Below are positions 1 to 64,000 of a stretch of DNA of 64,000 bases, piece by piece. Source of the DNA: Nitrospirales bacterium (lineage in GTDB: Bacteria; Nitrospirota; Nitrospiria; Nitrospirales; UBA8639). The stretch lies in the NCBI GenBank assembly GCA_029261295.1, contig JAJDBP010000006.1, positions 62,001-126,000 of the forward strand, written 5' to 3'. Numbering within the stretch: position 1 is the stretch's first letter; every line of letters starts with the position of its first letter. A program made the position numbers and the translations under genes. The notes beneath the pieces are model-generated. The model was not told where the DNA came from. It made no database searches and saw only the letters and a program-made list of their open reading frames with translations.

Positions 1-22
1 CACATCGGGATCTTTTTTATTT

Positions 23-241
23 TCATGCTCTTACTTCCTGAGACTGGATTAATTCGATGTCCCAATTGTCTTTCCGATTTTGCTCCACGAGTGCTTCGAT
101 GGAGTCTTTAAAAATTCGTAAGCTACCTTTTCCAATTTTTGTGGCTTTCAGACGGTCCTCTTCTACCCAACGGTAGATAGTCCAGCGGCTCACGTTTAAT
201 GCTTTTGCGGCTTCACCGACTCGTAGTAGTTCAAGATCCAT
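23..241 (-). CDS. Excisionase-family (MerR/Xis-like) helix-turn-helix DNA-binding protein
   Basis: A 72-residue protein made almost entirely of one winged helix-turn-helix. The VGEAAKALNVSRWTIYRWVEE stretch begins near residue 8 and is followed by the basic wing KATKIGKGSLRIFK, the usual layout of excisionase-type DNA-binding domains (HTH_17 kind). Such proteins bind DNA as small regulators or recombination directionality factors; no integrase is visible in this window, so a regulator is as likely. The ATG at 241 has a very good Shine-Dalgarno (AGGAGG, 7 nt spacing). A short inverted repeat lies just upstream of that site. The neighbour on the left is outside the window, and the gene is over 200 bp from the TonB operon to its right, so linkage to that operon is doubtful. 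Confidence 0.8.
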   Translation of the reverse strand: MDLELLRVGEAAKALNVSRWTIYRWVEEDRLKATKIGKGSLRIFKDSIEALVEQNRKDNWDIELIQSQEVRA

Positions 242-256
242 TAAATGTCCTCCTAG

Positions 257-271
257 AAAGCCTAGGGCTTT
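257..271 (-). promoter_or_regulatory. Short inverted repeat just upstream of the HTH gene
   Basis: The arms AAAGCC/GGCTTT (3-nt centre) form a perfect 6-bp inverted repeat immediately before the AGGAGG ribosome site of the HTH gene. It could be a leader hairpin or an autoregulatory operator for the neighbouring HTH protein. There is no T-run on the gene's strand, so it is not an intrinsic terminator. Function is inferred from position only. Confidence 0.25.
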
Positions 272-457
272 TCATGCTTATGCCCCAAAGCCTTTCAAGT
301 TTTGGAAAATATGTTCTCATCATTCCTGAAACGACATGAGATTGATTCAGGAAGTCGAATATTCCTAGATCCAGATGCACCAAGCATGAAAAAGTTCCTG
401 CTCTCCTCGCATCTGTACAGTACTTAGCGTAAATGAAAATTTGAAATAGACCGGATT

Positions 458-784
458 TTAGACCAATGGAGGCCCACGAGGAGAGGCAAAGGAGAAGGGA
501 CGAAAAAGGAAAGGAAAAGCAAAGGGGGACAACATCCAAAAAAGGATAAGTGCAAAAAATGAAGACAGGTTTTCTATTGGTGTGGTCGAAGTGGCGATTT
601 GTCCGACATGGCAGGCCCATGCACAGAGGATGGAAGTGGATGATTCATGCCCCTGATGGTGTTCAGGGTTGGGATTAATGGTTGCAGAAGCACAAAAGGT
701 TCCCAGGCCTAAAAGAGTGAGGTGAATGCCGAGGAGGGCCGCCACGAAAATAGTGGTGAATGGAATTCCAGTGGTTCTCTTCAT
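458..784 (-). CDS. Small secreted His-rich CAWxC-motif protein (paralogue A), unknown function
   Basis: I do not recognise a named family with certainty. From the ATG at 784 the protein (about 108 residues) starts with a basic N-terminus and one hydrophobic segment of about 25 residues (signal peptide or anchor). Next come EHHQGHE, ILCAWACHVGQ, a second hydrophobic stretch and a C-terminal SPRGPP tail. The same order (hydrophobic start, His cluster, CAWxC, RxPP end) is seen in the protein at 4728-5018, so the two are paralogues that bracket the TonB/ExbBD genes. His plus CxxxC-type residues suggest metal binding or redox, and the layout recalls small DUF2946-like proteins found near TonB-dependent metal receptors. 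That link is inference. An in-frame ATG at 829 would add 15 residues, but neither start has a strong ribosome site. Confidence 0.6.
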   Translation of the reverse strand: MKRTTGIPFTTIFVAALLGIHLTLLGLGTFCASATINPNPEHHQGHESSTSILCAWACHVGQIATSTTPIENLSSFFALILFWMLSPFAFPFLFRPFSFASPRGPPLV

Positions 785-847
785 GGCCCACAGAGAAAAT
801 TTCCGGTTGAAATGTTTATGGAAAACCATGGGATCTCGTATCCGTGT

Positions 848-1258
848 TTATTCTGTCGATGATGGTTGTGTCGCAATGCCCATACTTGTGATTCCACTGA
901 GTCGAATAAGATCCATGACTTTTATCACTCGACCATGGGGGACATGTTCGTCGGCATTAATAAGTAAAGAAGGATCTGAAGAAGTTTGTCGAAGGTCGGT
1001 GAGTCGTCTTTTGAGATCCTCAAGCGTGATAATCTCTTTGTTGTAATAGAGTGTACCTTCACGAGTGAGCGTGAGTGAGACGTTTTCAGTTTTGGTGTCT
1101 GTTGAAGATTCTGCTGTGGGTAATGAGACCGGCATGCCTTGTTGGATCGTCATAGACAACGTGGCGATCATGAAAAACACCAATAAAAAGAACATGGTGT
1201 CAATCATAGGGATGATTTCAATGCGAGCTTTCTTTTTGGCTGCGGCTGGGAGTCTCAT
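848..1258 (-). CDS. exbD: Biopolymer transport protein ExbD/TolR
   Basis: A 136-residue ExbD/TolR family protein: short cytoplasmic basic N-terminus, a single transmembrane helix and a periplasmic domain. The helix carries the conserved proton-path aspartate (IPMIDTMFFLLVFF, Asp20). With ExbB it forms the proton-driven stator that energises TonB. The start overlaps the end of exbB by 4 bp (ATGA), which implies translational coupling. In this operon context, next to two TonB-type proteins, ExbD is more likely than TolR. The downstream neighbour is one of the CAWxC proteins. Confidence 0.92.
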   Translation of the reverse strand: MRLPAAAKKKARIEIIPMIDTMFFLLVFFMIATLSMTIQQGMPVSLPTAESSTDTKTENVSLTLTREGTLYYNKEIITLEDLKRRLTDLRQTSSDPSLLINADEHVPHGRVIKVMDLIRLSGITSMGIATQPSSTE

Positions 1259-1866
1259 GACTTTATCGAATTCACAAGGCCTTGGAGTGCCGCTTCAGCT
1301 TTTGTCGCATAATGTTCAATTTTCTCAGTCTCTTGTTCCATACGAGCGATGAAAAAGTTATATGGGATTAAGGTTGTCACTGCGACGAAAATCCCGGCAG
1401 CCGTGCAGATGAGGGCTTCTGCCACTCCACCAGTCACTGCGTGAGGGTTTCCCAAGCCAGATTCGGACATAATGCCAAAGGAATCTACCATTCCGATTAT
1501 GGTCCCCAATAGTCCTAAGAGTGGCCCGAGAGTAATCACGGTATCCAAGGCGGGCAGGCCGCGTTTCATTTTTGTGAGTTCTGCAATGGCAGTCGCTTCC
1601 ATGGCTTTAGATGGGTACTGCGCACGCTGAAGCACTCCGGTCGAGATGACACGAAGTACTGGACTGGGATGTTGCTCAGCCACGGCCAGAGCATCGGCCA
1701 TTTTCTCTTGTTCGATAAGGGAGAGCATTTTGGGTGCCAAGCGGCTCGCACTGAATTTTTTGAAATAGATAAAGCGTTCAATGCTGATGGTGAAGGCGAA
1801 AACAGAGCAGGCAATAATCGGAATCATCATCCACCCGCCGCTCATCAGTATATTCATGAATCCCAT
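1255..1866 (-). CDS. exbB: MotA/TolQ/ExbB proton channel protein
   Basis: A 203-residue protein of the MotA/TolQ/ExbB family. It has an N-terminal transmembrane helix (about residues 10-30), a cytoplasmic region, and the conserved two-helix block from about residue 105 (LDTVITLGPLLGLLGTIIGM, then the GGVAEALICTAAGIFVAV segment) that lines the proton path. It acts in the inner membrane as the pentameric channel around ExbD. It is followed by exbD with a 4-bp overlap and preceded by tonB (30 bp gap). The length is short for Proteobacterial ExbB (about 240) but normal for the compact form found in many phyla. Confidence 0.92.
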   Translation of the reverse strand: MGFMNILMSGGWMMIPIIACSVFAFTISIERFIYFKKFSASRLAPKMLSLIEQEKMADALAVAEQHPSPVLRVISTGVLQRAQYPSKAMEATAIAELTKMKRGLPALDTVITLGPLLGLLGTIIGMVDSFGIMSESGLGNPHAVTGGVAEALICTAAGIFVAVTTLIPYNFFIARMEQETEKIEHYATKAEAALQGLVNSIKS

Positions 1867-1896
1867 TCCGGTGTCTTTCTCTCAATCGTGTAATCG

Positions 1897-2787
1897 TTAG
1901 CTATTCAAATCAAATTTTATCGGAATATCAACCCATTTTGAGATGGGAATATTTCCGTCTTTGGCGGGTTGAAATGTCCAACGTTGCACAGCGTCTTGTG
2001 CCGCTTGATCTAAAGTGGGATGTCCGCAACTTTTTCGAAGAGTGACCTTGTTGGGTCTGCCATTCGTGCTGATGAGTGTACGAACAATGACGGTACCTTC
2101 CCATCCCGACTCTCTCGCGACTCTTGGGTAGGCGGGTTTGGATGATGAGATGATCGTTGGGCGACTCAATGTTGATCCTGTCTGGGCAGGTGGAGAGGCA
2201 GTGAGTGCCCGGGACATCCTTAATGTCGGGGGTGCAGGTAGTGATCGAGCGGCGACGCGTTCTTTTGTCATCGCTGGCAATCGTGGTGCGATACGGCTTT
2301 GGGAATAGATTCGAGTCTTCCTCGTTGGTAAAGAATGTGTTGTCTGTTGGGTGTGTGTCGGTACACGCATTTTCATCATAGCTCTGACGTTGAGTGCCTT
2401 TGAGGCCCGAGTATCTTGTAAAACCGGCTTTGCAGATGGTGGTGTTAACGGAGCCGGCTTCATGGGCGGTGATGGGGTCAGGGAGGCTTGCAACGGTGGT
2501 GTTGGCGGTTGTGGCCGAAGAGGGCGATTCAATGGAAGAGGTGGAGGAGGTGTTGCCCTCATAGCCGTACGTGGTTGTAGGGGAGGTGTTGCCGTTTCCG
2601 GTGTCGGAGTGGGTTGTGGTGCTGGTAATAAATTTACCTGAACAGTTGGAGGCTCCTCTTTTACCGTCGTGGCCGGTGGCATATAAGCCAAACCGGCCAT
2701 GAGTACCCCATGTAACAGAAGGCTGCCCATGGCGCTCAGAACAAAGATTTGCGAGTCTGAATCTTGTTCAGGAAATAGTGATGTCAT
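1897..2787 (-). CDS. tonB: Energy transducer TonB
   Basis: A 296-residue canonical TonB: an N-terminal membrane anchor (about residues 15-37), a long Pro/Thr-rich periplasmic spacer (about 40-120), a basic linker, and a C-terminal TonB domain (about 215-296) with the YPRVARESGWEGTVIVR and WTFQPAKDG signatures. It transmits the proton motive force from ExbBD to outer-membrane TonB-dependent receptors. Its ATG overlaps the stop of the upstream TPR gene (ATGA), and exbB follows. No TonB-dependent receptor gene is in this window, so the substrate cannot be read from the neighbours. Confidence 0.92.
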   Translation of the reverse strand: MTSLFPEQDSDSQIFVLSAMGSLLLHGVLMAGLAYMPPATTVKEEPPTVQVNLLPAPQPTPTPETATPPLQPRTAMRATPPPPLPLNRPLRPQPPTPPLQASLTPSPPMKPAPLTPPSAKPVLQDTRASKALNVRAMMKMRVPTHTQQTTHSLPTRKTRIYSQSRIAPRLPAMTKERVAARSLPAPPTLRMSRALTASPPAQTGSTLSRPTIISSSKPAYPRVARESGWEGTVIVRTLISTNGRPNKVTLRKSCGHPTLDQAAQDAVQRWTFQPAKDGNIPISKWVDIPIKFDLNS

Positions 2788-3830
2788 GATCCTACACGTT
2801 TGAGCAATTGAGTAATTCGTTCATCTTGTCCGCCAAGTTTCACATATTCTTGATAATATTCCAGAGCTTTTTTCGGAGCATTATGATGGAATTCATAGAG
2901 GAGGCCCAGGTTGTAATGGGCTTCGGATAATTGGGGATTGAGAGTCAATGCGGATTTGTAGTGTTCTTCCGCCTGTTTCAATTGGGAGAGGGCTGTGTAG
3001 ACGACTCCTAAGTTAATATGGGCTTCGGGATTGGCCTGATCAAGCCGAAGAACATTTTCAAACGCGTCAGCAGCTTTTTGGTATTGCTCTTGTTGCTGAT
3101 ACAAGATGCCCAAATTGAAATACGGGTCAACCAGTTTTTGTTGAAGTTTCACGACCCGTTGATAAGCGGTGATGGCTTTTGCGGTCTGATTGTTTTGTTG
3201 GGCTAATGAGCCTGCCATTAACCACCCATTGATATGATTCGGGTCCTGAGCGGTCAGTTGTTCGACATAGGGTTGGGCCTTCTCAGGTTTCCCTTGTTGA
3301 AGGAACCAATAGGCCAGGCCGTAGAGTGAATCGGCATGAGAAGGGGCTAATGCTAAAACCTTCTGATGTGCTGCAATGGCTTTTGAGGACTGTTGCTGCT
3401 GATCGGATAACGCTGCAAGGGCGAGCCAAGTTTCCAAATATGTTGGATAGAGGGTCGCGGCTTGGCGAAAGGCTTTCTCAGCTTGCTCAAGCTGCCCCTG
3501 ATCTTGAAAGGTATATCCTAAGTCGACAAACGCTTGTGCAAACGCGGGATAGGCTTTGACCGATTCTTGAAAAGATGTAATAGCTTTTTGGGGTTGGTCG
3601 AGTTGCACCCAGATGAGACCAAGCAAGTGATGGGCTTCAGCATAATGTGGATAGAGATGAATCGCTCGTTCTAATGGGGCTTTAGCAGATGCCCATTGTT
3701 TTTCTTGGTAGGCGTGATAGCCCTGTGCTAGGAGATCCTGAGCTTCGCCTGCATAACTAGGAGGCATGAAATTGAAGGCTAAAGTTAGGGAAATGATGAA
3801 GAAGAAGGAAGTTTTTGGTAGAACGATCAT
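2784..3830 (-). CDS. Secreted tetratricopeptide-repeat protein
   Basis: A 348-residue protein with an N-terminal signal peptide (residues 1-27, ending near PPSYAG) followed by about nine tandem TPR units filling the rest. Recurrent A-x-x-x-Y/F-x-x-A-x-x-L-x-P patterns include YPHYAEAHHLLGLIW and NPEAHINLGVVY. TPR solenoids are scaffolds for protein-protein contact, and this one should sit in the periplasm or outer envelope. It lies between two TonB-type genes and is translationally coupled to the downstream tonB, so a structural or assembly role in that machinery is a reasonable inference. The last repeat resembles those of other TPR lipoproteins, but no lipobox is clear. Confidence 0.82.
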   Translation of the reverse strand: MIVLPKTSFFFIISLTLAFNFMPPSYAGEAQDLLAQGYHAYQEKQWASAKAPLERAIHLYPHYAEAHHLLGLIWVQLDQPQKAITSFQESVKAYPAFAQAFVDLGYTFQDQGQLEQAEKAFRQAATLYPTYLETWLALAALSDQQQQSSKAIAAHQKVLALAPSHADSLYGLAYWFLQQGKPEKAQPYVEQLTAQDPNHINGWLMAGSLAQQNNQTAKAITAYQRVVKLQQKLVDPYFNLGILYQQQEQYQKAADAFENVLRLDQANPEAHINLGVVYTALSQLKQAEEHYKSALTLNPQLSEAHYNLGLLYEFHHNAPKKALEYYQEYVKLGGQDERITQLLKRVGS

Positions 3831-3865
3831 TGGATTAGCCTTTTTTTCGTCGGTCTGAAATCACG

Positions 3866-4471
3866 TCACTGGACCAAATCAAATTGAATGGGAATGTTGA
3901 CCGTGGAGGACACCGGGAACCCCCCATTTTTTGCCGGCCTAAAGGTCCATTGTTTCGCGGCCTTAATGGCGTTGTCATCTAAAAGCTGATACCCCGAACT
4001 TTCAAGAATAGTAGCAGATGCCACAGTCCCAGTAGGCAAAACTTTCAACTGAACGCTAGTTCGACCATGCCACCCTTGTTCCCGAGCTCGCCGAGGGTAC
4101 AAGGGGCGATCAGTTTTTAAAGGCCTTACCGGAGAATGAAGATGGGTCGTTTTTGCCGTTTGATCCACAAGGGTCCGTGCTTGAAAAGGCATGGCTTTTA
4201 CCAGATTCAGTACTTGCCCAACTTTAAAATGAGTCAGCTGCAAGGGAATCGGTGGTGGAAAAGATGGATGGGAGAAATTCATGTTACGAGGTGTTTGTTC
4301 AACTTTGGCCCCGGTAATTTCAATCACATCTAACGTTTCTATCTCTTCGATATCTGGCTCCATACTGTGAGCGCAGACTACAGGTAAAAGTCCTATGATA
4401 ACTATAATCCCAAAGCTAAACAGGTGAGATGTAGCCAATTGGGAACGTCTTGAAATTTTCATTCTGAGCAT
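3866..4471 (-). CDS. Secreted protein with TonB C-terminal domain and a TonB-box-like N-terminus
   Basis: From the ATG at 4471 (a further ATG lies at 4462) the protein has about 201 residues. Residues 16-34 form a hydrophobic signal segment ending in VVCAHS. Residues 44-54 (IETLDVIEITG) look like the TonB box of outer-membrane receptors. The C-terminal 80 residues form a TonB domain (YPRRAREQGWHGRTSVQ; WTFRPAKNG) clearly similar to the end of the TonB at 1897-2787. It lacks the long Pro-rich spacer of a true TonB. It may be a periplasmic adaptor or a shortened transducer. An upstream in-frame extension to 4618 exists, but it adds residues with no family signature. It is first or second gene of the TonB operon, 35 bp before the TPR gene. 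Confidence 0.75.
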   Translation of the reverse strand: MLRMKISRRSQLATSHLFSFGIIVIIGLLPVVCAHSMEPDIEEIETLDVIEITGAKVEQTPRNMNFSHPSFPPPIPLQLTHFKVGQVLNLVKAMPFQARTLVDQTAKTTHLHSPVRPLKTDRPLYPRRAREQGWHGRTSVQLKVLPTGTVASATILESSGYQLLDDNAIKAAKQWTFRPAKNGGFPVSSTVNIPIQFDLVQ

Positions 4472-4727
4472 GAAACGCCTATCTTTCAGTATTTTGTCGG
4501 GAATGTATGTGTTCTTTCCTGGAAATATTAATAAATTCTTAACCTTGAGCGCAGGAATTCTACAGGCGAAATCAAGAGCTTCAAGGAAATGGGTCTTTCC
4601 TGTAAGAGCCAAAAACATAGCCGAAGCTTCAAACGGGCTACTCTGACCTTGGGTATTTTCGTTTCCTTTTCAAACGCTAATCCTAGGTTGGAGCTCAAGC
4701 CCGAGTGGGACCCGGATCTGGAAAAAA

Positions 4728-5018
4728 TTAGCGCGGAGGAGCTCGGGTTGGTAGAAAAGGGGGAAGAGAAGAAGAGCTTGTGGAAATTGGCTGAATTTCG
4801 AGGATTTCTAATTGAGAAATATTGGGAGAAAAGATTTGAGAGTCTGTAGATATGGTTTGCGCAGCTGTGCACATCCAGGCACAAATGCCAGTGGTGTGTG
4901 TGCCTGCGGAATGGTGGTGGTGATCGATCGAATGGGAGGCCATGCTGAGTGGAACCAAAGTCATCATGACCACCACGGCAGTCAATAGAATACTAGTAAT
5001 GAGCTGTTTGATTCGCAT
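4728..5018 (-). CDS. Small secreted His-rich CAWxC-motif protein (paralogue B), unknown function
   Basis: From the ATG at 5018 the protein has about 96 residues: a hydrophobic signal segment (about residues 6-27, ending PLSMASHS), then IDHHHHSAGTHTTGICAWMC, then a Ser/Pro-rich tail ending in PTRAPPR. The His cluster, CAWxC motif and RxPP tail match the order seen in the protein at 458-784, so I treat it as a real gene despite its small size and the lack of a strong ribosome site. It is the most upstream gene of the minus-strand TonB operon. A possible role is periplasmic metal binding linked to TonB-dependent uptake. The ATG at 5075 is an alternative start. The 255 bp between it and the next gene show nothing I recognise. 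Confidence 0.6.
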   Translation of the reverse strand: MRIKQLITSILLTAVVVMMTLVPLSMASHSIDHHHHSAGTHTTGICAWMCTAAQTISTDSQIFSPNISQLEILEIQPISTSSSSLPPFLPTRAPPR

Positions 5019-5187
5019 TGAGTGGCCGATCAAATGAAATTCGAGAGGCTCAAGGAATTCCTTAGGAAAATTCATGAAAATCGTATGAAACTCAGGAATA
5101 TCCTGTCAAGGCACGAATCTAAAGAATGGGCATGGCTCTAAAGGAAGAAATTGCCATGATTCCCTCATATAAAGAGAGAGGTTCGTG

Positions 5188-5215
5188 TTGATTCCCATCG
5201 ATTTTTCGGTATACT
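5188..5215 (+). promoter_or_regulatory. Candidate sigma-70-type promoter of secA
   Basis: TTGATT (5188-5193) and TATACT (5210-5215) are separated by 16 bp, close to the housekeeping consensus. Transcription would begin near 5222, leaving a 5' leader of about 90 nt before the secA ATG at 5314. Prediction from sequence only. Confidence 0.45.
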
Positions 5216-5313
5216 AAGGACAGTCAAGAGAGCAGAAGGCTTTCCAGCCAACAATCCCTATCTCTTATTGCGTCGTTCCACATCCATTTTCTTTTGCAAG
5301 GTAATCTAGGCTT

Positions 5314-8028
5314 ATGTTTGTACGTCTTCTGAATGTCCTATTTGGTAGTAACAATGATCGAGAGCTGAAACGGCTCAAGCCTCAAATTGATAAAGCCAAT
5401 GGTTTTGAGGCCTCGCTCCAGCCATTGGACGATCAAGGGTTAGCGGACAAGTCGGAAGACTTCAAAAAGCGGTTGGAAGCTGGAGATACGCTGGATGACA
5501 TTCTCCCAGAAGCTTTTGCGGTTTGTCGGGAAATGTCCAAAAGAAAATTGGGGATGCGGCACTTTGATGTTCAATTTCTTGGGGGCATAGTTCTACACCA
5601 GGGTCGTATTGCGGAAATGCGGACGGGTGAAGGGAAAACCCTGGTCGCGACGCTCCCAATATATTTGAATGCGCTGGAAGGCAAGGGTGCGCATTTGGTC
5701 ACGGTCAATGATTATTTGGCCAAGCGTGATGCCCAATGGATGGGGCCCCTCTACCATGGTTTAGGCTTGTCGGTGGGCATTATTCAACATGAAGCTTCCT
5801 TTCTCTTTGATCCCACCTATGATGCTCCCGATAAACGATTGCAATTTCTCAGTCCCTGTTCCCGTCAAGAAGCCTATGGCGCAGATATCACCTATGGCAC
5901 CAATAATGAATTTGGTTTTGATTATTTGCGAGATAATTTAGTGGTGACCGATGCTGAACAAGGGGTTCAGCGAGAACCTAATTATGCCATTGTTGATGAA
6001 GTCGACAGTATCCTGATCGATGAAGCACGGACCCCCCTGATAATTTCTGGTCCGACCGAACAGAGCACTGATCTCTATTATCAAATCGATCACATTATTC
6101 CTAAGTTAAAACGGGAAGAAGATTTCACGATCGAAGAAAAAACCAAAACGGTGTCGTTGACGGATGACGGTAACGTCAAGGTTGAAAAGTTACTTGGGGT
6201 AGATAATCTCTATGACTTGAAACATCTGAACTTGGTGCATCATGTGGTGAAGGCACTGCAGGCTCATACCTTGTATAAACGAGATGTTGAATATGTGGTG
6301 AAGGATGGGGAAGTGGTCATTGTCGATGAGTTCACCGGACGCATGATGCCTGGTCGACGTTGGAGTGATGGGCTCCATCAAGCGGTTGAAGCGAAAGAAG
6401 GGGTGAAGATCGCCAACGAAAATCAAACCTTGGCCTCCGTGACATTTCAAAATTACTTTCGCATGTATAACAAGCTGGGCGGCATGACTGGGACGGCCGA
6501 TACCGAAGCCTCCGAGTTCGCCAAAATTTACAATTTGGAAGTGAACGTGATTCCGACGAATCGGTCGATGATTCGGATGGATCATCCCGATGTCGTTTAT
6601 CGCACGGAAAAAGAAAAGTTTGAGGCTATAGCGGATGATATAAAAGAACATTATGAAAATGGCCAACCCTCACTCATAGGTACCATTTCTATCGAAAAAT
6701 CCGAACGTCTCTCAGCCTTGTTGAAGCAACGAGGCGTCAAACACAACGTTTTAAATGCGAAGTTTCACGAGAAGGAAGCCGAAATTATTGCGCAAGCTGG
6801 GCAGAAGGGCGCGGTCACCATTGCGACGAATATGGCTGGTCGGGGTACTGATATTCTCTTAGGCGGGAGTTTCGAAGCGCTCTTTAAACAACAATTCATC
6901 TATAAAGGTGAAGAGTTGAGTGAAGAGGATCTCGCCAAAGAGTTTGAAAAATTGAAGTCTTCATGTGAGGCCAATAAAGAAGAAGTCTTGGCAGCCGGTG
7001 GGTTGCATATTGTCGGGACGGAACGCCACGAAAGTCGCCGTATTGATAACCAATTGCGAGGGAGAGCGGGTCGACAAGGTGACCCTGGGTCTTCGCGATT
7101 TTTCCTGTCGTTAGAAGATGATCTTCTGCGAATTTTTGCTTCGGAGCGTGTTTCCAATCTCATGCTGAAATTAGGCATGGAAGAGGGCGTGCCTATTGAA
7201 CATCGTATGGTCACCAAGTCGATTGAAAATGCTCAAAAGAAAGTCGAAGGGCATAATTTTGAAATTCGCAAACATCTTCTTGAATATGACGATGTGATGA
7301 ATAAACAACGGGAAGTCATTTACAAGCATCGACAAAATGTTTTGAGAGCGACGGATGTGCGTGAAGAAGTTTTGGACATGCTGGATGGAATTGGGGGTGG
7401 TCTGGTAGAGACCTACTGTCCGGAAGAGCAATACTCTGAGGAGTGGGATTTTGCAGGATTGGTCGAATCGGTTCACGGCCAATTTGGGATTGAAAGCTTT
7501 AACGTTGATGAACTCAAAGATTTAGGCCGTGATGCACTGAAAGAAGATATCCCAGAGAAATTAAAGCAGGCCTATCGGGATAAAGTAACAAATTTGATTG
7601 AAGAGCATGGAGCAGGGGAAGACCTGATTCATTATATCGAACGGACCATTCTCTTACAGATGATTGATCAGCAATGGAAGGATCATTTGTGGGGAATGGA
7701 TCAAATGAAAGATGGGATTGGTCTTCGTGGATATGGCCAAAAAGATCCTTTGGCCGAATATAAACGAGAAGGCTACGACATGTTTGCCGGGATGATGGAT
7801 CGCATCAAAGGCGACACTCTGGAACGGCTGTTCAAGTTTCAATTAGTACGAGGCGAACGCCCTGATGAGGCTGAAGTGGAAGCCCCACGCCCTCAACAAA
7901 TGAGCCTCAACCGCGGAGAAGCTGCAGCCCCTAAGCAACCTGTCCACCGTACCGAAGAAAAAGTCGGTCGCAACGATCCCTGTCCCTGTGGCAGTGGAAA
8001 AAAATACAAAAAATGCCATGGGGCATAA
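5314..8028 (+). CDS. secA: Protein translocase subunit SecA
   Basis: A 904-residue SecA, the ATPase motor that pushes preproteins through SecYEG. Visible landmarks are Walker A in [14 protein letters not shown], the DEAD-box region [16 protein letters not shown], the peptide cross-linking domain after it, helicase motif VI ([18 protein letters not shown]), the helical scaffold region, and a C-terminal zinc-binding SEC-C motif ([18 protein letters not shown]). The length is normal. The ATG at 5314 is preceded by AAGG at a suitable distance and by a good promoter. It is flanked by intergenic spacers on both sides, so it is probably monocistronic. Nothing unusual is seen. Confidence 0.98.
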
Positions 8029-8287
8029 CTGCTATCTTTCCCTCTGAAGCTTCCATTCTTTACAGTTCATTTTTAGCTGGGGATCGACCAAGCTCAATTC
8101 ACAATGAGTATGCTTGCAAGATCTGACAGCAAACCTACTCCAATTCCTATAGCACTTCGAAAAAAAATAAACCATCTGAAACTTGTGGTCCATAACAACA
8201 GACTTGACCCCTAATTTGGTAAATAGGGAGATGCCACTCCAAAGCATCGAATTTATCCCTGGCCCTAATTGAAAATTATTAAGTGAA

Positions 8288-8506
8288 ATGATTGTGAAAA
8301 AATTAATAGCCTACACAGCAAAAATGCCAAGATTACGGCTAGAGATTGAAGAAGACATAAATGTTGGTTTTTATTTCATGGTTTATCCCGAGGTTGGGAA
8401 GGAGTCCCTAGCAGACTACCTTCAGGACTCATTGCAAAGTGTATTTGAATATGCCAAAGAAAAGTATGGGATACCTCCCGAGGATTGGACAAGTGAGCTA
8501 GATTAG
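8288..8506 (+). CDS. Small conserved-looking protein of unknown function
   Basis: A 72-residue acidic protein with no signal peptide or membrane segment. The compact pattern (LRLEIEEDINVGFYF, then DYLQDSLQSVFEYAKEKYGIPPEDW) looks like a folded alpha/beta miniprotein rather than a chance frame, but I do not recognise the family. The ribosome site is weak. The 259 bp between secA and this gene hold no feature I can support. Confidence 0.5.
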   Translation: MIVKKLIAYTAKMPRLRLEIEEDINVGFYFMVYPEVGKESLADYLQDSLQSVFEYAKEKYGIPPEDWTSELD

Positions 8507-8614
8507 TGGGTGAACAAATAAAAAGGGGCCAAGTCTGTTATTGCGAGTTTTGAATAAGATGGCAGAAATCTAATGATGAGAGTTTTATTCTCGGATGGCT
8601 GATAAGGGTTAGGT

Positions 8615-8950
8615 TTAGTTCTCTTGTGTGGTGGAGACGTCAGAGATCACGGTGTTGGCTTCCAATATTTTAAGGACATCAAAGACTGACCCTGGAGCGG
8701 AAATGAGGGAAAACCCAATCTGGGCTTCGGTGAGTTTCTGCTTGGTTTGCATCACGATTCCAAGCACGGCGCAGTCGATAAAAGAGGTCTGAGAGAGGTC
8801 TAGGATAATATGGTGGATGTCTTCAGTTTGTGATTGGTCAAGAGCTAGCTGGATATCCTTTCGAACCATAAAGTCTAATGACCCAGATAGGATGAGGGTT
8901 ATCTCTCCAGGGTTCGTGTGTTTTTTTATGCATTTCAAGGTTTCGGACAT
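8615..8950 (-). CDS. STAS-domain protein (anti-sigma factor antagonist type)
   Basis: From the ATG at 8950 the protein has about 111 residues and consists of one STAS domain. It has the EITLILSGSLDF strand, the central HHIILDLSQTSFIDCAVLGIV motif (with the Ser/Cys region where SpoIIAA-type proteins are phosphorylated) and a C-terminal helix. Such proteins act in partner-switching with anti-sigma kinases or in vesicle/lipid transport complexes. No kinase or phosphatase partner lies alongside. In-frame ATGs at 8989 and 9016 exist, but the sequence between them is occupied by a terminator hairpin, so 8950 is preferred. The ribosome site AGAGGA sits unusually close to this ATG. Confidence 0.78.
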   Translation of the reverse strand: MSETLKCIKKHTNPGEITLILSGSLDFMVRKDIQLALDQSQTEDIHHIILDLSQTSFIDCAVLGIVMQTKQKLTEAQIGFSLISAPGSVFDVLKILEANTVISDVSTTQEN

Positions 8951-8968
8951 TCCTCTTGGGCTCCAGGC

Positions 8969-9009
8969 AAAAAAAAACGCAATCAACATTCCTGGAATGT
9001 GTGATTGCG
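8969..9009 (-). terminator. Intrinsic terminator directly ahead of the STAS gene
   Basis: On the minus strand, a stem with about 15-nt arms (left arm CGCAATCAACATTCC at 8978-8992 on the plus strand, its complement at 8994-9009 with one extra base) is followed immediately by nine Ts (plus-strand A-run 8969-8977). It ends only about 19 nt before the STAS ATG. It either ends the upstream glycosylation operon or acts as an attenuator for the STAS gene. Confidence 0.8.
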
Positions 9010-9217
9010 CCAACAACTGAATGGACCTGCCTCTGCTTCTCCAACCGTTAGGTGCGCTCTATTTTTAAATAGTGAAGTTTTTTATTCGGCTAGCGTGTTG
9101 TGCCTACCTTTTCCTCTGGATTGAACACCCGTGATGATGATTTCCTCTCAGATATATTTTTCGGTATGGCTTGTTACAAACTTTATTGGAAAGAAATAGG
9201 GAATCCCAAAGAGGTTA

Positions 9218-11062
9218 TTAAAAGCTGTCTACCCTTGCGCGAAAATTTTCAATTGCTGGTTTCTTGGTGATTTGTTGGGGATTCTTATTCGGGCTTGCCA
9301 ATACGCGATAGGCTGTGTTCTCAAACACGCTAGTCCATCCGACTAAGGGGTGTTCACGGCTACTGCGTGGAAGCACCGCGTGGGTGATGCCATATTTCTT
9401 GCGGAGGGTCTCAAGTCGAACTTCATCAATTTGGCTATATCCGTCGATGAGTTCTTTTTGCGTTTTGGGATTTTTTGTCCCTGTTATAGCCTCCATTCGA
9501 TGATACCATTCGAGTAGGTGACTGGCCGACAGGGGGCGGTTTTTGAAATCAACGACAATCGCCCGTTCTGCTAGTAACCGAAATTTTTCCATCTGTAGAG
9601 GAGGGATGACAAATTGTGCATCGGAGGGCGAATGCGTGCGTACCCAACGATAGAGTTCATCTTTCTGCAAGGGGACTAATGTATTGAAAAGTAGATTGTA
9701 GCGGTCAAACGAATATAAGGTCAGAAAAGTTGCCCCACCAAACCCAATCAGAACCATGGCGGCTACGAGGGGAGAAAAGACCAATGGTCTTAACTGTCTA
9801 CATGTAAGCCAGAAATGGGGCAAGAACCATTTAATGGTGAGTGCACTAAGAAGAATCAGAGGAATACTTAGGATTTTTGCTCCCTGAAAACTCAGAATGC
9901 TGCCATGGTATTGAATCACTCCTGCCACCAATACCAAAGCTAAGAAACTCAGTCCGATTACACTCACACGTGTTCTGAAGTTAGGGAGCGGTTCATGAAG
10001 TGCTCGCATTGCGCCACATAAAAAGAGCAACAATGCGATAAGCATGGAAAAGGGTGCTAGTCTCCAGACAAAGAAACGAGAAACCTGCTCGATAAATACC
10101 ACAGTCGTTAATGCAGTTGCGGTCCAAATAAGGACAATGAGTACACCTTGAATGGTGAGCCAAAACCGACGAGAGTGGTTGTGAGGTATCGCCAACCATG
10201 TCCAAGTCATCCCCAGAAGTTGCCAGCCGGCTAAATCAAAAAAATCCACAAGAAATGTTGTCGGTTTGTAATGCCACGGTCCAGCAAGATCAAACAGGAT
10301 GTTTTGAGCTAGCGCGGCTTCATTTGGGCCGAGTTCCGTTTGGCTAATCGATAATATGAGGGGCATTGAAATTCCGATGATGATGGCGGTGGGCCCTAGG
10401 ATCCACGCCGTCTCAAATAACCAATTGCGCCATTTTGAGCGTGAAGTTAAAGACAGCGGAGCGTTCTGAAAAAAATGGACAAGACCAAAGAGCGCTCCAT
10501 TTAAAATTAAAAAGTTCGCATGAAATATCCCTGCGATTCCAAGGAAAATGCTAGTTGCGACCAAGCGATGTTGAATAAAGGCGTACAGGGCGACCATGGT
10601 TGCCGCGGTACTCAGATTGGATGCTTGTAAATATGAGCTGAACAGATAACTCCCTGCCACACTTGGCATTCCCTTGGTAATGAGAAACACATAGGCAAGA
10701 ATTCCCCAGATAGGCGCTGGTTGTTTTACCTCTACTTGGCAAACAATCAGCCATACCATCCACATGCTGAGAGCCACGCAGAGCACATTTCCGAGGGCTA
10801 ATCCCCACGGTAAAAAGCCAGCGGTCTTCAAGCCGGCCACTAGCAGGAAAAAAGCCCAATGGTAGTGATGGACCTGTGTGGCCCACCAATCATGTGCTAA
10901 ATAGCTAGGATCGGCTAATCGAATACCGGGGGGAACATAGATCGCATGGTTGCTTGCTCCATATTGGAGACCCAATGCCAATCCAATACCTATGCAGACC
11001 AAGGCAATAATTTGGTGGGTATATTTCAGCATGGCTTGTCGTAGTATCTCTGTTGTCATCAT
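9218..11062 (-). CDS. Large polytopic membrane protein with C-terminal soluble domain (DUF6798/GT-C-like)
   Basis: A 614-residue protein with about eleven or twelve hydrophobic helices up to about residue 460, then a soluble C-terminal domain of about 140 residues (WVRTHSPSDAQFVIPP; IVVDFKNRPLS; YGITHAVLPRSS). The first outer loop carries acidic residues (DPSYLAHDWW), as in GT-C-fold glycosyltransferases that use polyprenyl-phosphate sugars. The C-terminal pattern matches what I recall of DUF6798 proteins. It overlaps the upstream methyltransferase stop (TAATG), so the two are co-translated. In this cluster with GtrA and a GtrB-like GT2 it could be the GtrC-type transferase that adds the sugar outside the membrane; that is inference. 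Confidence 0.75.
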   Translation of the reverse strand: MMTTEILRQAMLKYTHQIIALVCIGIGLALGLQYGASNHAIYVPPGIRLADPSYLAHDWWATQVHHYHWAFFLLVAGLKTAGFLPWGLALGNVLCVALSMWMVWLIVCQVEVKQPAPIWGILAYVFLITKGMPSVAGSYLFSSYLQASNLSTAATMVALYAFIQHRLVATSIFLGIAGIFHANFLILNGALFGLVHFFQNAPLSLTSRSKWRNWLFETAWILGPTAIIIGISMPLILSISQTELGPNEAALAQNILFDLAGPWHYKPTTFLVDFFDLAGWQLLGMTWTWLAIPHNHSRRFWLTIQGVLIVLIWTATALTTVVFIEQVSRFFVWRLAPFSMLIALLLFLCGAMRALHEPLPNFRTRVSVIGLSFLALVLVAGVIQYHGSILSFQGAKILSIPLILLSALTIKWFLPHFWLTCRQLRPLVFSPLVAAMVLIGFGGATFLTLYSFDRYNLLFNTLVPLQKDELYRWVRTHSPSDAQFVIPPLQMEKFRLLAERAIVVDFKNRPLSASHLLEWYHRMEAITGTKNPKTQKELIDGYSQIDEVRLETLRKKYGITHAVLPRSSREHPLVGWTSVFENTAYRVLASPNKNPQQITKKPAIENFRARVDSF

Positions 11063-11835
11063 TAGGCTTGAGAACCTTCAAGGTATTGTTTCGCGCGATT
11101 TTTATGCGGGAGGGCGGCTTCTAGATATTCATAAAAGCTGAGATGAGGGTGAGGGAGGGGGAATCTCGTGACTTTCACTTCCTCAAAAAAATACCGCAGG
11201 ACTTCTCTGATTTCTTTGGCCTCATTTACATGTTCATGCCGCATGAGCACGCCATAGTCCAAACCATTTCGAAGGCGATACGATAAGCCTGTTGTGCAAC
11301 GCCAGGCCAAGCCCCATAACATTCCTCCTTCGCTTGGAATTCCTGCTTGAAGTTGTCCATCCGGTTTGAGTAGGACCGCACTTTTTGCAATGACCTTGGG
11401 AAGATCACAGAGATGCTCGAGCACGGCAATGCTGACTATTCTTTCATATTGGTCCTGCGTATGAATGTCGTCAATGCTCGGGAAAATCGTCTTGATGAAG
11501 GGAACTTCTTTCCTATTCTTAAATAAGAACTCCATTGGTTCAATGATGTCATAGTGGCCATTGATGTTTTCATATTTCAGGTGGTTCAACGTTCCCGCGC
11601 CAATTTCCAGCACCTTTTCATTCATTGTGCTGACTTTGTTTTTGATTATTTGAACATGCATCCATGCTTCTAATCGCCCCGCTAATTGATTAATCGTTGT
11701 TCCGCCTTCACGATTTCCTTCGTATTCTTTTGCATAAATTTCCTGGTAGGCCTCGGGAAGAATTGGCCGTTGTTTTGGGAAATTCGGAAATCGCTTCTTC
11801 ATGCGGTCGATACCCTTTTCTGTTTGGCTCATCAT
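11062..11835 (-). CDS. Class I SAM-dependent methyltransferase
   Basis: About 258 residues from the ATG at 11835 (a second ATG follows at 11832). Motif I is KVLEIGAGTLNHL, followed by YDIIEPMEF and, later, IVSIAVLEHLCDLPKVI, typical of class I methyltransferases (Methyltransf_11/23 type). The substrate is unknown; the context suggests a surface sugar or lipid-linked glycan. The start lies 6 nt after the gtrA stop and the stop overlaps the next start (TAATG), so it is part of a tight operon. In-frame codons continue upstream into gtrA but show no family signal. Confidence 0.85.
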   Translation of the reverse strand: MMSQTEKGIDRMKKRFPNFPKQRPILPEAYQEIYAKEYEGNREGGTTINQLAGRLEAWMHVQIIKNKVSTMNEKVLEIGAGTLNHLKYENINGHYDIIEPMEFLFKNRKEVPFIKTIFPSIDDIHTQDQYERIVSIAVLEHLCDLPKVIAKSAVLLKPDGQLQAGIPSEGGMLWGLAWRCTTGLSYRLRNGLDYGVLMRHEHVNEAKEIREVLRYFFEEVKVTRFPLPHPHLSFYEYLEAALPHKNRAKQYLEGSQA

Positions 11836-11840
11836 CGAAC

Positions 11841-12287
11841 TTACTTGAACGTCCACAAAGCATTGAGAAGGAAATTTGCTGGAGGGACGACCGCTGTCGC
11901 CCCCACGACTCCCCACATATAACTCAACCCTAAAAGGTTGACGGCGCCAAACATGGCGAGAGTGCTTGTGAGTAATCCTATGCCGGATACCAGGACGAAT
12001 CGGGGAAAACTAGAATGATGAGCACGAGTCGACTCAAATACCCAAAAATGATTGGGTAGATAGATGATCGCGATGACGCAGAGAAATCCTACAATGGAAC
12101 TTATTGTTGGCTGCAGTTCAAAAATTTCGACCAGAGTGATGATGACGCCTATATACAGCAGAGACCCCAAACCACCCAGTAGGCCATATCGAATGGCTTT
12201 CTTGAGCAACCCTCTATATCCCAAGGATGGACTGAACGTAGTGCGCGACAAATTTTCTTGTCCTCTGCCTTTGGGGGTTCGGTCCAT
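11841..12287 (-). CDS. GtrA-family membrane protein (polyprenyl-phosphate sugar flippase type)
   Basis: A 148-residue protein with four predicted membrane helices and the GtrA signature: AIRYGLLGGLGSLLYIGV at the start of helix 1, NHFWVFES after helix 2, and a final helix ending NFLLNALWTFK. GtrA proteins are thought to flip undecaprenyl-phosphate-linked sugars across the inner membrane. It lies between two methyltransferases in the operon that begins with a GtrB-like glycosyltransferase. The ribosome site is very close to the ATG. Confidence 0.88.
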   Translation of the reverse strand: MDRTPKGRGQENLSRTTFSPSLGYRGLLKKAIRYGLLGGLGSLLYIGVIITLVEIFELQPTISSIVGFLCVIAIIYLPNHFWVFESTRAHHSSFPRFVLVSGIGLLTSTLAMFGAVNLLGLSYMWGVVGATAVVPPANFLLNALWTFK

Positions 12288-12329
12288 CCTTCAGGTATTC
12301 TGAGTGCTGTTTCATCAAGCGTTTGTTTC

Positions 12330-13076
12330 TCAAGTTTTTTGCCATTGGCTCACGGCATAACACGAAAGCATTTTGCCCTGAAGGTGGGTGATCATCCGCT
12401 CCAGCCATAATAATGGTGGAGAATAGAACGATTTCAATTTCAAAGGGAGACGAAATATCAAGGAGTTGAGGATAAAGAGATAACCAATATTTCCCAGATA
12501 GGCTTCACGGATGGGTGAAAATTGCGAAGAAAAATCATGTTTTAAATGTTCGAGATCTATGGAGGCTTCATTCTCGGCAAAAAACCGATCATGTTTGTAC
12601 CACCATCCTCTGAAAAGATCAGGCAATGAGCCCTTGTGAGGTTCACAAAAACAAAAATAACCGCCAGGCTTTAAGACCCGATAAATCTCACTGATGGTTT
12701 TATTCACATGAGGGTGCATGTGATGAAGCCCTCCCATGACCACGACATAGTCAAAAGAATTATCAGGTAATTGAGAATCTAAAATTGATGCGCACAGTGC
12801 ATCACACGTAGGCCATCGACTTCGAAAAGACGCAATGGCTTCAGGAGAGATGTCTACGCCCGTTACCATTGCCCCTTTTGACAGCAAATGTGGCGTGGTC
12901 TGCCCACTTCCGCACAGTGCCTCAAGCACGTTCTTTCCAGATAGTGATAGCTCTCGAAATAGATAGGCGTTAATGAATTCTTCCCGAAATTTTTGACTCC
13001 ACTCGTCATCATAATGGCTCTCATACTGAGTCATGATGCTATCGAAGTGTTCTCTCTGCAGGGTTTCAGAATCCAT
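12330..13076 (-). CDS. Class I SAM-dependent methyltransferase
   Basis: A 248-residue protein with motif I NVLEALCGSGQTTPHLL (the usual second acidic/Gly position is Leu-Cys), motif II VTGVDISPEAI and post-motif GGLHHMHPHVNKTISEIYRVLKPGGYFCF, a Methyltransf_11/25-type fold. The C-terminal third is hydrophobic and aromatic and may contact a lipid-linked substrate. It sits 42 bp before gtrA and about 200 bp after the GT2 gene on the same strand. The exact substrate cannot be read from sequence. Confidence 0.85.
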   Translation of the reverse strand: MDSETLQREHFDSIMTQYESHYDDEWSQKFREEFINAYLFRELSLSGKNVLEALCGSGQTTPHLLSKGAMVTGVDISPEAIASFRSRWPTCDALCASILDSQLPDNSFDYVVVMGGLHHMHPHVNKTISEIYRVLKPGGYFCFCEPHKGSLPDLFRGWWYKHDRFFAENEASIDLEHLKHDFSSQFSPIREAYLGNIGYLFILNSLIFRLPLKLKSFYSPPLLWLERMITHLQGKMLSCYAVSQWQKT

Positions 13077-13278
13077 AGAGCTCCTTACCTAACCGCTGTA
13101 AAAACTTCGATCCTCAAAATATAGGATGGACCTTTGCTGCCTATGATTTTCGTATGCGGTGGATTATGCACGGGAGTAATATTCATAATTTGCGATAGAT
13201 GATTCTGTTCACCAAGTTCTAGCCTTGCTGGAACCGAAGGCTACTCATAGTTGTAGTCAACCGCTGGCGTTTGGGATT

Positions 13279-14364
13279 TCAAGAAAACGACGCTATTTTT
13301 ACCGTTTCCTTCTCGTTCGCATCAAAGTTGGTAAGGCTGTTTGGAGTTTGTGTGGTGTGAGTTGTTGAAAAGGTCTCAGGACCGACTTGATTGGAAATAA
13401 TAAAATGCGGGCGCTGTTTTAATAATTGATGAATATCTTCTAGATATAAGCCAATGATTCCTAAAATAATAAACATGACTGAAAATAGTAAGGAAAGGAG
13501 TCCTAGCGTCGAAGCCCACCCAGGAACTGTAACGCCCATTATGAAATACGACACGACAAATATGAGTTCTAATATCGCGAGGAATCCTGTCACCACTCCT
13601 AGCCAAATACCGATACGCAGTGGCACGGAGGAATGAGAAATTAATCCGTGTCGGGCAAATCGAAACATTTTGGGTAACGTGTATTTGCTTTCTCCTGAAA
13701 ATCGCTTTTCCATGTCAAATTCCACGATGGCTTGAGGGAATCCTAACGTTTGAACTGCCCCTCGGAGAAAGGGTCTTCCAAAATTCAATTTCAACAATTC
13801 TTTTAAGGCTTGTTGATCGATTAATCGAAAATCTGATGTGCCTGATTCAATTTCTGTGTCGGCGATTTTTGAAAAAATTCGATAGAACAGCCGAGACGAA
13901 ACGCTTTTAAATATTGAGCTATTGCCATGATCCAGACGGTGAGTTAGAACAATTTTTGCCCCTAAGTTCCACGCTCTCACTAATTTTGGAATGACCTCAG
14001 GCGGATGCTGAAGGTCGCCATCCATGGAGATGACCGCCTGGCCTTTGGCACCGTGTAGTCCAGCCAGAAGAGCTCCTTGATGACCGAAATTTCGTGATAG
14101 GCGATAGCCAATAATCTCTGGTGTAGAACGACTCCATTCCTCTATTTGTTCCCACGTACGATCGCTGCTCCCGTCATCTACGAGAATCACTTCAAAACTA
14201 AGAGCCATCTCACGAGCTATTGGGAGGAGGCGGGTCAAAAGATGTGCAATATTCCCTTCTTCATTAAACACTGGCACGACGATAGACAGACAAGGATTCG
14301 AATTCTTGTCTTCATTTTTATCCAATGACACCATGGTCATCTCTTTTTCTAGGGTTCTATTCAT
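13279..14364 (-). CDS. GtrB-like family 2 glycosyltransferase with two C-terminal membrane helices
   Basis: A 361-residue GT2 enzyme: LSIVVPVFNEEGN at the start, VILVDDGSSDRTWE, the DxD-type motif SMDGDLQHPPEVIPKL, and SGTSDFRLIDQQALKEL, all as in dolichyl/undecaprenyl-phosphate hexose synthases. Two hydrophobic helices (about residues 245-275 and 283-310) follow, as in GtrB/YfdH and ArnC. It probably transfers a hexose from a nucleotide sugar to undecaprenyl phosphate at the cytoplasmic face. It is the first gene of the minus-strand glycosylation cluster. The 200-bp gap to the next gene shows only a 7-bp inverted repeat near 13223-13246 without a T-run. Confidence 0.87.
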   Translation of the reverse strand: MNRTLEKEMTMVSLDKNEDKNSNPCLSIVVPVFNEEGNIAHLLTRLLPIAREMALSFEVILVDDGSSDRTWEQIEEWSRSTPEIIGYRLSRNFGHQGALLAGLHGAKGQAVISMDGDLQHPPEVIPKLVRAWNLGAKIVLTHRLDHGNSSIFKSVSSRLFYRIFSKIADTEIESGTSDFRLIDQQALKELLKLNFGRPFLRGAVQTLGFPQAIVEFDMEKRFSGESKYTLPKMFRFARHGLISHSSVPLRIGIWLGVVTGFLAILELIFVVSYFIMGVTVPGWASTLGLLSLLFSVMFIILGIIGLYLEDIHQLLKQRPHFIISNQVGPETFSTTHTTQTPNSLTNFDANEKETVKIASFS

Positions 14365-14847
14365 CTACCCATTCAGGAAAAACTGTTTGACCAAAAACCA
14401 TAGTGGAAGGAGCCTGGCTATTCCTTTAAATAGCCAGGATTTTTCTCTCTTTGGTTAGGCTACTATAGTCGACTGCATTGTCAAGGAAAGGATTTGGGAG
14501 ATGCGGGGTAGGCAAATATTGCCTCTGAGTCATGCTATCCTCGCTACCAATTCAAACTCCCAAGAGCCTTTGGTCTCAATGCTTTTGGAAGGCTATTGAC
14601 ACTGGAAAGACTTGAACGCAAGCGAAGGCGTCGTACTCATTTGAGCATGAGACGTGTTGAAAGCAAGCATGCTATTTGGTTCTTTTGCCCAATGTTCCTC
14701 CTTGTCATGAAGGTAGATTTCTAACTAGTTGAATCTATTGCTATTTTGTGATTGTTTGCCCAGTAATTTGCTTGACTTCAAACCTACTCGGTGGGTATCG
14801 TACGCGATTGCTTATAGGTATATTGAAGGAGTGACTATAGTCCATTC
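14365..14847. other. Divergent intergenic region between the glycosylation cluster and midA
   Basis: No open frame here looks real. The region should hold the promoters of both flanking units. A perfect 10-bp-arm hairpin (CCTGGCTATT / AATAGCCAGG, 14413-14422 and 14429-14438) is followed by a T-rich stretch on the plus strand. It resembles a plus-strand terminator, but there is no plus-strand gene upstream for it to end, so it may instead be a regulatory or mRNA-leader element. Confidence 0.5.
14772..14801 (+). promoter_or_regulatory. Weak candidate promoter for midA-nuo
   Basis: TTGACT (14772-14777) and TATCGT (14796-14801) are 18 bp apart. The -35 is good and the -10 poor. It would give a leader of about 40 nt before the GTG start of midA. 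Tentative. Confidence 0.28.
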
Positions 14848-16041
14848 GTGCCATCTGACTCATCACATTTCTCAGGGAACCCCACGCTTATTCGGAAGCT
14901 CATTGAAGAAATTTCTCTGCACGGGCCCCTGACGTTTGCCAGTTTTATGGAGCAAGCATTGTATGACAAGGAACATGGTTATTATATGACCCAGACTGTT
15001 CAAGAAGATCAGTCCCCGAAGGAACGCATCGGCTGGGAGGGTGATTTTTATACCGCCCCGGAATTATCACCAATTCTTGCCAAGACATTGGTTCGGCAGG
15101 TGTTAGACATTGATGCCCAGTTAGGTCACCCGGCTATCTTCACCTTTCTGGAGATGGGCGGGGGGAATGGGACATTCGCGGCAGACTTCCTTCAACAGTG
15201 TCAACGGATCGCCCCTGAGTTCCTGAACCGGTTGCAATATTCCCTCGTGGAGCGAAGTCCGTATCTCCAATCCCTCCAAAAATCTTGTATCCGAGCCGTA
15301 TTCACACCTGAGAGAGATGGCCTGGTTATCTGGGTGGCTTCTCTTGATGAACTGCCTACTCAATCTGTGATTGGGATCCTGTTTTCCAATGAGTTGGTGG
15401 ATGCTTTTCCTGTTCATCGGGTTCGTTCCCATAATCAATGCCTTCAGGAAGTATTTGTTGATTATGCCGAGGGGCAGTTTGTCGAACAACTCGGTCCTCT
15501 TTCTTCGCAAGCATTACAGGAATATGTACACCGAAATGGTATTGATCTACACGAAGGACAGACTTCTGAACTCCATTTGGCGGCAGAAGAGTGGATGATC
15601 CAAGCGGCGAGGGTCTTACAGCAGGGCGTGATGATTACCATTGATTATGGCCATACTGGGAGCGATTATTACGCGGCTGATCGGAAAGACGGCACATTCG
15701 TGTGTTACTACCAACATACGGTCTCGACGAATCCTTATACCCGGGTAGGTGAACAGGATATGACCGCTCACGTAAATTTTTCTGCGTTGGCAAAGATCGG
15801 GACAGAATGTGGGATCCTCCCTGTTGGTTTTACGACGTTGTCTCATTGGCTAATGGGATTGGGTGTGGAAGAATTTGTGGGGGATCAGGACCCTGAATCA
15901 CCTGAAATTCAGGCTTTGAGTCAATTGTTGCGTCCTCATGGGATGGGCACCACCTTTAAAGTGCTTGTGCAGAAAAAAGGGCTTGAATCTGTGGCCCTTC
16001 AAGGGCTACGCTATCGGGCTTTTTTTGATGATGTCCTCTAA
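14848..16041 (+). CDS. midA: MidA/NDUFAF7-family SAM-dependent methyltransferase
   Basis: A 397-residue protein of the MidA/NDUFAF7 family (COG1565). Signatures are GPLTFASFMEQALYDKEHGYY, GDFYTAPELSPILAKTL, the SAM-binding FLEMGGGNGTFAADFL (glycines 104-106 and 108), and later SNELVDAFPVHRV and MITIDYGH. In mitochondria NDUFAF7 dimethylates an arginine of the complex I subunit NDUFS2 (NuoD). Here the gene lies directly before nuoA-N, which suits the same job on the NuoD half of NuoCD. It starts with GTG at 14848; GAAGGAG lies about 16 nt upstream, further than usual, but the family N-terminus supports this start. Confidence 0.92.
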   Translation: MPSDSSHFSGNPTLIRKLIEEISLHGPLTFASFMEQALYDKEHGYYMTQTVQEDQSPKERIGWEGDFYTAPELSPILAKTLVRQVLDIDAQLGHPAIFTFLEMGGGNGTFAADFLQQCQRIAPEFLNRLQYSLVERSPYLQSLQKSCIRAVFTPERDGLVIWVASLDELPTQSVIGILFSNELVDAFPVHRVRSHNQCLQEVFVDYAEGQFVEQLGPLSSQALQEYVHRNGIDLHEGQTSELHLAAEEWMIQAARVLQQGVMITIDYGHTGSDYYAADRKDGTFVCYYQHTVSTNPYTRVGEQDMTAHVNFSALAKIGTECGILPVGFTTLSHWLMGLGVEEFVGDQDPESPEIQALSQLLRPHGMGTTFKVLVQKKGLESVALQGLRYRAFFDDVL

Positions 16042-16115
16042 GCATTTCAATCTGGAAGCAGCCCCCAAGGATTACCTTATGGGTGTTGATACAAAATTGT
16101 GCTGGGAGTCTTTGC

Positions 16116-16487
16116 ATGGGCAGTGAACCCGTTCCCTATAATTATCTCCCTATCATTATCTTTATGGTGATCGGGTCCCTCTTTGGGATTGGTTCGCTTT
16201 TGTTTGGGTGGCTGGTCAGACCCCACAGACCGTACCGGGAAAAATTATTGCCCTATGAGAGTGGGAGCCCCTTATTTATGGATGCCCGGGTGCAATTCCC
16301 GATGCGGTATTACATCATCGCGATGCTCTTTGTGATTTTTGATATTGAAGTGGTGTTCCTCTTTCCCTGGGCTGTGGTCTTTAAAAAACTAGGATTACTG
16401 GGATTGGTCGAGATGGGATTATTTCTTGCCATTCTTATTGTGGGATATTGGTATGCCTGGAAAAAGGGAGCGTTGGACTGGGATTGA
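16116..16487 (+). CDS. nuoA: NADH-quinone oxidoreductase subunit A
   Basis: About 123 residues from the ATG at 16116, which follows a GGGAG ribosome site. A GTG at 16083 would add 11 residues without family support. Three membrane helices and the conserved PYESGSPLFMDARVQFPMRYY loop followed by FDIEVVFLFPWA identify NuoA, which sits at the junction of the quinone site and the membrane arm. It is first of the nuo genes, 75 bp after midA. Confidence 0.95.
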   Translation: MGSEPVPYNYLPIIIFMVIGSLFGIGSLLFGWLVRPHRPYREKLLPYESGSPLFMDARVQFPMRYYIIAMLFVIFDIEVVFLFPWAVVFKKLGLLGLVEMGLFLAILIVGYWYAWKKGALDWD

Positions 16488-16566
16488 TTAATAATAGGTC
16501 TTTAGACCTAGACCAATGGGGTTGGAAGTCAGTACAATGCCTCCCCCTATACTTGGATAATGCGTT

Positions 16567-17046
16567 ATGAGTTTTTTAGAACGACAACTTGAACCCAACA
16601 TCATTACGACCAATTTAGACTGGTGTATTAATTGGTGTCGGAAATCGGCTCTCTGGCCAATGACTTTTGGTTTGGCCTGTTGCGCCATAGAAATGATTGC
16701 CTCAGTGTCGTCTCGCTATGATATTGATCGTTTCGGGGCCGGGGTATTTCGGGCGTCTCCACGTCAGTCAGACCTCATGATTGTGGCGGGGACGGTCTGC
16801 CGGAAAATGGCGCCTGTCATTCGTCGAATTTATGACCAAATGGCTGAGCCACGGTATGTGATTTCCATGGGGTCCTGTGCTACTTCTGGGAATCATTACA
16901 ATAGTTATAGTGTGGTTCAGGGTGTGGACCAGATCGTCCCTGTCGATGTGTACATTGCCGGGTGTCCACCTAGGCCAGAAGCCTTGATGGATGGGCTGAT
17001 TAAATTACAAGAAAAAATTCAACAAGAAAAATATTTTGTGAAATAG
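16567..17046 (+). CDS. nuoB: NADH-quinone oxidoreductase subunit B (cluster N2)
   Basis: A 159-residue NuoB. The N2 [4Fe-4S] cysteines are visible in the adjacent pair ([10 protein letters not shown]), in [10 protein letters not shown] and in [13 protein letters not shown]. The [17 protein letters not shown] segment is diagnostic. NuoB passes electrons to quinone at the interface with NuoD. It lies between nuoA and nuoCD with short spacers. Confidence 0.97.
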
Positions 17047-17107
17047 GTTGGTATTTGTGTTGACCGTCCTTTCCTGATTTTCATCCATTCTCCAATCCAT
17101 GTGATGT

Positions 17108-18859
17108 ATGCATCCTTTTCTTGAACCGATTGTTTCCATGTTTCCTGAAGCTGTGATTTCGGCTGAACAGGATCCAGTTCGCGGAGATTTATGCGTTCAG
17201 GTGAAAGCTGAGCATTGGAAAGACGTGGCCCAATTTCTTCATGATGATTCTCGCTTAGCGCTTGATCATATTACCGATATTTGTTCAGCGGATTATCCTG
17301 ATGACCTTGATCGGTTTGAAGTAATTTATCAATTTCTTTCTTTGCCTCATGGGACCCGGTTACGCGTTAAATCCCGAGTGTCGGAAGAGTCCCCAGAAAT
17401 TGCCACAATCAGTCACATTTGGCAGGGGGCAAATTTCTTAGAGCGCGAAGTGTATGACTTGATGGGTATTCGATTTCTTGGTCATCCTGACCTGCGCCGC
17501 ATTCTCATGCCCGAAGATTACGAAGAAGGGCATCCGTTGCGAAAAGACTTTCCGGCAGAAGGCCGTGGGTGGCGCAGCCGCTTTGATTTTCTACCCAAAC
17601 TCGATGAGCCGGTTGGGGAATGGTCTGAAGCCGAAGTGCCTGATGATCAACGTCATCAATTTATGGCGGATGATCGGCCAGGAGATACCAAGCGCACCAC
17701 CGAAATGTTGTTGAACATGGGTCCGCAGCATCCCAGTACCCATGGTGTGTTGCGTGTGGTGTTGGAACTTGATGGCGAACGGGTGACGAAGGCCATGCCT
17801 GATTTGGGGTATTTGCATCGAGGGGTGGAAAAGTTGGCAGAAGGTCTGACCTATATGCAAGTCCTTCCTCATACTGATCGCTTGGATTATGTCTGTGCGA
17901 TGACGAATAACTATGCCTATGTCCGTGCGGTAGAAAAACTCATCGGCATGACTGTTCCTGAGCGAGCTGAATATGTTCGAACGATCGTGGCTGAAGTTCA
18001 ACGGATCGTCGGGCATTTGTTTTGGTTGGGAACGCAAGCCTTGGATATTGGGGCGATGACGGTGTTTTTCTGGACGTTTCGCGAACGAGAAGTTTTGCTT
18101 GATCTCTTTGAAAAGCTTTGCGGGGCGCGTCTGACTCTTAATTATTTTCGCATTGGGGGTGTCGATGCGGATCTCACGCCAGAAATTCTGGCGTCGTTGC
18201 GTGAATTTCTGCGAACGTTTCCTGAACATATCCGAGAGTATGATACGCTCCTTCAGAAAAACCGCATTTGGATAGCCCGCACCAAGGGCGTTGCCGTGAT
18301 CTCCGGAGAAGATGCCATCAACTTTGGGTTGACCGGTCCTGTGCTGCGGGGGTCAGGCGTGGCCTATGACATTCGTAAGCTTGAACCGTATGGGGTGTAT
18401 GATCGTGTGGAGTGGGAGGTGCCTCTTGGTAAGGACGGCGATACCTATGACCGGTATTGGGTTCGAATGGAAGAAATGTGGCAAAGCGCCAGAATTATTG
18501 AGCAATGCTTGGATCAGATCCCTGAGGGTCCTATCTTGGCTGAAGATGCGCAAGTGATTCCACCGCCCAAACCTGAAGTGATGCGCGATATGCAAAGTCT
18601 CATTCATCATTTCATTATTTTTACCCAGGGCTTTAAGCCACCCAAAGGGGAAACCTATTGTGGCACCGAAGTGCCCAAGGGCGAATTAGGATTTTTTATT
18701 ATTAGCGATGGTAGTTCACGCCCTTACCGGTTGAAAATTCGATCTCCTTCGTTTATCCATATGGGTGCATTTGATCATATGGCACGCGGGTATTTGATTT
18801 CTGATATTGTCACGATTTTTGGGACATACGATATCGTGATGGGGGAATGTGATCGATAG
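17108..18859 (+). CDS. nuoCD: NADH-quinone oxidoreductase fused subunits C and D
   Basis: A 583-residue fusion. Residues about 1-160 are NuoC (30-kDa type; HIWQGANFLEREVYDLMG and EDYEEGHPLRKDFP), and residues about 195-583 are NuoD (49-kDa type; NMGPQHPSTHGVLRVV, DLGYLHRGVEKLAEG, and the C-terminal VMGECDR). NuoC-NuoD fusion is known from Enterobacteria and several other groups. Arg216 in the HGVLR motif corresponds to the arginine methylated by NDUFAF7 in mitochondrial NDUFS2. The ATG is at 17108; an overlapping out-of-frame ATG sits at 17104. No clear ribosome site is seen. Confidence 0.96.
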   Translation: MHPFLEPIVSMFPEAVISAEQDPVRGDLCVQVKAEHWKDVAQFLHDDSRLALDHITDICSADYPDDLDRFEVIYQFLSLPHGTRLRVKSRVSEESPEIATISHIWQGANFLEREVYDLMGIRFLGHPDLRRILMPEDYEEGHPLRKDFPAEGRGWRSRFDFLPKLDEPVGEWSEAEVPDDQRHQFMADDRPGDTKRTTEMLLNMGPQHPSTHGVLRVVLELDGERVTKAMPDLGYLHRGVEKLAEGLTYMQVLPHTDRLDYVCAMTNNYAYVRAVEKLIGMTVPERAEYVRTIVAEVQRIVGHLFWLGTQALDIGAMTVFFWTFREREVLLDLFEKLCGARLTLNYFRIGGVDADLTPEILASLREFLRTFPEHIREYDTLLQKNRIWIARTKGVAVISGEDAINFGLTGPVLRGSGVAYDIRKLEPYGVYDRVEWEVPLGKDGDTYDRYWVRMEEMWQSARIIEQCLDQIPEGPILAEDAQVIPPPKPEVMRDMQSLIHHFIIFTQGFKPPKGETYCGTEVPKGELGFFIISDGSSRPYRLKIRSPSFIHMGAFDHMARGYLISDIVTIFGTYDIVMGECDR

Positions 18860-18978
18860 TCGAAAAGAATAAAAAAGGGGGGAGTCTTAAAGCTGTTTTG
18901 AGTGGCGGCTTTTATGGATTCCCCTGAATTTTGTGTTTCCTCTGAAGAAGAGGAAAGCAGATTGATGCAGAAAAGAAA

Positions 18979-19506
18979 ATGTTATTAGAGAAATTTAAAG
19001 ACGAAGTGACTGAGATTCTTTCTCGGTATCCCGTGAAGCGCTCAGCATTGCTGCCACTTTTGAATTTGGCGCAACGTGAAGAAGGATTTGTGAGTGAGCA
19101 TGCGATGAGGGATATTGCCAAAGTTTTAGGTCTGACGCCTCCACAGGTGTTTGAGACTGTCACATTTTATACTATGTTCAATCTCAAGCCGATTGGGAAG
19201 TTTCATCTTCAAGTTTGTAAATCTCTGATGTGCGCCCTCGTTCGTTCGGATGAGGTGGTCATCTGGATTTCAAAGAAGCTCAATATTACCGCTGGACAAA
19301 CGACACCGGATAACAATTTTACTTTGAGTGTCGTGGAATGTTTGGGTTCATGTGGGACTGGCCCCATGATGCAGGTGAATGATGATTATTATGAGCAATT
19401 AACTGAAGAAAAAGTTGGTCGTGTCTTAGATGATTTGGCAAAGGATGGAGATTGTTCCCTTAAAAGCGGGCCGTTTATGTTTCCTAAGCCTTTGGTGAAA
19501 TCATAA
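18979..19506 (+). CDS. nuoE: NADH-quinone oxidoreductase subunit E ([2Fe-2S] N1a)
   Basis: A 175-residue thioredoxin-like [2Fe-2S] protein. The N1a ligands appear as VCKSLMCALV (CX4C; the family varies between X4 and X5) and ECLGSCGTGPMMQV (CX3C). With NuoF it forms the NADH-oxidising tip. The 119 bp before it are the longest spacer inside the nuo operon apart from small gaps; nothing regulatory is evident there. Confidence 0.94.
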   Translation: MLLEKFKDEVTEILSRYPVKRSALLPLLNLAQREEGFVSEHAMRDIAKVLGLTPPQVFETVTFYTMFNLKPIGKFHLQVCKSLMCALVRSDEVVIWISKKLNITAGQTTPDNNFTLSVVECLGSCGTGPMMQVNDDYYEQLTEEKVGRVLDDLAKDGDCSLKSGPFMFPKPLVKS

Positions 19507-19528
19507 GTACATAGGGTTGGATATTTCG

Positions 19529-20836
19529 ATGGCGCAGTACGAAAAAATTCTTTTAAAAAATATGGAACAGCCTGGTTACACTGGGTCGTTGGCGGATTAT
19601 GAGCAAGCAGGTGGCTATCAAGCGCTTCGTAAGGTCTTGAAGGATATGCAGCCAGATCAGGTGATTGAAGAGGTCAAGAAATCCGGTTTGCGAGGACGGG
19701 GAGGGGCAGGATTTCCTGCCGGTATGAAATGGGGTTTTATTCCCAAGGACCATCCTGGCCCGAAATATCTTTGTTGTAATGCTGATGAAAGCGAACCAGG
19801 CACCTTTAAAGATCGACAGTTGATGGAGCGTGATCCTCATCAGATGCTAGAGGGCATGGTGATTACCTGCTTTGCGATTGGTGCGGAGACCGCCTATGTC
19901 TATATTCGTGGAGAGTTTCGATTAGGGGCCAGAATTTTAGAAAAGGCTGTTCAAGAAGCCAATGCAGCTGGCTACCTTGGCGAGAATGTTTTGGGTAGTG
20001 GGCGAACCATAAAAATCCATGTTCATGCCGGTGCCGGCGCGTACATTTGCGGTGAAGAAACGGCCCTGCTGGAATCCTTAGAAGGCAAGCGGGGGATGCC
20101 CCGCTTTAAGCCACCCTTTCCCGCAACACATGGGCTCTACCAAAAGCCAACGGTCGTGAATAATGTCGAAACCATGGCCAATATTCCGCATATTATTAAT
20201 CGCGGTGGCGAATGGTTTTCTGGAATAGGGTCTCCCCCTAAGAGCTGTGGAACCCGTGTTTTTTGTTTGAGTGGTCATGTCAAACGTCCGGGCAATTATG
20301 AAGTGCCCATGGGTATTCCGTTTCGTGAATTCATTTATGATATTGGTGGTGGGATGCGCGGAGATAAGCCGCTCAAGGCGTTTATTCCGGGTGGAGCATC
20401 AGCGCCCTTCCTGACACCGGATCATCTTGACGTCAAAATGGATTTTGAAGCCGTGGCGATGGCGGGTTCCATGTTAGGGTCGGGTGGGGTGACCGTGATG
20501 GAAGAAGGAACGAGCATGGTATGGGCCGCATTACGGCTGATGGAATTTTTCTATCATGAATCGTGCGGAAAATGTACCCCATGTCGTGAAGGCAGTTCCT
20601 GGTTGGCTCAGACTCTTCAGCGCATTTGGAATAAACAAGGACGTCAGGGAGATCTTCAGATCCTTGAGGATCTTTGTAGAAACATTGCTGGGCGAACCGT
20701 GTGTGCCTTTGGCGAAGCAGAGGTGGGTCCGATTCAAAGCACCTTAAAATACTTTCGCCACGAATACGAAGAACTGATTCGCGAAGCGGAAGCCACTATG
20801 CCTCCTAGTAAAGAGATTCCAGTGTTCACTCATTGA
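19529..20836 (+). CDS. nuoF: NADH-quinone oxidoreductase subunit F (FMN, N3)
   Basis: About 435 residues from the ATG at 19529; an upstream TTG at 19517 would add four residues, and AGGG lies between nuoE and either start. The FMN/NADH-binding glycine-rich loop is GLRGRGGAGFPAGMKW. The second conserved block is GAGAYICGEETALLESLEG, and the N3 [4Fe-4S] ligands are ESCGKCTPCREGSSWL plus the distal Cys in NIAGRTVCAFGE. It oxidises NADH, so this complex I has its NADH input module. It overlaps the nuoG reading frame. Confidence 0.96.
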   Translation: MAQYEKILLKNMEQPGYTGSLADYEQAGGYQALRKVLKDMQPDQVIEEVKKSGLRGRGGAGFPAGMKWGFIPKDHPGPKYLCCNADESEPGTFKDRQLMERDPHQMLEGMVITCFAIGAETAYVYIRGEFRLGARILEKAVQEANAAGYLGENVLGSGRTIKIHVHAGAGAYICGEETALLESLEGKRGMPRFKPPFPATHGLYQKPTVVNNVETMANIPHIINRGGEWFSGIGSPPKSCGTRVFCLSGHVKRPGNYEVPMGIPFREFIYDIGGGMRGDKPLKAFIPGGASAPFLTPDHLDVKMDFEAVAMAGSMLGSGGVTVMEEGTSMVWAALRLMEFFYHESCGKCTPCREGSSWLAQTLQRIWNKQGRQGDLQILEDLCRNIAGRTVCAFGEAEVGPIQSTLKYFRHEYEELIREAEATMPPSKEIPVFTH

Positions 20837-20847
20837 GTTCTATTATC

Positions 20848-23529
20848 ATGGCTACTGAAACGACAGCAACAGATTTGGTGACGCTGACCATTGATGGGAA
20901 GACGACTTCTGTGCCCAAGGGTACGCTGGTTATTGAAGCTGCGCGTCAGGTCGGAGTCATGGTCCCGCATTTTTGTTATCACCCTAAATTATCGCCTGAT
21001 GCCAATTGTCGAATGTGTCTAGTCGAGATTGAGAAAATGCCACGCTTGCAGACTTCCTGCAGTACGCCGGTGACCGAAGGTATGGTGGTGAAATCCTCTT
21101 CTTCAGCACAGGCGCAAGATGCACGAAAATCTGTCTTAGATTTTATTCTCGCGAATCATCCCTTAGATTGCCCGGTCTGTGATCAAGGCGGGCGCTGCGA
21201 TTTGCAAGATTTTTCGCATGAATATACGGCGACGACCAGTCGTTTCAAAGAACTCAAGCGAGTCTTTCCAAAAGAATATTTTAGCCCGCTTATTGAGACG
21301 CAGATGAATCGCTGTGTGCAATGTTTGCGGTGTGTGCGTTATTGCGATCAGGTGATGGATGTCAAGGCTCTGGCACCAGTGGGTCGTGGCACCTTAACGG
21401 AAATTAAAGCCTTTGGTGCGCATGAATTGGATTGCGAGTTTTGCGGAGGGTGTATTCAAATTTGTCCTGTGGGTGCTATTACGAGCCGGCTTTCGATGTA
21501 TGAATTCCGTCCATGGATGCTTAAGCGAACTGATTCGGTCTGTGGGTATTGTGGCGATGGATGCCAGATTACCTTCCAAACCAAAGACAATGCACTGATT
21601 GAAATCAATTCTACGCAAGGGTCTGGAAGAAATAATGGCGATCTCTGTGCACGAGGATATTTTGGATACCACGTGAGTGAACATCCCGATCGTCTAACCT
21701 CTCCCCTCATTCGAAAGGGAGACGAATTCCAATCCGTCCAATGGGAAGAGGCCTTAGAGTTCGTCGGTCAGCGGTTACTTGAGATTAAAGCGAAGTATGG
21801 GGCCGATGCCATTGGCGGATTGATTTCTGGGCGTTGCACTAATGAAGACATTTATGTCTTCCAGAAATTTATGCGCGGCGTGGTTGGGACGAATCGCATT
21901 GATAGCAGTGTACGCTATGGGCATTTGAATGGGGTTCATGCCCTACAACGCGTGCAAGGTACACATCGTTGGGCTGTGAGTTTTGACGATATTGTTTCAG
22001 CAGATACCCTTTTACTCGTCGGGACCAATATTACCGAAACCAATCCCATTACTGGGTTGAAGGTTAAAGAGGCCATCAAACGACGAAATGCCAAGCTCAT
22101 CACCATTGAAGCCTTGGAGCCAGCCATAGGAAGTATCAGTAATATTGTGAATTTGGCACAGCATCATATTGGGGTAAAGCCTACTGAATATGCCGCCGCT
22201 ATTTTAGGGTTACTGAAAGCTGTGGTTGAGCACAACATTCTTGATGCTGAACTTCAAGCCAAGTCTCCGGCTTATTTTGAAGATATCTCTGCTCGTCTTC
22301 ATGCTCTTTCCTGGGAATCGATTCGAGCTCAAACTGGTGTAGACTCTGTTGCCTTTACCCAAGCGGCACAAGTATTTGGTGAAGGGAAGAAAGCCGTGAT
22401 TCTCGTAGGACCAGGAGTCTTGAGATCTGAGGGTGGATTTGGAATGACCATGAATTTGATGGATCTCCTTCTGGTCACTGGAAAATTAACCAACCCTGGA
22501 TGCGGAATGGCCACCATGGCGGAGGAAAATAACGATCAAGGGGCATTTGAAATGGGCGGGACTGGAGCTGTCTTACCAGGTGGAGCATCTTTGGGTGATC
22601 CTGAGGCACGGCAAAAATTTTCGAAAGCATGGGGGCGATCTATTCCAGAAACTCCTGGTTCTTCATTGCCTCAGATGATTGAAGATGCGCAACAAGGTAA
22701 GTTGAAAGCCTTATTTGTCGTCGGGGAAAACCCTTTAAGTTCTTTGCCCCCGTCATCGGGTATTCATGGGGCTTTGGAGAAGATGGAATTATTAATCTGT
22801 CAGGAATTATTTCTCACTGAAACAGCCAAGCAGGCGCATGTCGTTTTTCCAGCTTGTTCTTATGCAGAGAAAGATGGAACATTCACGAATACTGAGGGGC
22901 ATATCCAATCAGTGAGAAAAGCGATTGATATGGTGGGGGAGAGCCGTCCTGATTGGGAAGTGTTTTCGGCCCTTTCCGTGATGATGAATGATCCAATGGA
23001 ATATGAGGACGTCAAGGAAATTGGCAAGGAAATTCGGAATCTTCTACCAGGCACGCGGACGTTAGGGCCTGCTCCGTTACCAGCACAACCGATTCCTTCT
23101 GCGATTGCCCGATACGTCACCGCCGATTATCAACGTGATATCGCAACACGGTATCAATTGCCGGCTCATCAACTGGAACCGGATCAGATAACCTTACTGG
23201 TTTCTCAGTCATTGTTCCATTCGGGGAAATTTTCCAAAAAAGCCAAAGGACTTTTACAAGTGGAAGCCTCTGGCAAGGTCTATGTGCATCCCGAAGAGGC
23301 GGCTCGGCGAGGTATTGATGAGGGGGATTCCGTGAAAGTGAGCAATAGCTTAGGTGAGGTCATTTTGAGTGTCGGACTTCGTGAGCGTATCCCTCGGGGA
23401 GTGGCGGTCTTTCCTGAACATTTTGATGAAGAAATACGACGTCTCTTGCCCTATACTATTGATCCTGAAACGCAGGTGCCGTATTGCAAGCTGGTTCCCG
23501 TTCGTATCGAGAAATCTGTGGGAACATGA
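20848..23529 (+). CDS. nuoG: NADH-quinone oxidoreductase subunit G
   Basis: About 893 residues. In order: an N-terminal plant-type [2Fe-2S] ferredoxin domain (HFCYHPKLSPDANCRMCLVE), the NuoG-specific His/Cys [4Fe-4S] motif (ANHPLDCPVCDQGGRCDLQD), a two-cluster ferredoxin domain (MNRCVQCLRCVRYCDQ; CEFCGGCIQICPVGAI), a [4Fe-4S] motif of the MopB type (CGYCGDGCQITF with a distal LCARGY Cys; this is the optional N7 cluster), and a long molybdopterin-oxidoreductase-like domain. The length is typical of bacterial NuoG. A TTG at 20833 overlapping the nuoF stop is an alternative start; neither has a strong ribosome site. Confidence 0.95.
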   Translation: MATETTATDLVTLTIDGKTTSVPKGTLVIEAARQVGVMVPHFCYHPKLSPDANCRMCLVEIEKMPRLQTSCSTPVTEGMVVKSSSSAQAQDARKSVLDFILANHPLDCPVCDQGGRCDLQDFSHEYTATTSRFKELKRVFPKEYFSPLIETQMNRCVQCLRCVRYCDQVMDVKALAPVGRGTLTEIKAFGAHELDCEFCGGCIQICPVGAITSRLSMYEFRPWMLKRTDSVCGYCGDGCQITFQTKDNALIEINSTQGSGRNNGDLCARGYFGYHVSEHPDRLTSPLIRKGDEFQSVQWEEALEFVGQRLLEIKAKYGADAIGGLISGRCTNEDIYVFQKFMRGVVGTNRIDSSVRYGHLNGVHALQRVQGTHRWAVSFDDIVSADTLLLVGTNITETNPITGLKVKEAIKRRNAKLITIEALEPAIGSISNIVNLAQHHIGVKPTEYAAAILGLLKAVVEHNILDAELQAKSPAYFEDISARLHALSWESIRAQTGVDSVAFTQAAQVFGEGKKAVILVGPGVLRSEGGFGMTMNLMDLLLVTGKLTNPGCGMATMAEENNDQGAFEMGGTGAVLPGGASLGDPEARQKFSKAWGRSIPETPGSSLPQMIEDAQQGKLKALFVVGENPLSSLPPSSGIHGALEKMELLICQELFLTETAKQAHVVFPACSYAEKDGTFTNTEGHIQSVRKAIDMVGESRPDWEVFSALSVMMNDPMEYEDVKEIGKEIRNLLPGTRTLGPAPLPAQPIPSAIARYVTADYQRDIATRYQLPAHQLEPDQITLLVSQSLFHSGKFSKKAKGLLQVEASGKVYVHPEEAARRGIDEGDSVKVSNSLGEVILSVGLRERIPRGVAVFPEHFDEEIRRLLPYTIDPETQVPYCKLVPVRIEKSVGT

Positions 23530-23580
23530 GGCAGTTCTCAACTTGTGTATTGATTCATAGAGAAGAGGAGTGAATCCGTT

Positions 23581-24636
23581 ATGGAAACGGGAATTCGGTT
23601 AGCCCTAACGTTAGGCCAAATTGGCGCGGTTATGGTCGCGGTGCTCCTTACTGTCGCAGTGCTTACTTTGCTAGAGCGAAAAGTACTGGGATGGATGCAA
23701 GACCGGATGGGACCCATGGAGGTTGGGCCCTATGGGATTTTACAGCCAGTGGCCGATGGCTTGAAGCTCTTTTTCAAAGAAGACATTATTCCTGCCGGAG
23801 CCAATAAGTTTATGTTTAGCATGGCGCCGATTTTGTCGTTAGTCCCGGCGCTCATTGGATTTGCCGTCATTCCTTTTGGTCCAGATTGGACGGTGGAGGT
23901 TAGCGGTGTCGACTTCAAGCCCTTTGTGATTACTGATATTAATGTAGGTGTGCTGTATATCCTGGCTTTTGCTTCTATTGGGGCCTATGGAATTATTCTG
24001 GGAGGTTGGTCCTCGAATAGCAAATACTCTTTGCTTGGTGGCCTGCGTTCGGCTGCGCAATTGATCAGTTATGAATTAAATGTTGGACTCTCGATTGTAG
24101 GAGTCCTATTGCTTTCAAGTTCCTTGAGTTTGGTGACCATTACAAATGCGCAAGCCGGGGGATTTTGGAATTGGTACTTTTTCGCCTGGGGATCATTCCC
24201 ACAGGCGATTGCATTTATGGTGTTCATGATTTCTTCAGTCGCCGAAACCAATCGAACCCCATTTGATTTGCCGGAAGCAGAAAGTGAATTGGTGGCCGGG
24301 TTCTTTACCGAATATAGTGGCATGCGGTTTGCGTTTTTCTTTTTGGCAGAATACGGCAATATGATTTTGGTCTCCTGTGTCGCCACGGTGTTGTTTTTTG
24401 GTGGGTGGCATGCCCCACTTGAAATTTTGCAAGGTCCAGAATGGATGCATGGGATCACAGGCATTTTTTGGTTTGCGCTAAAAGTGGCGAGTTTCCTCTT
24501 TTTGTTTTTCTGGGTGAGGGCCACATTACCTCGATTGCGCTATGACCAATTGATGCGGTTTGGATGGAAAGTTTTGTTACCCATTGCCCTAGGAAATATC
24601 GTAGTGACGTCTATTTTTGCGTATCTTTTTCCCTGA
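23581..24636 (+). CDS. nuoH: NADH-quinone oxidoreductase subunit H
   Basis: A 351-residue membrane subunit with about eight helices and the family signatures LLERKVLGWMQDRMGPMEVGPYG, SAAQLISYELNVGLS and ETNRTPFDLPEAESELVAGFFTEY (I list the second two in part only). NuoH forms the quinone channel and connects the peripheral arm to the antiporter-like subunits. A GAGGAG ribosome site lies about 10 nt before the ATG. Confidence 0.97.
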   Translation: METGIRLALTLGQIGAVMVAVLLTVAVLTLLERKVLGWMQDRMGPMEVGPYGILQPVADGLKLFFKEDIIPAGANKFMFSMAPILSLVPALIGFAVIPFGPDWTVEVSGVDFKPFVITDINVGVLYILAFASIGAYGIILGGWSSNSKYSLLGGLRSAAQLISYELNVGLSIVGVLLLSSSLSLVTITNAQAGGFWNWYFFAWGSFPQAIAFMVFMISSVAETNRTPFDLPEAESELVAGFFTEYSGMRFAFFFLAEYGNMILVSCVATVLFFGGWHAPLEILQGPEWMHGITGIFWFALKVASFLFLFFWVRATLPRLRYDQLMRFGWKVLLPIALGNIVVTSIFAYLFP

Positions 24637-24649
24637 GGATTTTTGAGAA

Positions 24650-25198
24650 ATGGGATCAATAAATATTAAGGAATGGATCAAGACGCTCACGTTTTATGAG
24701 ATCTTGTTGGGTATGAAAGCGACACTTTCCCATCTCCTTCATTATAAGCCCATTACTTTGGAATACCCGCATGTGAAAAAAGCCTTGCCATCGAATTATC
24801 GCGGCATGTTGGCGCTGTTGCGTTACGATGATGGGACGGAAAAATGCGTGGGATGTGATTTGTGCGAAGCGGCTTGTCCTTCTCGGGTGATACGAGTGGT
24901 GAGTGCAGAGGTTCCGGAAGAACCCGCCAAGCGCTATTCCAAGGAATATTATATGGACATGACCCGTTGTTTATTTTGTGGGCTTTGTGTTCAGGCCTGT
25001 CCAGTAGACGCCTTGGGGATGACCCAGGAGTATGAATGGGCAGTGTACGATAAACGGCAACTCCATTTAAATAAACAGCAGCTCTTAGCGATTGGAGATC
25101 GGAATTTTCCAGTTCGGGAAAAACGATTGGAGTACCAACATCCCAATGTGGCGTATTTTAATGTCGGGTTTAAAGAAATTCCTCAGAAAGAAACCTAA
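24650..25198 (+). CDS. nuoI: NADH-quinone oxidoreductase subunit I (N6a/N6b)
   Basis: A 182-residue ferredoxin-type subunit with two complete [4Fe-4S] motifs: CVGCDLCEAACPSRVI and CLFCGLCVQACPVDAL. These hold clusters N6a and N6b that relay electrons from NuoG to NuoB. The ATG lies 13 nt after the nuoH stop. Confidence 0.97.
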   Translation: MGSINIKEWIKTLTFYEILLGMKATLSHLLHYKPITLEYPHVKKALPSNYRGMLALLRYDDGTEKCVGCDLCEAACPSRVIRVVSAEVPEEPAKRYSKEYYMDMTRCLFCGLCVQACPVDALGMTQEYEWAVYDKRQLHLNKQQLLAIGDRNFPVREKRLEYQHPNVAYFNVGFKEIPQKET

Positions 25199-25277
25199 GG
25201 TGCGCTCATCATTGTTGTTGTGGAAATGTCTAATAACGCTTGACGGCGTTTTGTTTGTTCTCTCTGCTGCATGACCC

Positions 25278-25796
25278 ATGGAAACATTTGTCTTTTTTTA
25301 TTTCGCTACGATCATAGTCGTGACCGCCGGGTTAGTCGTGGCGCTTAAAAGCCCTATTTATAGTGCACTAGCCCTGTTAGTCATGTTTTTTCATGTGGCT
25401 GGGCTCTTCGTCACGTTACATGCTGAGTTTTTGGCTATTATCCAAATCCTTGTCTATGCCGGAGCGATCTTGGTGCTGTACCTCTTTGTCGTGATGCTGC
25501 TGAATTTGAAACGAGAAGAACATTTTCATAGCCAGTTTATTGTTGGGTTATTCCTGGGGTGTGTGCTGTTTGCCGAGGCGGTCTTACTGGTTCTAAAAGG
25601 GGAGACAACGCTCGGACAAAATATTGCGGCATCTGCGGCTCCGATTGAACTCACTCGAGGGAATACCGAGTCCATTGGCGAACTTCTCTATTCCACCTAT
25701 TTGTTCCCCTTTGAAGTCGCCTCCCTTATCCTGCTTGTGGCGATGGTTGGAGCAGTGATCCTGACCAAAAAAGGTATATTGGAGGTCAAAAGCTAG
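25278..25796 (+). CDS. nuoJ: NADH-quinone oxidoreductase subunit J
   Basis: A 172-residue membrane protein with five helices, including the conserved EFLAIIQILVYAGAILVLYLFVVML block (helix 3, with the pi-bulge important for coupling; only part quoted in meaning). It lies directly before nuoK, which starts at the base after the nuoJ stop; GGAGG in the nuoJ tail serves as the nuoK ribosome site. Confidence 0.95.
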   Translation: METFVFFYFATIIVVTAGLVVALKSPIYSALALLVMFFHVAGLFVTLHAEFLAIIQILVYAGAILVLYLFVVMLLNLKREEHFHSQFIVGLFLGCVLFAEAVLLVLKGETTLGQNIAASAAPIELTRGNTESIGELLYSTYLFPFEVASLILLVAMVGAVILTKKGILEVKS

Positions 25797-26102
25797 ATGG
25801 ATGTTCCTGTGAGCTATTATGTCGTCTTAAGCGGCATTGTGTTTTCTATTGGATTGGTGGGAGTGCTTATTCGGCGTAATATCATTATTATTTTGTTGTC
25901 TGTTGAGTTGATGCTTAATGCGACAAACATCAACTTTGTGGCCTTTTCGTCATATCTTGGAAATCTGTCTGGTCAGGTCTTCGTGTTTTTTGCACTTACC
26001 GTGGCTGCTGCAGAGGTTGCCGTCGGATTGGCGATTATTATTGCACTGTATCGCCATTCTGAAAGTATCAACATTGACGACTTCCGGTTGCTGAAATGGT
26101 AA
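25797..26102 (+). CDS. nuoK: NADH-quinone oxidoreductase subunit K
   Basis: A 101-residue, three-helix subunit. Conserved acidic residues of the proton path are present: [16 protein letters not shown] (Glu of helix 2) and [17 protein letters not shown] (Glu of helix 3). It is homologous to MrpC. Tight spacing to nuoJ and nuoL shows co-transcription. Confidence 0.96.
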
Positions 26103-26106
26103 GGCG

Positions 26107-28005
26107 ATGGTCTACGCCTTAATCCCCCTGCTTCCACTATTGGCCTTTGTGGTCCTTGGTCTCGGTGGTCATATGATCAAGGAGCGGGCCCATTTCATTG
26201 CTGTTCCCGCCGTTATTGGTTCCTTTCTCCTTTCTTTGATGGCCTTAAGCGAAGTGGCAGGAGGAGCTGTCCTGCGCATTCCTCTTTATACCTGGGCCAA
26301 TTCAGGTGACCTCACGATAACATTAGGGTTGTTTATCGATCAGTTGACGGTGGCCATGTTGATGTTGGTCACCATTGTGAGTTCCCTCGTGCATGTGTAT
26401 ACGATCGGTTATATGCATGGTGAACCTGGCTATGCTCGATTCTTTAGTAATATTGCGTTGTTTACGTTTTCAATGTTGATGCTCGTGATGTCTGATAACT
26501 TTCTCCAGCTGTTTGTCTTTTGGGAAGCGGTAGGCCTGTGTTCCTACCTACTGATTGGTCATTGGTATGAACGCGAATCTGCCAGGGCCGCTGCGACCAA
26601 AGCCTTTCTTGTGAATCGTATTGGTGATTTTGGTTTCATGGTGGGGATCTTGTTGGTGTTTGTCACCTTTGGCAGTTTGCAATATCAAGCTGTCTTTTCG
26701 CAACTTGATACCCTTGCTGGAGGAACGGTTAATCTGTTGGCCACGATCGGGGGAAATTGGGAAATCTCTGTGATGACCGTCATTTGCCTCTTTCTGTTTG
26801 TGGGGGCAGTTGGTAAATCAGCTCAGGTTCCCTTGCACGTGTGGCTACCAGATGCCATGGAAGGGCCGACGCCCATTTCTGCGCTCATTCATGCCGCGAC
26901 AATGGTGACCGCCGGGGTCTTCATGGTGGCGCGCTTAGCTCCACTTTATAACCTTTCTCCGGTAGCTATGGATGTCGTCGCGATCGTCGGAGGAATCACG
27001 ATGGTTCTTGGGGCCACCATTGCGATGACCCAGACGGATATCAAACGTGTCGTCGCGTATTCCACGTTGAGTCAGCTGGGATATATGATGATGGCCTGTG
27101 GGCTGGGTGCCTATGTTTCTGGAATGTATCATTTGCTGACCCATGGTGCGTTTAAGGCTTTATTATTCCTGGGATGTGGTGCCGTCATTATTGCCTTGCA
27201 CCATGAACAGGATTTTCGAAAAATGGGCGGATTAAAAGACAAGTTGCCCGTGACCTATTGGACCTTTGTGATTGGTTCCTTGGCATTGGCCGGATTTCCG
27301 TTGACGGCGGGATTTTTCAGTAAAGATGCCTTGCTATTGTCTGCATGGTTGTCCGGTGGTTTGGGACAAGTGCTGACGATTTTGGGATTACTGACTGCTT
27401 TGATGACGGCGTTTTATAGTTTTCGCCTCGTCTTTGTCACGTTTTGGGGTGAATCTCGCGTAGATTCTCATCATGCCGGTCATATTCATGAACCCTCTAA
27501 AACGATGACGGTTCCGCTCTTGATTCTTGCGGTCCTAAGTATTGTAGCCGGGTATATCGGTATCCCTGAATTTCTTGCCCCGGCGTTTCCTGGTGCAGAA
27601 GGTGGTGGACATCATGAAGGGGCGGCGGCAACGGGCATTATGATCGCGGCAACGGCGATGGGAATTTTGGGTATTGCGGGGGCGTATTTTGTGTATGTGA
27701 AGTCACCGGGTTTGCCGGATCGATTAGCGAGTCAATGGCAGTCACTCTATCAATTGTCCTTGAATAAATGGTTCGTGGATGAGGCTTATGATCGAACGGT
27801 GGTGGTGCCAACTTTGAAACTGGCTGATAGCTTATGGAAACGAGTGGATATTGCTGTGATTGATGGTGCGGTCAATGGAGTCGCGCGTGCCGTGGCCTGG
27901 GGAGGATGGGTGACGCGGGTACTTCAAAGTGGACAAGCACAGAACTACGCGCTGGCCATGACGGTCGGCGCCGTAGTGATTCTTGGAGCATTGATTTTCT
28001 TTTAA
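26107..28005 (+). CDS. nuoL: NADH-quinone oxidoreductase subunit L
   Basis: A 632-residue antiporter-like subunit at the distal end of the membrane arm. The proton-antiporter domain holds the conserved Glu of helix 5 (FVFWEAVGLCSYLLIG), the Lys of helix 7 (VGAVGKSAQVPLHVWLPDAMEG) and HAATMVTAGVFMV. The C-terminal lateral-helix region is present, so the length is normal. It starts 4 nt after nuoK. Confidence 0.96.
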   Translation: MVYALIPLLPLLAFVVLGLGGHMIKERAHFIAVPAVIGSFLLSLMALSEVAGGAVLRIPLYTWANSGDLTITLGLFIDQLTVAMLMLVTIVSSLVHVYTIGYMHGEPGYARFFSNIALFTFSMLMLVMSDNFLQLFVFWEAVGLCSYLLIGHWYERESARAAATKAFLVNRIGDFGFMVGILLVFVTFGSLQYQAVFSQLDTLAGGTVNLLATIGGNWEISVMTVICLFLFVGAVGKSAQVPLHVWLPDAMEGPTPISALIHAATMVTAGVFMVARLAPLYNLSPVAMDVVAIVGGITMVLGATIAMTQTDIKRVVAYSTLSQLGYMMMACGLGAYVSGMYHLLTHGAFKALLFLGCGAVIIALHHEQDFRKMGGLKDKLPVTYWTFVIGSLALAGFPLTAGFFSKDALLLSAWLSGGLGQVLTILGLLTALMTAFYSFRLVFVTFWGESRVDSHHAGHIHEPSKTMTVPLLILAVLSIVAGYIGIPEFLAPAFPGAEGGGHHEGAAATGIMIAATAMGILGIAGAYFVYVKSPGLPDRLASQWQSLYQLSLNKWFVDEAYDRTVVVPTLKLADSLWKRVDIAVIDGAVNGVARAVAWGGWVTRVLQSGQAQNYALAMTVGAVVILGALIFF

Positions 28006-28046
28006 AGGTCCTGGTTAAGGCGAAGGATGCAGGAGAACATAATTTC

Positions 28047-29630
28047 GTGAATGAAGTCGTGGCAACCGGGGGCATACCCTGGCTCACGTTGATTCTGGTT
28101 TTGCCCCTGCTTGGGGTTGTTGCCACGTTGCTGGCAGATGAGTCCTTGTCTCGGCCGATTGCGTTGGGGACTTCATTTGTGACTCTTGTGGCGTCGTTAC
28201 CTCTTTGGTTTGCGTTTGATATTGGCAATGCCGGGATGCAATTCGTTGAAAAGCATCAATGGATCGATTCTCCTTCCATCCATTATGCCTTAGGGGTTGA
28301 TGGCATTAGCATGCCTCTAGTACTGCTGACCACCTTTCTCACGCCGTTGTGTATTTTAGTGTCCTGGACGGCGATTGAAACACGAATGAAAGAATTTTTG
28401 ATTAGCTTACTTGTCATGGAAACCGCCACGATTGGGGTCTTCGTGGCCCTAGACTTTGTCCTTTTTTATATCTTTTGGGAAACGATGCTTATTCCCATGT
28501 ATTTGCTGATCGGCGTGTGGGGTGGACCAAACCGCGTGTATGCCGCCATTAAGTTTTTTCTTTATACCCTCGCTGGAAGTATTCTTCTGCTGGTCGCCAT
28601 CTTAGTGCTGTATTTTGAAGGGGGACGAACCTTCGATATTTTGGCGCTCACCCATGCTTCCTACGCTCCGAGTTTACAGGCTCTCTTATTCTGGGCGTTC
28701 TTTGCTGCGTTTGCGGTGAAGGTGCCCATGTTCCCATTTCATACGTGGTTACCGGATGCGCATGTCCAAGCGCCCACGGCAGGCAGTGTCATTCTGGCTA
28801 GTGTGTTGTTGAAGTTGGGAACGTATGGATTTCTCCGATTTTCGTTGCCAATGTTGCCAGATGCATCAGTCACCTTTACCCCAATCATCATGACCTTGTC
28901 GATAATTGCCATTATTTATGGGGCGTATATGGCTCTTGCCCAAAGTGACATTAAGAAACTCATCGCCTATTCCAGTGTGAGTCACATGGGGTTTGTGACG
29001 TTGGGGATTTTTACTTTCAATGCCCAAGGAATCGAGGGCGCGGTGCTTCAGATGATCAATCATGGGATAACGACGGGTGCGCTCTTTATGTGTGTGGGTA
29101 TCATTTATGAGCGCACGCATAGCCGCGAAATAACCGACAATGGTGGGTTAGCCAATGCGATGCCGAAATATGCAACATTCTTAGTTATTTTTGCTTTGTC
29201 TTCAGTTGGGCTGCCAGGTATGAATAGTTTTGTCGGTGAGTTTTTGGTGTTGGTTGGTGTGTTCGCCTGGGATAAATTTACGGCGACATTGGCTGCATTG
29301 GGGATTATCTTAGCTGCAGTATATATTTTATATTTGGTTCAGCGAATTGTGTATGGTCCAGCTTCTCCCAAAATGCTTCCAAAATTATCTGACCTCAATA
29401 CCCGAGAATTTGGCATGTTGGTGCCATTAGTGGTTCTAGTGTTTTGGATTGGGCTTTATCCAAAGCCGCTCTTGGATGTGATGCATGCGAGTGTGGAACG
29501 CGTGGTTGCTTCGCAATCCGCATCCGTTATTGTGCAACGCGATGGTGTCCCACCGGATCATCATGCCTTGGCCATGTCCGAAGGTATTTCTCCACGTTTG
29601 ACTCCTCTTGAATTCGGGGCAGAGCCATGA
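28047..29630 (+). CDS. nuoM: NADH-quinone oxidoreductase subunit M
   Basis: About 527 residues from the GTG at 28047, chosen because AGGAG lies 11 nt before it. The frame stays open back to 27906, but that part overlaps the end of nuoL and encodes a charged non-homologous stretch. Family marks are FYIFWETMLIPMYLLIGVWG (Glu of helix 5), AFAVKVPMFPFHTWLPDAH (Lys of helix 7) and SSVSHMGFVTLGIF. The last codons overlap nuoN (ATGA). There is a single NuoM here. Confidence 0.95.
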   Translation: MNEVVATGGIPWLTLILVLPLLGVVATLLADESLSRPIALGTSFVTLVASLPLWFAFDIGNAGMQFVEKHQWIDSPSIHYALGVDGISMPLVLLTTFLTPLCILVSWTAIETRMKEFLISLLVMETATIGVFVALDFVLFYIFWETMLIPMYLLIGVWGGPNRVYAAIKFFLYTLAGSILLLVAILVLYFEGGRTFDILALTHASYAPSLQALLFWAFFAAFAVKVPMFPFHTWLPDAHVQAPTAGSVILASVLLKLGTYGFLRFSLPMLPDASVTFTPIIMTLSIIAIIYGAYMALAQSDIKKLIAYSSVSHMGFVTLGIFTFNAQGIEGAVLQMINHGITTGALFMCVGIIYERTHSREITDNGGLANAMPKYATFLVIFALSSVGLPGMNSFVGEFLVLVGVFAWDKFTATLAALGIILAAVYILYLVQRIVYGPASPKMLPKLSDLNTREFGMLVPLVVLVFWIGLYPKPLLDVMHASVERVVASQSASVIVQRDGVPPDHHALAMSEGISPRLTPLEFGAEP

Positions 29631-31108
29631 GCCTTCCACTTACTGATCTTGTCACGATCCTTCCTGAATTGCTCATTGTGGGAATGGCTTGTCTGATTCT
29701 TGTTCTTGATCCTATTACGCCAACAGGCAAAAAAGATTTCCTGGCTTGGATGAGTCTCGGCGTCTTAGGAGTCTGTGCGTTCATCACCATGGCAGATTTT
29801 GGTGAGAGTACCGTCGCGTTTAGCGGATTGGTGGTGATGGATGCCTATGCGGCTTTCTGGAAAATGTTGTTGTATCTGGTGAGTGGGCTCACCATTTTAT
29901 TATCCATGAGTTATCTTAAAGTAGAAAAAATCGACCTGGCAGAATATTTTGCCTTTGTGTTGTTGGCTTTAGCAGGCATGATGGTGATGGTGTCGGGTGC
30001 CGATTTGTTGACGATTTATCTAGGCATCGAACTCATGTCCATTACACTCTATATCATGGCTGGGTTTAAACGATTTGAAGCGCGGTCGATTGAAGCCTCC
30101 GCTAAATATTTTGTGCTAGGAGCTTTTTCTTCGGGCATCCTTCTATATGGGATTTCCCTTCTGTTCGGAGTGACCGGTAGCACGCGTCTAAGCGAAATCG
30201 CCGCTGTGATCAATGGGCCAGCACTCGATGACCCGCTTATGCTCTTGGCGCTTATGCTGATTATTGTCGGATTTGGATTTAAAGTCGCGGCAGTACCTTT
30301 TCATATGTGGACACCGGATGTGTATGAAGGCGCTCCGACTTCGGTTACCGCGTTTATGGCTGTGGCCTCAAAGGCCGCGAGTTTTGCGGCGTTCCTCCGT
30401 GTGCTTTTGGAAGCTTTTGGCGGGGTAAAGCCCCATTGGAATGTCTTAATTCTGGCAGTGTGCTTAATCACCGTGGCCTTGGGAAATTTGGTCGCGATTG
30501 TCCAAACCAATGTCAAACGGATGTTGGCCTATTCGAGTATTGCGCATGCAGGCTATGCCCTCGTTGGAGTGGTCGTGGCAGGTTGGATTGGAGTCGATCC
30601 AGATATTTCCTCTCGAGGGGTATCCAGCCTCATGCTCTATCTTGCCATATATTCGTTCATGACTATTGGGGCATTTGCCATGGTGGCTATTTTGCGAAAT
30701 GGTGGTTTGGAAGGAGAAAACATCGAGGATTTTACGGGGTTAGCCAAACGCCATAAGGGTGGGGCATTTCTTATGCTGGTCTTTATGGTATCTCTCGCAG
30801 GCATTCCTCCTACTGCTGGGTTTATTGGGAAATTTTATCTCTTTATGGCTGCCGTTAATGCAGGTTTAGCCTGGTTAGCTATTTTCGGATTGGTCTTTGC
30901 TGCTATATCCGCCTTTTATTATTTGCGAATTGTGATGGTGATGTACATGCGGGAGCCATCTCCTGAACAAGAGAAAAATACGCGTCTAGTGCTCTCTCCA
31001 CAAATTTCTGTCGTCCTTGCCTGCGCCGTGGCGGGTGTCGTCTTACTAGGAGTCTTTCCTGGTCCATTAGTCTCCATCGCCGACCTATCCGTCCTTCCCC
31101 TAAAGTAG
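29627..31108 (+). CDS. nuoN: NADH-quinone oxidoreductase subunit N
   Basis: A 493-residue antiporter-like subunit: LLTIYLGIELMSITLYIMAG (Glu of helix 5), FKVAAVPFHMWTPDVYEGAP (Lys of helix 7) and MLAYSSIAHAGYALVG. It is translationally coupled to nuoM by a 4-bp overlap and is the last nuo gene. It converges on the ankyrin gene; the 140 bp between them contain no convincing terminator hairpin. Confidence 0.96.
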   Translation: MSLPLTDLVTILPELLIVGMACLILVLDPITPTGKKDFLAWMSLGVLGVCAFITMADFGESTVAFSGLVVMDAYAAFWKMLLYLVSGLTILLSMSYLKVEKIDLAEYFAFVLLALAGMMVMVSGADLLTIYLGIELMSITLYIMAGFKRFEARSIEASAKYFVLGAFSSGILLYGISLLFGVTGSTRLSEIAAVINGPALDDPLMLLALMLIIVGFGFKVAAVPFHMWTPDVYEGAPTSVTAFMAVASKAASFAAFLRVLLEAFGGVKPHWNVLILAVCLITVALGNLVAIVQTNVKRMLAYSSIAHAGYALVGVVVAGWIGVDPDISSRGVSSLMLYLAIYSFMTIGAFAMVAILRNGGLEGENIEDFTGLAKRHKGGAFLMLVFMVSLAGIPPTAGFIGKFYLFMAAVNAGLAWLAIFGLVFAAISAFYYLRIVMVMYMREPSPEQEKNTRLVLSPQISVVLACAVAGVVLLGVFPGPLVSIADLSVLPLK

Positions 31109-31248
31109 CCTTCCCCGATTTTCCTAGCTTTTTCGTTTGAATACATTCAAGAATTTACATGGATTTACCGTATTTCCAAATTCGCGGTGGAACCAACTGG
31201 AAAAAAGTTTTAGGAAATAACTGACTGTAGGTAGCGGAAATTAAATGA

Positions 31249-32022
31249 TTATGAGGTTTGGATGGAGCAGGTTTGCAAAATCTCTTGGAGGGCTGAGGCG
31301 ACCCTCTTCATCGTTTTTTTCTGTATGTGTTGAATTGGTTGCGTTAGAGGGGAGCAACTAGCTCCATGGGAAAGAAGATATTCGGTAACGCCGACATGCC
31401 CCGTCAGTGCCGCGGAATAGAGTGGAGTGATGCCTATGGCGTTGGTGGCATTGATTGGCGCGCCAGCTTCCAGAAGCAGCCGGATCAGATCCGTATTTCC
31501 TGTTTGTGCGGCTACATGGAGTGCTGTCCAGCCCTCGGTAAGTGGAGTATGAACGTTTGCCCCATTGGCTAACAAAAATGCGACCATTCGTTGATGGCCT
31601 TCTTGAACTGCTATATGGAGCGGAGCGGCCCCATTTCCTGATCCATTTATGTGCGCGCGGTATTTTAGTAAGAGTTTCGCTATATCGACATGGCCCCCTT
31701 TGGCCGCGAAATGCATGGGCGTCCAGATTGATTGATAGATGGCATGAACGTCTGCCCCTTCCTCGAGCAATAGGTGTGTCAGGGGAATTTGTCCGAGACG
31801 GGCAGTAAGATGTAAGGGGGTGGCTCCTTGGGCTGTTCGTTCATTCACGTTGGCCCCTTGGGAAACGAGCAATCGAACACGTGAGAGGTTTCTTGCTTCA
31901 ATGGCTTGAAAAATGTCTTGGGGTGGAGAAGTGCTCCATCCAGATGTCAGAAAGATTGAAAGCGCAAGACCAAGACCTAACCCCACATATTTGATGATCT
32001 TGAATTCCGCGGTCTGTGGCAT
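31249..32022 (-). CDS. Secreted ankyrin-repeat protein
   Basis: A 257-residue protein with an N-terminal hydrophobic segment (about residues 10-30, signal peptide or anchor) followed by six ankyrin repeats. The repeat pattern GATPLHLTARLGQIPLTHLLLEEGAD recurs with WTPMHFAAKGGHVDIAKLL, AAPLHIAVQEGH, WTALHVAAQTGN and ITPLYSAALTGH (shown in parts). Ankyrin solenoids mediate protein contacts; in bacteria such secreted forms are often envelope or inhibitor-type proteins. No partner is suggested by the neighbours. A 13-nt poly-G/C run lies about 135 bp upstream of its start. Confidence 0.85.
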   Translation of the reverse strand: MPQTAEFKIIKYVGLGLGLALSIFLTSGWSTSPPQDIFQAIEARNLSRVRLLVSQGANVNERTAQGATPLHLTARLGQIPLTHLLLEEGADVHAIYQSIWTPMHFAAKGGHVDIAKLLLKYRAHINGSGNGAAPLHIAVQEGHQRMVAFLLANGANVHTPLTEGWTALHVAAQTGNTDLIRLLLEAGAPINATNAIGITPLYSAALTGHVGVTEYLLSHGASCSPLTQPIQHIQKKTMKRVASALQEILQTCSIQTS

Positions 32023-32155
32023 GGGTGTTTTGGGCTCCGAAAAGCGATTGAGGCCTTTCCCTGAGACGGGGCTGTTTCAATGAGATCTGGAGTGTAGGAA
32101 ACAAGATCAGTTGATGAGGGGCTATTCCCCTTTTGGCGGGGCTATAAGGAAATGC

Positions 32156-32168
32156 GGGGGGGGGGGGG
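32156..32168. repeat. G13 homopolymer tract upstream of the ankyrin gene
   Basis: Thirteen consecutive G on the plus strand (C on the coding strand of the flanking minus-strand genes). It lies in the spacer between the ankyrin gene and the gene at 32270-32971. Runs of this length are prone to slippage in replication and in sequencing. Confidence 0.9.
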
Positions 32169-32269
32169 AGTTGAAAAAGAAGAGCTTTGGAGACGGAAAT
32201 CCGAAGAAAGAAAATATCTTTACGACAATGGATCGTAGGGCTGAATGAACAGGTTTGGTGGGTGTTAAT

Positions 32270-32971
32270 TTAGGAGGAAATTTTTTCCAAGTCTATTTGT
32301 TGTGGGGTGGTCGCTTGAAATTTGGCAAGTTGGTCTGCTTGGAACAAGAGTCCTTCCATGACATTTTGCCAATGCTTGGCCGTGGTGATCGCTTTCTCGA
32401 AGACAATGCCTCCTTCTTTGGTTTCCATATTGAGGAAATTGATTAAATGGATGGGCTCATTTTCATCATGAATCAAAATGACTAAATCAATTCGCTGAGT
32501 AGGTCCCTGGGTAGATTCAATATGTAAACTTTGGACAAGGCCTTCTTTTGGTATTTGTACTTCGTCAAAAAAATCTATGGACTCTTGGGGGTAGGTTCGT
32601 TTTTTCTCTCTCAACATTTCCCCATTATTCACTAAAAATACACCAATTAAATCGGTGATCGGGAGGACGAGCGGTGGGGACTCTGGAGATTTAAAAAGGC
32701 AAATTTGATGTGTGTGTTCACTAATGGCGATCCCTCCCAGGTTATCTTTTCCCATAAACATTTGAGAGGGAATGAAATCTGTTCCTTCAACTGTCTGGGA
32801 GGAGGTTTTGCGGGTTCTGGCAGTCAGGCCCAGAGAAAAAATAATACCTCCAGCAATGACGATAACCGTAAACCCTAGAAAAGGAAAAATCAGATCCATT
32901 GATAGAAAAAAGAGCGATCTTAATGAATTGCCAGTAGAATAACTGTCAGTTGGGATCTCAAGAACACTCAT
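32270..32971 (-). CDS. Single-pass membrane protein of unknown function
   Basis: A 233-residue protein with one hydrophobic helix at about residues 27-50 (LIFPFLGFTVIVIAGGIIFS) and a soluble C-terminal domain of mixed strands and helices. There is no motif I recognise. An ATG at 32899 (residue 25) would start just before the helix and is an alternative, since neither start has a good ribosome site. It is transcribed away from purH and toward the ankyrin gene. Confidence 0.65.
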   Translation of the reverse strand: MSVLEIPTDSYSTGNSLRSLFFLSMDLIFPFLGFTVIVIAGGIIFSLGLTARTRKTSSQTVEGTDFIPSQMFMGKDNLGGIAISEHTHQICLFKSPESPPLVLPITDLIGVFLVNNGEMLREKKRTYPQESIDFFDEVQIPKEGLVQSLHIESTQGPTQRIDLVILIHDENEPIHLINFLNMETKEGGIVFEKAITTAKHWQNVMEGLLFQADQLAKFQATTPQQIDLEKISS

Positions 32972-33093
32972 ACTTTTCGGAAGTGGGTAAGAACCCCTTT
33001 AATCAAAATTTTGAAAATTCTGATATGTTTTCGTCACTCAGATGGAAGGTCTGTGGTGGCTTATCAATGGTTTTTTCCTGTCTGGTTATGTCG

Positions 33094-33132
33094 GTGGCCT
33101 TAAAGATTGTCAATCTATGAAAATAAGGCCAC
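33094..33132 (+). other. Nested hairpin in the purH leader
   Basis: The outer arms GTGGCCTTA (33094-33102) and TAAGGCCAC (33124-33132) pair perfectly over 9 bp and enclose a second hairpin, AGATT-GTC-AATCT (33104-33116). It lies 128 nt before the purH ATG. A run of six T follows about 20 nt later. It could be a folded mRNA leader or a protein-binding site; I do not recognise a known riboswitch. Confidence 0.4.
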
Positions 33133-33259
33133 TCCAGACTGCAATAAGACGGTTTTTTCTCTAGCTTGCAGGAGATTCGTTGAAGTTCATAACACTGTTT
33201 GGTAAGCTGCTGATCCTGTTTTTTTTCACTCTTTTCACGATACATCGATAGGGGAAATC

Positions 33260-34816
33260 ATGGCACAGTTGGGGAAAGCGCTGATTAGCGTCTCGGACAA
33301 GACTGGTGTTGAAGCAATGGCGAAGGGGCTTGTGGGCCTTGGTGCTGATATTCTTTCCACCGGCGGGACGGCCAAAATGTTACATGAAGCTGGGGTTGAA
33401 GTGACTGAAGTGGCGAAGTATACCGGGTTTCCGGAAATCATGAATGGCCGGGTGAAAACATTACACCCCAAAATTCATGGAGGCCTCTTAGGCCGGCGTT
33501 CCGTGGAGGCGCACATGCAACAAATGAAGGAGCAGGATATTTCCCCCATTGATGTTGTCGTGGTGAATCTCTATCCCTTTGAGTCGACCATTGCTAAACC
33601 TGGTTGTACCTTTGAAGAAGCGATTGAAAATATCGATATTGGGGGGCCGTCGATGTTGCGCTCGGCGGCGAAAAATCATGAGGATGTCTTGGTCGTTGTC
33701 GATCCTCAAGATTACATCCGAGTAATAGAAGCTCTGCAATCAGGAACCGTGTCTTTGAGTTTGCGACGAGAACTGGCCAAAAAAGTATTTTTTCACACGG
33801 CCCAGTATGACAGTCTCATTGCGAATTACCTTAATGCACAACTAGCCGAGTCAACTGAGCAAAAACTACCCTCCTTGTTGACGGTCACGTATGAAAAAGT
33901 TGATGACCTTCGCTATGGCGAAAACCCGCACCAGGTTGGGGCGGTTTATCAAGATCGGCAGACCACGGAAGCTTCAGTCTGTCAAGCCAAGCAACTTCAT
34001 GGAAAAGCCATGTCCTACAATAACTACCTGGATGCTAACTCAGCGTTGGAGTTAGCCAAGGAATTTGATGAAACAGCTGTCGTCATCGTCAAACATAATA
34101 ATCCTTGTGGGGTGGCGTTGGGCGATACAGCGGTTGAGGCCTATGTGCGGGCGCGGGAAACGGATCCCATATCAGCATTTGGTGGGGTTATTGCCTGCAA
34201 CCGTGATGTGGATGTCGCCATGGCCAAGGAAGTGACATCTACCTTTGTGGAAGTCTTGATTGCTCCAGCATTTACCGAAGAGGCTTTGACCGAATTGCAA
34301 CGTAAAAAGGATTTGCGTTTGCTTGCGGTTGGGTCATTAGAAACCTCGCAACGCGATAATTTAGATATGAAGAAAATCGTGGGTGGAATATTGGTTCAAG
34401 ATCGAGATTTGGGATCGTTGCGGGATTTAGGTGACTTGAGCATTCCCTCTCAACGACAACCAACGAATGAAGAATATCAAGCCTGTGATTTCGCGTGGAA
34501 AGTTTGTAAGCATGTGAAGTCCAATGCCATTGTCTTTGCCACATCTCAACAAACGGTAGGCATCGGTGCAGGTCAAATGAGTCGTGTCGATTCCGTAAAG
34601 CTCGCTACCATGAAAGCCCAACTTCCAATTAAAGGCTGTGTGATGGCGTCAGATGCCTTCTTCCCCTTTCGTGATGGTATTGATGCAGCAGTAAGTGCTG
34701 GTATCACCGCAGTTATACAACCAGGGGGCTCGATTCGAGATAAGGAAATCATTCAAGCGGTAGATGAGCAACAAGTGGCCATGATTCTGACAGGAATGCG
34801 CCACTTTCGGCATTAG
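33260..34816 (+). CDS. purH: Bifunctional AICAR formyltransferase / IMP cyclohydrolase
   Basis: A 518-residue PurH performing the last two steps of IMP synthesis. The N-terminal MGS-like cyclohydrolase domain begins KALISVSDKTGVEAMAKGL and includes FPEIMNGRVKTLHPKIHGG. The C-terminal transformylase holds LRYGENPHQ and the catalytic-loop motif VIVKHNNPCGVALG. The length is standard. The ATG at 33260 has an AGGGG ribosome site. purD follows after 81 bp, so the two probably form a unit. Confidence 0.97.
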   Translation: MAQLGKALISVSDKTGVEAMAKGLVGLGADILSTGGTAKMLHEAGVEVTEVAKYTGFPEIMNGRVKTLHPKIHGGLLGRRSVEAHMQQMKEQDISPIDVVVVNLYPFESTIAKPGCTFEEAIENIDIGGPSMLRSAAKNHEDVLVVVDPQDYIRVIEALQSGTVSLSLRRELAKKVFFHTAQYDSLIANYLNAQLAESTEQKLPSLLTVTYEKVDDLRYGENPHQVGAVYQDRQTTEASVCQAKQLHGKAMSYNNYLDANSALELAKEFDETAVVIVKHNNPCGVALGDTAVEAYVRARETDPISAFGGVIACNRDVDVAMAKEVTSTFVEVLIAPAFTEEALTELQRKKDLRLLAVGSLETSQRDNLDMKKIVGGILVQDRDLGSLRDLGDLSIPSQRQPTNEEYQACDFAWKVCKHVKSNAIVFATSQQTVGIGAGQMSRVDSVKLATMKAQLPIKGCVMASDAFFPFRDGIDAAVSAGITAVIQPGGSIRDKEIIQAVDEQQVAMILTGMRHFRH

Positions 34817-34897
34817 ATTCTGGAGCACCCTCTTCTTGGTATGAACGTTATCGACCTTCCATACATGTATCATCCTGATCTTTCTCATTAAACGATC

Positions 34898-36160
34898 ATG
34901 AGACTTCTCGTTATTGGCAATGGTGGGCGCGAACATGCGCTCGTGTGGAAGCTTTCACAATCGCCTCGTGTGTCAAAAATCTATTGTGCGCCGGGTAATG
35001 CCGGGATCTCACAATTGGCCGAATGTGTGTCCATACAAGTAGATGATATACCTGCTCTTCAAGGGTTTGCCAAGGAACACGACATTGATTTAACCATTGT
35101 CGGACCGGAATTACCTTTATCTTTGGGCATTGCAGACGAATTTCGTAAGGCCAAGTTGAAAATTTTTGGTCCGACCCGCAATGCTGCTCGAATAGAATCC
35201 AGTAAATCTTTCGCCAAAGAATTGATGGTACGGGAAAAAATTCCCACTGCGGCATCTCGGACCTTCGATACATTAGATGTAGCTCTAACCTGGCTAGAAT
35301 CATGCGATATGCCGCTGGTGGTGAAAGCGGATGGTCTGGCTCAGGGGAAAGGCGTCATCATTTGTGAGACGAAAGCGGAAGCTCAAGAGGCAGTAAAAAG
35401 TATGTTGAGTGACCAGCGATTTGGAGATGCTGGTGCACGGGTCGTTCTGGAAGAGTTTCTTGAAGGTGAAGAACTGACTGTCATGGCTTTTTCAGATGGA
35501 CGGACGGTCATTCCTATGATTCCTGCCCAAGACCACAAACGAATCGGAGAAGGTGATACGGGACCAAACACTGGCGGAATGGGCGCCTATGCTCCTGCTC
35601 CCCTCGCCACGCCTGAACTTCGACAACGTATTCTCGATGAGGTTTTACGCCCTGCCGTCACTGGGTTATCCAGAGCGGGGAGTCCTTTTTATGGAGTGCT
35701 GTATGCGGGCCTGATGATTAAAGAGGGAACACCCTATACCCTGGAATTTAATGCGAGGTTTGGTGATCCCGAAACACAAGTCGTGCTACCACTCCTACAA
35801 ACCGATCTGTTGGATATTTTGGAAGCGGTGGTTGAGCATCGATTGGATCAAGTTCCAGTTGTGTGGCATGAACAGTCGGCTGTGTGTGTTGTTCTCACCT
35901 CAGAGGGGTACCCGGGTTCATATCCGTCAGGATTGCCGATCACCGGTTTGCCTCAACAATCTTCTGAATCGGTCGTGGTCTTTCATGCGGGGACAACGGA
36001 ATCTGGATCGGCCGTCCTCACCAACGGGGGAAGAGTCTTAGGGGTGACGGCGCTTGCTGAGACGATTCCACAGGCACAGGAGCATGCGTATGCTGCGCTA
36101 AAACCAATTCAATTTAAAGGCTGCTATTACCGGAAAGATATTGCCCATCGAGTTCTTTAG
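34898..36160 (+). CDS. purD: Phosphoribosylamine-glycine ligase
   Basis: A 420-residue ATP-grasp enzyme that joins glycine to phosphoribosylamine (step 2 of purine synthesis). It shows the start MRLLVIGNGGREHALVWKL, the ATP-grasp lysine region PLVVKADGLAQGKGVIIC, and the GPNTGGMGAYAPAP and LEFNARFGDPETQ motifs. It is typical in all respects and lies downstream of purH. Confidence 0.97.
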   Translation: MRLLVIGNGGREHALVWKLSQSPRVSKIYCAPGNAGISQLAECVSIQVDDIPALQGFAKEHDIDLTIVGPELPLSLGIADEFRKAKLKIFGPTRNAARIESSKSFAKELMVREKIPTAASRTFDTLDVALTWLESCDMPLVVKADGLAQGKGVIICETKAEAQEAVKSMLSDQRFGDAGARVVLEEFLEGEELTVMAFSDGRTVIPMIPAQDHKRIGEGDTGPNTGGMGAYAPAPLATPELRQRILDEVLRPAVTGLSRAGSPFYGVLYAGLMIKEGTPYTLEFNARFGDPETQVVLPLLQTDLLDILEAVVEHRLDQVPVVWHEQSAVCVVLTSEGYPGSYPSGLPITGLPQQSSESVVVFHAGTTESGSAVLTNGGRVLGVTALAETIPQAQEHAYAALKPIQFKGCYYRKDIAHRVL

Positions 36161-36233
36161 CCCGCTTTTGGAAATCGGCCGCATCTTGTGAATGACGGAT
36201 CCGGTATTTGGCGAGTAGGAGTTTCTTCCTGAT

Positions 36234-36875
36234 ATGGCACAAATCCTTCCATTTCCTTTGCCCCCGTCTGCTCAGATCATTGAGCAAGCCCTTGCCTGTA
36301 TTCAAGCTGGAGGGGTTCTCGCCATTCCAACAGATAGTTATTATGCGTTGGCGGTTGGAGCCTTCCATCCAATCGGTCTGAAAAGATTACAGGCCATTAA
36401 AAACGATCGAGTTCATAAACCATTTCCGGTGTTAGTGGGTGACCCCATACAACTTGAAAAATTAGTTGAGGACATTCCAGCAATAGCACAAAAGCTAATC
36501 CAACAATTTTGGCCAGGATTGTTAACCCTTGTTCTCAAAGCCAAGCCAGAGTTGTCATTAGCCGTAAAAGGTGAATCTGGGTATATTGGCATACGACAAC
36601 CCCATGACCTCCGAGTGTGCAAAGTTCTCAATCAGGTAGGACCATTAACCGGAACGAGTGCGAATCGATCTGGGCAATCGCCTGCGCAATCAGCTGAAGA
36701 GGTTAGCCAACAAGTTGGTTCCCAAGTTGACTTGATATTAGATGGTGGAACGACACCAGGGGGGCAACCTTCAACGGTTTTAGAAATCAAACCAGAGCTT
36801 CGGATACTCCGCCAAGGGGCCATTTCATTGTCCGACATTCAACTTGGTCTGGGAGAGATGGTAAGGGTAATTTGA
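36234..36875 (+). CDS. tsaC: L-threonylcarbamoyladenylate synthase (Sua5/YciO/YrdC family)
   Basis: A 213-residue protein of the Sua5/YrdC fold, which makes threonylcarbamoyl-AMP for the t6A37 modification of ANN-decoding tRNAs. Marks are GGVLAIPTDSYYALAVG, the KxR-like basic pocket with KPFPVLVGD, GYIGIRQPHD, and GPLTGTSANRSGQSPAQSAEEV. Length fits the short TsaC/YciO form without the Sua5 C-terminal domain. YciO-type paralogues are hard to separate from TsaC by eye. It lies downstream of purD on the same strand. A small hairpin followed by TTTTT near 36985-37011 could end this transcript. Confidence 0.88.
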   Translation: MAQILPFPLPPSAQIIEQALACIQAGGVLAIPTDSYYALAVGAFHPIGLKRLQAIKNDRVHKPFPVLVGDPIQLEKLVEDIPAIAQKLIQQFWPGLLTLVLKAKPELSLAVKGESGYIGIRQPHDLRVCKVLNQVGPLTGTSANRSGQSPAQSAEEVSQQVGSQVDLILDGGTTPGGQPSTVLEIKPELRILRQGAISLSDIQLGLGEMVRVI

Positions 36876-37031
36876 TGTTGAAATGGACGAGGGCGGATTA
36901 CCTTTTTGGGTTTCAATCCTTTGAAATGGTATGGGAAGCTAGAGGTTTGATTGAACAACAATTGGGATTCAAATTTATCAAGCTGGGCTCTAAAGGCCCT
37001 CTAACTTTTTACACGGGAATTGATTGAGGCT

Positions 37032-37523
37032 ATGACTGATGACGAACAGCCGGCCAGCGTCTGTGCCAACCTCATAGAAAATATGCGGAGTCTCCAATTA
37101 TCTACAGTAGGGGACGACGGAGTTCCCCACTGCGGCTATACCCCCTACTTGCACCGTGAGCCTTGTTGCTTTTATATTTTTGTGAGTCAGCTAGCAGCGC
37201 ATACACGAAATTTACTGAAAAACAAAACTGTAGCCGTCATGATCATGGAGGATGAAAGTTCAACATCCCAAATTTTTGCGAGGGTCAGGCTGAACTACCT
37301 ATGTGAAGCTAACCTTATTGCATCTGACAGTCCTGATTACTCATTGGTGTTGGACGACTACCAACAGCGACATGGGAAAATGGCTGGCTTGTTACGACAG
37401 TTGCCAGACTTCGTCCTCTTCCAACTCCAACCGATAAATGGACAATTTGTCATGGGATTTGGAAAAGCCTACGCCATGACTGGAGATAATTTGACTGTCT
37501 TCGAACATGCTCGAACTGGCTAG
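37032..37523 (+). CDS. HugZ-like pyridoxamine 5'-phosphate oxidase-fold protein
   Basis: About 163 residues from the ATG at 37032; a TTG at 37020 is the alternative start. The split-barrel FMN-binding fold is seen in MRSLQLSTVGDDGVPHCGYTPY, FYIFVSQLAAHTRNLL, VAVMIMEDESSTSQIFARVRL and NGQFVMGFGKAYAM (partly quoted). This pattern matches the HugZ/HutZ group, which degrades or handles heme, and lacks the C-terminal DUF2470 part seen in some members. A general FMN reductase role cannot be excluded. Confidence 0.8.
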   Translation: MTDDEQPASVCANLIENMRSLQLSTVGDDGVPHCGYTPYLHREPCCFYIFVSQLAAHTRNLLKNKTVAVMIMEDESSTSQIFARVRLNYLCEANLIASDSPDYSLVLDDYQQRHGKMAGLLRQLPDFVLFQLQPINGQFVMGFGKAYAMTGDNLTVFEHARTG

Positions 37524-37934
37524 ATTGATGACTTGAGATTCTTCATTTAGGCAGACTCGTTTTTCCTCCGCAATATTGCCCAAAAGTTATAATCTCCTTT
37601 TCCTTTCTTTTTGGATTGCTTGTAGGCCAGTTGCCTCGACGGCTCTATACTCAAACAAGGATAGTCCTCTAAATAAGGGAACCCATCAATTTTTTTCAGT
37701 GAGGATGGGAATCCACAATCTTTTGTCCTTTCACTTTTCTTTGTTGTTCAGTCGTCGGTTGTTTTCCTGAGATGATGGGTGCAACAAGTCTTATCCTTGC
37801 AAGGATATAATAACCCAAAAAAATGTTGCCTATATTAATTCGGTGTTTTAAAAGAGGAATTTCTTGTTCACACTGAGGACTCAAGAGTGCAGGTCGCAAC
37901 TTAGAAAGAGGATTTAATGAATAATATGGATAAA
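37524..37934. other. Intergenic region without recognisable genes
   Basis: About 410 bp between the HugZ-like gene and the convergent RmlD-like gene. Short frames on either strand have no domain signature, no ribosome site and low-complexity composition. I see no tRNA, terminator or repeat. Confidence 0.5.
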
Positions 37935-38789
37935 TTAGGGGTTGGTTTTTAAAACGCTCTTGCGAGATTGTGAGAGTGAGAGTAATGAAGTCTGTAAAAG
38001 TTTTGTTGCTCTCGAAGAGTCGAGAGTGAGATTTGGGGGACGTACCAGTCCAGATCTTTCTATTGTTCCTTTTTGAATGTTAGGTGTTGGTGTATAGCCA
38101 AATTGTTGAATTAAATTAACCCCCAAGTCCCATCGGTTGAGGCTGTTAGGCCCACCAATATGTAGCGTTCCAGGAATATCTTTAGTCGCAAGCTCTAAAA
38201 GGGCATCTGCGAGATTTTCTACCCATATTGGGCTACGCCATTCATCCTCGAATAATTTACAGAGGCTTTGGTTGGTGATGGCGTCGATGAGACGAGTTGT
38301 TTGTCGATCGGGTTTACGTAAATCATAAAGTAGCGAAGTGCGAACAATGGTAGCTCCTGGATTGAGTGCACGAACCAGGTCTTCTGCTTCTGTCTTGGCT
38401 TTTCCGTAGGGGTGGATGGGACAAGGTGCATTGGCTTCGGTATATGGAGCGGTGTTTCCGTCAAAAATTTGATCTGTAGATAGGTGGATGAAACGGATAT
38501 TTCGTTTTGCGGCTTGTATGGCTAGAAGACCTGCCGCCTTGGGGATTGCCGAAAGGTTGCCACCTTGTTCTGAGCAGGCAGTATGAATGATGGTTTCTGG
38601 GCGCACCCGATCTAAGAGAATTTTGACATGCTGGGGTTCTTGTAAATCACAGACATGAAAGGTGACATCGGGGATAGCAGTGACAGCCGTACTGTGCAGT
38701 GTTCCGATTGCCGTATAATTTTGAGCTCGGTGCAAAATATGGGTTCCCAAAAACCCTGCTCCGCCGGTGACGAGAAGTCGTGATCTCAT
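37935..38789 (-). CDS. RmlD-like NAD(P)-dependent sugar reductase/epimerase (SDR)
   Basis: A 284-residue extended short-chain dehydrogenase. It has the Rossmann motif LLVTGGAGFLGTHIL near the N-terminus, the RmlD-type segment FIHLSTDQIFDGNTAPYTE, and the YxxxK pair in HPYGKAKTEAEDLV. It is related to dTDP-4-dehydrorhamnose reductase, but the window has no other rml genes, so the substrate is open. It is divergently transcribed from the threonine aldolase gene. Confidence 0.85.
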   Translation of the reverse strand: MRSRLLVTGGAGFLGTHILHRAQNYTAIGTLHSTAVTAIPDVTFHVCDLQEPQHVKILLDRVRPETIIHTACSEQGGNLSAIPKAAGLLAIQAAKRNIRFIHLSTDQIFDGNTAPYTEANAPCPIHPYGKAKTEAEDLVRALNPGATIVRTSLLYDLRKPDRQTTRLIDAITNQSLCKLFEDEWRSPIWVENLADALLELATKDIPGTLHIGGPNSLNRWDLGVNLIQQFGYTPTPNIQKGTIERSGLVRPPNLTLDSSRATKLLQTSLLSLSQSRKSVLKTNP

Positions 38790-38886
38790 TCTTGAAATTG
38801 TAGCGAATTAGGGAAAGGAAATCTTGTGCGTTGGAGATAGGTTGCATAGAATGGAAACCCCTCGAGCCTTCTTACGGAGATGAAAC

Positions 38887-39924
38887 ATGTCTGTGATTGA
38901 TTTACGAAGTGATACGGTGACGAAACCGACGTCAGGGATGAGACAAGCTATGGCCTATGCAGAGGTTGGTGATGATGTGTATGGCGAAGATCCCACGGTT
39001 AATAAATTAGAAGCCATGGCCGCAGAGATGTTGGGAAAAGAGGCTGGGTTGTTTGTGCCAACTGGTGTCATGGGTAATCAATTATCCATTAGGCTGCATA
39101 CCCAACCTGGGGATGAGGTCATTATAGAAAGTTCTGCCCATATTCTTCGTTATGAGGGTGGCTCTGCTTCGTCCATATCTGGTGTGCAACTGTGTCCGGT
39201 GCCTGGAAATCGAGGATTGTTATCTCCCGAAACGGTTGAACTGGCCATTCGCCGACCGGATTTACACACGCCCTCGTCGACTCTTTTGTGTTTGGAACAA
39301 ACTCATAATGTCGGTGGTGGTTCGGTATATCCCCTGGAGACGTTGCATCAATTATCCGACCTGGCCCGTCGGCATGGGATGGCCGTACATTTAGATGGAG
39401 CTAGATTATTTAATGCTTCTGCGCAAACTGGGGTGTCGGTGGCTGAGTATGCGGCTATTTTTGACACCGTATCTTTTTGTTTGTCTAAGGGCTTAGGTGC
39501 GCCAGTTGGTTCGATTGTGGTGTCTGATGATGCAAGCATTCAGAAGCTTCGACGGTTAAGAAAAATACTCGGCGGAGGGATGCGACAAGTGGGAATTTTG
39601 GCGGCTGCGGGCATCTATGCACTAGAACATCATGTGGCACGTTTGGTAGAAGACCATGCGAATGCCAGACATTTGGCGGTATTGCTACAAGGAATTGTCG
39701 GGGTTGAGGTTGATGTGAAATCCGTCGAGACAAATATGGTGATGTTTCAAGTGCCGTTGTTTCCTCAAGCTACTGAACACATATTAGGGCAGTGTCGGGA
39801 GGCAGGGGTTTTGTTAAATGCGGTTGGGGATCGATCGTTTCGGGTGGTCACGCATTTAGATGTGAATCATGAGGATATGGAAATAGCGGGGAAAGTGTTC
39901 GCCCGCGTCTTTTCGTGTTTATGA
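38887..39924 (+). CDS. ltaE: Low-specificity L-threonine aldolase
   Basis: A 345-residue fold-type I PLP enzyme that cleaves threonine/allo-threonine to glycine and acetaldehyde. It shows the family start [47 protein letters not shown], and the PLP-lysine motif [15 protein letters not shown]. The length is normal. It is divergent from the RmlD-like gene and followed by two small plus-strand genes. Confidence 0.95.
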
Positions 39925-40008
39925 AGGTTACGTGGGGATCGAGTTCGTTGACAGGAAGAGTAGACCTTTCTACAATTTTTTTTGTTTCGTGAAGAAAGAG
40001 GGTATCTA

Positions 40009-40254
40009 GTGAGTTCTTTTCCAGCCGTTTCATTTCAACAAATTTCACAAATATTAGAATTGACGGATCAATTGAACCTGTCTCGTGAGGCAGTGGAAAT
40101 TCCACTTTCCCCAGAGAGCCCAGGTGTGGTGCGGCGTCTAGCTAATGGGAAAATTGAGATTGTTGTGGATGCAGACCAACCATTTGTCGAATGGTTGCCT
40201 ACAGTGTCCTCAAAAGTCGAAGCGTTGATGGCAGAAGATTTGTCTTCGGAATAA
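40009..40254 (+). CDS. Small protein of unknown function
   Basis: About 82 residues from the GTG at 40009, which has an AGAGGG ribosome site; the frame is open back to 39982, but that start lacks one. It is acidic and soluble, with an ISQILELTDQLNLSREAVEI segment and a central VVRRLANGKIEIVVDADQPF strand pair. I do not recognise the family. It lies about 84 bp after ltaE and 41 bp before the next small gene. Confidence 0.6.
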   Translation: MSSFPAVSFQQISQILELTDQLNLSREAVEIPLSPESPGVVRRLANGKIEIVVDADQPFVEWLPTVSSKVEALMAEDLSSE

Positions 40255-40295
40255 TGTGTCGTTTAAAGCGGTATTCTAACAAGGATTTGTAAGTG

Positions 40296-40502
40296 ATGGC
40301 GGTCCGTGATCGTGAATGGCCGGGATATACCCTCTGGTATTGTTGCCAAGAATGTGGTCGCCTCTGGACGTATCAGGGGCTAGATGTCGTGGCTTTGGAT
40401 CTCAATTGTTCATTGGGTCCGGCCACCGTTGGCGAGGGTGTGTCTCCTCGGATATGTGCGATCTGCGAAGGTCGGTGCGATGCTCCAGCTGCCGAGATTT
40501 GA
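40296..40502 (+). CDS. Small Cys-rich (putative zinc-binding) protein
   Basis: A 68-residue protein with two cysteine knuckles, YCCQECGRLW and ICAICEGRC, spaced about 35 residues apart, consistent with one zinc site. It starts at the ATG 40296 (the preceding GTG at 40293 is also possible) about 10 nt after AAGGA. Probably co-transcribed with the small gene just upstream. The function is unknown. Confidence 0.6.
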   Translation: MAVRDREWPGYTLWYCCQECGRLWTYQGLDVVALDLNCSLGPATVGEGVSPRICAICEGRCDAPAAEI

Positions 40503-40566
40503 TCTGCGGTTCTGAGTCGTTTGAATGTCTAATAAATTTGGTGAATAAAGGCCCTTTTTTTACCTT

Positions 40567-41004
40567 TTACGAGGCAATGGCTACAGGTTCTTCCTTCATA
40601 TCAGTTTCTCCCGCCACTCCTGTTGTTTTTTCTACAGACCACTCCTGAGGAGTAATTTTTAAAATGTGGCCTTTCAGGGTATAAAACTCGCCTTCGGAAA
40701 TCTCCACCTGATTATTGTCTTCCACACGAATTGTCAGTACCCGTTTTTTGTTGTTTGTTGTGGTAAGGATCAATCCCTTCTCCGAGCGTTCTAGGTGATA
40801 GGCTCCTTGTTCATTGATGACTAGTGAATTAGCTTCGATCTTGGCATGAAGTTTTCCACCTGAATCGAAAATAGCAAAATTAATTCGAACTGGGACACCC
40901 CCGGTTTTTCGAAGTTCTAATTCAAGTTGAGGAAGTCCTTCAATTTCCACGGTCCCGTTGGAATTGCGATACCAATGTGGTCCGACTTTCACATCTATGC
41001 CCAC
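40567..41004 (-). CDS. Beta-rich protein of unknown function
   Basis: About 145 residues from the GTG at 41004, chosen for an excellent AGGAGG site 7 nt upstream; the open frame extends to 41172, but that part is not supported. It has alternating hydrophobic beta-strand pattern throughout (VEIEGLPQLELELRK; VPVRINFAIFDSGGKL; VLTIRVEDNNQVEIS) and no signal peptide. The family is not recognised. It ends opposite the small Cys-rich gene (convergent). Confidence 0.65.
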   Translation of the reverse strand: MGIDVKVGPHWYRNSNGTVEIEGLPQLELELRKTGGVPVRINFAIFDSGGKLHAKIEANSLVINEQGAYHLERSEKGLILTTTNNKKRVLTIRVEDNNQVEISEGEFYTLKGHILKITPQEWSVEKTTGVAGETDMKEEPVAIAS

Positions 41005-41120
41005 GATGTTTCCTCCTGACAAACACAATAATGATGATGGAATGAAATGGATAGTTATTGTACTGAGCAGATATAGCTGCTGGCTAGAGGGAATTTCCCC
41101 CAAGAGAAAAAATCTAAACC

Positions 41121-41345
41121 TCACTGAGGAGGGGTTGTTTTTTTGATTCGGTTGAGGATTAAGGCAATACACCCTCCTAAGAGTCCCCCCCCCACTATTG
41201 GCGGGATAAATTCGACCATCTTAGTTTCCCAAATGGGTTCCTGAGCGAGCATGATGTCTCGCATCCCACCTTGAATCATGATGACCGCCAGGGCCAATAA
41301 GGCCCCAATTATGAACCACCAGCGAAAAATTTTAAATCCTTCCAT
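41121..41345 (-). CDS. Small two-helix membrane protein
   Basis: A 74-residue protein with two hydrophobic helices (about 8-26 and 47-65) and a basic C-terminal tail (RIKKTTPPQ). The segment VGGGLLGG is encoded across a run of nine G, a potential slippage site. It lies only 9 bp after the YifB/ComM gene on the same strand. The function is unknown. Confidence 0.6.
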   Translation of the reverse strand: MEGFKIFRWWFIIGALLALAVIMIQGGMRDIMLAQEPIWETKMVEFIPPIVGGGLLGGCIALILNRIKKTTPPQ

Positions 41346-41354
41346 CGTCGGAAC

Positions 41355-42881
41355 CTAGGAGGAAAGTGGACGATCTAATGATCTGTATTGAATGGCTTCT
41401 GCCACATGCTGGGGTTGGATATTCTTAGATTCTGCCAAATCAGCAATTGTTCGGGAAACTCGAAGAATACGGCCATACGCGCGAGCTGAGAGTCCTAGCC
41501 TGGTCACGGCTTGTTCCAACAGCGTCTTGCCTGCTTCGTCTAGTTGGCAATATTTTTTTATCATTCGGGGTTTAAGTTGTGCGTTATTTAATGTTTTCTC
41601 CTGGTGGTACCGTGTGACTTGTTGTTGACGAGCTTGAATAACCCTTTGGCGAATTGAATGGGAACTATCGCTAGGGGTGGTTCCAGATAACTCTTTAACC
41701 GGGACTGCCGGGACTTCAATGTGAATATCCAATCGATCTAATAGTGGTCCAGACAGCCGGCTTCTATAACGCTGTATTTGATGCGGAGTACAACCACATT
41801 CATGAATGGGATCGCCAGAATAGCCACAAGGGCATGGGTTCATGGCGACGATTAACATCAGCTTTGCTGGATAGGTCAAGCTGGCTTGAACTCGCGTGAG
41901 GGTGACGGTGCCGTTTTCTAATGGTTGTCGCAGACTATCTAACAATGGGCGTTTAAATTCCAGTGCCTCATCCAGAAATAAGATGCCTTGGTGGGCTAGA
42001 GAAATTTCTCCTGGTTTTGGAATTGATCCTCCTCCGACCAAACCGGCCTCAGAAATGGAATGGTGTGGGGCTCGAAATGGTCGAGAAGTCAGGAGGGGAG
42101 AGTTAGAGGGCAAATTTCCAGCTATGCTGTGGACCTGACTGGCTTCTAAACATTCCTGAAAACTCATGGGGGGTAAAATACCCGTTAGACGTTGGGCTAA
42201 CATGGTCTTTCCGGACCCTGGAGGCCCAACCATCAACACATTATGGCCACCGGCTGCGGCAACTTCCAGTGCTCGTTTGGCTTGGAATTGGCCTACGACA
42301 TCTCCAAAATCCTCCTCAGTAATTTGGGAAGGAGGCTTAAGAAAGTGAGGGTCTGTTTTGAGCGGAGATAAGGTGAGCGAGCCCTGAAGAAATTCGACAA
42401 CTTGTGGGAGAGTATGGACACCATAAATGGTGGCATGCTTAACCATGCTTCCTTGAATTGCGTTTTCTTGTGGAAGAATAAGGGATTGGGAGGTAGGGGT
42501 TGCCAGAGCCATTGAGAGTGCCCCAGGAACTTCTTTGATCCGACCATCTAAGGCTAACTCTCCAACGAATAAATAGGGTGTCACGCATTCTTGAGTGAGC
42601 ACACCTTCGGCAATGAGAATCCCGATGGCAATGCCTAGTTCAAGCCCAGCGCCTTCCTTTTTTATTCCGGCTGGGGCCAAATTGACAGTTATTTTTTTAG
42701 GGGGAAATCGAAATCCCGTATTTTTAAGCGCGGACCGAACACGGTCTCGACTTTCTCGAACGGTGGCATCAGGTAATCCAACGATGGAAAATTGTGGGAG
42801 TCCACCACCAAGATCAACCTCAATTTCGATAGGATTTGCTTCTAAGCCTACTAACCCCAGGCTATGGACTTTGGCTAGCAC
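41355..42881 (-). CDS. comM: YifB/ComM-family Mg-chelatase-like AAA+ ATPase
   Basis: A 508-residue protein with three parts: an N-terminal Lon-protease-like S5 fold (VEVDLGGGLPQFSIVGLPD, residues 1-170), a Mg-chelatase-type AAA+ module with Walker A VGPPGSGKTMLAQRL and Walker B GILFLDEALEF plus the family cysteines NPCPCGYSGDPIHECGC, and a C-terminal helical domain. ComM is a helicase that promotes branch migration during natural transformation; many non-competent bacteria also carry the gene. It lies 165 bp downstream of the pseudokinase gene on the same strand. Confidence 0.93.
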   Translation of the reverse strand: MLAKVHSLGLVGLEANPIEIEVDLGGGLPQFSIVGLPDATVRESRDRVRSALKNTGFRFPPKKITVNLAPAGIKKEGAGLELGIAIGILIAEGVLTQECVTPYLFVGELALDGRIKEVPGALSMALATPTSQSLILPQENAIQGSMVKHATIYGVHTLPQVVEFLQGSLTLSPLKTDPHFLKPPSQITEEDFGDVVGQFQAKRALEVAAAGGHNVLMVGPPGSGKTMLAQRLTGILPPMSFQECLEASQVHSIAGNLPSNSPLLTSRPFRAPHHSISEAGLVGGGSIPKPGEISLAHQGILFLDEALEFKRPLLDSLRQPLENGTVTLTRVQASLTYPAKLMLIVAMNPCPCGYSGDPIHECGCTPHQIQRYRSRLSGPLLDRLDIHIEVPAVPVKELSGTTPSDSSHSIRQRVIQARQQQVTRYHQEKTLNNAQLKPRMIKKYCQLDEAGKTLLEQAVTRLGLSARAYGRILRVSRTIADLAESKNIQPQHVAEAIQYRSLDRPLSS

Positions 42882-43046
42882 TCGTAATGGGCCATAGGGT
42901 ACATAAGGGAATTTTTCGGCATGCTTGAAATGATTATAGGAGATGTCAGGAGGTGGTACAACGCTATGAGGGATAATGTATTGCCGGATATCTGAAAAGA
43001 CAAAAAGACGCCAGTCGTAGGCCCCTTGATTTTCGTCAGCAGGTAT

Positions 43047-44807
43047 TTATGGTCTTTCAGCTGGTTCGGATTCCGGGAGAACGGGGAAATCGACCGGGGG
43101 AGTATCAACAGCTTGAATAATTGCTTCAATCTCTTCGTCAGTTGGTTCATGAGGAATGGCATCTGAGGAAACAGCTGAGGAAGTGACTTCTGTCTTTTGG
43201 GAGATGGTTTCTTTAGGTAAGCCTTGATCCAATAATTTTTGCCGTGTTTTCTTCTGTGACGATATATTGGATGGCTTAAGGGTTTTTTCTAGAGTGGGCA
43301 ATATCATTTGAGTCGATGGGTTGATGTTAAGAGATTTACCCTGGTTGGAATCAGATATCTTTGGAATGGAAGATGATGTTTGTGATGTGTCAATCTTGAT
43401 CACCTGAGATGCCTGGTTGGGGCTGGTTGAGCTGAATGTTTTTGTTTGTTCTGTTGAGAGCAGTGTTTTGTCTGATGAAGACTCTGTCCCTAAGCCTTTT
43501 TGAGGGATTAAGCCTGCTGCCTGACTTTCAATAGGTGTCTGTGGATCTGAATCGGCACTTTGAATAGGCAAAGAATCGACAGCAGGGACTATCGGTGCAG
43601 CACTTTCGATTGGACTTTTTTGTGGACTATGGATTACTCGTTCTTGATTTTCGGGGTAAGTTGGGGGATTCGAAAAGTTGGGATCAAGGAAATCCCGATA
43701 CCAATATCCGAGCAAACCAGTAATTCCAAATAATACGACAAAAGTAAGTGTAATACCGACCTTGCGGAAAATCTCTGCATATTTGCTTCGACCATAATTC
43801 ACCGGTGTTTTCGGGCGGGGAATTAGTGATGGCTTTTTCCCTTGGGCGTCCGTCGGGGTCGGAGTGGTCGGCTTGGTTGCCTTTGAGGATGTGGAGGATG
43901 TTTCCTTGGGTGTCTCTGGTTCTTTGGATGGCGGAGTGGTCAGTTGCGAAGTCGCTTGGGCAGAAAATGAACTGTCATGGTCCAATGGGAGTTTAGGTAA
44001 CTGTTGATTGATGATGGTAAGGACGTGGGTTGCATCTTGTAAGCGTTGCTGGGACTTATTCCGAGTCATGTCACAAATGAGGTCACAGATGGGTCCAGGA
44101 ACAGATTCAGGAAAATCAAAAACAGGATCGGATTGATCGAAAGCCAATTTCCCCATAATGGATGTTTTGGGAAGGCCGGAATAAGGGACTGTTCCGGTTA
44201 ACATTTCATACATCATGAATCCTAGGCAATAGAGATCGCTGCTGACATTGAGCAATTCTCCCTTAGCGATTTCAGGAGGGAAATACGGTAAGGGCCTGAG
44301 GAGCTCATCCTCGCAATTCGACAATATATCCATAAGAATCCAGGACAACCCTAAGTCCATGACTTTGATCTGTCCCTGAGGCCCGACTAAGACATGCCCT
44401 GGATGAAGGGTGCCATGAATAATGCCCTGAAAATGAGTATGGACGAGGACTTCCGTGATCTCACGAGCGAGGAGCAACATATCTTGAACCGACAGGGGCC
44501 CCTTGTCGTGAATCATTTGTTGGAGGCTGGGAGCATCAAAAAATTCCATAAAGATGACAGGGGTATCATCTTCCTCTTCCACCTTAAAAATTTTAATAAG
44601 ATTGGGATGATCAATAAGGAGAAGAGGTTTTGATTTCTCAATGAAGGCTTGCCCACGAATCAATCGACCATTGATATGGGAGTGATACACTTTAATAGCG
44701 ACTTCTTGACGAAGTCCCATGTCATAGCCGTAATAAATTGTGCCGGTTTGCCCCTTTGAAATTTCACCCTGGATTTCAAACTTTCCAGCGAATAGTTGTT
44801 TCTTCAT
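43047..44807 (-). CDS. Membrane-anchored protein-kinase-fold protein, predicted pseudokinase
   Basis: Numbering is from a TTG at 44819; the ATG at 44807 (residue 5) has a GGAAG site and is preferred. Residues about 14-270 form a Hanks-type kinase domain: Gly-loop GEISKGQTGTIYYG, ATP-binding Lys43 in VAIKVY, DLG at 155-157 and a PPE/APE-like motif. The catalytic loop reads HGTLHPGH, so the HRD Asp is Thr137 and the Asn is His142. Residues about 280-340 are a Ser/Thr/Pro linker, about 355-373 a membrane helix, and the remaining 215 residues a low-complexity outer region. The fold and membrane layout match PknB-like receptors, but catalysis looks lost. It may act as a signalling scaffold. Confidence 0.85.
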   Translation of the reverse strand: MKKQLFAGKFEIQGEISKGQTGTIYYGYDMGLRQEVAIKVYHSHINGRLIRGQAFIEKSKPLLLIDHPNLIKIFKVEEEDDTPVIFMEFFDAPSLQQMIHDKGPLSVQDMLLLAREITEVLVHTHFQGIIHGTLHPGHVLVGPQGQIKVMDLGLSWILMDILSNCEDELLRPLPYFPPEIAKGELLNVSSDLYCLGFMMYEMLTGTVPYSGLPKTSIMGKLAFDQSDPVFDFPESVPGPICDLICDMTRNKSQQRLQDATHVLTIINQQLPKLPLDHDSSFSAQATSQLTTPPSKEPETPKETSSTSSKATKPTTPTPTDAQGKKPSLIPRPKTPVNYGRSKYAEIFRKVGITLTFVVLFGITGLLGYWYRDFLDPNFSNPPTYPENQERVIHSPQKSPIESAAPIVPAVDSLPIQSADSDPQTPIESQAAGLIPQKGLGTESSSDKTLLSTEQTKTFSSTSPNQASQVIKIDTSQTSSSIPKISDSNQGKSLNINPSTQMILPTLEKTLKPSNISSQKKTRQKLLDQGLPKETISQKTEVTSSAVSSDAIPHEPTDEEIEAIIQAVDTPPVDFPVLPESEPAERP

Positions 44808-45048
44808 GAGAGCTTCCAAAATGATACTCTGCCTTGTATGCGGGATGAACGTTTAGCTTTCAGTCCATCGAGACGAATATTTCTTAAACATGGACCAAGA
44901 GGTATGGCATTTCTGCTCATCTTGTCGGAATAAGGGAAGATTTTCTTGAATGCCGGGAATTCTTGGGCGTTGACCCTTGTGCTTCTAGGGTCAAGAGGGA
45001 GTAGAAATAATCTGAAATGAAGGCTGAGTGGGCTAAGGAAATAGGATT

Positions 45049-46209
45049 TTAGAATATTTTCAAGGAATTACCGACCTGATTGATAGCCAGAAGTGCCGTA
45101 TCGATCTGTTCTATTGAATGCTCAGCGGTGATAGTAATTCGGAGCCGACTTGTGTCCTTAGGAACTGTCGGTGGTCTAATGGCGGGAATGTATATCCCCT
45201 TTTTTTGCAGCTGTTTGGACATCTTCATCGCGAGCTCAGGATCATGAATGATCATGGGGAGAATAGGGCTTTGAGTATTGGTCATATGGCAGCCCATGCC
45301 TCTAAGTCCCTGATACATGTGCTCGCGATTTTGCCAAAGTTTCGCGCGTCGGGCAGGTTCTTGTTGGATTAGGTGTAACGCTGCCAGGGCGGCAGCGGCG
45401 AGAGCGGGTGGGGAAGCAGTGCTATAGATGAATGATCGAGAAGTGTTGATGAGATAGGCAATGAAATCTTTTGTTCCTGTTATAAACCCTCCGCTACACC
45501 CTAAGGCTTTGCTTAACGTGCCCATGTGAAGTATTTGAGTTGATGAAACTCCCCAATGCTCAATGCTCCCTCGTCCATTCTGGCCCATAACCCCAGTTCC
45601 GTGGGCATCATCTAGAAGTATGAGTGCTTCAAATTCTTCGGCGAGATCGACAATCTTCGAAAGCGGAGCCAAATCTCCATCCATGCTAAAAACTCCCTCG
45701 GTGATGATGAGGGTTGGTCGATTCGTTGATCGTTTCGTTAAAAGCGAGCGCAAATGATCCATATCGTTATGGTGAAAGACACGTAGATCTGCATGACTAA
45801 GTCGACAGGCATCAATGAGGCTGGCATGGCATAAACGGTCAGCTAATATGAGTCCTCCTGCGTTGGTCAATTGGGGGATCACTCCCAAATTTGTGGCATA
45901 CCCAGAAGAAAAGGTGAGGGCTGCTTCGGTATTCGCGAAATTGGCTAAAGCCAATTCTAGGTCGGAATGCGGCGTTTGGGTGCCTGAAATGAGGCGTGAG
46001 GCCCCAGCTCCAACCCCAAATTGCTCAATGGCAGTACAAGCCGCTTGCTTCAATTGTGGGTGGTTGGCTAAGGCAAGATAATCATTAGAAGCAAAAAGGA
46101 GGGTGGGCTGACCGTTCAATGACGTTATAGGACCGCTAGCCGAGTCTATGATTGCTAATTCTCGCAAGAGATGGGCTTTAGCAAATTCTTGAAGTTCAGC
46201 TTCCCACAT
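45049..46209 (-). CDS. bioF: 8-amino-7-oxononanoate synthase
   Basis: A 386-residue alpha-oxoamine synthase that condenses pimeloyl-thioester with alanine in biotin synthesis. Motifs are LLFASNDYLALANHP, GVGAGASRLISGTQTPH, LLDDAHGTGVMG and the PLP lysine in HMGTLSKALGCSGG. The closely related KBL (glycine C-acetyltransferase) has a similar layout, but the overall pattern fits BioF better. No other bio gene is in this window. It is divergent from the ilv operon. Confidence 0.9.
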   Translation of the reverse strand: MWEAELQEFAKAHLLRELAIIDSASGPITSLNGQPTLLFASNDYLALANHPQLKQAACTAIEQFGVGAGASRLISGTQTPHSDLELALANFANTEAALTFSSGYATNLGVIPQLTNAGGLILADRLCHASLIDACRLSHADLRVFHHNDMDHLRSLLTKRSTNRPTLIITEGVFSMDGDLAPLSKIVDLAEEFEALILLDDAHGTGVMGQNGRGSIEHWGVSSTQILHMGTLSKALGCSGGFITGTKDFIAYLINTSRSFIYSTASPPALAAAALAALHLIQQEPARRAKLWQNREHMYQGLRGMGCHMTNTQSPILPMIIHDPELAMKMSKQLQKKGIYIPAIRPPTVPKDTSRLRITITAEHSIEQIDTALLAINQVGNSLKIF

Positions 46210-46302
46210 TTGAGGAAAAAGGCTCCATTTTTAGGTTGAAAGAGGATCGAGAGACATATTTTCTGATATTTCGTAATTGCACAAATCCTGTTACAATAGT
46301 TG

Positions 46303-46474
46303 TTGACTTAAAAAAACGGCAAAGATTACCATTACGTATTTACTTTTGGGGAAATGCGTCTATTAAACGGACCTTTTCCCTAGGTTCCCCTTTTCAAAGT
46401 TGAAATTGAGGGTTTTGGGCGATTGGTAATCACGGAGTATCTTCCCACGGTCTTTTAATCAAAAGGTGAGTATC
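46303..46474 (+). promoter_or_regulatory. ilv operon leader with possible leader peptide
   Basis: TTGACT at 46303-46308 is a fair -35; the -10 is poor. A nine-codon frame at 46355-46384 (MRLLNGPFP, with CTA-TTA leucine codons) follows a GGGGAA stretch. GGGGAAA at its start can pair with either of two later C/T-rich segments (TTTTCCC or TTCCCC), so alternative folds are possible. No classic terminator with a T-run is present. The AAGGTGA site before the ATG at 46475 serves ilvB. Confidence 0.3.
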
Positions 46475-48250
46475 ATGCAACTGACTGGCGCAGAAATTTT
46501 TCTTGAATCATTAAAACGCGAAGGGGTGGATACGATTTTTGCCTTGCCGGGTGGGGTGGTCTTGAAGATTTTTGATGTGTTGCATCAACAAAAGGATATT
46601 CGAGTTATTTTGACTCGACATGAGCAGGGTGCCGGTCATATGGCTGAAGGCTATGCCAAAGCCACGGGAAGACCTGGGGTCGCTCTCATTACCTCGGGAC
46701 CTGGTATGACTAATGTGATTACTGCGTTGGCTGATGCGTATATGGACTCGGTCCCGATGGTCTGCTTTTCCGGGCAGGTTCCTACGCCGTTAATCGGGAA
46801 TGATGCATTTCAAGAAGCTGACAATATTGGTTTAAGTCGTCCTTGTACCAAGTACAATTTTTTAGTCAAAGACGTCAATGATTTAGCGCAGACAATTAAA
46901 GAAGCATTTTATATTGCGACGACGGGAAGGCCTGGTCCCGTGTTAGTCGATATTCCCAAAGATATTTCCATGGACAAAGGGGAATTCCATTATCCCAAAT
47001 CAGTGTCGATTCGTGGATTTAACCCGACCTATGATGGGAGTAAATGGAAAATTAAACAGGCCGCTGATGCCATTATGAAATCAAAACGGCCAATTCTTTA
47101 TATTGGTGGGGGTGTCCAATTTTCTGGCGCCTCAGCTGAAGTGAAAGAGTTGGCTGAAATGACTCAAATCCCGGTGGATATGACCTTAATGGCCTTAGGA
47201 GCTTTCCCAGGAGGTCATCCTTTATCCTTGGGCATGTTAGGGATGCATGGGACGTATGTGGCCAATATGGCCATGCACTATTCAGATCTTGTGATTGCTG
47301 TTGGTGCGCGGTTTGATGATCGAGTGACCGGGAAAGTTTCAGAGTTTTGTCCAACAGCCAAGGTGATTCATATTGATATTGATCCCACGTCGATTCGGAA
47401 AAACATTCAAGTAGACATTCCCATCGTTGGAGATTGCAAACGAGTGTTGATCGAGCTCAATGATATTTTGCGGGCCACCGTCAACGGTAATCAAAAAGAA
47501 CAGCGGAAGCCTTGGTGGGATCAATTGGATGCCTGGCAGAAAGCGCACCCATTGGCATATGTCCAAGACCCCAACGAGCAAATTAAACCACAATATCTGA
47601 TTGACCGTTTGTATGAATTAACGGCCGATCGTGATCCAGTTGTTTCAACGGATGTTGGTCAGCATCAGATGTGGGCTGCACAGTATTTCAAACTCAAAAA
47701 CGCACGGACGTGGTTGACGTCCGGGGGGTTAGGAACAATGGGTTTTGGGTTCCCTGCCGCCATGGGCGCCCAAGCGGCCTTCCCGAATCGGCTAGTCTTG
47801 TGTATTGCTGGAGATGGCAGCATTCAAATGAATACGCAAGAATTAGCAACGGCCGTGATTGAAAAGTTGCCAGTGAAGGTTTTTGTGATCAATAACCGTT
47901 TCCATGGGATGGTCCGTCAGTGGCAGGACTTATTTTATGAAGGTCGATATGCTTCTAGTTCTCTGGGGAATGTGCCGGACTTTGTGAAATTAGCCGAAGC
48001 CTATGGAGCCGCGGGTATCCGCATTGAAAGTGTTGGGGATGTAGATGCAGGCATTCAAGAAGCCCTTGCCATTGATCGGCCTGTGTTTGTTGATGTACCA
48101 GTTTATCAATATGAAAATTGTTATCCCATGATTCCCGCGGGAGGGAGTAATCATGAAATGCTGTTAGAGGATCCCGCGGATTTAAAGAAACCAAAATCTA
48201 CGCATAAAAAGTCTGCTCAAGCAGATTCAGATACTGTCTTGACCGCTTAG
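46475..48250 (+). CDS. ilvB: Acetolactate synthase large subunit
   Basis: About 591 residues from the ATG at 46475 (the GTG at 46466 is less likely). A ThDP- and FAD-dependent enzyme for the first shared step of isoleucine/valine/leucine synthesis. It has the catalytic Glu region LTRHEQGAGHMAEGYA, the FAD-domain GARFDDRVTGKVSEFCP, and the ThDP-binding motif GDGSIQMNTQELATAV ending in NN. The first gene of a long plus-strand biosynthetic block; ilvN follows after 13 bp. Confidence 0.97.
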   Translation: MQLTGAEIFLESLKREGVDTIFALPGGVVLKIFDVLHQQKDIRVILTRHEQGAGHMAEGYAKATGRPGVALITSGPGMTNVITALADAYMDSVPMVCFSGQVPTPLIGNDAFQEADNIGLSRPCTKYNFLVKDVNDLAQTIKEAFYIATTGRPGPVLVDIPKDISMDKGEFHYPKSVSIRGFNPTYDGSKWKIKQAADAIMKSKRPILYIGGGVQFSGASAEVKELAEMTQIPVDMTLMALGAFPGGHPLSLGMLGMHGTYVANMAMHYSDLVIAVGARFDDRVTGKVSEFCPTAKVIHIDIDPTSIRKNIQVDIPIVGDCKRVLIELNDILRATVNGNQKEQRKPWWDQLDAWQKAHPLAYVQDPNEQIKPQYLIDRLYELTADRDPVVSTDVGQHQMWAAQYFKLKNARTWLTSGGLGTMGFGFPAAMGAQAAFPNRLVLCIAGDGSIQMNTQELATAVIEKLPVKVFVINNRFHGMVRQWQDLFYEGRYASSSLGNVPDFVKLAEAYGAAGIRIESVGDVDAGIQEALAIDRPVFVDVPVYQYENCYPMIPAGGSNHEMLLEDPADLKKPKSTHKKSAQADSDTVLTA

Positions 48251-48263
48251 GTAAACAGGAATT

Positions 48264-48785
48264 ATGGAACATATTATTTCGTTAACCTTAGAAAATAAAT
48301 TTGGCTCATTGTCTCGTGTGGCTGGCCTGTTCAGTGGACGAGGATTCAATATTGAAAGTCTTTCTGTGGCTCCCACCTTGGATCCTTCGGTCTCTATGAT
48401 GACCATTGTTACCAGTGGGGATGACCGTATTATTGAACAAATCATGAAGCAGTTGAATAAGGTCATTGATGTGATCAAGGTAGTGGATGTGAGCGAAAGT
48501 GAATTTGTAGAACGCGAAACCGCTTTGATAAAGGTGCATACGAGGCCAGAAGATCGTGCTGAAGCTCTACGCATTGCAGATATTTTTCGAGCGAATGTCC
48601 TTGATTCCTCTCCGACAAGTTATACGATTGAAGTGACGGGGGATGTGAGGAAGGTCCAAGCCATTATTCATTTACTCCAACCGCTAGGTATTAAAGAGTT
48701 GGTGCGGACCGGCCGGATTGCAATCGGACGAGACCCCACACGCCCCACGCAAGCCCAACCACGACCGCTTGCGAAAGCGAACTAA
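48264..48785 (+). CDS. ilvN: Acetolactate synthase small (regulatory) subunit
   Basis: A 173-residue subunit with an N-terminal ACT domain (HIISLTLENKFGSLSRVAGLFSGRG, partly shown; residues 2-75) that confers valine feedback control and a C-terminal ALS_ss_C domain. The length matches IlvH/IlvN of the common 160-175-residue type. It sits between ilvB and ilvC. Confidence 0.96.
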   Translation: MEHIISLTLENKFGSLSRVAGLFSGRGFNIESLSVAPTLDPSVSMMTIVTSGDDRIIEQIMKQLNKVIDVIKVVDVSESEFVERETALIKVHTRPEDRAEALRIADIFRANVLDSSPTSYTIEVTGDVRKVQAIIHLLQPLGIKELVRTGRIAIGRDPTRPTQAQPRPLAKAN

Positions 48786-48883
48786 TCAGACCGACCCACT
48801 CTGTCTTGATACTTAAAAAGTTCCGGCCATGGTAGGGGACGGGGCCTAATGTTATTTTCTAAATTTCCATTGAGGAGTGCTTT

Positions 48884-49897
48884 ATGAAAATTTCTTATGA
48901 AAAAGATGTAGATCCACAAAGTTTAGCTAAAAAAACCGTAGCGGTGATTGGGTTTGGAAGCCAAGGTCATGCCCATGCTCTCAATATGCGTGATAGTGGG
49001 ATTCAAGTCATCGTGGGGTGTCGTGAGGGTGAATCATGGAATAAAGCTGAAGCATCAGGTTTAAAGGTGATGCCCACGGCTGATGCGGTAAAAAGTTCCG
49101 ATGTCGTGATGATTTTAGCTCCAGATGAAAGCCAAGCGGCTATCTACAATAAGGATATTGCGCCAAATATCAAGCAGGGAGCTTATCTGGCCTTTGGACA
49201 TGGCTTCAATATTCATTTTGGGCAAATTCAACCAGCTTCCCACGTTAATGTGTTTATGGTTGCTCCGAAAGGGCCAGGTCATCTGGTACGTTCGGAATAT
49301 ATCAAGGGGACTGGCGTGCCGTGTTTGTTGGCGGTTCATCAAGATCCGAGTGGAAATACCACTAAGGTTGGACTCGCCTACGCGAATGCTATTGGTGGCG
49401 CTCGGGCAGGTGTCATTGAGACCTCCTTTCGGGAAGAGACCGAAACCGATTTATTTGGGGAGCAGGCCGTCCTTTGTGGAGGGTTAACTTCACTGATTCA
49501 GGCAGGATTTGAAACATTGGTTGAAGCCGGGTATTCCCCAGAGATGGCCTACTTTGAATGTTTACATGAGGTCAAGCTAATCGTAGACCTGATTTATCAA
49601 GGTGGCATCGCCAATATGCGCTATTCTATTAGCACAACGGCGAAATATGGTGATATCACGCGCGGGCCTCGAGTCGTGACGAGCGAAACCAAACGAACCA
49701 TGAAACGAATTTTAAACGAAATCCAGAGTGGTCGATTTGCCCGAGAATGGGTGTTGGAAAATCAAGCAAATCGTCCGGTTTATAATGCGCTCTTAAAAAA
49801 AGGCGAAGAGCATCCTATAGAAGAAGTTGGAGCGCGTTTAAGAGGAATGATGCCCTGGTTACAAAAAGACCAACTCGTAGATAAGCAGAAAAATTAA
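48884..49897 (+). CDS. ilvC: Ketol-acid reductoisomerase (class I)
   Basis: A 337-residue class I enzyme. It has the NADPH Rossmann motif [21 protein letters not shown], the cofactor loop with Arg and Ser (GCREGESW), [14 protein letters not shown], and metal-ligand regions [10 protein letters not shown] and [14 protein letters not shown]. It converts acetolactate to dihydroxyisovalerate. An ATTGAGGAG site precedes the ATG. Confidence 0.97.
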
Positions 49898-49912
49898 TGA
49901 GGTATTGTACAT

Positions 49913-50578
49913 ATGGCTGATCGGGCGCAAGGCATTCCGGTCGCCAAAGAAGGCCTCCTCTTTATTCTTTCGGGGGCAGCTCTCACCTTGGGTGCTTGGT
50001 CATTGGGAGGAGTGTGGTCGACGTGTTTCTTAGGGACACTGACTCTTTTTACGACCTGGTTTTTTCGGAATCCATCCCGTGAAATTCCGAAGGACGAACA
50101 TGTAGTCGTCTCGCCAGGTGACGGAGTGGTGGTCGCGATTGAATCGGAGTTTGAGTCGCGATATTTGAAGGAAGACAGTATTCGGGTCAGTATTTTTCTC
50201 AATGTATTTGATGTGCATATTAATAGGATGCCTATTGCGGGTACGGTCCAAGACATCGTCTATCAACCAGGGAAATTTATGACGGCCAATAGCCCTCAGG
50301 CTTCTAGTGCCAATGAGCAAAATGCCTTAATGCTATGTCGTTCTGATGGTGCCAAGGTATTATGCGTGCAAATCGCTGGGTTGATTGCTCGGCGCATTGT
50401 GTCGTGGGTGGTGCCTGGAGAGAAAGTCGAAAAGGGCGAACGATTTGGACTGATCCGATTTGGTTCACGAATGGATGTCTATCTGCCGCAAGCTAGTACA
50501 GTTCGGGTACAAGTGGGGTCGAGGGTGAAAGGCGGATCGTCGATATTAGCGGAGGTGATATGCGCGGATCCTTCATGA
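49913..50578 (+). CDS. psd: Phosphatidylserine decarboxylase proenzyme (short type)
   Basis: A 221-residue, archaeal-type/short Psd with an N-terminal hydrophobic stretch, RNPSREIP, VVSPGDGVVV, the NVFDVHINRMPIAGTV block and the self-cleavage site LIRFGSRMDVYLP. There Gly-Ser is split to make the pyruvoyl group. It makes phosphatidylethanolamine from phosphatidylserine. The end overlaps pssA by 19 bp, coupling the two enzymes of the PE pathway. Confidence 0.95.
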   Translation: MADRAQGIPVAKEGLLFILSGAALTLGAWSLGGVWSTCFLGTLTLFTTWFFRNPSREIPKDEHVVVSPGDGVVVAIESEFESRYLKEDSIRVSIFLNVFDVHINRMPIAGTVQDIVYQPGKFMTANSPQASSANEQNALMLCRSDGAKVLCVQIAGLIARRIVSWVVPGEKVEKGERFGLIRFGSRMDVYLPQASTVRVQVGSRVKGGSSILAEVICADPS

Positions 50579-51345
50579 AACAACCACGACGGCGACGAGT
50601 GGTCTCTCTTATTCCAAATATCCTCACTACGGGGAATTTGTTTAGCGGACTTGCTTCGATTCTTTTTGTATTTGGAGGAAATTTTGAGGCCGCTGCCATC
50701 GCGATTCTTGTGGCTATTGTCTTTGATGTGTTGGATGGGACCACAGCTCGCCTCATGAAAAGCACGAGTGACTTTGGATTGCAATATGATTCACTTGGGG
50801 ATGTCGTTTCATTTGGTGTGGCCCCCGGCTTATTGATATTTGTGTGGGCGCTAAGTTCACCGAAAATGCTTGGTGCGGCGGTGATGTTTGCGTTCGTCGC
50901 CTGTGGCGCGCTTCGGTTGGCGCGGCATAATGTCTTAGCCACGACAAATAATAATGATAAACCATTCACGGGTCTTCCGATTCCTGGCGCGGCAGGGGTT
51001 ATTGCCACGTTAGTGATTTTTGATCACCATGTTGTGGCATTGGGTGAAAGTGTCAAACCAATTCTTGGTATTGTCCTCACGCTTTCATTAGCCTTTTTGA
51101 TGGTGAGCACGTTTCGGTATCGAAGTTTGAAGGAGCTTAAAGCTCAGGAACATCACCATTTTAATTATTTAGTCTATGCCGTGCTTATTCTGATGGCCGT
51201 GTTAGCTTACCCTCAAGCGATGTTATTTGTGGTCTTTGCGGTGTATGCGTTGTCTGGGGTGGTCGAACAGGGTTGGAAATTTATTGCGGGACTCACCGGG
51301 GAAAAAGCAGAACGCGATATTCCATCAGATGAGTTTCCAAAATAA
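50560..51345 (+). CDS. pssA: CDP-diacylglycerol-serine O-phosphatidyltransferase
   Basis: A 261-residue multi-helix membrane enzyme with the complete CDP-alcohol phosphotransferase motif, DG-x2-AR-x8-G-x3-D-x3-D, starting at DVLDGTTARLMKST and ending in YDSLGD. The N-terminus (RRRVVSLIPNILTTGNLFSG) is typical of PssA. A GGAGGTGAT ribosome site inside the end of psd supports the ATG at 50560. It supplies the substrate for Psd. Confidence 0.95.
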   Translation: MRGSFMKQPRRRRVVSLIPNILTTGNLFSGLASILFVFGGNFEAAAIAILVAIVFDVLDGTTARLMKSTSDFGLQYDSLGDVVSFGVAPGLLIFVWALSSPKMLGAAVMFAFVACGALRLARHNVLATTNNNDKPFTGLPIPGAAGVIATLVIFDHHVVALGESVKPILGIVLTLSLAFLMVSTFRYRSLKELKAQEHHHFNYLVYAVLILMAVLAYPQAMLFVVFAVYALSGVVEQGWKFIAGLTGEKAERDIPSDEFPK

Positions 51346-51406
51346 TGGACATGAGAAAGCTAAGTGAAAAACAGTGTCGAAGACCTCATCAAGGAGGGCT
51401 CCAATT

Positions 51407-52954
51407 ATGACACGAATGATTCGGATCTTTGATACAACGCTGCGAGACGGAGAGCAGTCTCCAGGCGCCAGTATGAATATCGAAGAAAAGCTTCTCGTGG
51501 CCAAGCAATTGGCTCGCCTGAATGTGGATATCATTGAAGCCGGGTTTGCCTTTAGCTCTCCCGGTGATTTTGAGGCCATTCATCGCATTGCCCAAGAAGT
51601 TGAAGGACCGGTCATCTGTAGCTTGGCTCGCGCCAAGCCCGAAGATATCGATCGGGCATGGGAGGCACTTAAAGGTGCGCCAAAGTGCAGAATTCATACA
51701 TTCTTGTCCTCGTCCGACATTCACCTCAAACATCAGTTTAGAATGACACGAGATGAAGCTCTCAAACGAGCAGTTGAGATGGTTCGTCATGCTCGAAGCT
51801 ACGTGGATGATGTTGAATATTCTCCCATGGATGCCACGCGTTCAGATCTTTCCTATCTGTGTGAAGTGGTCGAGGCCGTTGTTGAAGCCGGGGCAGGCAC
51901 GGTGAATATTCCCGACACAGTGGGTTACACCACGCCACAGGAATTTGGTCAAATCATTCGGACCTTGTGCGAACGGGTGCAAGGTATGGCTCAGGCGATC
52001 ATCTCGGTTCATTGTCACAACGATTTAGGTTTGGCTGTGGCGAATTCAATGGCCGCCATTCATGCAGGTGCTGGGCAAGTAGAATGTACGGTCAACGGGA
52101 TTGGAGAGCGAGCTGGGAATGCGTCATTGGAAGAAATTGCCATGGGATTGCGTACTCGGAAGGATTTTTACCAAGCCGATACACAAATTCAGACGGAAGA
52201 GATATCGAAGTCCAGTCGTTTGGTGAGTCAAATCACTGGAATGGTGGTGCAGCCCAATAAGGCGATTGTGGGGGCGAATGCGTTTGCACATACATCCGGC
52301 ATTCATCAAGACGGCCTCCTTAAGGATAAAAATACCTATGAAATTATTCGCCCAGAAACAATTGGCTTAACGCAAAGTCGTTCAGTGATGGGGAAATTGT
52401 CTGGTCGCCATGCTTTTCGTGAAGAACTGGTGAAGTTAGGTTACACCTTGTCTGATCAGGAACTGCAGGAAGCCTTTGAACGATTTAAGCGCTTAGCAGA
52501 CCAGAAAAAAGAATTGTTTCAAGAAGATTTGGAATCCATCGTCAATAAAGCGGTTATCAAGGTTCCTGAGCGATATTCATTAAAAGGATTACGAGTGGAG
52601 AGTGGGTTGAATGAACCTCCATCTGCAAGCGTAGAACTCCTCATTAATGATCAGGTGGTTAGCCAAACCAGAACAGGTGATGGTCCAGTGGATGCAGTTT
52701 ATCGTACGATTGCATCTTTAACGGAAACCAAAAGCCATCTGCGGGCATATATTGTGAAAGCGATAACCGGAGGCACTGATGCACAGGGAGAAGTCTCCGT
52801 ACGGATAGAAGAAAATGGCGAAGTGGTGACGGGACATGGTTCGGATACCGATATCATTATTGCGTCTGCACAAGCCTACCTCAATGCACTCAATAAATTG
52901 GCAGATTTAGTCGATCGTCATGCCAGAGCGGAGCAAAAAATTGGGTTGTGTTAA
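51407..52954 (+). CDS. leuA: 2-isopropylmalate synthase
   Basis: About 515 residues from the ATG at 51407, which has a GGAGG site; an upstream in-frame start at 51374 adds 11 unsupported residues. The TIM-barrel part shows IFDTTLRDGEQSPGASMN, IISVHCHNDLGLAVANS and a GIGERAGNASLEEI block, and the C-terminal half carries the LeuA dimer/allosteric regulatory domain (EVSVRIEENGEVVTGHG). It is the first committed step to leucine. Citramalate synthase is less likely because of the standard LeuA layout. Confidence 0.95.
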   Translation: MTRMIRIFDTTLRDGEQSPGASMNIEEKLLVAKQLARLNVDIIEAGFAFSSPGDFEAIHRIAQEVEGPVICSLARAKPEDIDRAWEALKGAPKCRIHTFLSSSDIHLKHQFRMTRDEALKRAVEMVRHARSYVDDVEYSPMDATRSDLSYLCEVVEAVVEAGAGTVNIPDTVGYTTPQEFGQIIRTLCERVQGMAQAIISVHCHNDLGLAVANSMAAIHAGAGQVECTVNGIGERAGNASLEEIAMGLRTRKDFYQADTQIQTEEISKSSRLVSQITGMVVQPNKAIVGANAFAHTSGIHQDGLLKDKNTYEIIRPETIGLTQSRSVMGKLSGRHAFREELVKLGYTLSDQELQEAFERFKRLADQKKELFQEDLESIVNKAVIKVPERYSLKGLRVESGLNEPPSASVELLINDQVVSQTRTGDGPVDAVYRTIASLTETKSHLRAYIVKAITGGTDAQGEVSVRIEENGEVVTGHGSDTDIIIASAQAYLNALNKLADLVDRHARAEQKIGLC

Positions 52955-53114
52955 TGAGTAATTCCACTCAACGCACTGTGTAGTAACGGGTAGGTCCTGC
53001 CTTAATCTTCATCTCTTCATTGCGGAGTTTTCATCATTAGATTTATAAGAATTAGGGAGAGATCGATTCTTTCGATCTTCATCATTTAATGGATTGGAGT
53101 TTGGTGGAGGAATG

Positions 53115-54197
53115 ATGAGTACACGAATTGCGGTATTGCCAGGTGATGGCATTGGTCCCGAAATTATGCCACAAGCCATTCGGGTTTTAGAGACCATTGG
53201 AGAGGCTTGTGGGCGAACGTTTGAAGTAACCTCTGCACCAGTCGGGGGCTCGGCTATCGATTCAACTGGAGTTCCCTTACCCAAGGAAACCTTGGAATTA
53301 GCACAAGGCAGTGATGCTGTGCTTTTAGGGGCAGTTGGTGGTCCAAAATGGGAAGGGTTGGAGTACGAGCGACGACCTGAACGAGCTCTACTCGGATTGC
53401 GTGAACAACTTGGCCTCTTTGCTAATTTGCGACCAGCCAAAATGTATTCCTCTTTGATCGAAGCATCCAGCTTAAAGCCAGAAATTATTGATGGGATAGA
53501 TGTTCTTGTGGTTCGGGAATTAACGGGTGGAATTTATTTTGGAAAACCAAAAGGTATCGAAGAAACAGAGACCGGGCATCGAGGGTTTAATACTGAAGTC
53601 TATACGACTGAAGAAATTCAGCGGATTGCGAAAGTGGCGTTTGAGGCAGCGAAAAAAAGACGAGGGTTGGTCCACTCCATCGACAAAGCGAATGTTTTGG
53701 AGTCTTCAGAGCTGTGGCGGCGGGAAGTGATCAAAGTGCATGAAAATTTTTCAGATATAGAATTGCGCCATATGTATGTGGACAACTGCGCGATGCAGTT
53801 GGTCCGCTACCCCAAACAGTTTGATGTCATTGTGACGACCAATTTATTTGGGGATATTTTAAGCGATGAGGCCGCCATGTTGACGGGTTCGATTGGAATG
53901 CTGCCCTCCGCGAGTGTGGGTGCAACGGTTGGAATGTTTGAGCCTATTCACGGGAGTGCTCCGGACATCGCGGGGCAAAATCTTGCGAACCCAATTGGTA
54001 TGATGGCCTCTGTGGGTATGATGCTAACTTATGCGTGTGACTTACCCCAAGAAGCACAATTGATAGAAACAGCGATTCAGCAGACCTTGGAGCAAGGGTA
54101 TCGAACAAAAGATATTGAAGGTCCTGGCACGACGCTCCTTGGAACTCGAGAAATGGGTGATCAAATTGTGAAGCAATTGAAGGCGCTCGTGGCATGA
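53115..54197 (+). CDS. leuB: 3-isopropylmalate dehydrogenase
   Basis: About 360 residues from the ATG at 53115, which lies 5 nt after a GGAGG site (ATG at 53112 and TTG at 53094 are also in frame). It has [18 protein letters not shown] at the start, [27 protein letters not shown], and the NAD motif [19 protein letters not shown]. Hairpin arms AGATCGA/TCGATCT lie at 53060-53078 in the leader. leuC and leuD are not in the window. The stop overlaps the NHL gene start. Confidence 0.96.
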
Positions 54198-55405
54198 TGA
54201 CTCAAGGGCAAAAGGGAATGATGGCAACAGTGGCAGGTAATGGTGAGCCCGGCAATAGTGGTGATGGCACTTTGGCAACCATGGCCTGTTTGAATGAACC
54301 AAAAAGCCTGTGTTTCGATGCAGATGGGAATCTGTATATCGCTGATTCAGAAAATCATGCCATTCGTCGAGTGACCCGGTCGACGGGGATGATTGAGGCC
54401 GTTGCTGGATTTACTCCGGAAAGTTTAAAAAGTGCTGAAAGTCATTCAACACCCGTTGTCAATGATGAACCACTTGAGGAAATTGATCCTTTGGCTGATG
54501 TTGACGATAGCCCAGAGAGTGCCTATACCCAAACCTCGGATTTGAGTGGGACTGTTCGCTATGTGGTTGGACAGGGAATGGGAAGAGATCGATTTGGGGG
54601 TGATGGTGGATTGGCGGTCAAGGCTTTATTAAATTTCCCGTCAGCGGTAGCTGTTGATCATACCGGGGCGTTGTTTATCGCTGATACATTAAATCATCGT
54701 ATTCGTCGAGTAGACCCGCAAACCGGAATGATTCAGACGGTTGTTGGGACAGGGCAGACCAAATGGAATGGAGATGGTGCTCTGGGAATTGATACCACTT
54801 TGAATGAGCCGGTGGCGTTAGCCATAGATGGGTCGAGATTGTTTATTGCGGACCAGAGCAACAATCGTATCCGGATGTTGAATCTTGAGACTCAGATTGT
54901 TTCGACCTTTGCTGGAACAGGGGATTCAGGTTACAACGGCGATGGTATGTTGGCCATCGACTCCGGGTTGGCTGGCCCCAGCGGATTGGCTCTTGATAAA
55001 GAAGGACATTTGTATGTGGCGGATACGTTTAACGGGAGAATTCGGAAAATTGCCAAAGATACAGGAATCATTTCCACCTTCGCAGGGGATGGAGCCGAAT
55101 TTCGCTATGAACGCGGAGCCAATGAACGAGCCACGGCGTTATCCAGGCCCTATGGGATTGCTGTGACCTCGGAGGGAGCTGTTCTCATCACCGATTCAGA
55201 TAATCATCTTCTTAGGCGATGGGATCCTCACAAAAAAGAAATGAGTCTTGTGGTTGGGAATGGGCTGGCGACCTATTCCGGAGATGGGGCGATCCCATCC
55301 GAGAGCGCACTTAATTTCCCATTTGGTGTCGCGGTTGATGCTTCTGGGAATATTGGTATTGCCGATACCTTTAATCATCGCATTCGATATATTGCCGCGT
55401 CCTAA
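54194..55405 (+). CDS. NHL-repeat beta-propeller protein
   Basis: A 403-residue protein built of about six NHL repeats, with the recurring pattern GxGDGxxAxxAxLNxPxxLAxDxxGxLYIADxxNHRIRRV (for example [16 protein letters not shown] and [17 protein letters not shown]). It would fold as a beta-propeller. There is no signal peptide: the first repeat starts within 10 residues of the ATG, so it looks cytoplasmic, unlike many NHL proteins. An acidic insert at about residues 78-115 interrupts repeats 1 and 2. It overlaps the leuB stop (ATGATGA) and is followed by asd after 6 bp. Its role in the amino-acid operon is unknown. Confidence 0.88.
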
Positions 55406-55411
55406 GTACCT

Positions 55412-56425
55412 ATGAAGACCAAAAAATCAGAGTATACGGTTGCCGTCGTAGGAGCGACAGGCGCCGTTGGAACAGAAATGATCCAAGTTCTGGAAGAACG
55501 GGGATTTCCCGTAGGACAATTGATTCCATTGGCTTCGGCTCGGTCTGAAGGGAATGAAGTAACGTTTCGCGATCAGACACTCCCAGTGAAAGTCCTGCAG
55601 TCTGACTCCTTCAAAGGAGTTGATTTGGCGCTATTCTCAGCTGGCGCGAGCGTGAGCAAAGAGTTTGGTCCAATCGCTGTCAAAGCAGGGAGCGTCGTCG
55701 TCGATAATAGTTCAGCCTGGCGAATGGATCACAAAGTCCCGCTGGTGGTACCCGAAGTCAATCCTCTCGCCCTTGCTCAGCATCAAGGATTGATTGCCAA
55801 TCCAAATTGTTCCACCATCCAAATGGTAGTAGCTCTGAAGCCTTTGCATGATGCGGTAAAGATCAAACGGATTATTGTGACGACCTTTCAGTCTGTCTCG
55901 GGGACGGGAAAAGAGGCGATGGAGGAATTAGCCGATCAAACTCGAAAATTATTGGGGTTGAGTGAAGCCAAGCCTGAAGTCTATCCTCACCAGATTGCCT
56001 TCAATTGTTTGCCCCACATTGATGATTTCTTACCCAATGGCTATTCCAAGGAAGAAATGAAAATGGTCAATGAAACACAGAAAATATTCGGTGATTCATC
56101 CATACAGGTAACCGCCACCACCGTTCGCGTCCCGGTGTTTGTCTGCCATGCAGAGTCGATCAATATTGAAACTGAGCGAAAACTTACGGCAAATGAGGCT
56201 CGCGCGCTCTTATCGGCTTCACCAGGAATTCAGGTGTATGATGACCCCAGTCGAAATTTGTACCCTCTTCCGATTGATGTGGTGGGAACGGATGACGTCT
56301 ATGTCGGGCGTGTGCGGGAAGATGAGTCGATCCCGAAGGGGTTGAATTTATGGGTGGTGGCCGATAATTTACGAAAAGGTGCGGCATTGAATGCGGTGCA
56401 GATCGCTGAAGTTCTCATTCAGTAA
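55412..56425 (+). CDS. asd: Aspartate-semialdehyde dehydrogenase
   Basis: A 337-residue enzyme of the lysine/threonine/methionine pathway. It has VAVVGATGAVGTEMIQVLEE as Rossmann start, the active-site Cys in LIANPNCSTIQMV, and HIDDFLPNGYSKEE with the basic/His part of the active site following (RVPVFVCHAESINIE). A typical single-domain Asd. Tightly linked to the NHL gene. Confidence 0.96.
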   Translation: MKTKKSEYTVAVVGATGAVGTEMIQVLEERGFPVGQLIPLASARSEGNEVTFRDQTLPVKVLQSDSFKGVDLALFSAGASVSKEFGPIAVKAGSVVVDNSSAWRMDHKVPLVVPEVNPLALAQHQGLIANPNCSTIQMVVALKPLHDAVKIKRIIVTTFQSVSGTGKEAMEELADQTRKLLGLSEAKPEVYPHQIAFNCLPHIDDFLPNGYSKEEMKMVNETQKIFGDSSIQVTATTVRVPVFVCHAESINIETERKLTANEARALLSASPGIQVYDDPSRNLYPLPIDVVGTDDVYVGRVREDESIPKGLNLWVVADNLRKGAALNAVQIAEVLIQ

Positions 56426-56502
56426 TGGGTGCCCTAAGTACGATGAAAGGCAAGAAGTATTCTTTGTGTCTATCCATCATCTGTAAGCGGTAAGCGACTG
56501 TG

Positions 56503-57699
56503 ATGGTGCCGTGGAAAATATTTTTTAGCCCCGCGCTTCTCATTTTTGTTTCAGTTCTATTCCCCTCTTTCAGCTTTGCCATTTCTGAACATGCGATTCG
56601 GTTAGGGCTCACCGATTCGGCCAGAATTATTTCCATTCAATCCTCTTCCTCGTTTTCTCTAGAGCTTCCGTCTGGCAAGCGGTTTAAAGTGAGAAGTAAG
56701 GTCACGATCAAGCGCCAGGGTGAAACCCTACTGGTCAATAATCGAACCATTGGGGCTTCCACTATTTCGGTGCAAGGGAGTGATGGCGTGTACCAAGTAA
56801 AAGTTGTTGCGAGTGTTGGCCATTCTTCAGGGCCAAAATCTAAAAAAGAATGGACAGTTCTCGGACCTTTAGAAATTAAATCCGTCCTCTCCGGGTTAGC
56901 GGTGATCAACCGAATACCACTTGAAACCTATGTGGCAGGGGTCGTTTCTGGTGAGGTCAGCCCGAAATGGCCAATGGAATCGCTAAAAGCTCAAGCCGTA
57001 GCTGCACGAACCTATGTGCTCTATAAAAAAGTAGAGAATCAACAACAACCGTTTGATGTATTCGCCAGCGTTCAGGATCAGGTGTATCATGGCCATGCTG
57101 CGCGTCAGGATTCCGTTGTTCGGGCTGTTGCAGAAACCAAGGGACAGGTGGTGACGTATGATCGCCGCCCTATTTATGCGGCCTATTCGTCAACCGCAGC
57201 AGGGCCGACTGAAGATGCCCTTTATGTATGGGCGTTAGACCTCCCATACCTCAAAGGTGTGGAATGTCCGTTTGATGACCAAGCTCCCCGCTATGATTGG
57301 CGAACGACCTTTACCTTTGAGTATCTAGAAAAACAATTACGTAAGGAAGGGTATGCGGTTGGAGCAGTGGCCACACTCACCCCGTATACTTTTACGCCTT
57401 CTGGGCGGGTGGATCGGGTGCGTCTCCTCCATTCCCGTGGTGAAATCATCTTACGTGGACAAGATTTGCGGCGCATTGTGGGATATTCAAAAATATTTAG
57501 TACCAATTTTTCCATCAAATCCGTCGGAGCAAAAGTAGAGGTGGTTGGTCATGGTGCCGGACATGCGGTTGGCATGTGCCAGTGGGGGATGAGGGAAATG
57601 GCCGAAATGGGATATGACTATCAATCTATTTTGCGGCATTATTACCCAGGAACCACCCTTCTACCAGTAGGCCGCGTTAATTTCTCTGCAGCCAATTAA
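56503..57699 (+). CDS. SpoIID/LytB-domain protein (putative peptidoglycan lytic transglycosylase)
   Basis: About 398 residues from the ATG at 56503 (the GTG at 56500 is adjacent). An N-terminal signal peptide (KIFFSPALLIFVSVLFPSFS) precedes a beta-rich region and the SpoIID domain: LETYVAGVVSGEVSPKWP holding the catalytic-type Glu, LKAQAVAARTYVLYK, YAAYSSTAAGPTEDA, and the C-terminal GHGAGHAVGMCQWGMREMA. SpoIID cleaves denuded glycan strands in sporulating Firmicutes; homologues outside them probably act in septal or envelope peptidoglycan turnover. It lies between asd and queA. Confidence 0.9.
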   Translation: MVPWKIFFSPALLIFVSVLFPSFSFAISEHAIRLGLTDSARIISIQSSSSFSLELPSGKRFKVRSKVTIKRQGETLLVNNRTIGASTISVQGSDGVYQVKVVASVGHSSGPKSKKEWTVLGPLEIKSVLSGLAVINRIPLETYVAGVVSGEVSPKWPMESLKAQAVAARTYVLYKKVENQQQPFDVFASVQDQVYHGHAARQDSVVRAVAETKGQVVTYDRRPIYAAYSSTAAGPTEDALYVWALDLPYLKGVECPFDDQAPRYDWRTTFTFEYLEKQLRKEGYAVGAVATLTPYTFTPSGRVDRVRLLHSRGEIILRGQDLRRIVGYSKIFSTNFSIKSVGAKVEVVGHGAGHAVGMCQWGMREMAEMGYDYQSILRHYYPGTTLLPVGRVNFSAAN

Positions 57700-57728
57700 T
57701 CGAGAATGACTCCTTTCAATTGTTGGCT

Positions 57729-58751
57729 ATGAACCTGTCTGATTTTAACTTCCCGTTTGATCCTTCCCTGGTTGCAAAATTTCCCATTCACCCACGAGAT
57801 CATGCTCGTTTGTTGGTGCTCAATCGGAATCATGATGGCCAAATTATTGATCGACAAGTCAAAGATCTTCCAGAGCTGCTTCAACCCGAAGATTTGCTGG
57901 TGGTCAATGATACGAAAGTCATTCCGGCCAGACTCCTAGGGAAAAAGGTTCCAAGCGGAGGAGTCATTGATATGTTGTATGTTAAAAGCTTGGATGCCAC
58001 CCATGCTGAAGTCTTAATCAAAGGGCGAATGGGGGTAGGACAACGTCTGGAATTTCGAGGATCTGGGCAAGCACAGATTGTTGAAAGAAATCCTGAACGA
58101 ACGGTGATTCAATGGCTTGGTCCAGGCGTCTTCCAATCGTATTTGCAACAACATGGAGAGATGCCCTTGCCACCATATTTCAAACGTGAACCAGTCGCGC
58201 AAGATAAAGAAGACTATCAAACCATCTTTGCCCAAGTGGAAGGTGCTATTGCCTCACCTACGGCGAGTTTGCATTTTACTCCCAGCCTCTTGAGGGCCTT
58301 GTCGGCGAAGAAGATTGCGTGTGCGACCGTCACCTTGCATGTGGGGCCTGGCACCTTTCAGCCAGTTAAGGAAGAGGTGGTCGAAAAGCATACGATGCAT
58401 TCAGAATGGTTTGAAGTGTCAAAGACGGTAGTGGAACAGATACACGAAACTCGACAACGGGGAGGCAGGGTCGTGGCCGTGGGGACGACGGTTGCTCGTA
58501 GCTTGGAGTCTGCGATGAATGACCAAGGAGAGCTCTGCTCCCAGTCAGGAGAGACGAAGCTCTATGTCCTTCCAGGGTTTCAATTTAAAGTTGTTGATGT
58601 GTTAATGACGAATTTCCATTTTCCTGAAACGACTCTTCTTATGCTGGTGTCTGCTTTTGCAGGGTTGGAGTCTGTGCGAAAAGCCTATGCCCACGCGGTG
58701 CAGGAACGCTATCGTTTTTATAGTTACGGCGATGCGATGCTCATTGAGTAA
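57729..58751 (+). CDS. queA: S-adenosylmethionine:tRNA ribosyltransferase-isomerase
   Basis: About 340 residues from the ATG at 57729; a TTG at 57720 would add three residues. QueA makes epoxyqueuosine on tRNA. It shows the start LSDFNFPFDPSLVAKFP, LLVVNDTKVIPARLLGKK, MPLPPYFKRE, SPTASLHFTPSLL, VTLHVGPGTFQPV and TNFHFPETTLLMLVSAFAG. The length is normal. It is the last gene of the plus-strand block and is followed by a strong terminator hairpin. Confidence 0.96.
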   Translation: MNLSDFNFPFDPSLVAKFPIHPRDHARLLVLNRNHDGQIIDRQVKDLPELLQPEDLLVVNDTKVIPARLLGKKVPSGGVIDMLYVKSLDATHAEVLIKGRMGVGQRLEFRGSGQAQIVERNPERTVIQWLGPGVFQSYLQQHGEMPLPPYFKREPVAQDKEDYQTIFAQVEGAIASPTASLHFTPSLLRALSAKKIACATVTLHVGPGTFQPVKEEVVEKHTMHSEWFEVSKTVVEQIHETRQRGGRVVAVGTTVARSLESAMNDQGELCSQSGETKLYVLPGFQFKVVDVLMTNFHFPETTLLMLVSAFAGLESVRKAYAHAVQERYRFYSYGDAMLIE

Positions 58752-58804
58752 GAGGGGGCAATGAAAAAAGGTCAAAAAAGGAGGAAAAGATATAGGTGGG
58801 AGAA

Positions 58805-58827
58805 CGGGGCACATGTCATGTGCCCCG
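58805..58827. terminator. Bidirectional terminator between convergent queA and the PpiD-like gene
   Basis: Perfect arms CGGGGCACATG and CATGTGCCCCG are separated by a single base (in practice a tight loop of about 5 nt). On the plus strand ATTTTT follows at 58836-58841. The minus-strand side is less T-rich. It lies between the convergent stops at 58751 and 58844. Confidence 0.75.
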
Positions 58828-58843
58828 TGTTACTGATTTTTAG

Positions 58844-59542
58844 CTACAGTAATTCTTGGTGAATGGTCACGTCCCCACGAGCACGCAAAGCGGCTTGAAA
58901 CGCTTGCATGGCCCGTTGTTTCTTTTGGAGGAGAAATTGCATTTTAATTTGCTCAAACATTTTCATGTCAGGTTCGGTGCCCTCCAAGGTTTGGCGGGCA
59001 TTGAGATCCTTGACTTCTTGTAGCTCACCAGGAGTGAGTGCGGTGGCATCAGAGGCAATCAATCGAGCTTTTTCAATAAGCAACTCATTGCGACGTCGTT
59101 GTTCGTAATCATGAGGCTTCATTCGGTTGGCTGCCAAAAGGCGTTGGTAAAAGGTAGGATCAAAGGCTCCATCTTTTTGGAAATCTTTTTGATTCACAAT
59201 GTCATCGTGGAGTTCTTGTGGTGAGACGGCAAGGCCAAATTCATCAGCTAAGATTTGCCATGATTTATTTGTGACGAGGCTATCAATAGCCAATTGTTGG
59301 ATCGTTTCGTCTTTAACGTCTTCTTGCTGGAGTTGGTCCCGATAAAATTTTGAATATCGTCGTTTCGCCTGACGATACTCCTCTAGCGTCACCTTGTAGG
59401 GTCCGACTTCTGCCACCGTATTAGGTGTGGATCCTTGAAAATCCCAGGCTCCTACGATGACAAAGGTGATGCCAATGGAAATAAGAATGGCCCAAAGAAT
59501 CCAGGGATGTTTTTCTGACCCTTCTCGCATGGTGCGAAGCAT
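58844..59542 (-). CDS. PpiD/SurA N-terminal-like membrane-anchored chaperone protein without PPIase domain
   Basis: A 232-residue protein: cytoplasmic start MLRTMREGSEKHPWILW, one membrane helix (about residues 14-33), then a SurA_N/PpiD-like helical chaperone region (AEVGPYKVTLEEYRQAKRRY and DGAFDPTFYQRLLAANRM are typical). Full PpiD/SurA proteins continue with a parvulin rotamase domain; this one stops first. Such short SurA_N_3 proteins are known and may act as periplasmic holdases. It is monocistronic, between two terminators/spacers. Confidence 0.82.
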   Translation of the reverse strand: MLRTMREGSEKHPWILWAILISIGITFVIVGAWDFQGSTPNTVAEVGPYKVTLEEYRQAKRRYSKFYRDQLQQEDVKDETIQQLAIDSLVTNKSWQILADEFGLAVSPQELHDDIVNQKDFQKDGAFDPTFYQRLLAANRMKPHDYEQRRRNELLIEKARLIASDATALTPGELQEVKDLNARQTLEGTEPDMKMFEQIKMQFLLQKKQRAMQAFQAALRARGDVTIHQELL

Positions 59543-59786
59543 GTACTGACCTCCGTAATGAACTCAAACATTGATTTTAAAAGATTGTAAGTTGGGTCTT
59601 TCATAAACGCAAGTTCCAAGAGGAAAGTAGAACTTTACATCTCCTTTGATAGCGTGGTAAGGAAACATCCTCTACATCCTATGATCATGACAGAAAGAAA
59701 CTGGTTCACTCCGTCGTTCAAATCCCTCGCATTATGTCCGATTTTCTTCTTGGTATGCTTTGTGTTTGATTCTTCACGAGTTTTCC

Positions 59787-61202
59787 ATGTCTAAGATCAG
59801 AGTACGATTTGCACCAAGTCCCACCGGGTTTCTCCACATTGGCGGGGTTCGGACGGCCCTATTTAATTGGCTTTTTGCACGACATGTCGGAGGAACCTTT
59901 GTCCTCCGCATTGAAGATACGGATAGAGATCGATCAACCGACGAGGCGATCCACGTAATCATGGAGGGCATGAAGTGGGTTGGTTTGGATTGGGATGAGG
60001 GGCCAATTCGGCAAACAGATCGCTTGGATGTGTATCGAGAAAAAGCCATGGAGTTGTTCAATAGAGGGCTAGCCTATTGGTGTGTCTGTACTTCAGACGA
60101 ATTGGAGACGAGAAGAAAGGACGCGCAGACTCGAGGCGAATCAATTAAATATGATGGCCGATGTCGGAACCGGGGAATTACTAAGCCTATCGAAGCGGCG
60201 GCCTTACGCTTTATTGCCCCTCAAGAGGGCCAGACGGTGGTTCATGATCTCATTAAAGGCGACATTGTCTTTGACAATAACGTCTTAGATGACCTGATCA
60301 TTCTACGATCGAATGGGTATGCCACCTATAATTTCTCGGTCGTGGTTGATGATGCTCTTATGAATATTTCTCATGTCATTCGTGGAGATGATCATGTCAA
60401 CAATACTCCGCGACAAGTTCCCCTCTTTGAGGCATTGGGATTTGCCGTGCCACAATTTGCACATCTACCCATGATTTTAGGTTCGGATAAAGGGCGGCTC
60501 TCTAAACGACATGGCGCGACCTCGGTTTTGGCTTACCAGGAAATGGGCTATTTGCCGGAAGCGTTGGTCAATTATCTCGTACGATTGGGCTGGTCACATG
60601 GAGACCAGGAAATTTTTTCTATTCATGAAATGATCGAACACTTTGATTTTAAGCATGTGCAATCGTCTGCCGCCGTCTTTAATCCCGAAAAACTCAAATG
60701 GGTGAATGCCCAATATATCCGGACCAAGGAACCTCTCCAAGTTGGAGAGGCACTCACTCCATTTTTGCATGCGGCGGGGCATGATGAGGCAGACATAGCA
60801 AGAATTCCGGGGGGTGTCGAGGCCTTGATTCTCCCATTGCGGGAGCGGTCAGAAACGCTTCTAGATTTTGTAGAAGGCGCGGCTCCATTTCTCGTGGAGT
60901 CCATGACGGTGGATGAAGCTGCTGCTGCCAAACATCTTACTGCAACGATTGCTCCGGCCTTGAAAGAATTCGCAGATCTAGTCGAGGCGGAACAGGCCTT
61001 CACCAAAGAAATACTAGAGGGACTGTTGAAAGGTTTTATCGAACGCCAAGGATTAAAAATGGGAAAAATCGCACAACCACTGCGTGTTGCTCTCACAGGA
61101 CGTACGGTCAGTCCTGGCATTTACGAAGTCATGGCTCTCTTGGGAAAGAATCGGACCCTTCAGCGCATCCGCGCCGGTGTCGAACGAGCCATGAAAAATT
61201 AA
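59787..61202 (+). CDS. gltX: Glutamyl-tRNA synthetase
   Basis: About 471 residues from the ATG at 59787 (the frame is open from a TTG at 59760). Class I signatures are FAPSPTGFLHIGGVRTALFN (HIGH) and DKGRLSKRHGATSV (KMSKS-like). The C-terminal anticodon-binding domain is complete. The enzyme may be non-discriminating, also loading tRNA-Gln with Glu for GatCAB; the sequence alone does not settle this. A tRNA-Gln gene lies 165 bp downstream on the same strand. Confidence 0.96.
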   Translation: MSKIRVRFAPSPTGFLHIGGVRTALFNWLFARHVGGTFVLRIEDTDRDRSTDEAIHVIMEGMKWVGLDWDEGPIRQTDRLDVYREKAMELFNRGLAYWCVCTSDELETRRKDAQTRGESIKYDGRCRNRGITKPIEAAALRFIAPQEGQTVVHDLIKGDIVFDNNVLDDLIILRSNGYATYNFSVVVDDALMNISHVIRGDDHVNNTPRQVPLFEALGFAVPQFAHLPMILGSDKGRLSKRHGATSVLAYQEMGYLPEALVNYLVRLGWSHGDQEIFSIHEMIEHFDFKHVQSSAAVFNPEKLKWVNAQYIRTKEPLQVGEALTPFLHAAGHDEADIARIPGGVEALILPLRERSETLLDFVEGAAPFLVESMTVDEAAAAKHLTATIAPALKEFADLVEAEQAFTKEILEGLLKGFIERQGLKMGKIAQPLRVALTGRTVSPGIYEVMALLGKNRTLQRIRAGVERAMKN

Positions 61203-61232
61203 TTTCCTAGAAAGCTCTCTTCTTTGATTTAT

Positions 61233-61268
61233 CCCTCGCCCCGTAAGGGAGAGGGCAGGGTGAGGGGG
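61233..61268. repeat. Pyrimidine/purine inverted element of the CCCTC...GAGGG type
   Basis: A C-rich block (CCCTCGCCCCG) is followed by a G-rich block (GGGAGAGGGCAGGGTGAGGG). This sequence type recurs as short intergenic repeats in many bacterial genomes and can fold as a hairpin. Only one copy is in the window, so its repeat nature here is inferred. Confidence 0.4.
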
Positions 61269-61366
61269 AATTTGTCAAAATCGCGCGAGACAATAGATGA
61301 GCGGCAATGTCTGACTATTCTCTCATCTTGACTGCATTTCAATCCTGAATTAAGCTCATTCTACGT

Positions 61367-61440
61367 TGGGGGATCGTCTAATGGTAGGACGTCAGATTCT
61401 GGTTCTGATTGTGGGGGTTCAACTCCTCCTCCCCCAGCCA
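61367..61440 (+). tRNA. tRNA-Gln (anticodon CTG)
   Basis: A 74-nt cloverleaf with encoded CCA: acceptor TGGGGGA pairs with TCCCCCA, then G73 and CCA (61438-61440). The D-arm stem is GTCT/GGAC, the anticodon stem TCAGA/TCTGA with loop TTCTGGT (anticodon CTG, 61399-61401), and the T-arm GGGGG-TTCAACT-CCTCC. The anticodon reads CAG glutamine codons. Its 3' half, from the first anticodon base to CCA, is duplicated at 62220-62261. Confidence 0.93.
61399..61440 (+). repeat. Left attachment-type direct repeat (tRNA-Gln 3' half)
   Basis: 42 bp identical to 62220-62261. It starts exactly at the first anticodon base and ends at the encoded CCA. It would be attL of the cassette. Confidence 0.85.
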
Positions 61441-61499
61441 AAAATTCGCCTGCCGGCTTACTGTTCTTTTGAATCTAATTGGAAAAAAGAATTCTAGGG

Positions 61500-61790
61500 A
61501 TGAAACGGTCAAAAGTTCTTGAAGTTCTTGCTCGGGTTAAGCCGGATTTGATGTCACGGTATGGAGTTATCCGATTAAGTCTGTTCGGTTCTACTTCGCG
61601 TGATGAAGCCCAGCTGGATAGTGATGTGGATATCCTGGTGTCCTTTGATGGACCAGCAACATCTCAGAAGTATTTTGGCGTCCAATTTCATCTTGAAGAT
61701 GCTTTGGGGTGTTCAGTTGATCTTGTGACCGAAAAGGCTCTGCGCCCTGAATTGCGTCAATTCATTGAGCAGGAGGCTGTGAGTGTCTGA
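61500..61790 (+). CDS. mntA: MntA-type nucleotidyltransferase antitoxin
   Basis: About 96 residues from the ATG at 61500 (a TTG at 61479 is in frame). It is a minimal nucleotidyltransferase with the full GSX10DXD signature in LFGSTSRDEAQLDSDVDILV, followed by a conserved acidic residue in CSVDLVTEKALRPEL. In characterised pairs MntA neutralises the HepT ribonuclease by adding AMP units to its tyrosine. The gene overlaps hepT by 8 bp, as expected of a TA operon. It lies inside the tRNA-bounded cassette. Confidence 0.92.
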   Translation: MKRSKVLEVLARVKPDLMSRYGVIRLSLFGSTSRDEAQLDSDVDILVSFDGPATSQKYFGVQFHLEDALGCSVDLVTEKALRPELRQFIEQEAVSV

Positions 61791-62127
61791 ACGGGAATGG
61801 CGGTTTTATGTTGAGGACATGATTAGCTTTGTTGAAAAAGTAATTGTATACACGGAAGGGTTTGATCAAAGCGAGTTTTTGAAAAGTGGTCTGAATTATG
61901 ATGCCACGGTGCGGAATTTAGAGTTGATTGGGGAAGCTGCAACCCATATTCCTGAGAGCATTCGAACTTCCAGTGAAGAAATCCCCTGGCGTCAGTTGAT
62001 TGCTACTCGCAATCGCTTGATTCATGGGTATTTGGGAATTGATAATGATACCCTCTGGAGTATCATTAATGACGATATTCCTATTTTATTGTCTGAATTA
62101 CGGATCCTAAAAGACCAATTTGCGTAA
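61783..62127 (+). CDS. hepT: HepT-like HEPN-domain ribonuclease toxin (DUF86)
   Basis: A 114-residue all-helical HEPN protein with the RX4HXY active-site motif intact (RNRLIHGY). The family pattern NYDATVRNLELIGEAATHIPE precedes it. HepT toxins cleave RNA, and the Tyr of the motif is the site modified by MntA. The GTG at 61783 has an excellent AGGAGG-type site within mntA, giving translational coupling. The complete active site argues for a working module. Confidence 0.93.
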   Translation: MSEREWRFYVEDMISFVEKVIVYTEGFDQSEFLKSGLNYDATVRNLELIGEAATHIPESIRTSSEEIPWRQLIATRNRLIHGYLGIDNDTLWSIINDDIPILLSELRILKDQFA

Positions 62128-62219
62128 ATCTCATTTTCTACGCAACATGAGCTAGACTTCTTATAGAAGGCTTCGATCCCGAGTTCTTAGTAATAGGGAA
62201 ACAGACGGAAATTAATTTC

Positions 62220-62261
62220 CTGGTTCTGATTGTGGGGGTTCAACTCCTCCTCCCCCAGCCA
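62220..62261 (+). repeat. Right attachment-type direct repeat (tRNA-Gln 3' half copy)
   Basis: Exact copy of 61399-61440. The sequence before it does not resemble a tRNA 5' half, so it is a fragment, not a second tRNA. It would be attR of the cassette. Confidence 0.85.
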
Positions 62262-62270
62262 TGTATTCGC

Positions 62271-62761
62271 ATTTCACCTTTCTTCCAGCAAGCATCCAGG
62301 AAGTACAGGCAGGGTTCCCATGGTGGGCACATTCATTCAGTGCCTGTTCTTCTGGTTCTGTCGCCATTAGCGAAATGGTGAACACTCCTCTAAGTTTTCA
62401 TCCAATCTTAGATTAGAATACTCCAGTAAAATTGGAAATTTCTGTCTACAAAATATGAAGGTCAAACCCTTCAATACCTTCAAAACCCCATTTGCAATAG
62501 AACCATTTTTCCTCCTTGTTTTAACTGCTCCATGTTCCCTTTAATCTCCAAATTTTGTATGGTAAAGGTCGGATTACTTGAAAGCCCCACTTCGTAGGTT
62601 CATGCAATGGACCAAGAGGATAGCGGCGTATGAAGGGAAAACGGTCAGGCCGCGGCTCATGGATGTGAGACGAGTTCGATGAGTCAAAATGGAAAAGAAG
62701 TGTATTTTGCTGAAGAATAGAAGGACATAGCCTTCACCGGTCTTAGGAAAAATTAGGGCGA
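62271..62761. other. Non-coding stretch after the cassette
   Basis: About 490 bp between the right repeat and the protease gene. I see no credible gene, tRNA or terminator. An 11-nt match to the tRNA anticodon region (TTCTGGTTCTG, near 62350) is probably chance. It may be older island debris. Confidence 0.4.
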
Positions 62762-64000
62762 ATGAACAAATTTGGATCTACAATGAGATTATTAGGGTAC
62801 TCTTGCCTTTCTCGCAATTTTTTCTCTCCTCCCCTTTTTGGAATGGTAGGCTTCTCTCTAGCACTCCTGGGTATATTCAATGGGATAGAGGTCCAGGCCA
62901 ATGATGTGGAGTCCTTGCGTGCGGGAGTTGTCCGCATCGTAGCCAAAAGTGATGACGGTTCAAAGGTGGGATCTGGAATCATCGTAAAGCAAACCGAAAA
63001 TCGGGCGATCATTTTAACTGCCTCCCATGTGATCGAAGGAGCGAAAAAAATCCAAGTGGCATTTTATAGGGACCCTCTCACTTCCCTTCCAGGAAACGTT
63101 TATAAAATGGAAGGAGACGATCCTAAAGGATTGGGGATCCTAAAGGTGGAGGGGAAATTACCTCCAGGGATTACTTCCTTGCAAATAAATCCCGCTGAAC
63201 ATGCCAAGGCGGGTGAAAGTGTCATGATGATTGGGCATCCGAGGACTGCTGGAGTACCCTGGATGATTGCCCAAGGCACCATTGGAGGATTAGACGGACG
63301 ACTGCTTTTGTTTTCTGGTCCAATTGAGGAAGGAAGTTCTGGGGGACCTTTGATCGTGAACAATGAAGTCATTGGGGTGATTGTCGAAAAGTTTGATGTT
63401 CTTGGCCGTGCTGTTCCTGCTGGAACCATTCGGACGACTTTAGAATCTTGGCTAATACACCCCAGTCCAATATCGCCCAAAAGGGTTGAAGCATCTGATC
63501 CTCAAACCAACATCCTTGAAGGGTTTACCTGTGAAACGTTTAGGGAAAAAGATACCCTGGGAGAAATACGAAAGAGGGGATTAAAGAAGGCCTTACATCA
63601 AGCCATTCTTTCATCTAAAGCGTATTGGGAAGCGACCTCCCAAGTCTCAACCATGCGATTGAAAGAGGATTTCCTTGAGGGGATTTCTTCAAATCTGCTA
63701 CGAAATATCCAACTGATCAACTTTGAGACAAAACCTGGAGAACAGTTTTGCTTTACCTCTTCTGCTGAATTTAAACTTGCCTCGTTAAAAGAGTACATTC
63801 AAGGCAGGGGTAGTACACGAATGATTGCGGAGGAAACGAAAAATTCCCCCTTAACCGTGAACCCTGATTTTGACCTATTAGTTTGGACTAATAAGGAGAA
63901 TAATAGATTTTTTGAAGATGATTCGTTAGAGATTTACGTGCAAACCGAGATAAACGCCTATCTTAAAGTGGATTACTTTACTGCTGAGGGGACCGTCACG
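62762..64000 (+). CDS. Trypsin-like serine protease with DUF4384-like C-terminal region (3' end outside window)
   Basis: 413 codons, open to the window edge. A signal peptide or anchor (hydrophobic about residues 25-42) precedes a trypsin-like domain with the His motif ILTASHVIEGAKK and the Ser motif EEGSSGGPLIV. The position usually holding the catalytic Asp (DxALL-type) reads DDPKGLGILKV, with Gly in place of Asp, although nearby Asp residues might substitute. After a helical linker, DLLVWTNKENNRFFEDDSLEIYV and NAYLKVDYF fit a DUF4384 domain. AGGG lies just before the ATG at 62762; an ATG at 62783 is an alternative start. It may act in envelope proteolysis or as a pseudoprotease. Confidence 0.85.
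   Translation, partial: MNKFGSTMRLLGYSCLSRNFFSPPLFGMVGFSLALLGIFNGIEVQANDVESLRAGVVRIVAKSDDGSKVGSGIIVKQTENRAIILTASHVIEGAKKIQVAFYRDPLTSLPGNVYKMEGDDPKGLGILKVEGKLPPGITSLQINPAEHAKAGESVMMIGHPRTAGVPWMIAQGTIGGLDGRLLLFSGPIEEGSSGGPLIVNNEVIGVIVEKFDVLGRAVPAGTIRTTLESWLIHPSPISPKRVEASDPQTNILEGFTCETFREKDTLGEIRKRGLKKALHQAILSSKAYWEATSQVSTMRLKEDFLEGISSNLLRNIQLINFETKPGEQFCFTSSAEFKLASLKEYIQGRGSTRMIAEETKNSPLTVNPDFDLLVWTNKENNRFFEDDSLEIYVQTEINAYLKVDYFTAEGTVT

Follow-up and report, generated by a model that had tools for sequence, protein, structure and literature searches.

An integrase-less MntA/HepT toxin-antitoxin unit bounded by tRNA-Gln 3′ halves in Nitrospirales, apparently long resident rather than freshly mobile

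Elements that have attachment sites, carry no mobility genes and accrete in tandem are known as CIMEs (PMC5704250), and tRNA islands with anticodon-centred crossovers and tandem arrays have also been described (PMC4383910). The tRNA-Gln island PYG1 of Pyrococcus yayanosii, with repeats of 43-44 bp and a toxin-antitoxin (TA) pair, excises even with its own integrase gene disrupted (PMC5126054, PMC9897764), which is a precedent for action in trans. As for the TA pair considered here, MntA of Shewanella was found to silence HepT by adenylylation (PMC7641770). Here we describe a mntA/hepT pair between two tRNA-Gln 3′ halves, in a 64-kb stretch of DNA (C34:62001-126000, referred to as the window) from a Nitrospirales genome of 4.06 Mb (G000). 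The TA cassette is a real integrase-less, tRNA-anchored unit, apparently long resident in its family rather than freshly mobile.

The sole tRNA gene in the window, an intact tRNA-Gln(CTG) with encoded CCA, was detected by ARAGORN at 61367-61440 (+ strand) downstream of gltX, and the order gltX-tRNA-Gln is kept in 12/12 genus genomes with a full gltX match. A 42-bp direct repeat, identical at 42/42 positions, extends from the first anticodon base to the encoded CCA. Copy 1 (61399-61440, +), which is attL-like, is the 3′ half of the tRNA itself, while copy 2 (62220-62261, +), which is attR-like, is a lone tRNA-Gln 3′ half; such an exact identity at a spacing of 821 bp is far beyond chance. The preliminary description of this DNA had reported both this repeat, starting at the first anticodon base, and the presence of nothing but MntA and HepT between its copies. 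Both points were confirmed, as scanning of both strands, with Pfam annotation, detected no ORFs of at least 60 aa between the repeats other than mntA and hepT.

The first gene, mntA (61500-61790, +, ATG start), encodes a minimal nucleotidyltransferase antitoxin of 96 aa (PF01909, 1.3e-14) that corresponds to PADLOC PDC-S09, has 1wot as its nearest PDB sequence (E 1.5e-14) and shows 76–86% identity to its homologues. The second, hepT (61783-62127, +, GTG start), encodes a HEPN ribonuclease toxin of 114 aa (PF01934, 2e-25), for which no PDB match was obtained with either the single sequence or a profile. The GSX10DXD motif is complete in MntA (GS-X10-DVD), as is RX4HXY in HepT (RNRLIHGY), where R76, H81 and Y83 are invariant in 11/11 aligned sequences. 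The two motifs and the 8-bp overlap of the genes are thus as the preliminary description had given them, and a GSX10DXD MNT gene adjoining an RX4HXY HEPN gene is the arrangement by which HEPN/MNT genes are defined. Both signature motifs, the antitoxin-toxin order and the overlapping genes are shared with HepT/MntA, the HEPN/MNT type VII system (PMC7641770), whereas the setting between tRNA halves and the short MntA are not. Judging from the motifs, MntA would add AMP to Tyr83 of HepT, which would leave the RNase inactive.

The TA pair lies 59 bp downstream of tRNA-Gln and in the same direction. A promoter-like site, TTGACT (61328-61333) and TAAGCT (61351-61356) with a 17-nt spacer, was read from the + strand upstream of tRNA-Gln, within a stretch that is conserved in aligned relatives, and no + strand promoter-like or terminator-like site was found between tRNA-Gln and mntA. 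On this sequence evidence, the tRNA-Gln promoter probably also drives the TA pair, which suggests that captured genes may be served by the promoter of the tRNA. It is known that tRNA is digested by HEPN toxins, and HepT relatives are said (Songailiene 2020) to cut tRNA 3′ ends; the link between such a target and the tRNA-bounded setting is possibly a coincidence, and we do not count it as evidence.

By definition, the TA unit is closest to a CIME. It keeps both attL and attR in the form of the exact 42-bp repeats, the same core that is duplicated by an integrase island in a relative (see below), only mntA and hepT lie between them with no integration or transfer genes, and, as in CIMEs (PMC5704250), the elements lie in tandem at one tRNA and accrete at the end where the target gene is intact. 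Unlike CIMEs, it is 821 bp long with one TA pair, has no known parental ICE/IME with the same TA, and occurs in a TA-only form common to several genera. With the tRNA islands mapped by Islander (PMC4383910), the unit shares the anticodon-centred crossover, the regenerated tRNA and the displaced 3′ fragment; however, it has no tyrosine integrase of its own, by which an autonomous tRNA island is recognized, and as Islander demands an integrase gene the unit is filtered out by design. Island mapping of this kind overlooks such units. PYG1 resembles it in the tRNA-Gln direct repeat (43-44 bp there, 42 bp here) and in carrying a TA pair, but PYG1 is 21.4 kb long, has its own integrase, and its TA is AbiE rather than HEPN/MNT. 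Additive flexible genomic islands likewise consist of units that differ in size, the smallest having 330 bp with one gene, and that have tRNA-end repeats in front of them, although conserved TA-only units were not reported there (PMC5217437, PMC10872708). An integron gene cassette was considered as well and rejected, as the boundaries are tRNA 3′ halves, not attC sites of an IntI-type recombinase, and there is no integrase in or near the TA unit.

To compare the locus within the genus, 21 genomes were examined. In G011 and G004, an intact tRNA-Gln is followed by no lone half before a conserved AAA-type gene, and these are the single-copy, empty gltX-tRNA-Gln sites that the preliminary description had proposed to look for. 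At the same tRNA, G012 carries a 16.5-kb insertion with a tyrosine integrase (C231:25130; PF00589 and an arm-binding domain), beyond which come first an exact half, then a single-gene element and lastly a diverged half. When G012 was aligned to G011 (97% GltX identity), both sides of the insertion matched and a 44-bp core was found duplicated. Two further tRNA-Gln halves are present in G013. At the level of sequence, comparison with the empty sites demonstrates insertion at tRNA-Gln, and together with the 44-bp duplication by the integrase island it upholds the insertion at the tRNA anticodon loop that had been proposed.

A trypsin-like protease gene is followed, beyond the window, by a third, diverged tRNA-Gln 3′ half (C34:126654-126697, near 64.65 kb if the numbering of the window is continued), which lies 2.4 kb further downstream than copy 2. 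The locus is accordingly an array rather than a single insertion. The protease gene (Pfam Trypsin_2, +, from 62762) lies in an integrase-less neighbour element that occupies 62262-64000, runs beyond the window, and ends in a conserved arm of about 130 bp and the diverged half (C34:126518-126699, or L004:6518-6699). Eight orphan halves have this upstream sequence of about 130 bp in common, with direct CTCCCAGTT-like repeats. A sequence model of the arm and half detected further copies in the genus, some of them on 3′ halves of tRNA-Gln(TTG), tRNA-Gly(GCC) and tRNA-Lys(TTT), as identified by reading the sequence. In G010 (tRNA-Gly and tRNA-Gln(TTG)) and G019 (tRNA-Lys), the intact tRNA directly adjoins an integrase gene, and the other end of the element is formed by the arm with the matching half. 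A family of integrase islands thus has the arm as its far attachment end, and the single-gene elements found at tRNA-Gln, the protease element among them, belong to this family as members without an integrase. No arm-type repeats of the integrase-linked elements were found in the TA cassette, and none of the six PF00589 matches in G000 is at tRNA-Gln; four are at tRNA-Lys, tRNA-Leu and tRNA-Arg, and two are away from any tRNA.

As single genes lie between copies of the repeat of about 190 bp formed by arm and half, an integron-like reading of it was also considered. It was discarded, since the matches number 1-8 per genome, are dispersed, have different tRNA halves as their core and form the far end of integrase islands. 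Within L004:4762-8348, two different genes with trypsin-like domains adjoin across the third half, and one of them, which also has an FGE-sulfatase domain, has a 77% identical copy in G013's own insertion at tRNA-Gln. Downstream of the lone half, at 62285-62312 of the window, we observed direct repeats that are short and follow the pattern AGCAA(G/T)CAYC, as also after tRNA-Gln in G012 and G013; these may be arm-type sites for the integrase at the elements' left ends. In G020, the assembly breaks exactly at tRNA-Gln (end of contig C12 and start of C1, L031 and L030, with about 77 bp in common), as expected if several sequences follow tRNA-Gln in the sample.

The preliminary description had suggested searching for other tRNA-flanked MntA/HepT cassettes, and these were found at tRNA-Gln in three relatives and at tRNA-Val in an unrelated bacterium. 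The TA-only cassette at tRNA-Gln is present in four genomes from three genera of one family, being intact in G000 with HepT or both genes decayed elsewhere, and part of this decay could be assembly error, the genomes being draft MAGs. In G016, gltX and tRNA-Gln are followed by an intact mntA, a broken hepT, a decayed half and the conserved gene, with nothing else. In RBC_NOB5 (G230), mntA lies 66 bp after tRNA-Gln(CTG) and hepT is gone, while in NPIRA04 (G235) an mntA with one in-frame TAG lies 105 bp after tRNA-Gln, an insert bearing DUF4160 interrupts hepT, and further on lies a decayed half. At the interrupted hepT (L133:945-1600), the DUF4160 gene is accompanied by another small gene that seems to resemble DUF2442, as a small mobile pair inserted into a second one. 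The MntA proteins of these cassettes group together (SH-like support 0.82), with 82% identity between G016 and RBC_NOB5 across genera. MntA at tRNA-Gln was found in 2 of the 21 genus genomes, a good MntA match anywhere in 14 of 236 genomes of the order, and no full element carrying the MntA/HepT pair at tRNA-Gln in any of the 21.

In the unrelated case (L148, an uncultured bacterium from an ErkenSummer MAG), the MntA/HepT pair behind tRNA-Val(CAC) is intact and is followed first by a gene for a ParD-like antitoxin and then by an 81-bp repeat derived from the tRNA-Val 3′ end, and no integrase is present in the cassette. Beyond its distal tRNA-Val half, we identified the tail of a second, decayed hepT (L148:5681-5855), which makes a tandem of TA cassettes at this tRNA. 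Among 32 MntA loci, which were not selected for tRNAs save the window itself, a same-strand tRNA lies no more than 300 bp upstream in five cases, where about 0.06 would be expected; the four Nitrospirales copies are not independent of each other, and if the five are taken as two independent origins, the Poisson chance is about 0.002. Caldilineaceae MntA loci with a tRNA-Ser 2.3–2.8 kb upstream have no second tRNA fragment and were rejected as cassettes, and the viral contigs yielded one HepT relative with no nearby tRNA. In Thiohalomonas (L130:3862-4830), a MntA/HepT pair lies between exact 49-bp direct repeats that are not a tRNA.

The age of the cassette was examined by comparing G000 with G016. 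DNA identity is 79.0% for gltX, 81.6% for mntA, 78.2% for hepT and 77.7% for the downstream AAA gene, and identity at 4-fold sites, equally saturated, is 0.45 inside and 0.40 outside the cassette. This equal divergence favours long residence. In the gltX tree, G000 and G016 are not sisters; G000 pairs with G013 (support only 0.85), and G004, with its empty site, joins G016 (weak support, 0.56), which implies either several clean losses or an old transfer between lineages, and with saturated synonymous sites old horizontal exchange looks the same as vertical descent. The MntA grouping roughly follows the hosts, which were compared by LeuA identities, G016 and G004 having no LeuA match. The two halves are identical at 42/42 positions in G000, where the repeat matches the genome's own tRNA variant, at 34/42 in G016 and at 35/42 in NPIRA04; an exact repeat in G000 against decayed ones elsewhere shows recent recombination between the halves, or re-insertion or homogenisation. 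On these sequence comparisons, the cassette seems mainly to have belonged to the family for a long time, with frequent losses, and not to be a recent arrival. The preliminary description had given equal divergence inside and outside in relatives sharing the structure as a mark of an old vertical arrangement; this holds for G016, but most relatives lack the cassette.

That the cassette is instead mobile at present, being moved in trans by the integrases of resident islands and repeatedly entering tRNA 3′ halves, so that the four Nitrospirales copies are separate insertions, is somewhat unlikely in our view. Its patchy spread in genus and order, the non-sister position of G000 and G016, the exact repeat in G000, the close MntA proteins of G016 and RBC_NOB5, and the tRNA-Val cassette, an independent case in which a second hepT has left remains past the distal half, would all fit such movement; yet divergence between G000 and G016 is equal inside and outside, the MntA grouping roughly tracks the hosts, three of the four copies are decayed, and G000 has no integrase at tRNA-Gln. 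The minimal, recombinase-free mobile TA unit of the preliminary description thus stands as far as the lack of a recombinase in the cassette and the TA-only recurrence are concerned, whereas its mobility is not borne out by the G000/G016 divergence.

It had alternatively been proposed that the unit is the core of a larger island which lost its other genes. A complete integrase island at the same tRNA in G012, and the integrase-less single-gene elements of G000, G012 and G013, whose terminal arm is the att arm of integrase-bearing elements, make an integrase-bearing tRNA-Gln origin conceivable, but the repeat is exact, no integrase or arm remnant is left within the 821 bp, and the TA-only layout is common to G016, so any collapse predates the split of G000 and G016. 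We consider this origin improbable, and as a recent event it finds no support. The remaining reading, that tandem tRNA genes decayed and the TA pair lies among them by chance, had been raised by the preliminary description against its own view and is rejected here as very improbable. There are several partial tRNA-Gln copies in tandem, and in G016 the similarity extends about 20 bp beyond the CCA; however, not one of the 11 aligned orphan copies has a 5′ half, each being broken at the anticodon loop, which indicates insertion at the loop and not decay of an array. The occupation of tRNA-Gln by an integrase island in G012, its empty state in other relatives and the recurrence at tRNA-Val are also against this reading.

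The account that we prefer, and hold to be moderately probable as a whole, is that of an old, att-bounded, integrase-less, CIME-like TA unit in an accretion array at the anticodon-loop site of tRNA-Gln(CTG), probably read from the tRNA promoter and kept by addiction. The unit would belong to a tandem array at a site that a family of tyrosine-recombinase islands in the genus uses as a hot spot, where site-specific recombination, perhaps with the recombinase supplied in trans by a resident island, would have brought the cassette in and swapped the tRNA 3′ half. Excision across the repeat would restore an intact tRNA while ending the antitoxin supply, so that the TA pair would penalise loss. Since then, the cassette would mostly have been inherited and often lost or decayed, and the flanking repeat of G000 has recently been renewed or homogenised.

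A tRNA-bounded unit that contains nothing but a TA pair and is found across genera and at a second tRNA offers a clean natural experiment on whether repeat-flanked DNA is kept by addiction alone, and also on how integrase-less units travel. We can only speculate, and rather doubt, that HEPN/MNT pairs form a class of their own, of minimal integrase-less and promoterless elements specialised for tRNA 3′ halves, always read together with the tRNA, moved in trans by the integrases of resident islands and kept by addiction, as a tRNA counterpart of the integron cassette, with at least two unrelated lineages and two tRNAs. Finally, two types of tRNA-Gln(CTG) 3′ half, GAGGGTTCGAATCC and CCCAGGTTCGATCCCTGG, were observed within one genus, and the GAGGGTTCGAATCC type also occurs in NPIRA04, a member of a different genus, as though the 3′ half had been exchanged by elements.
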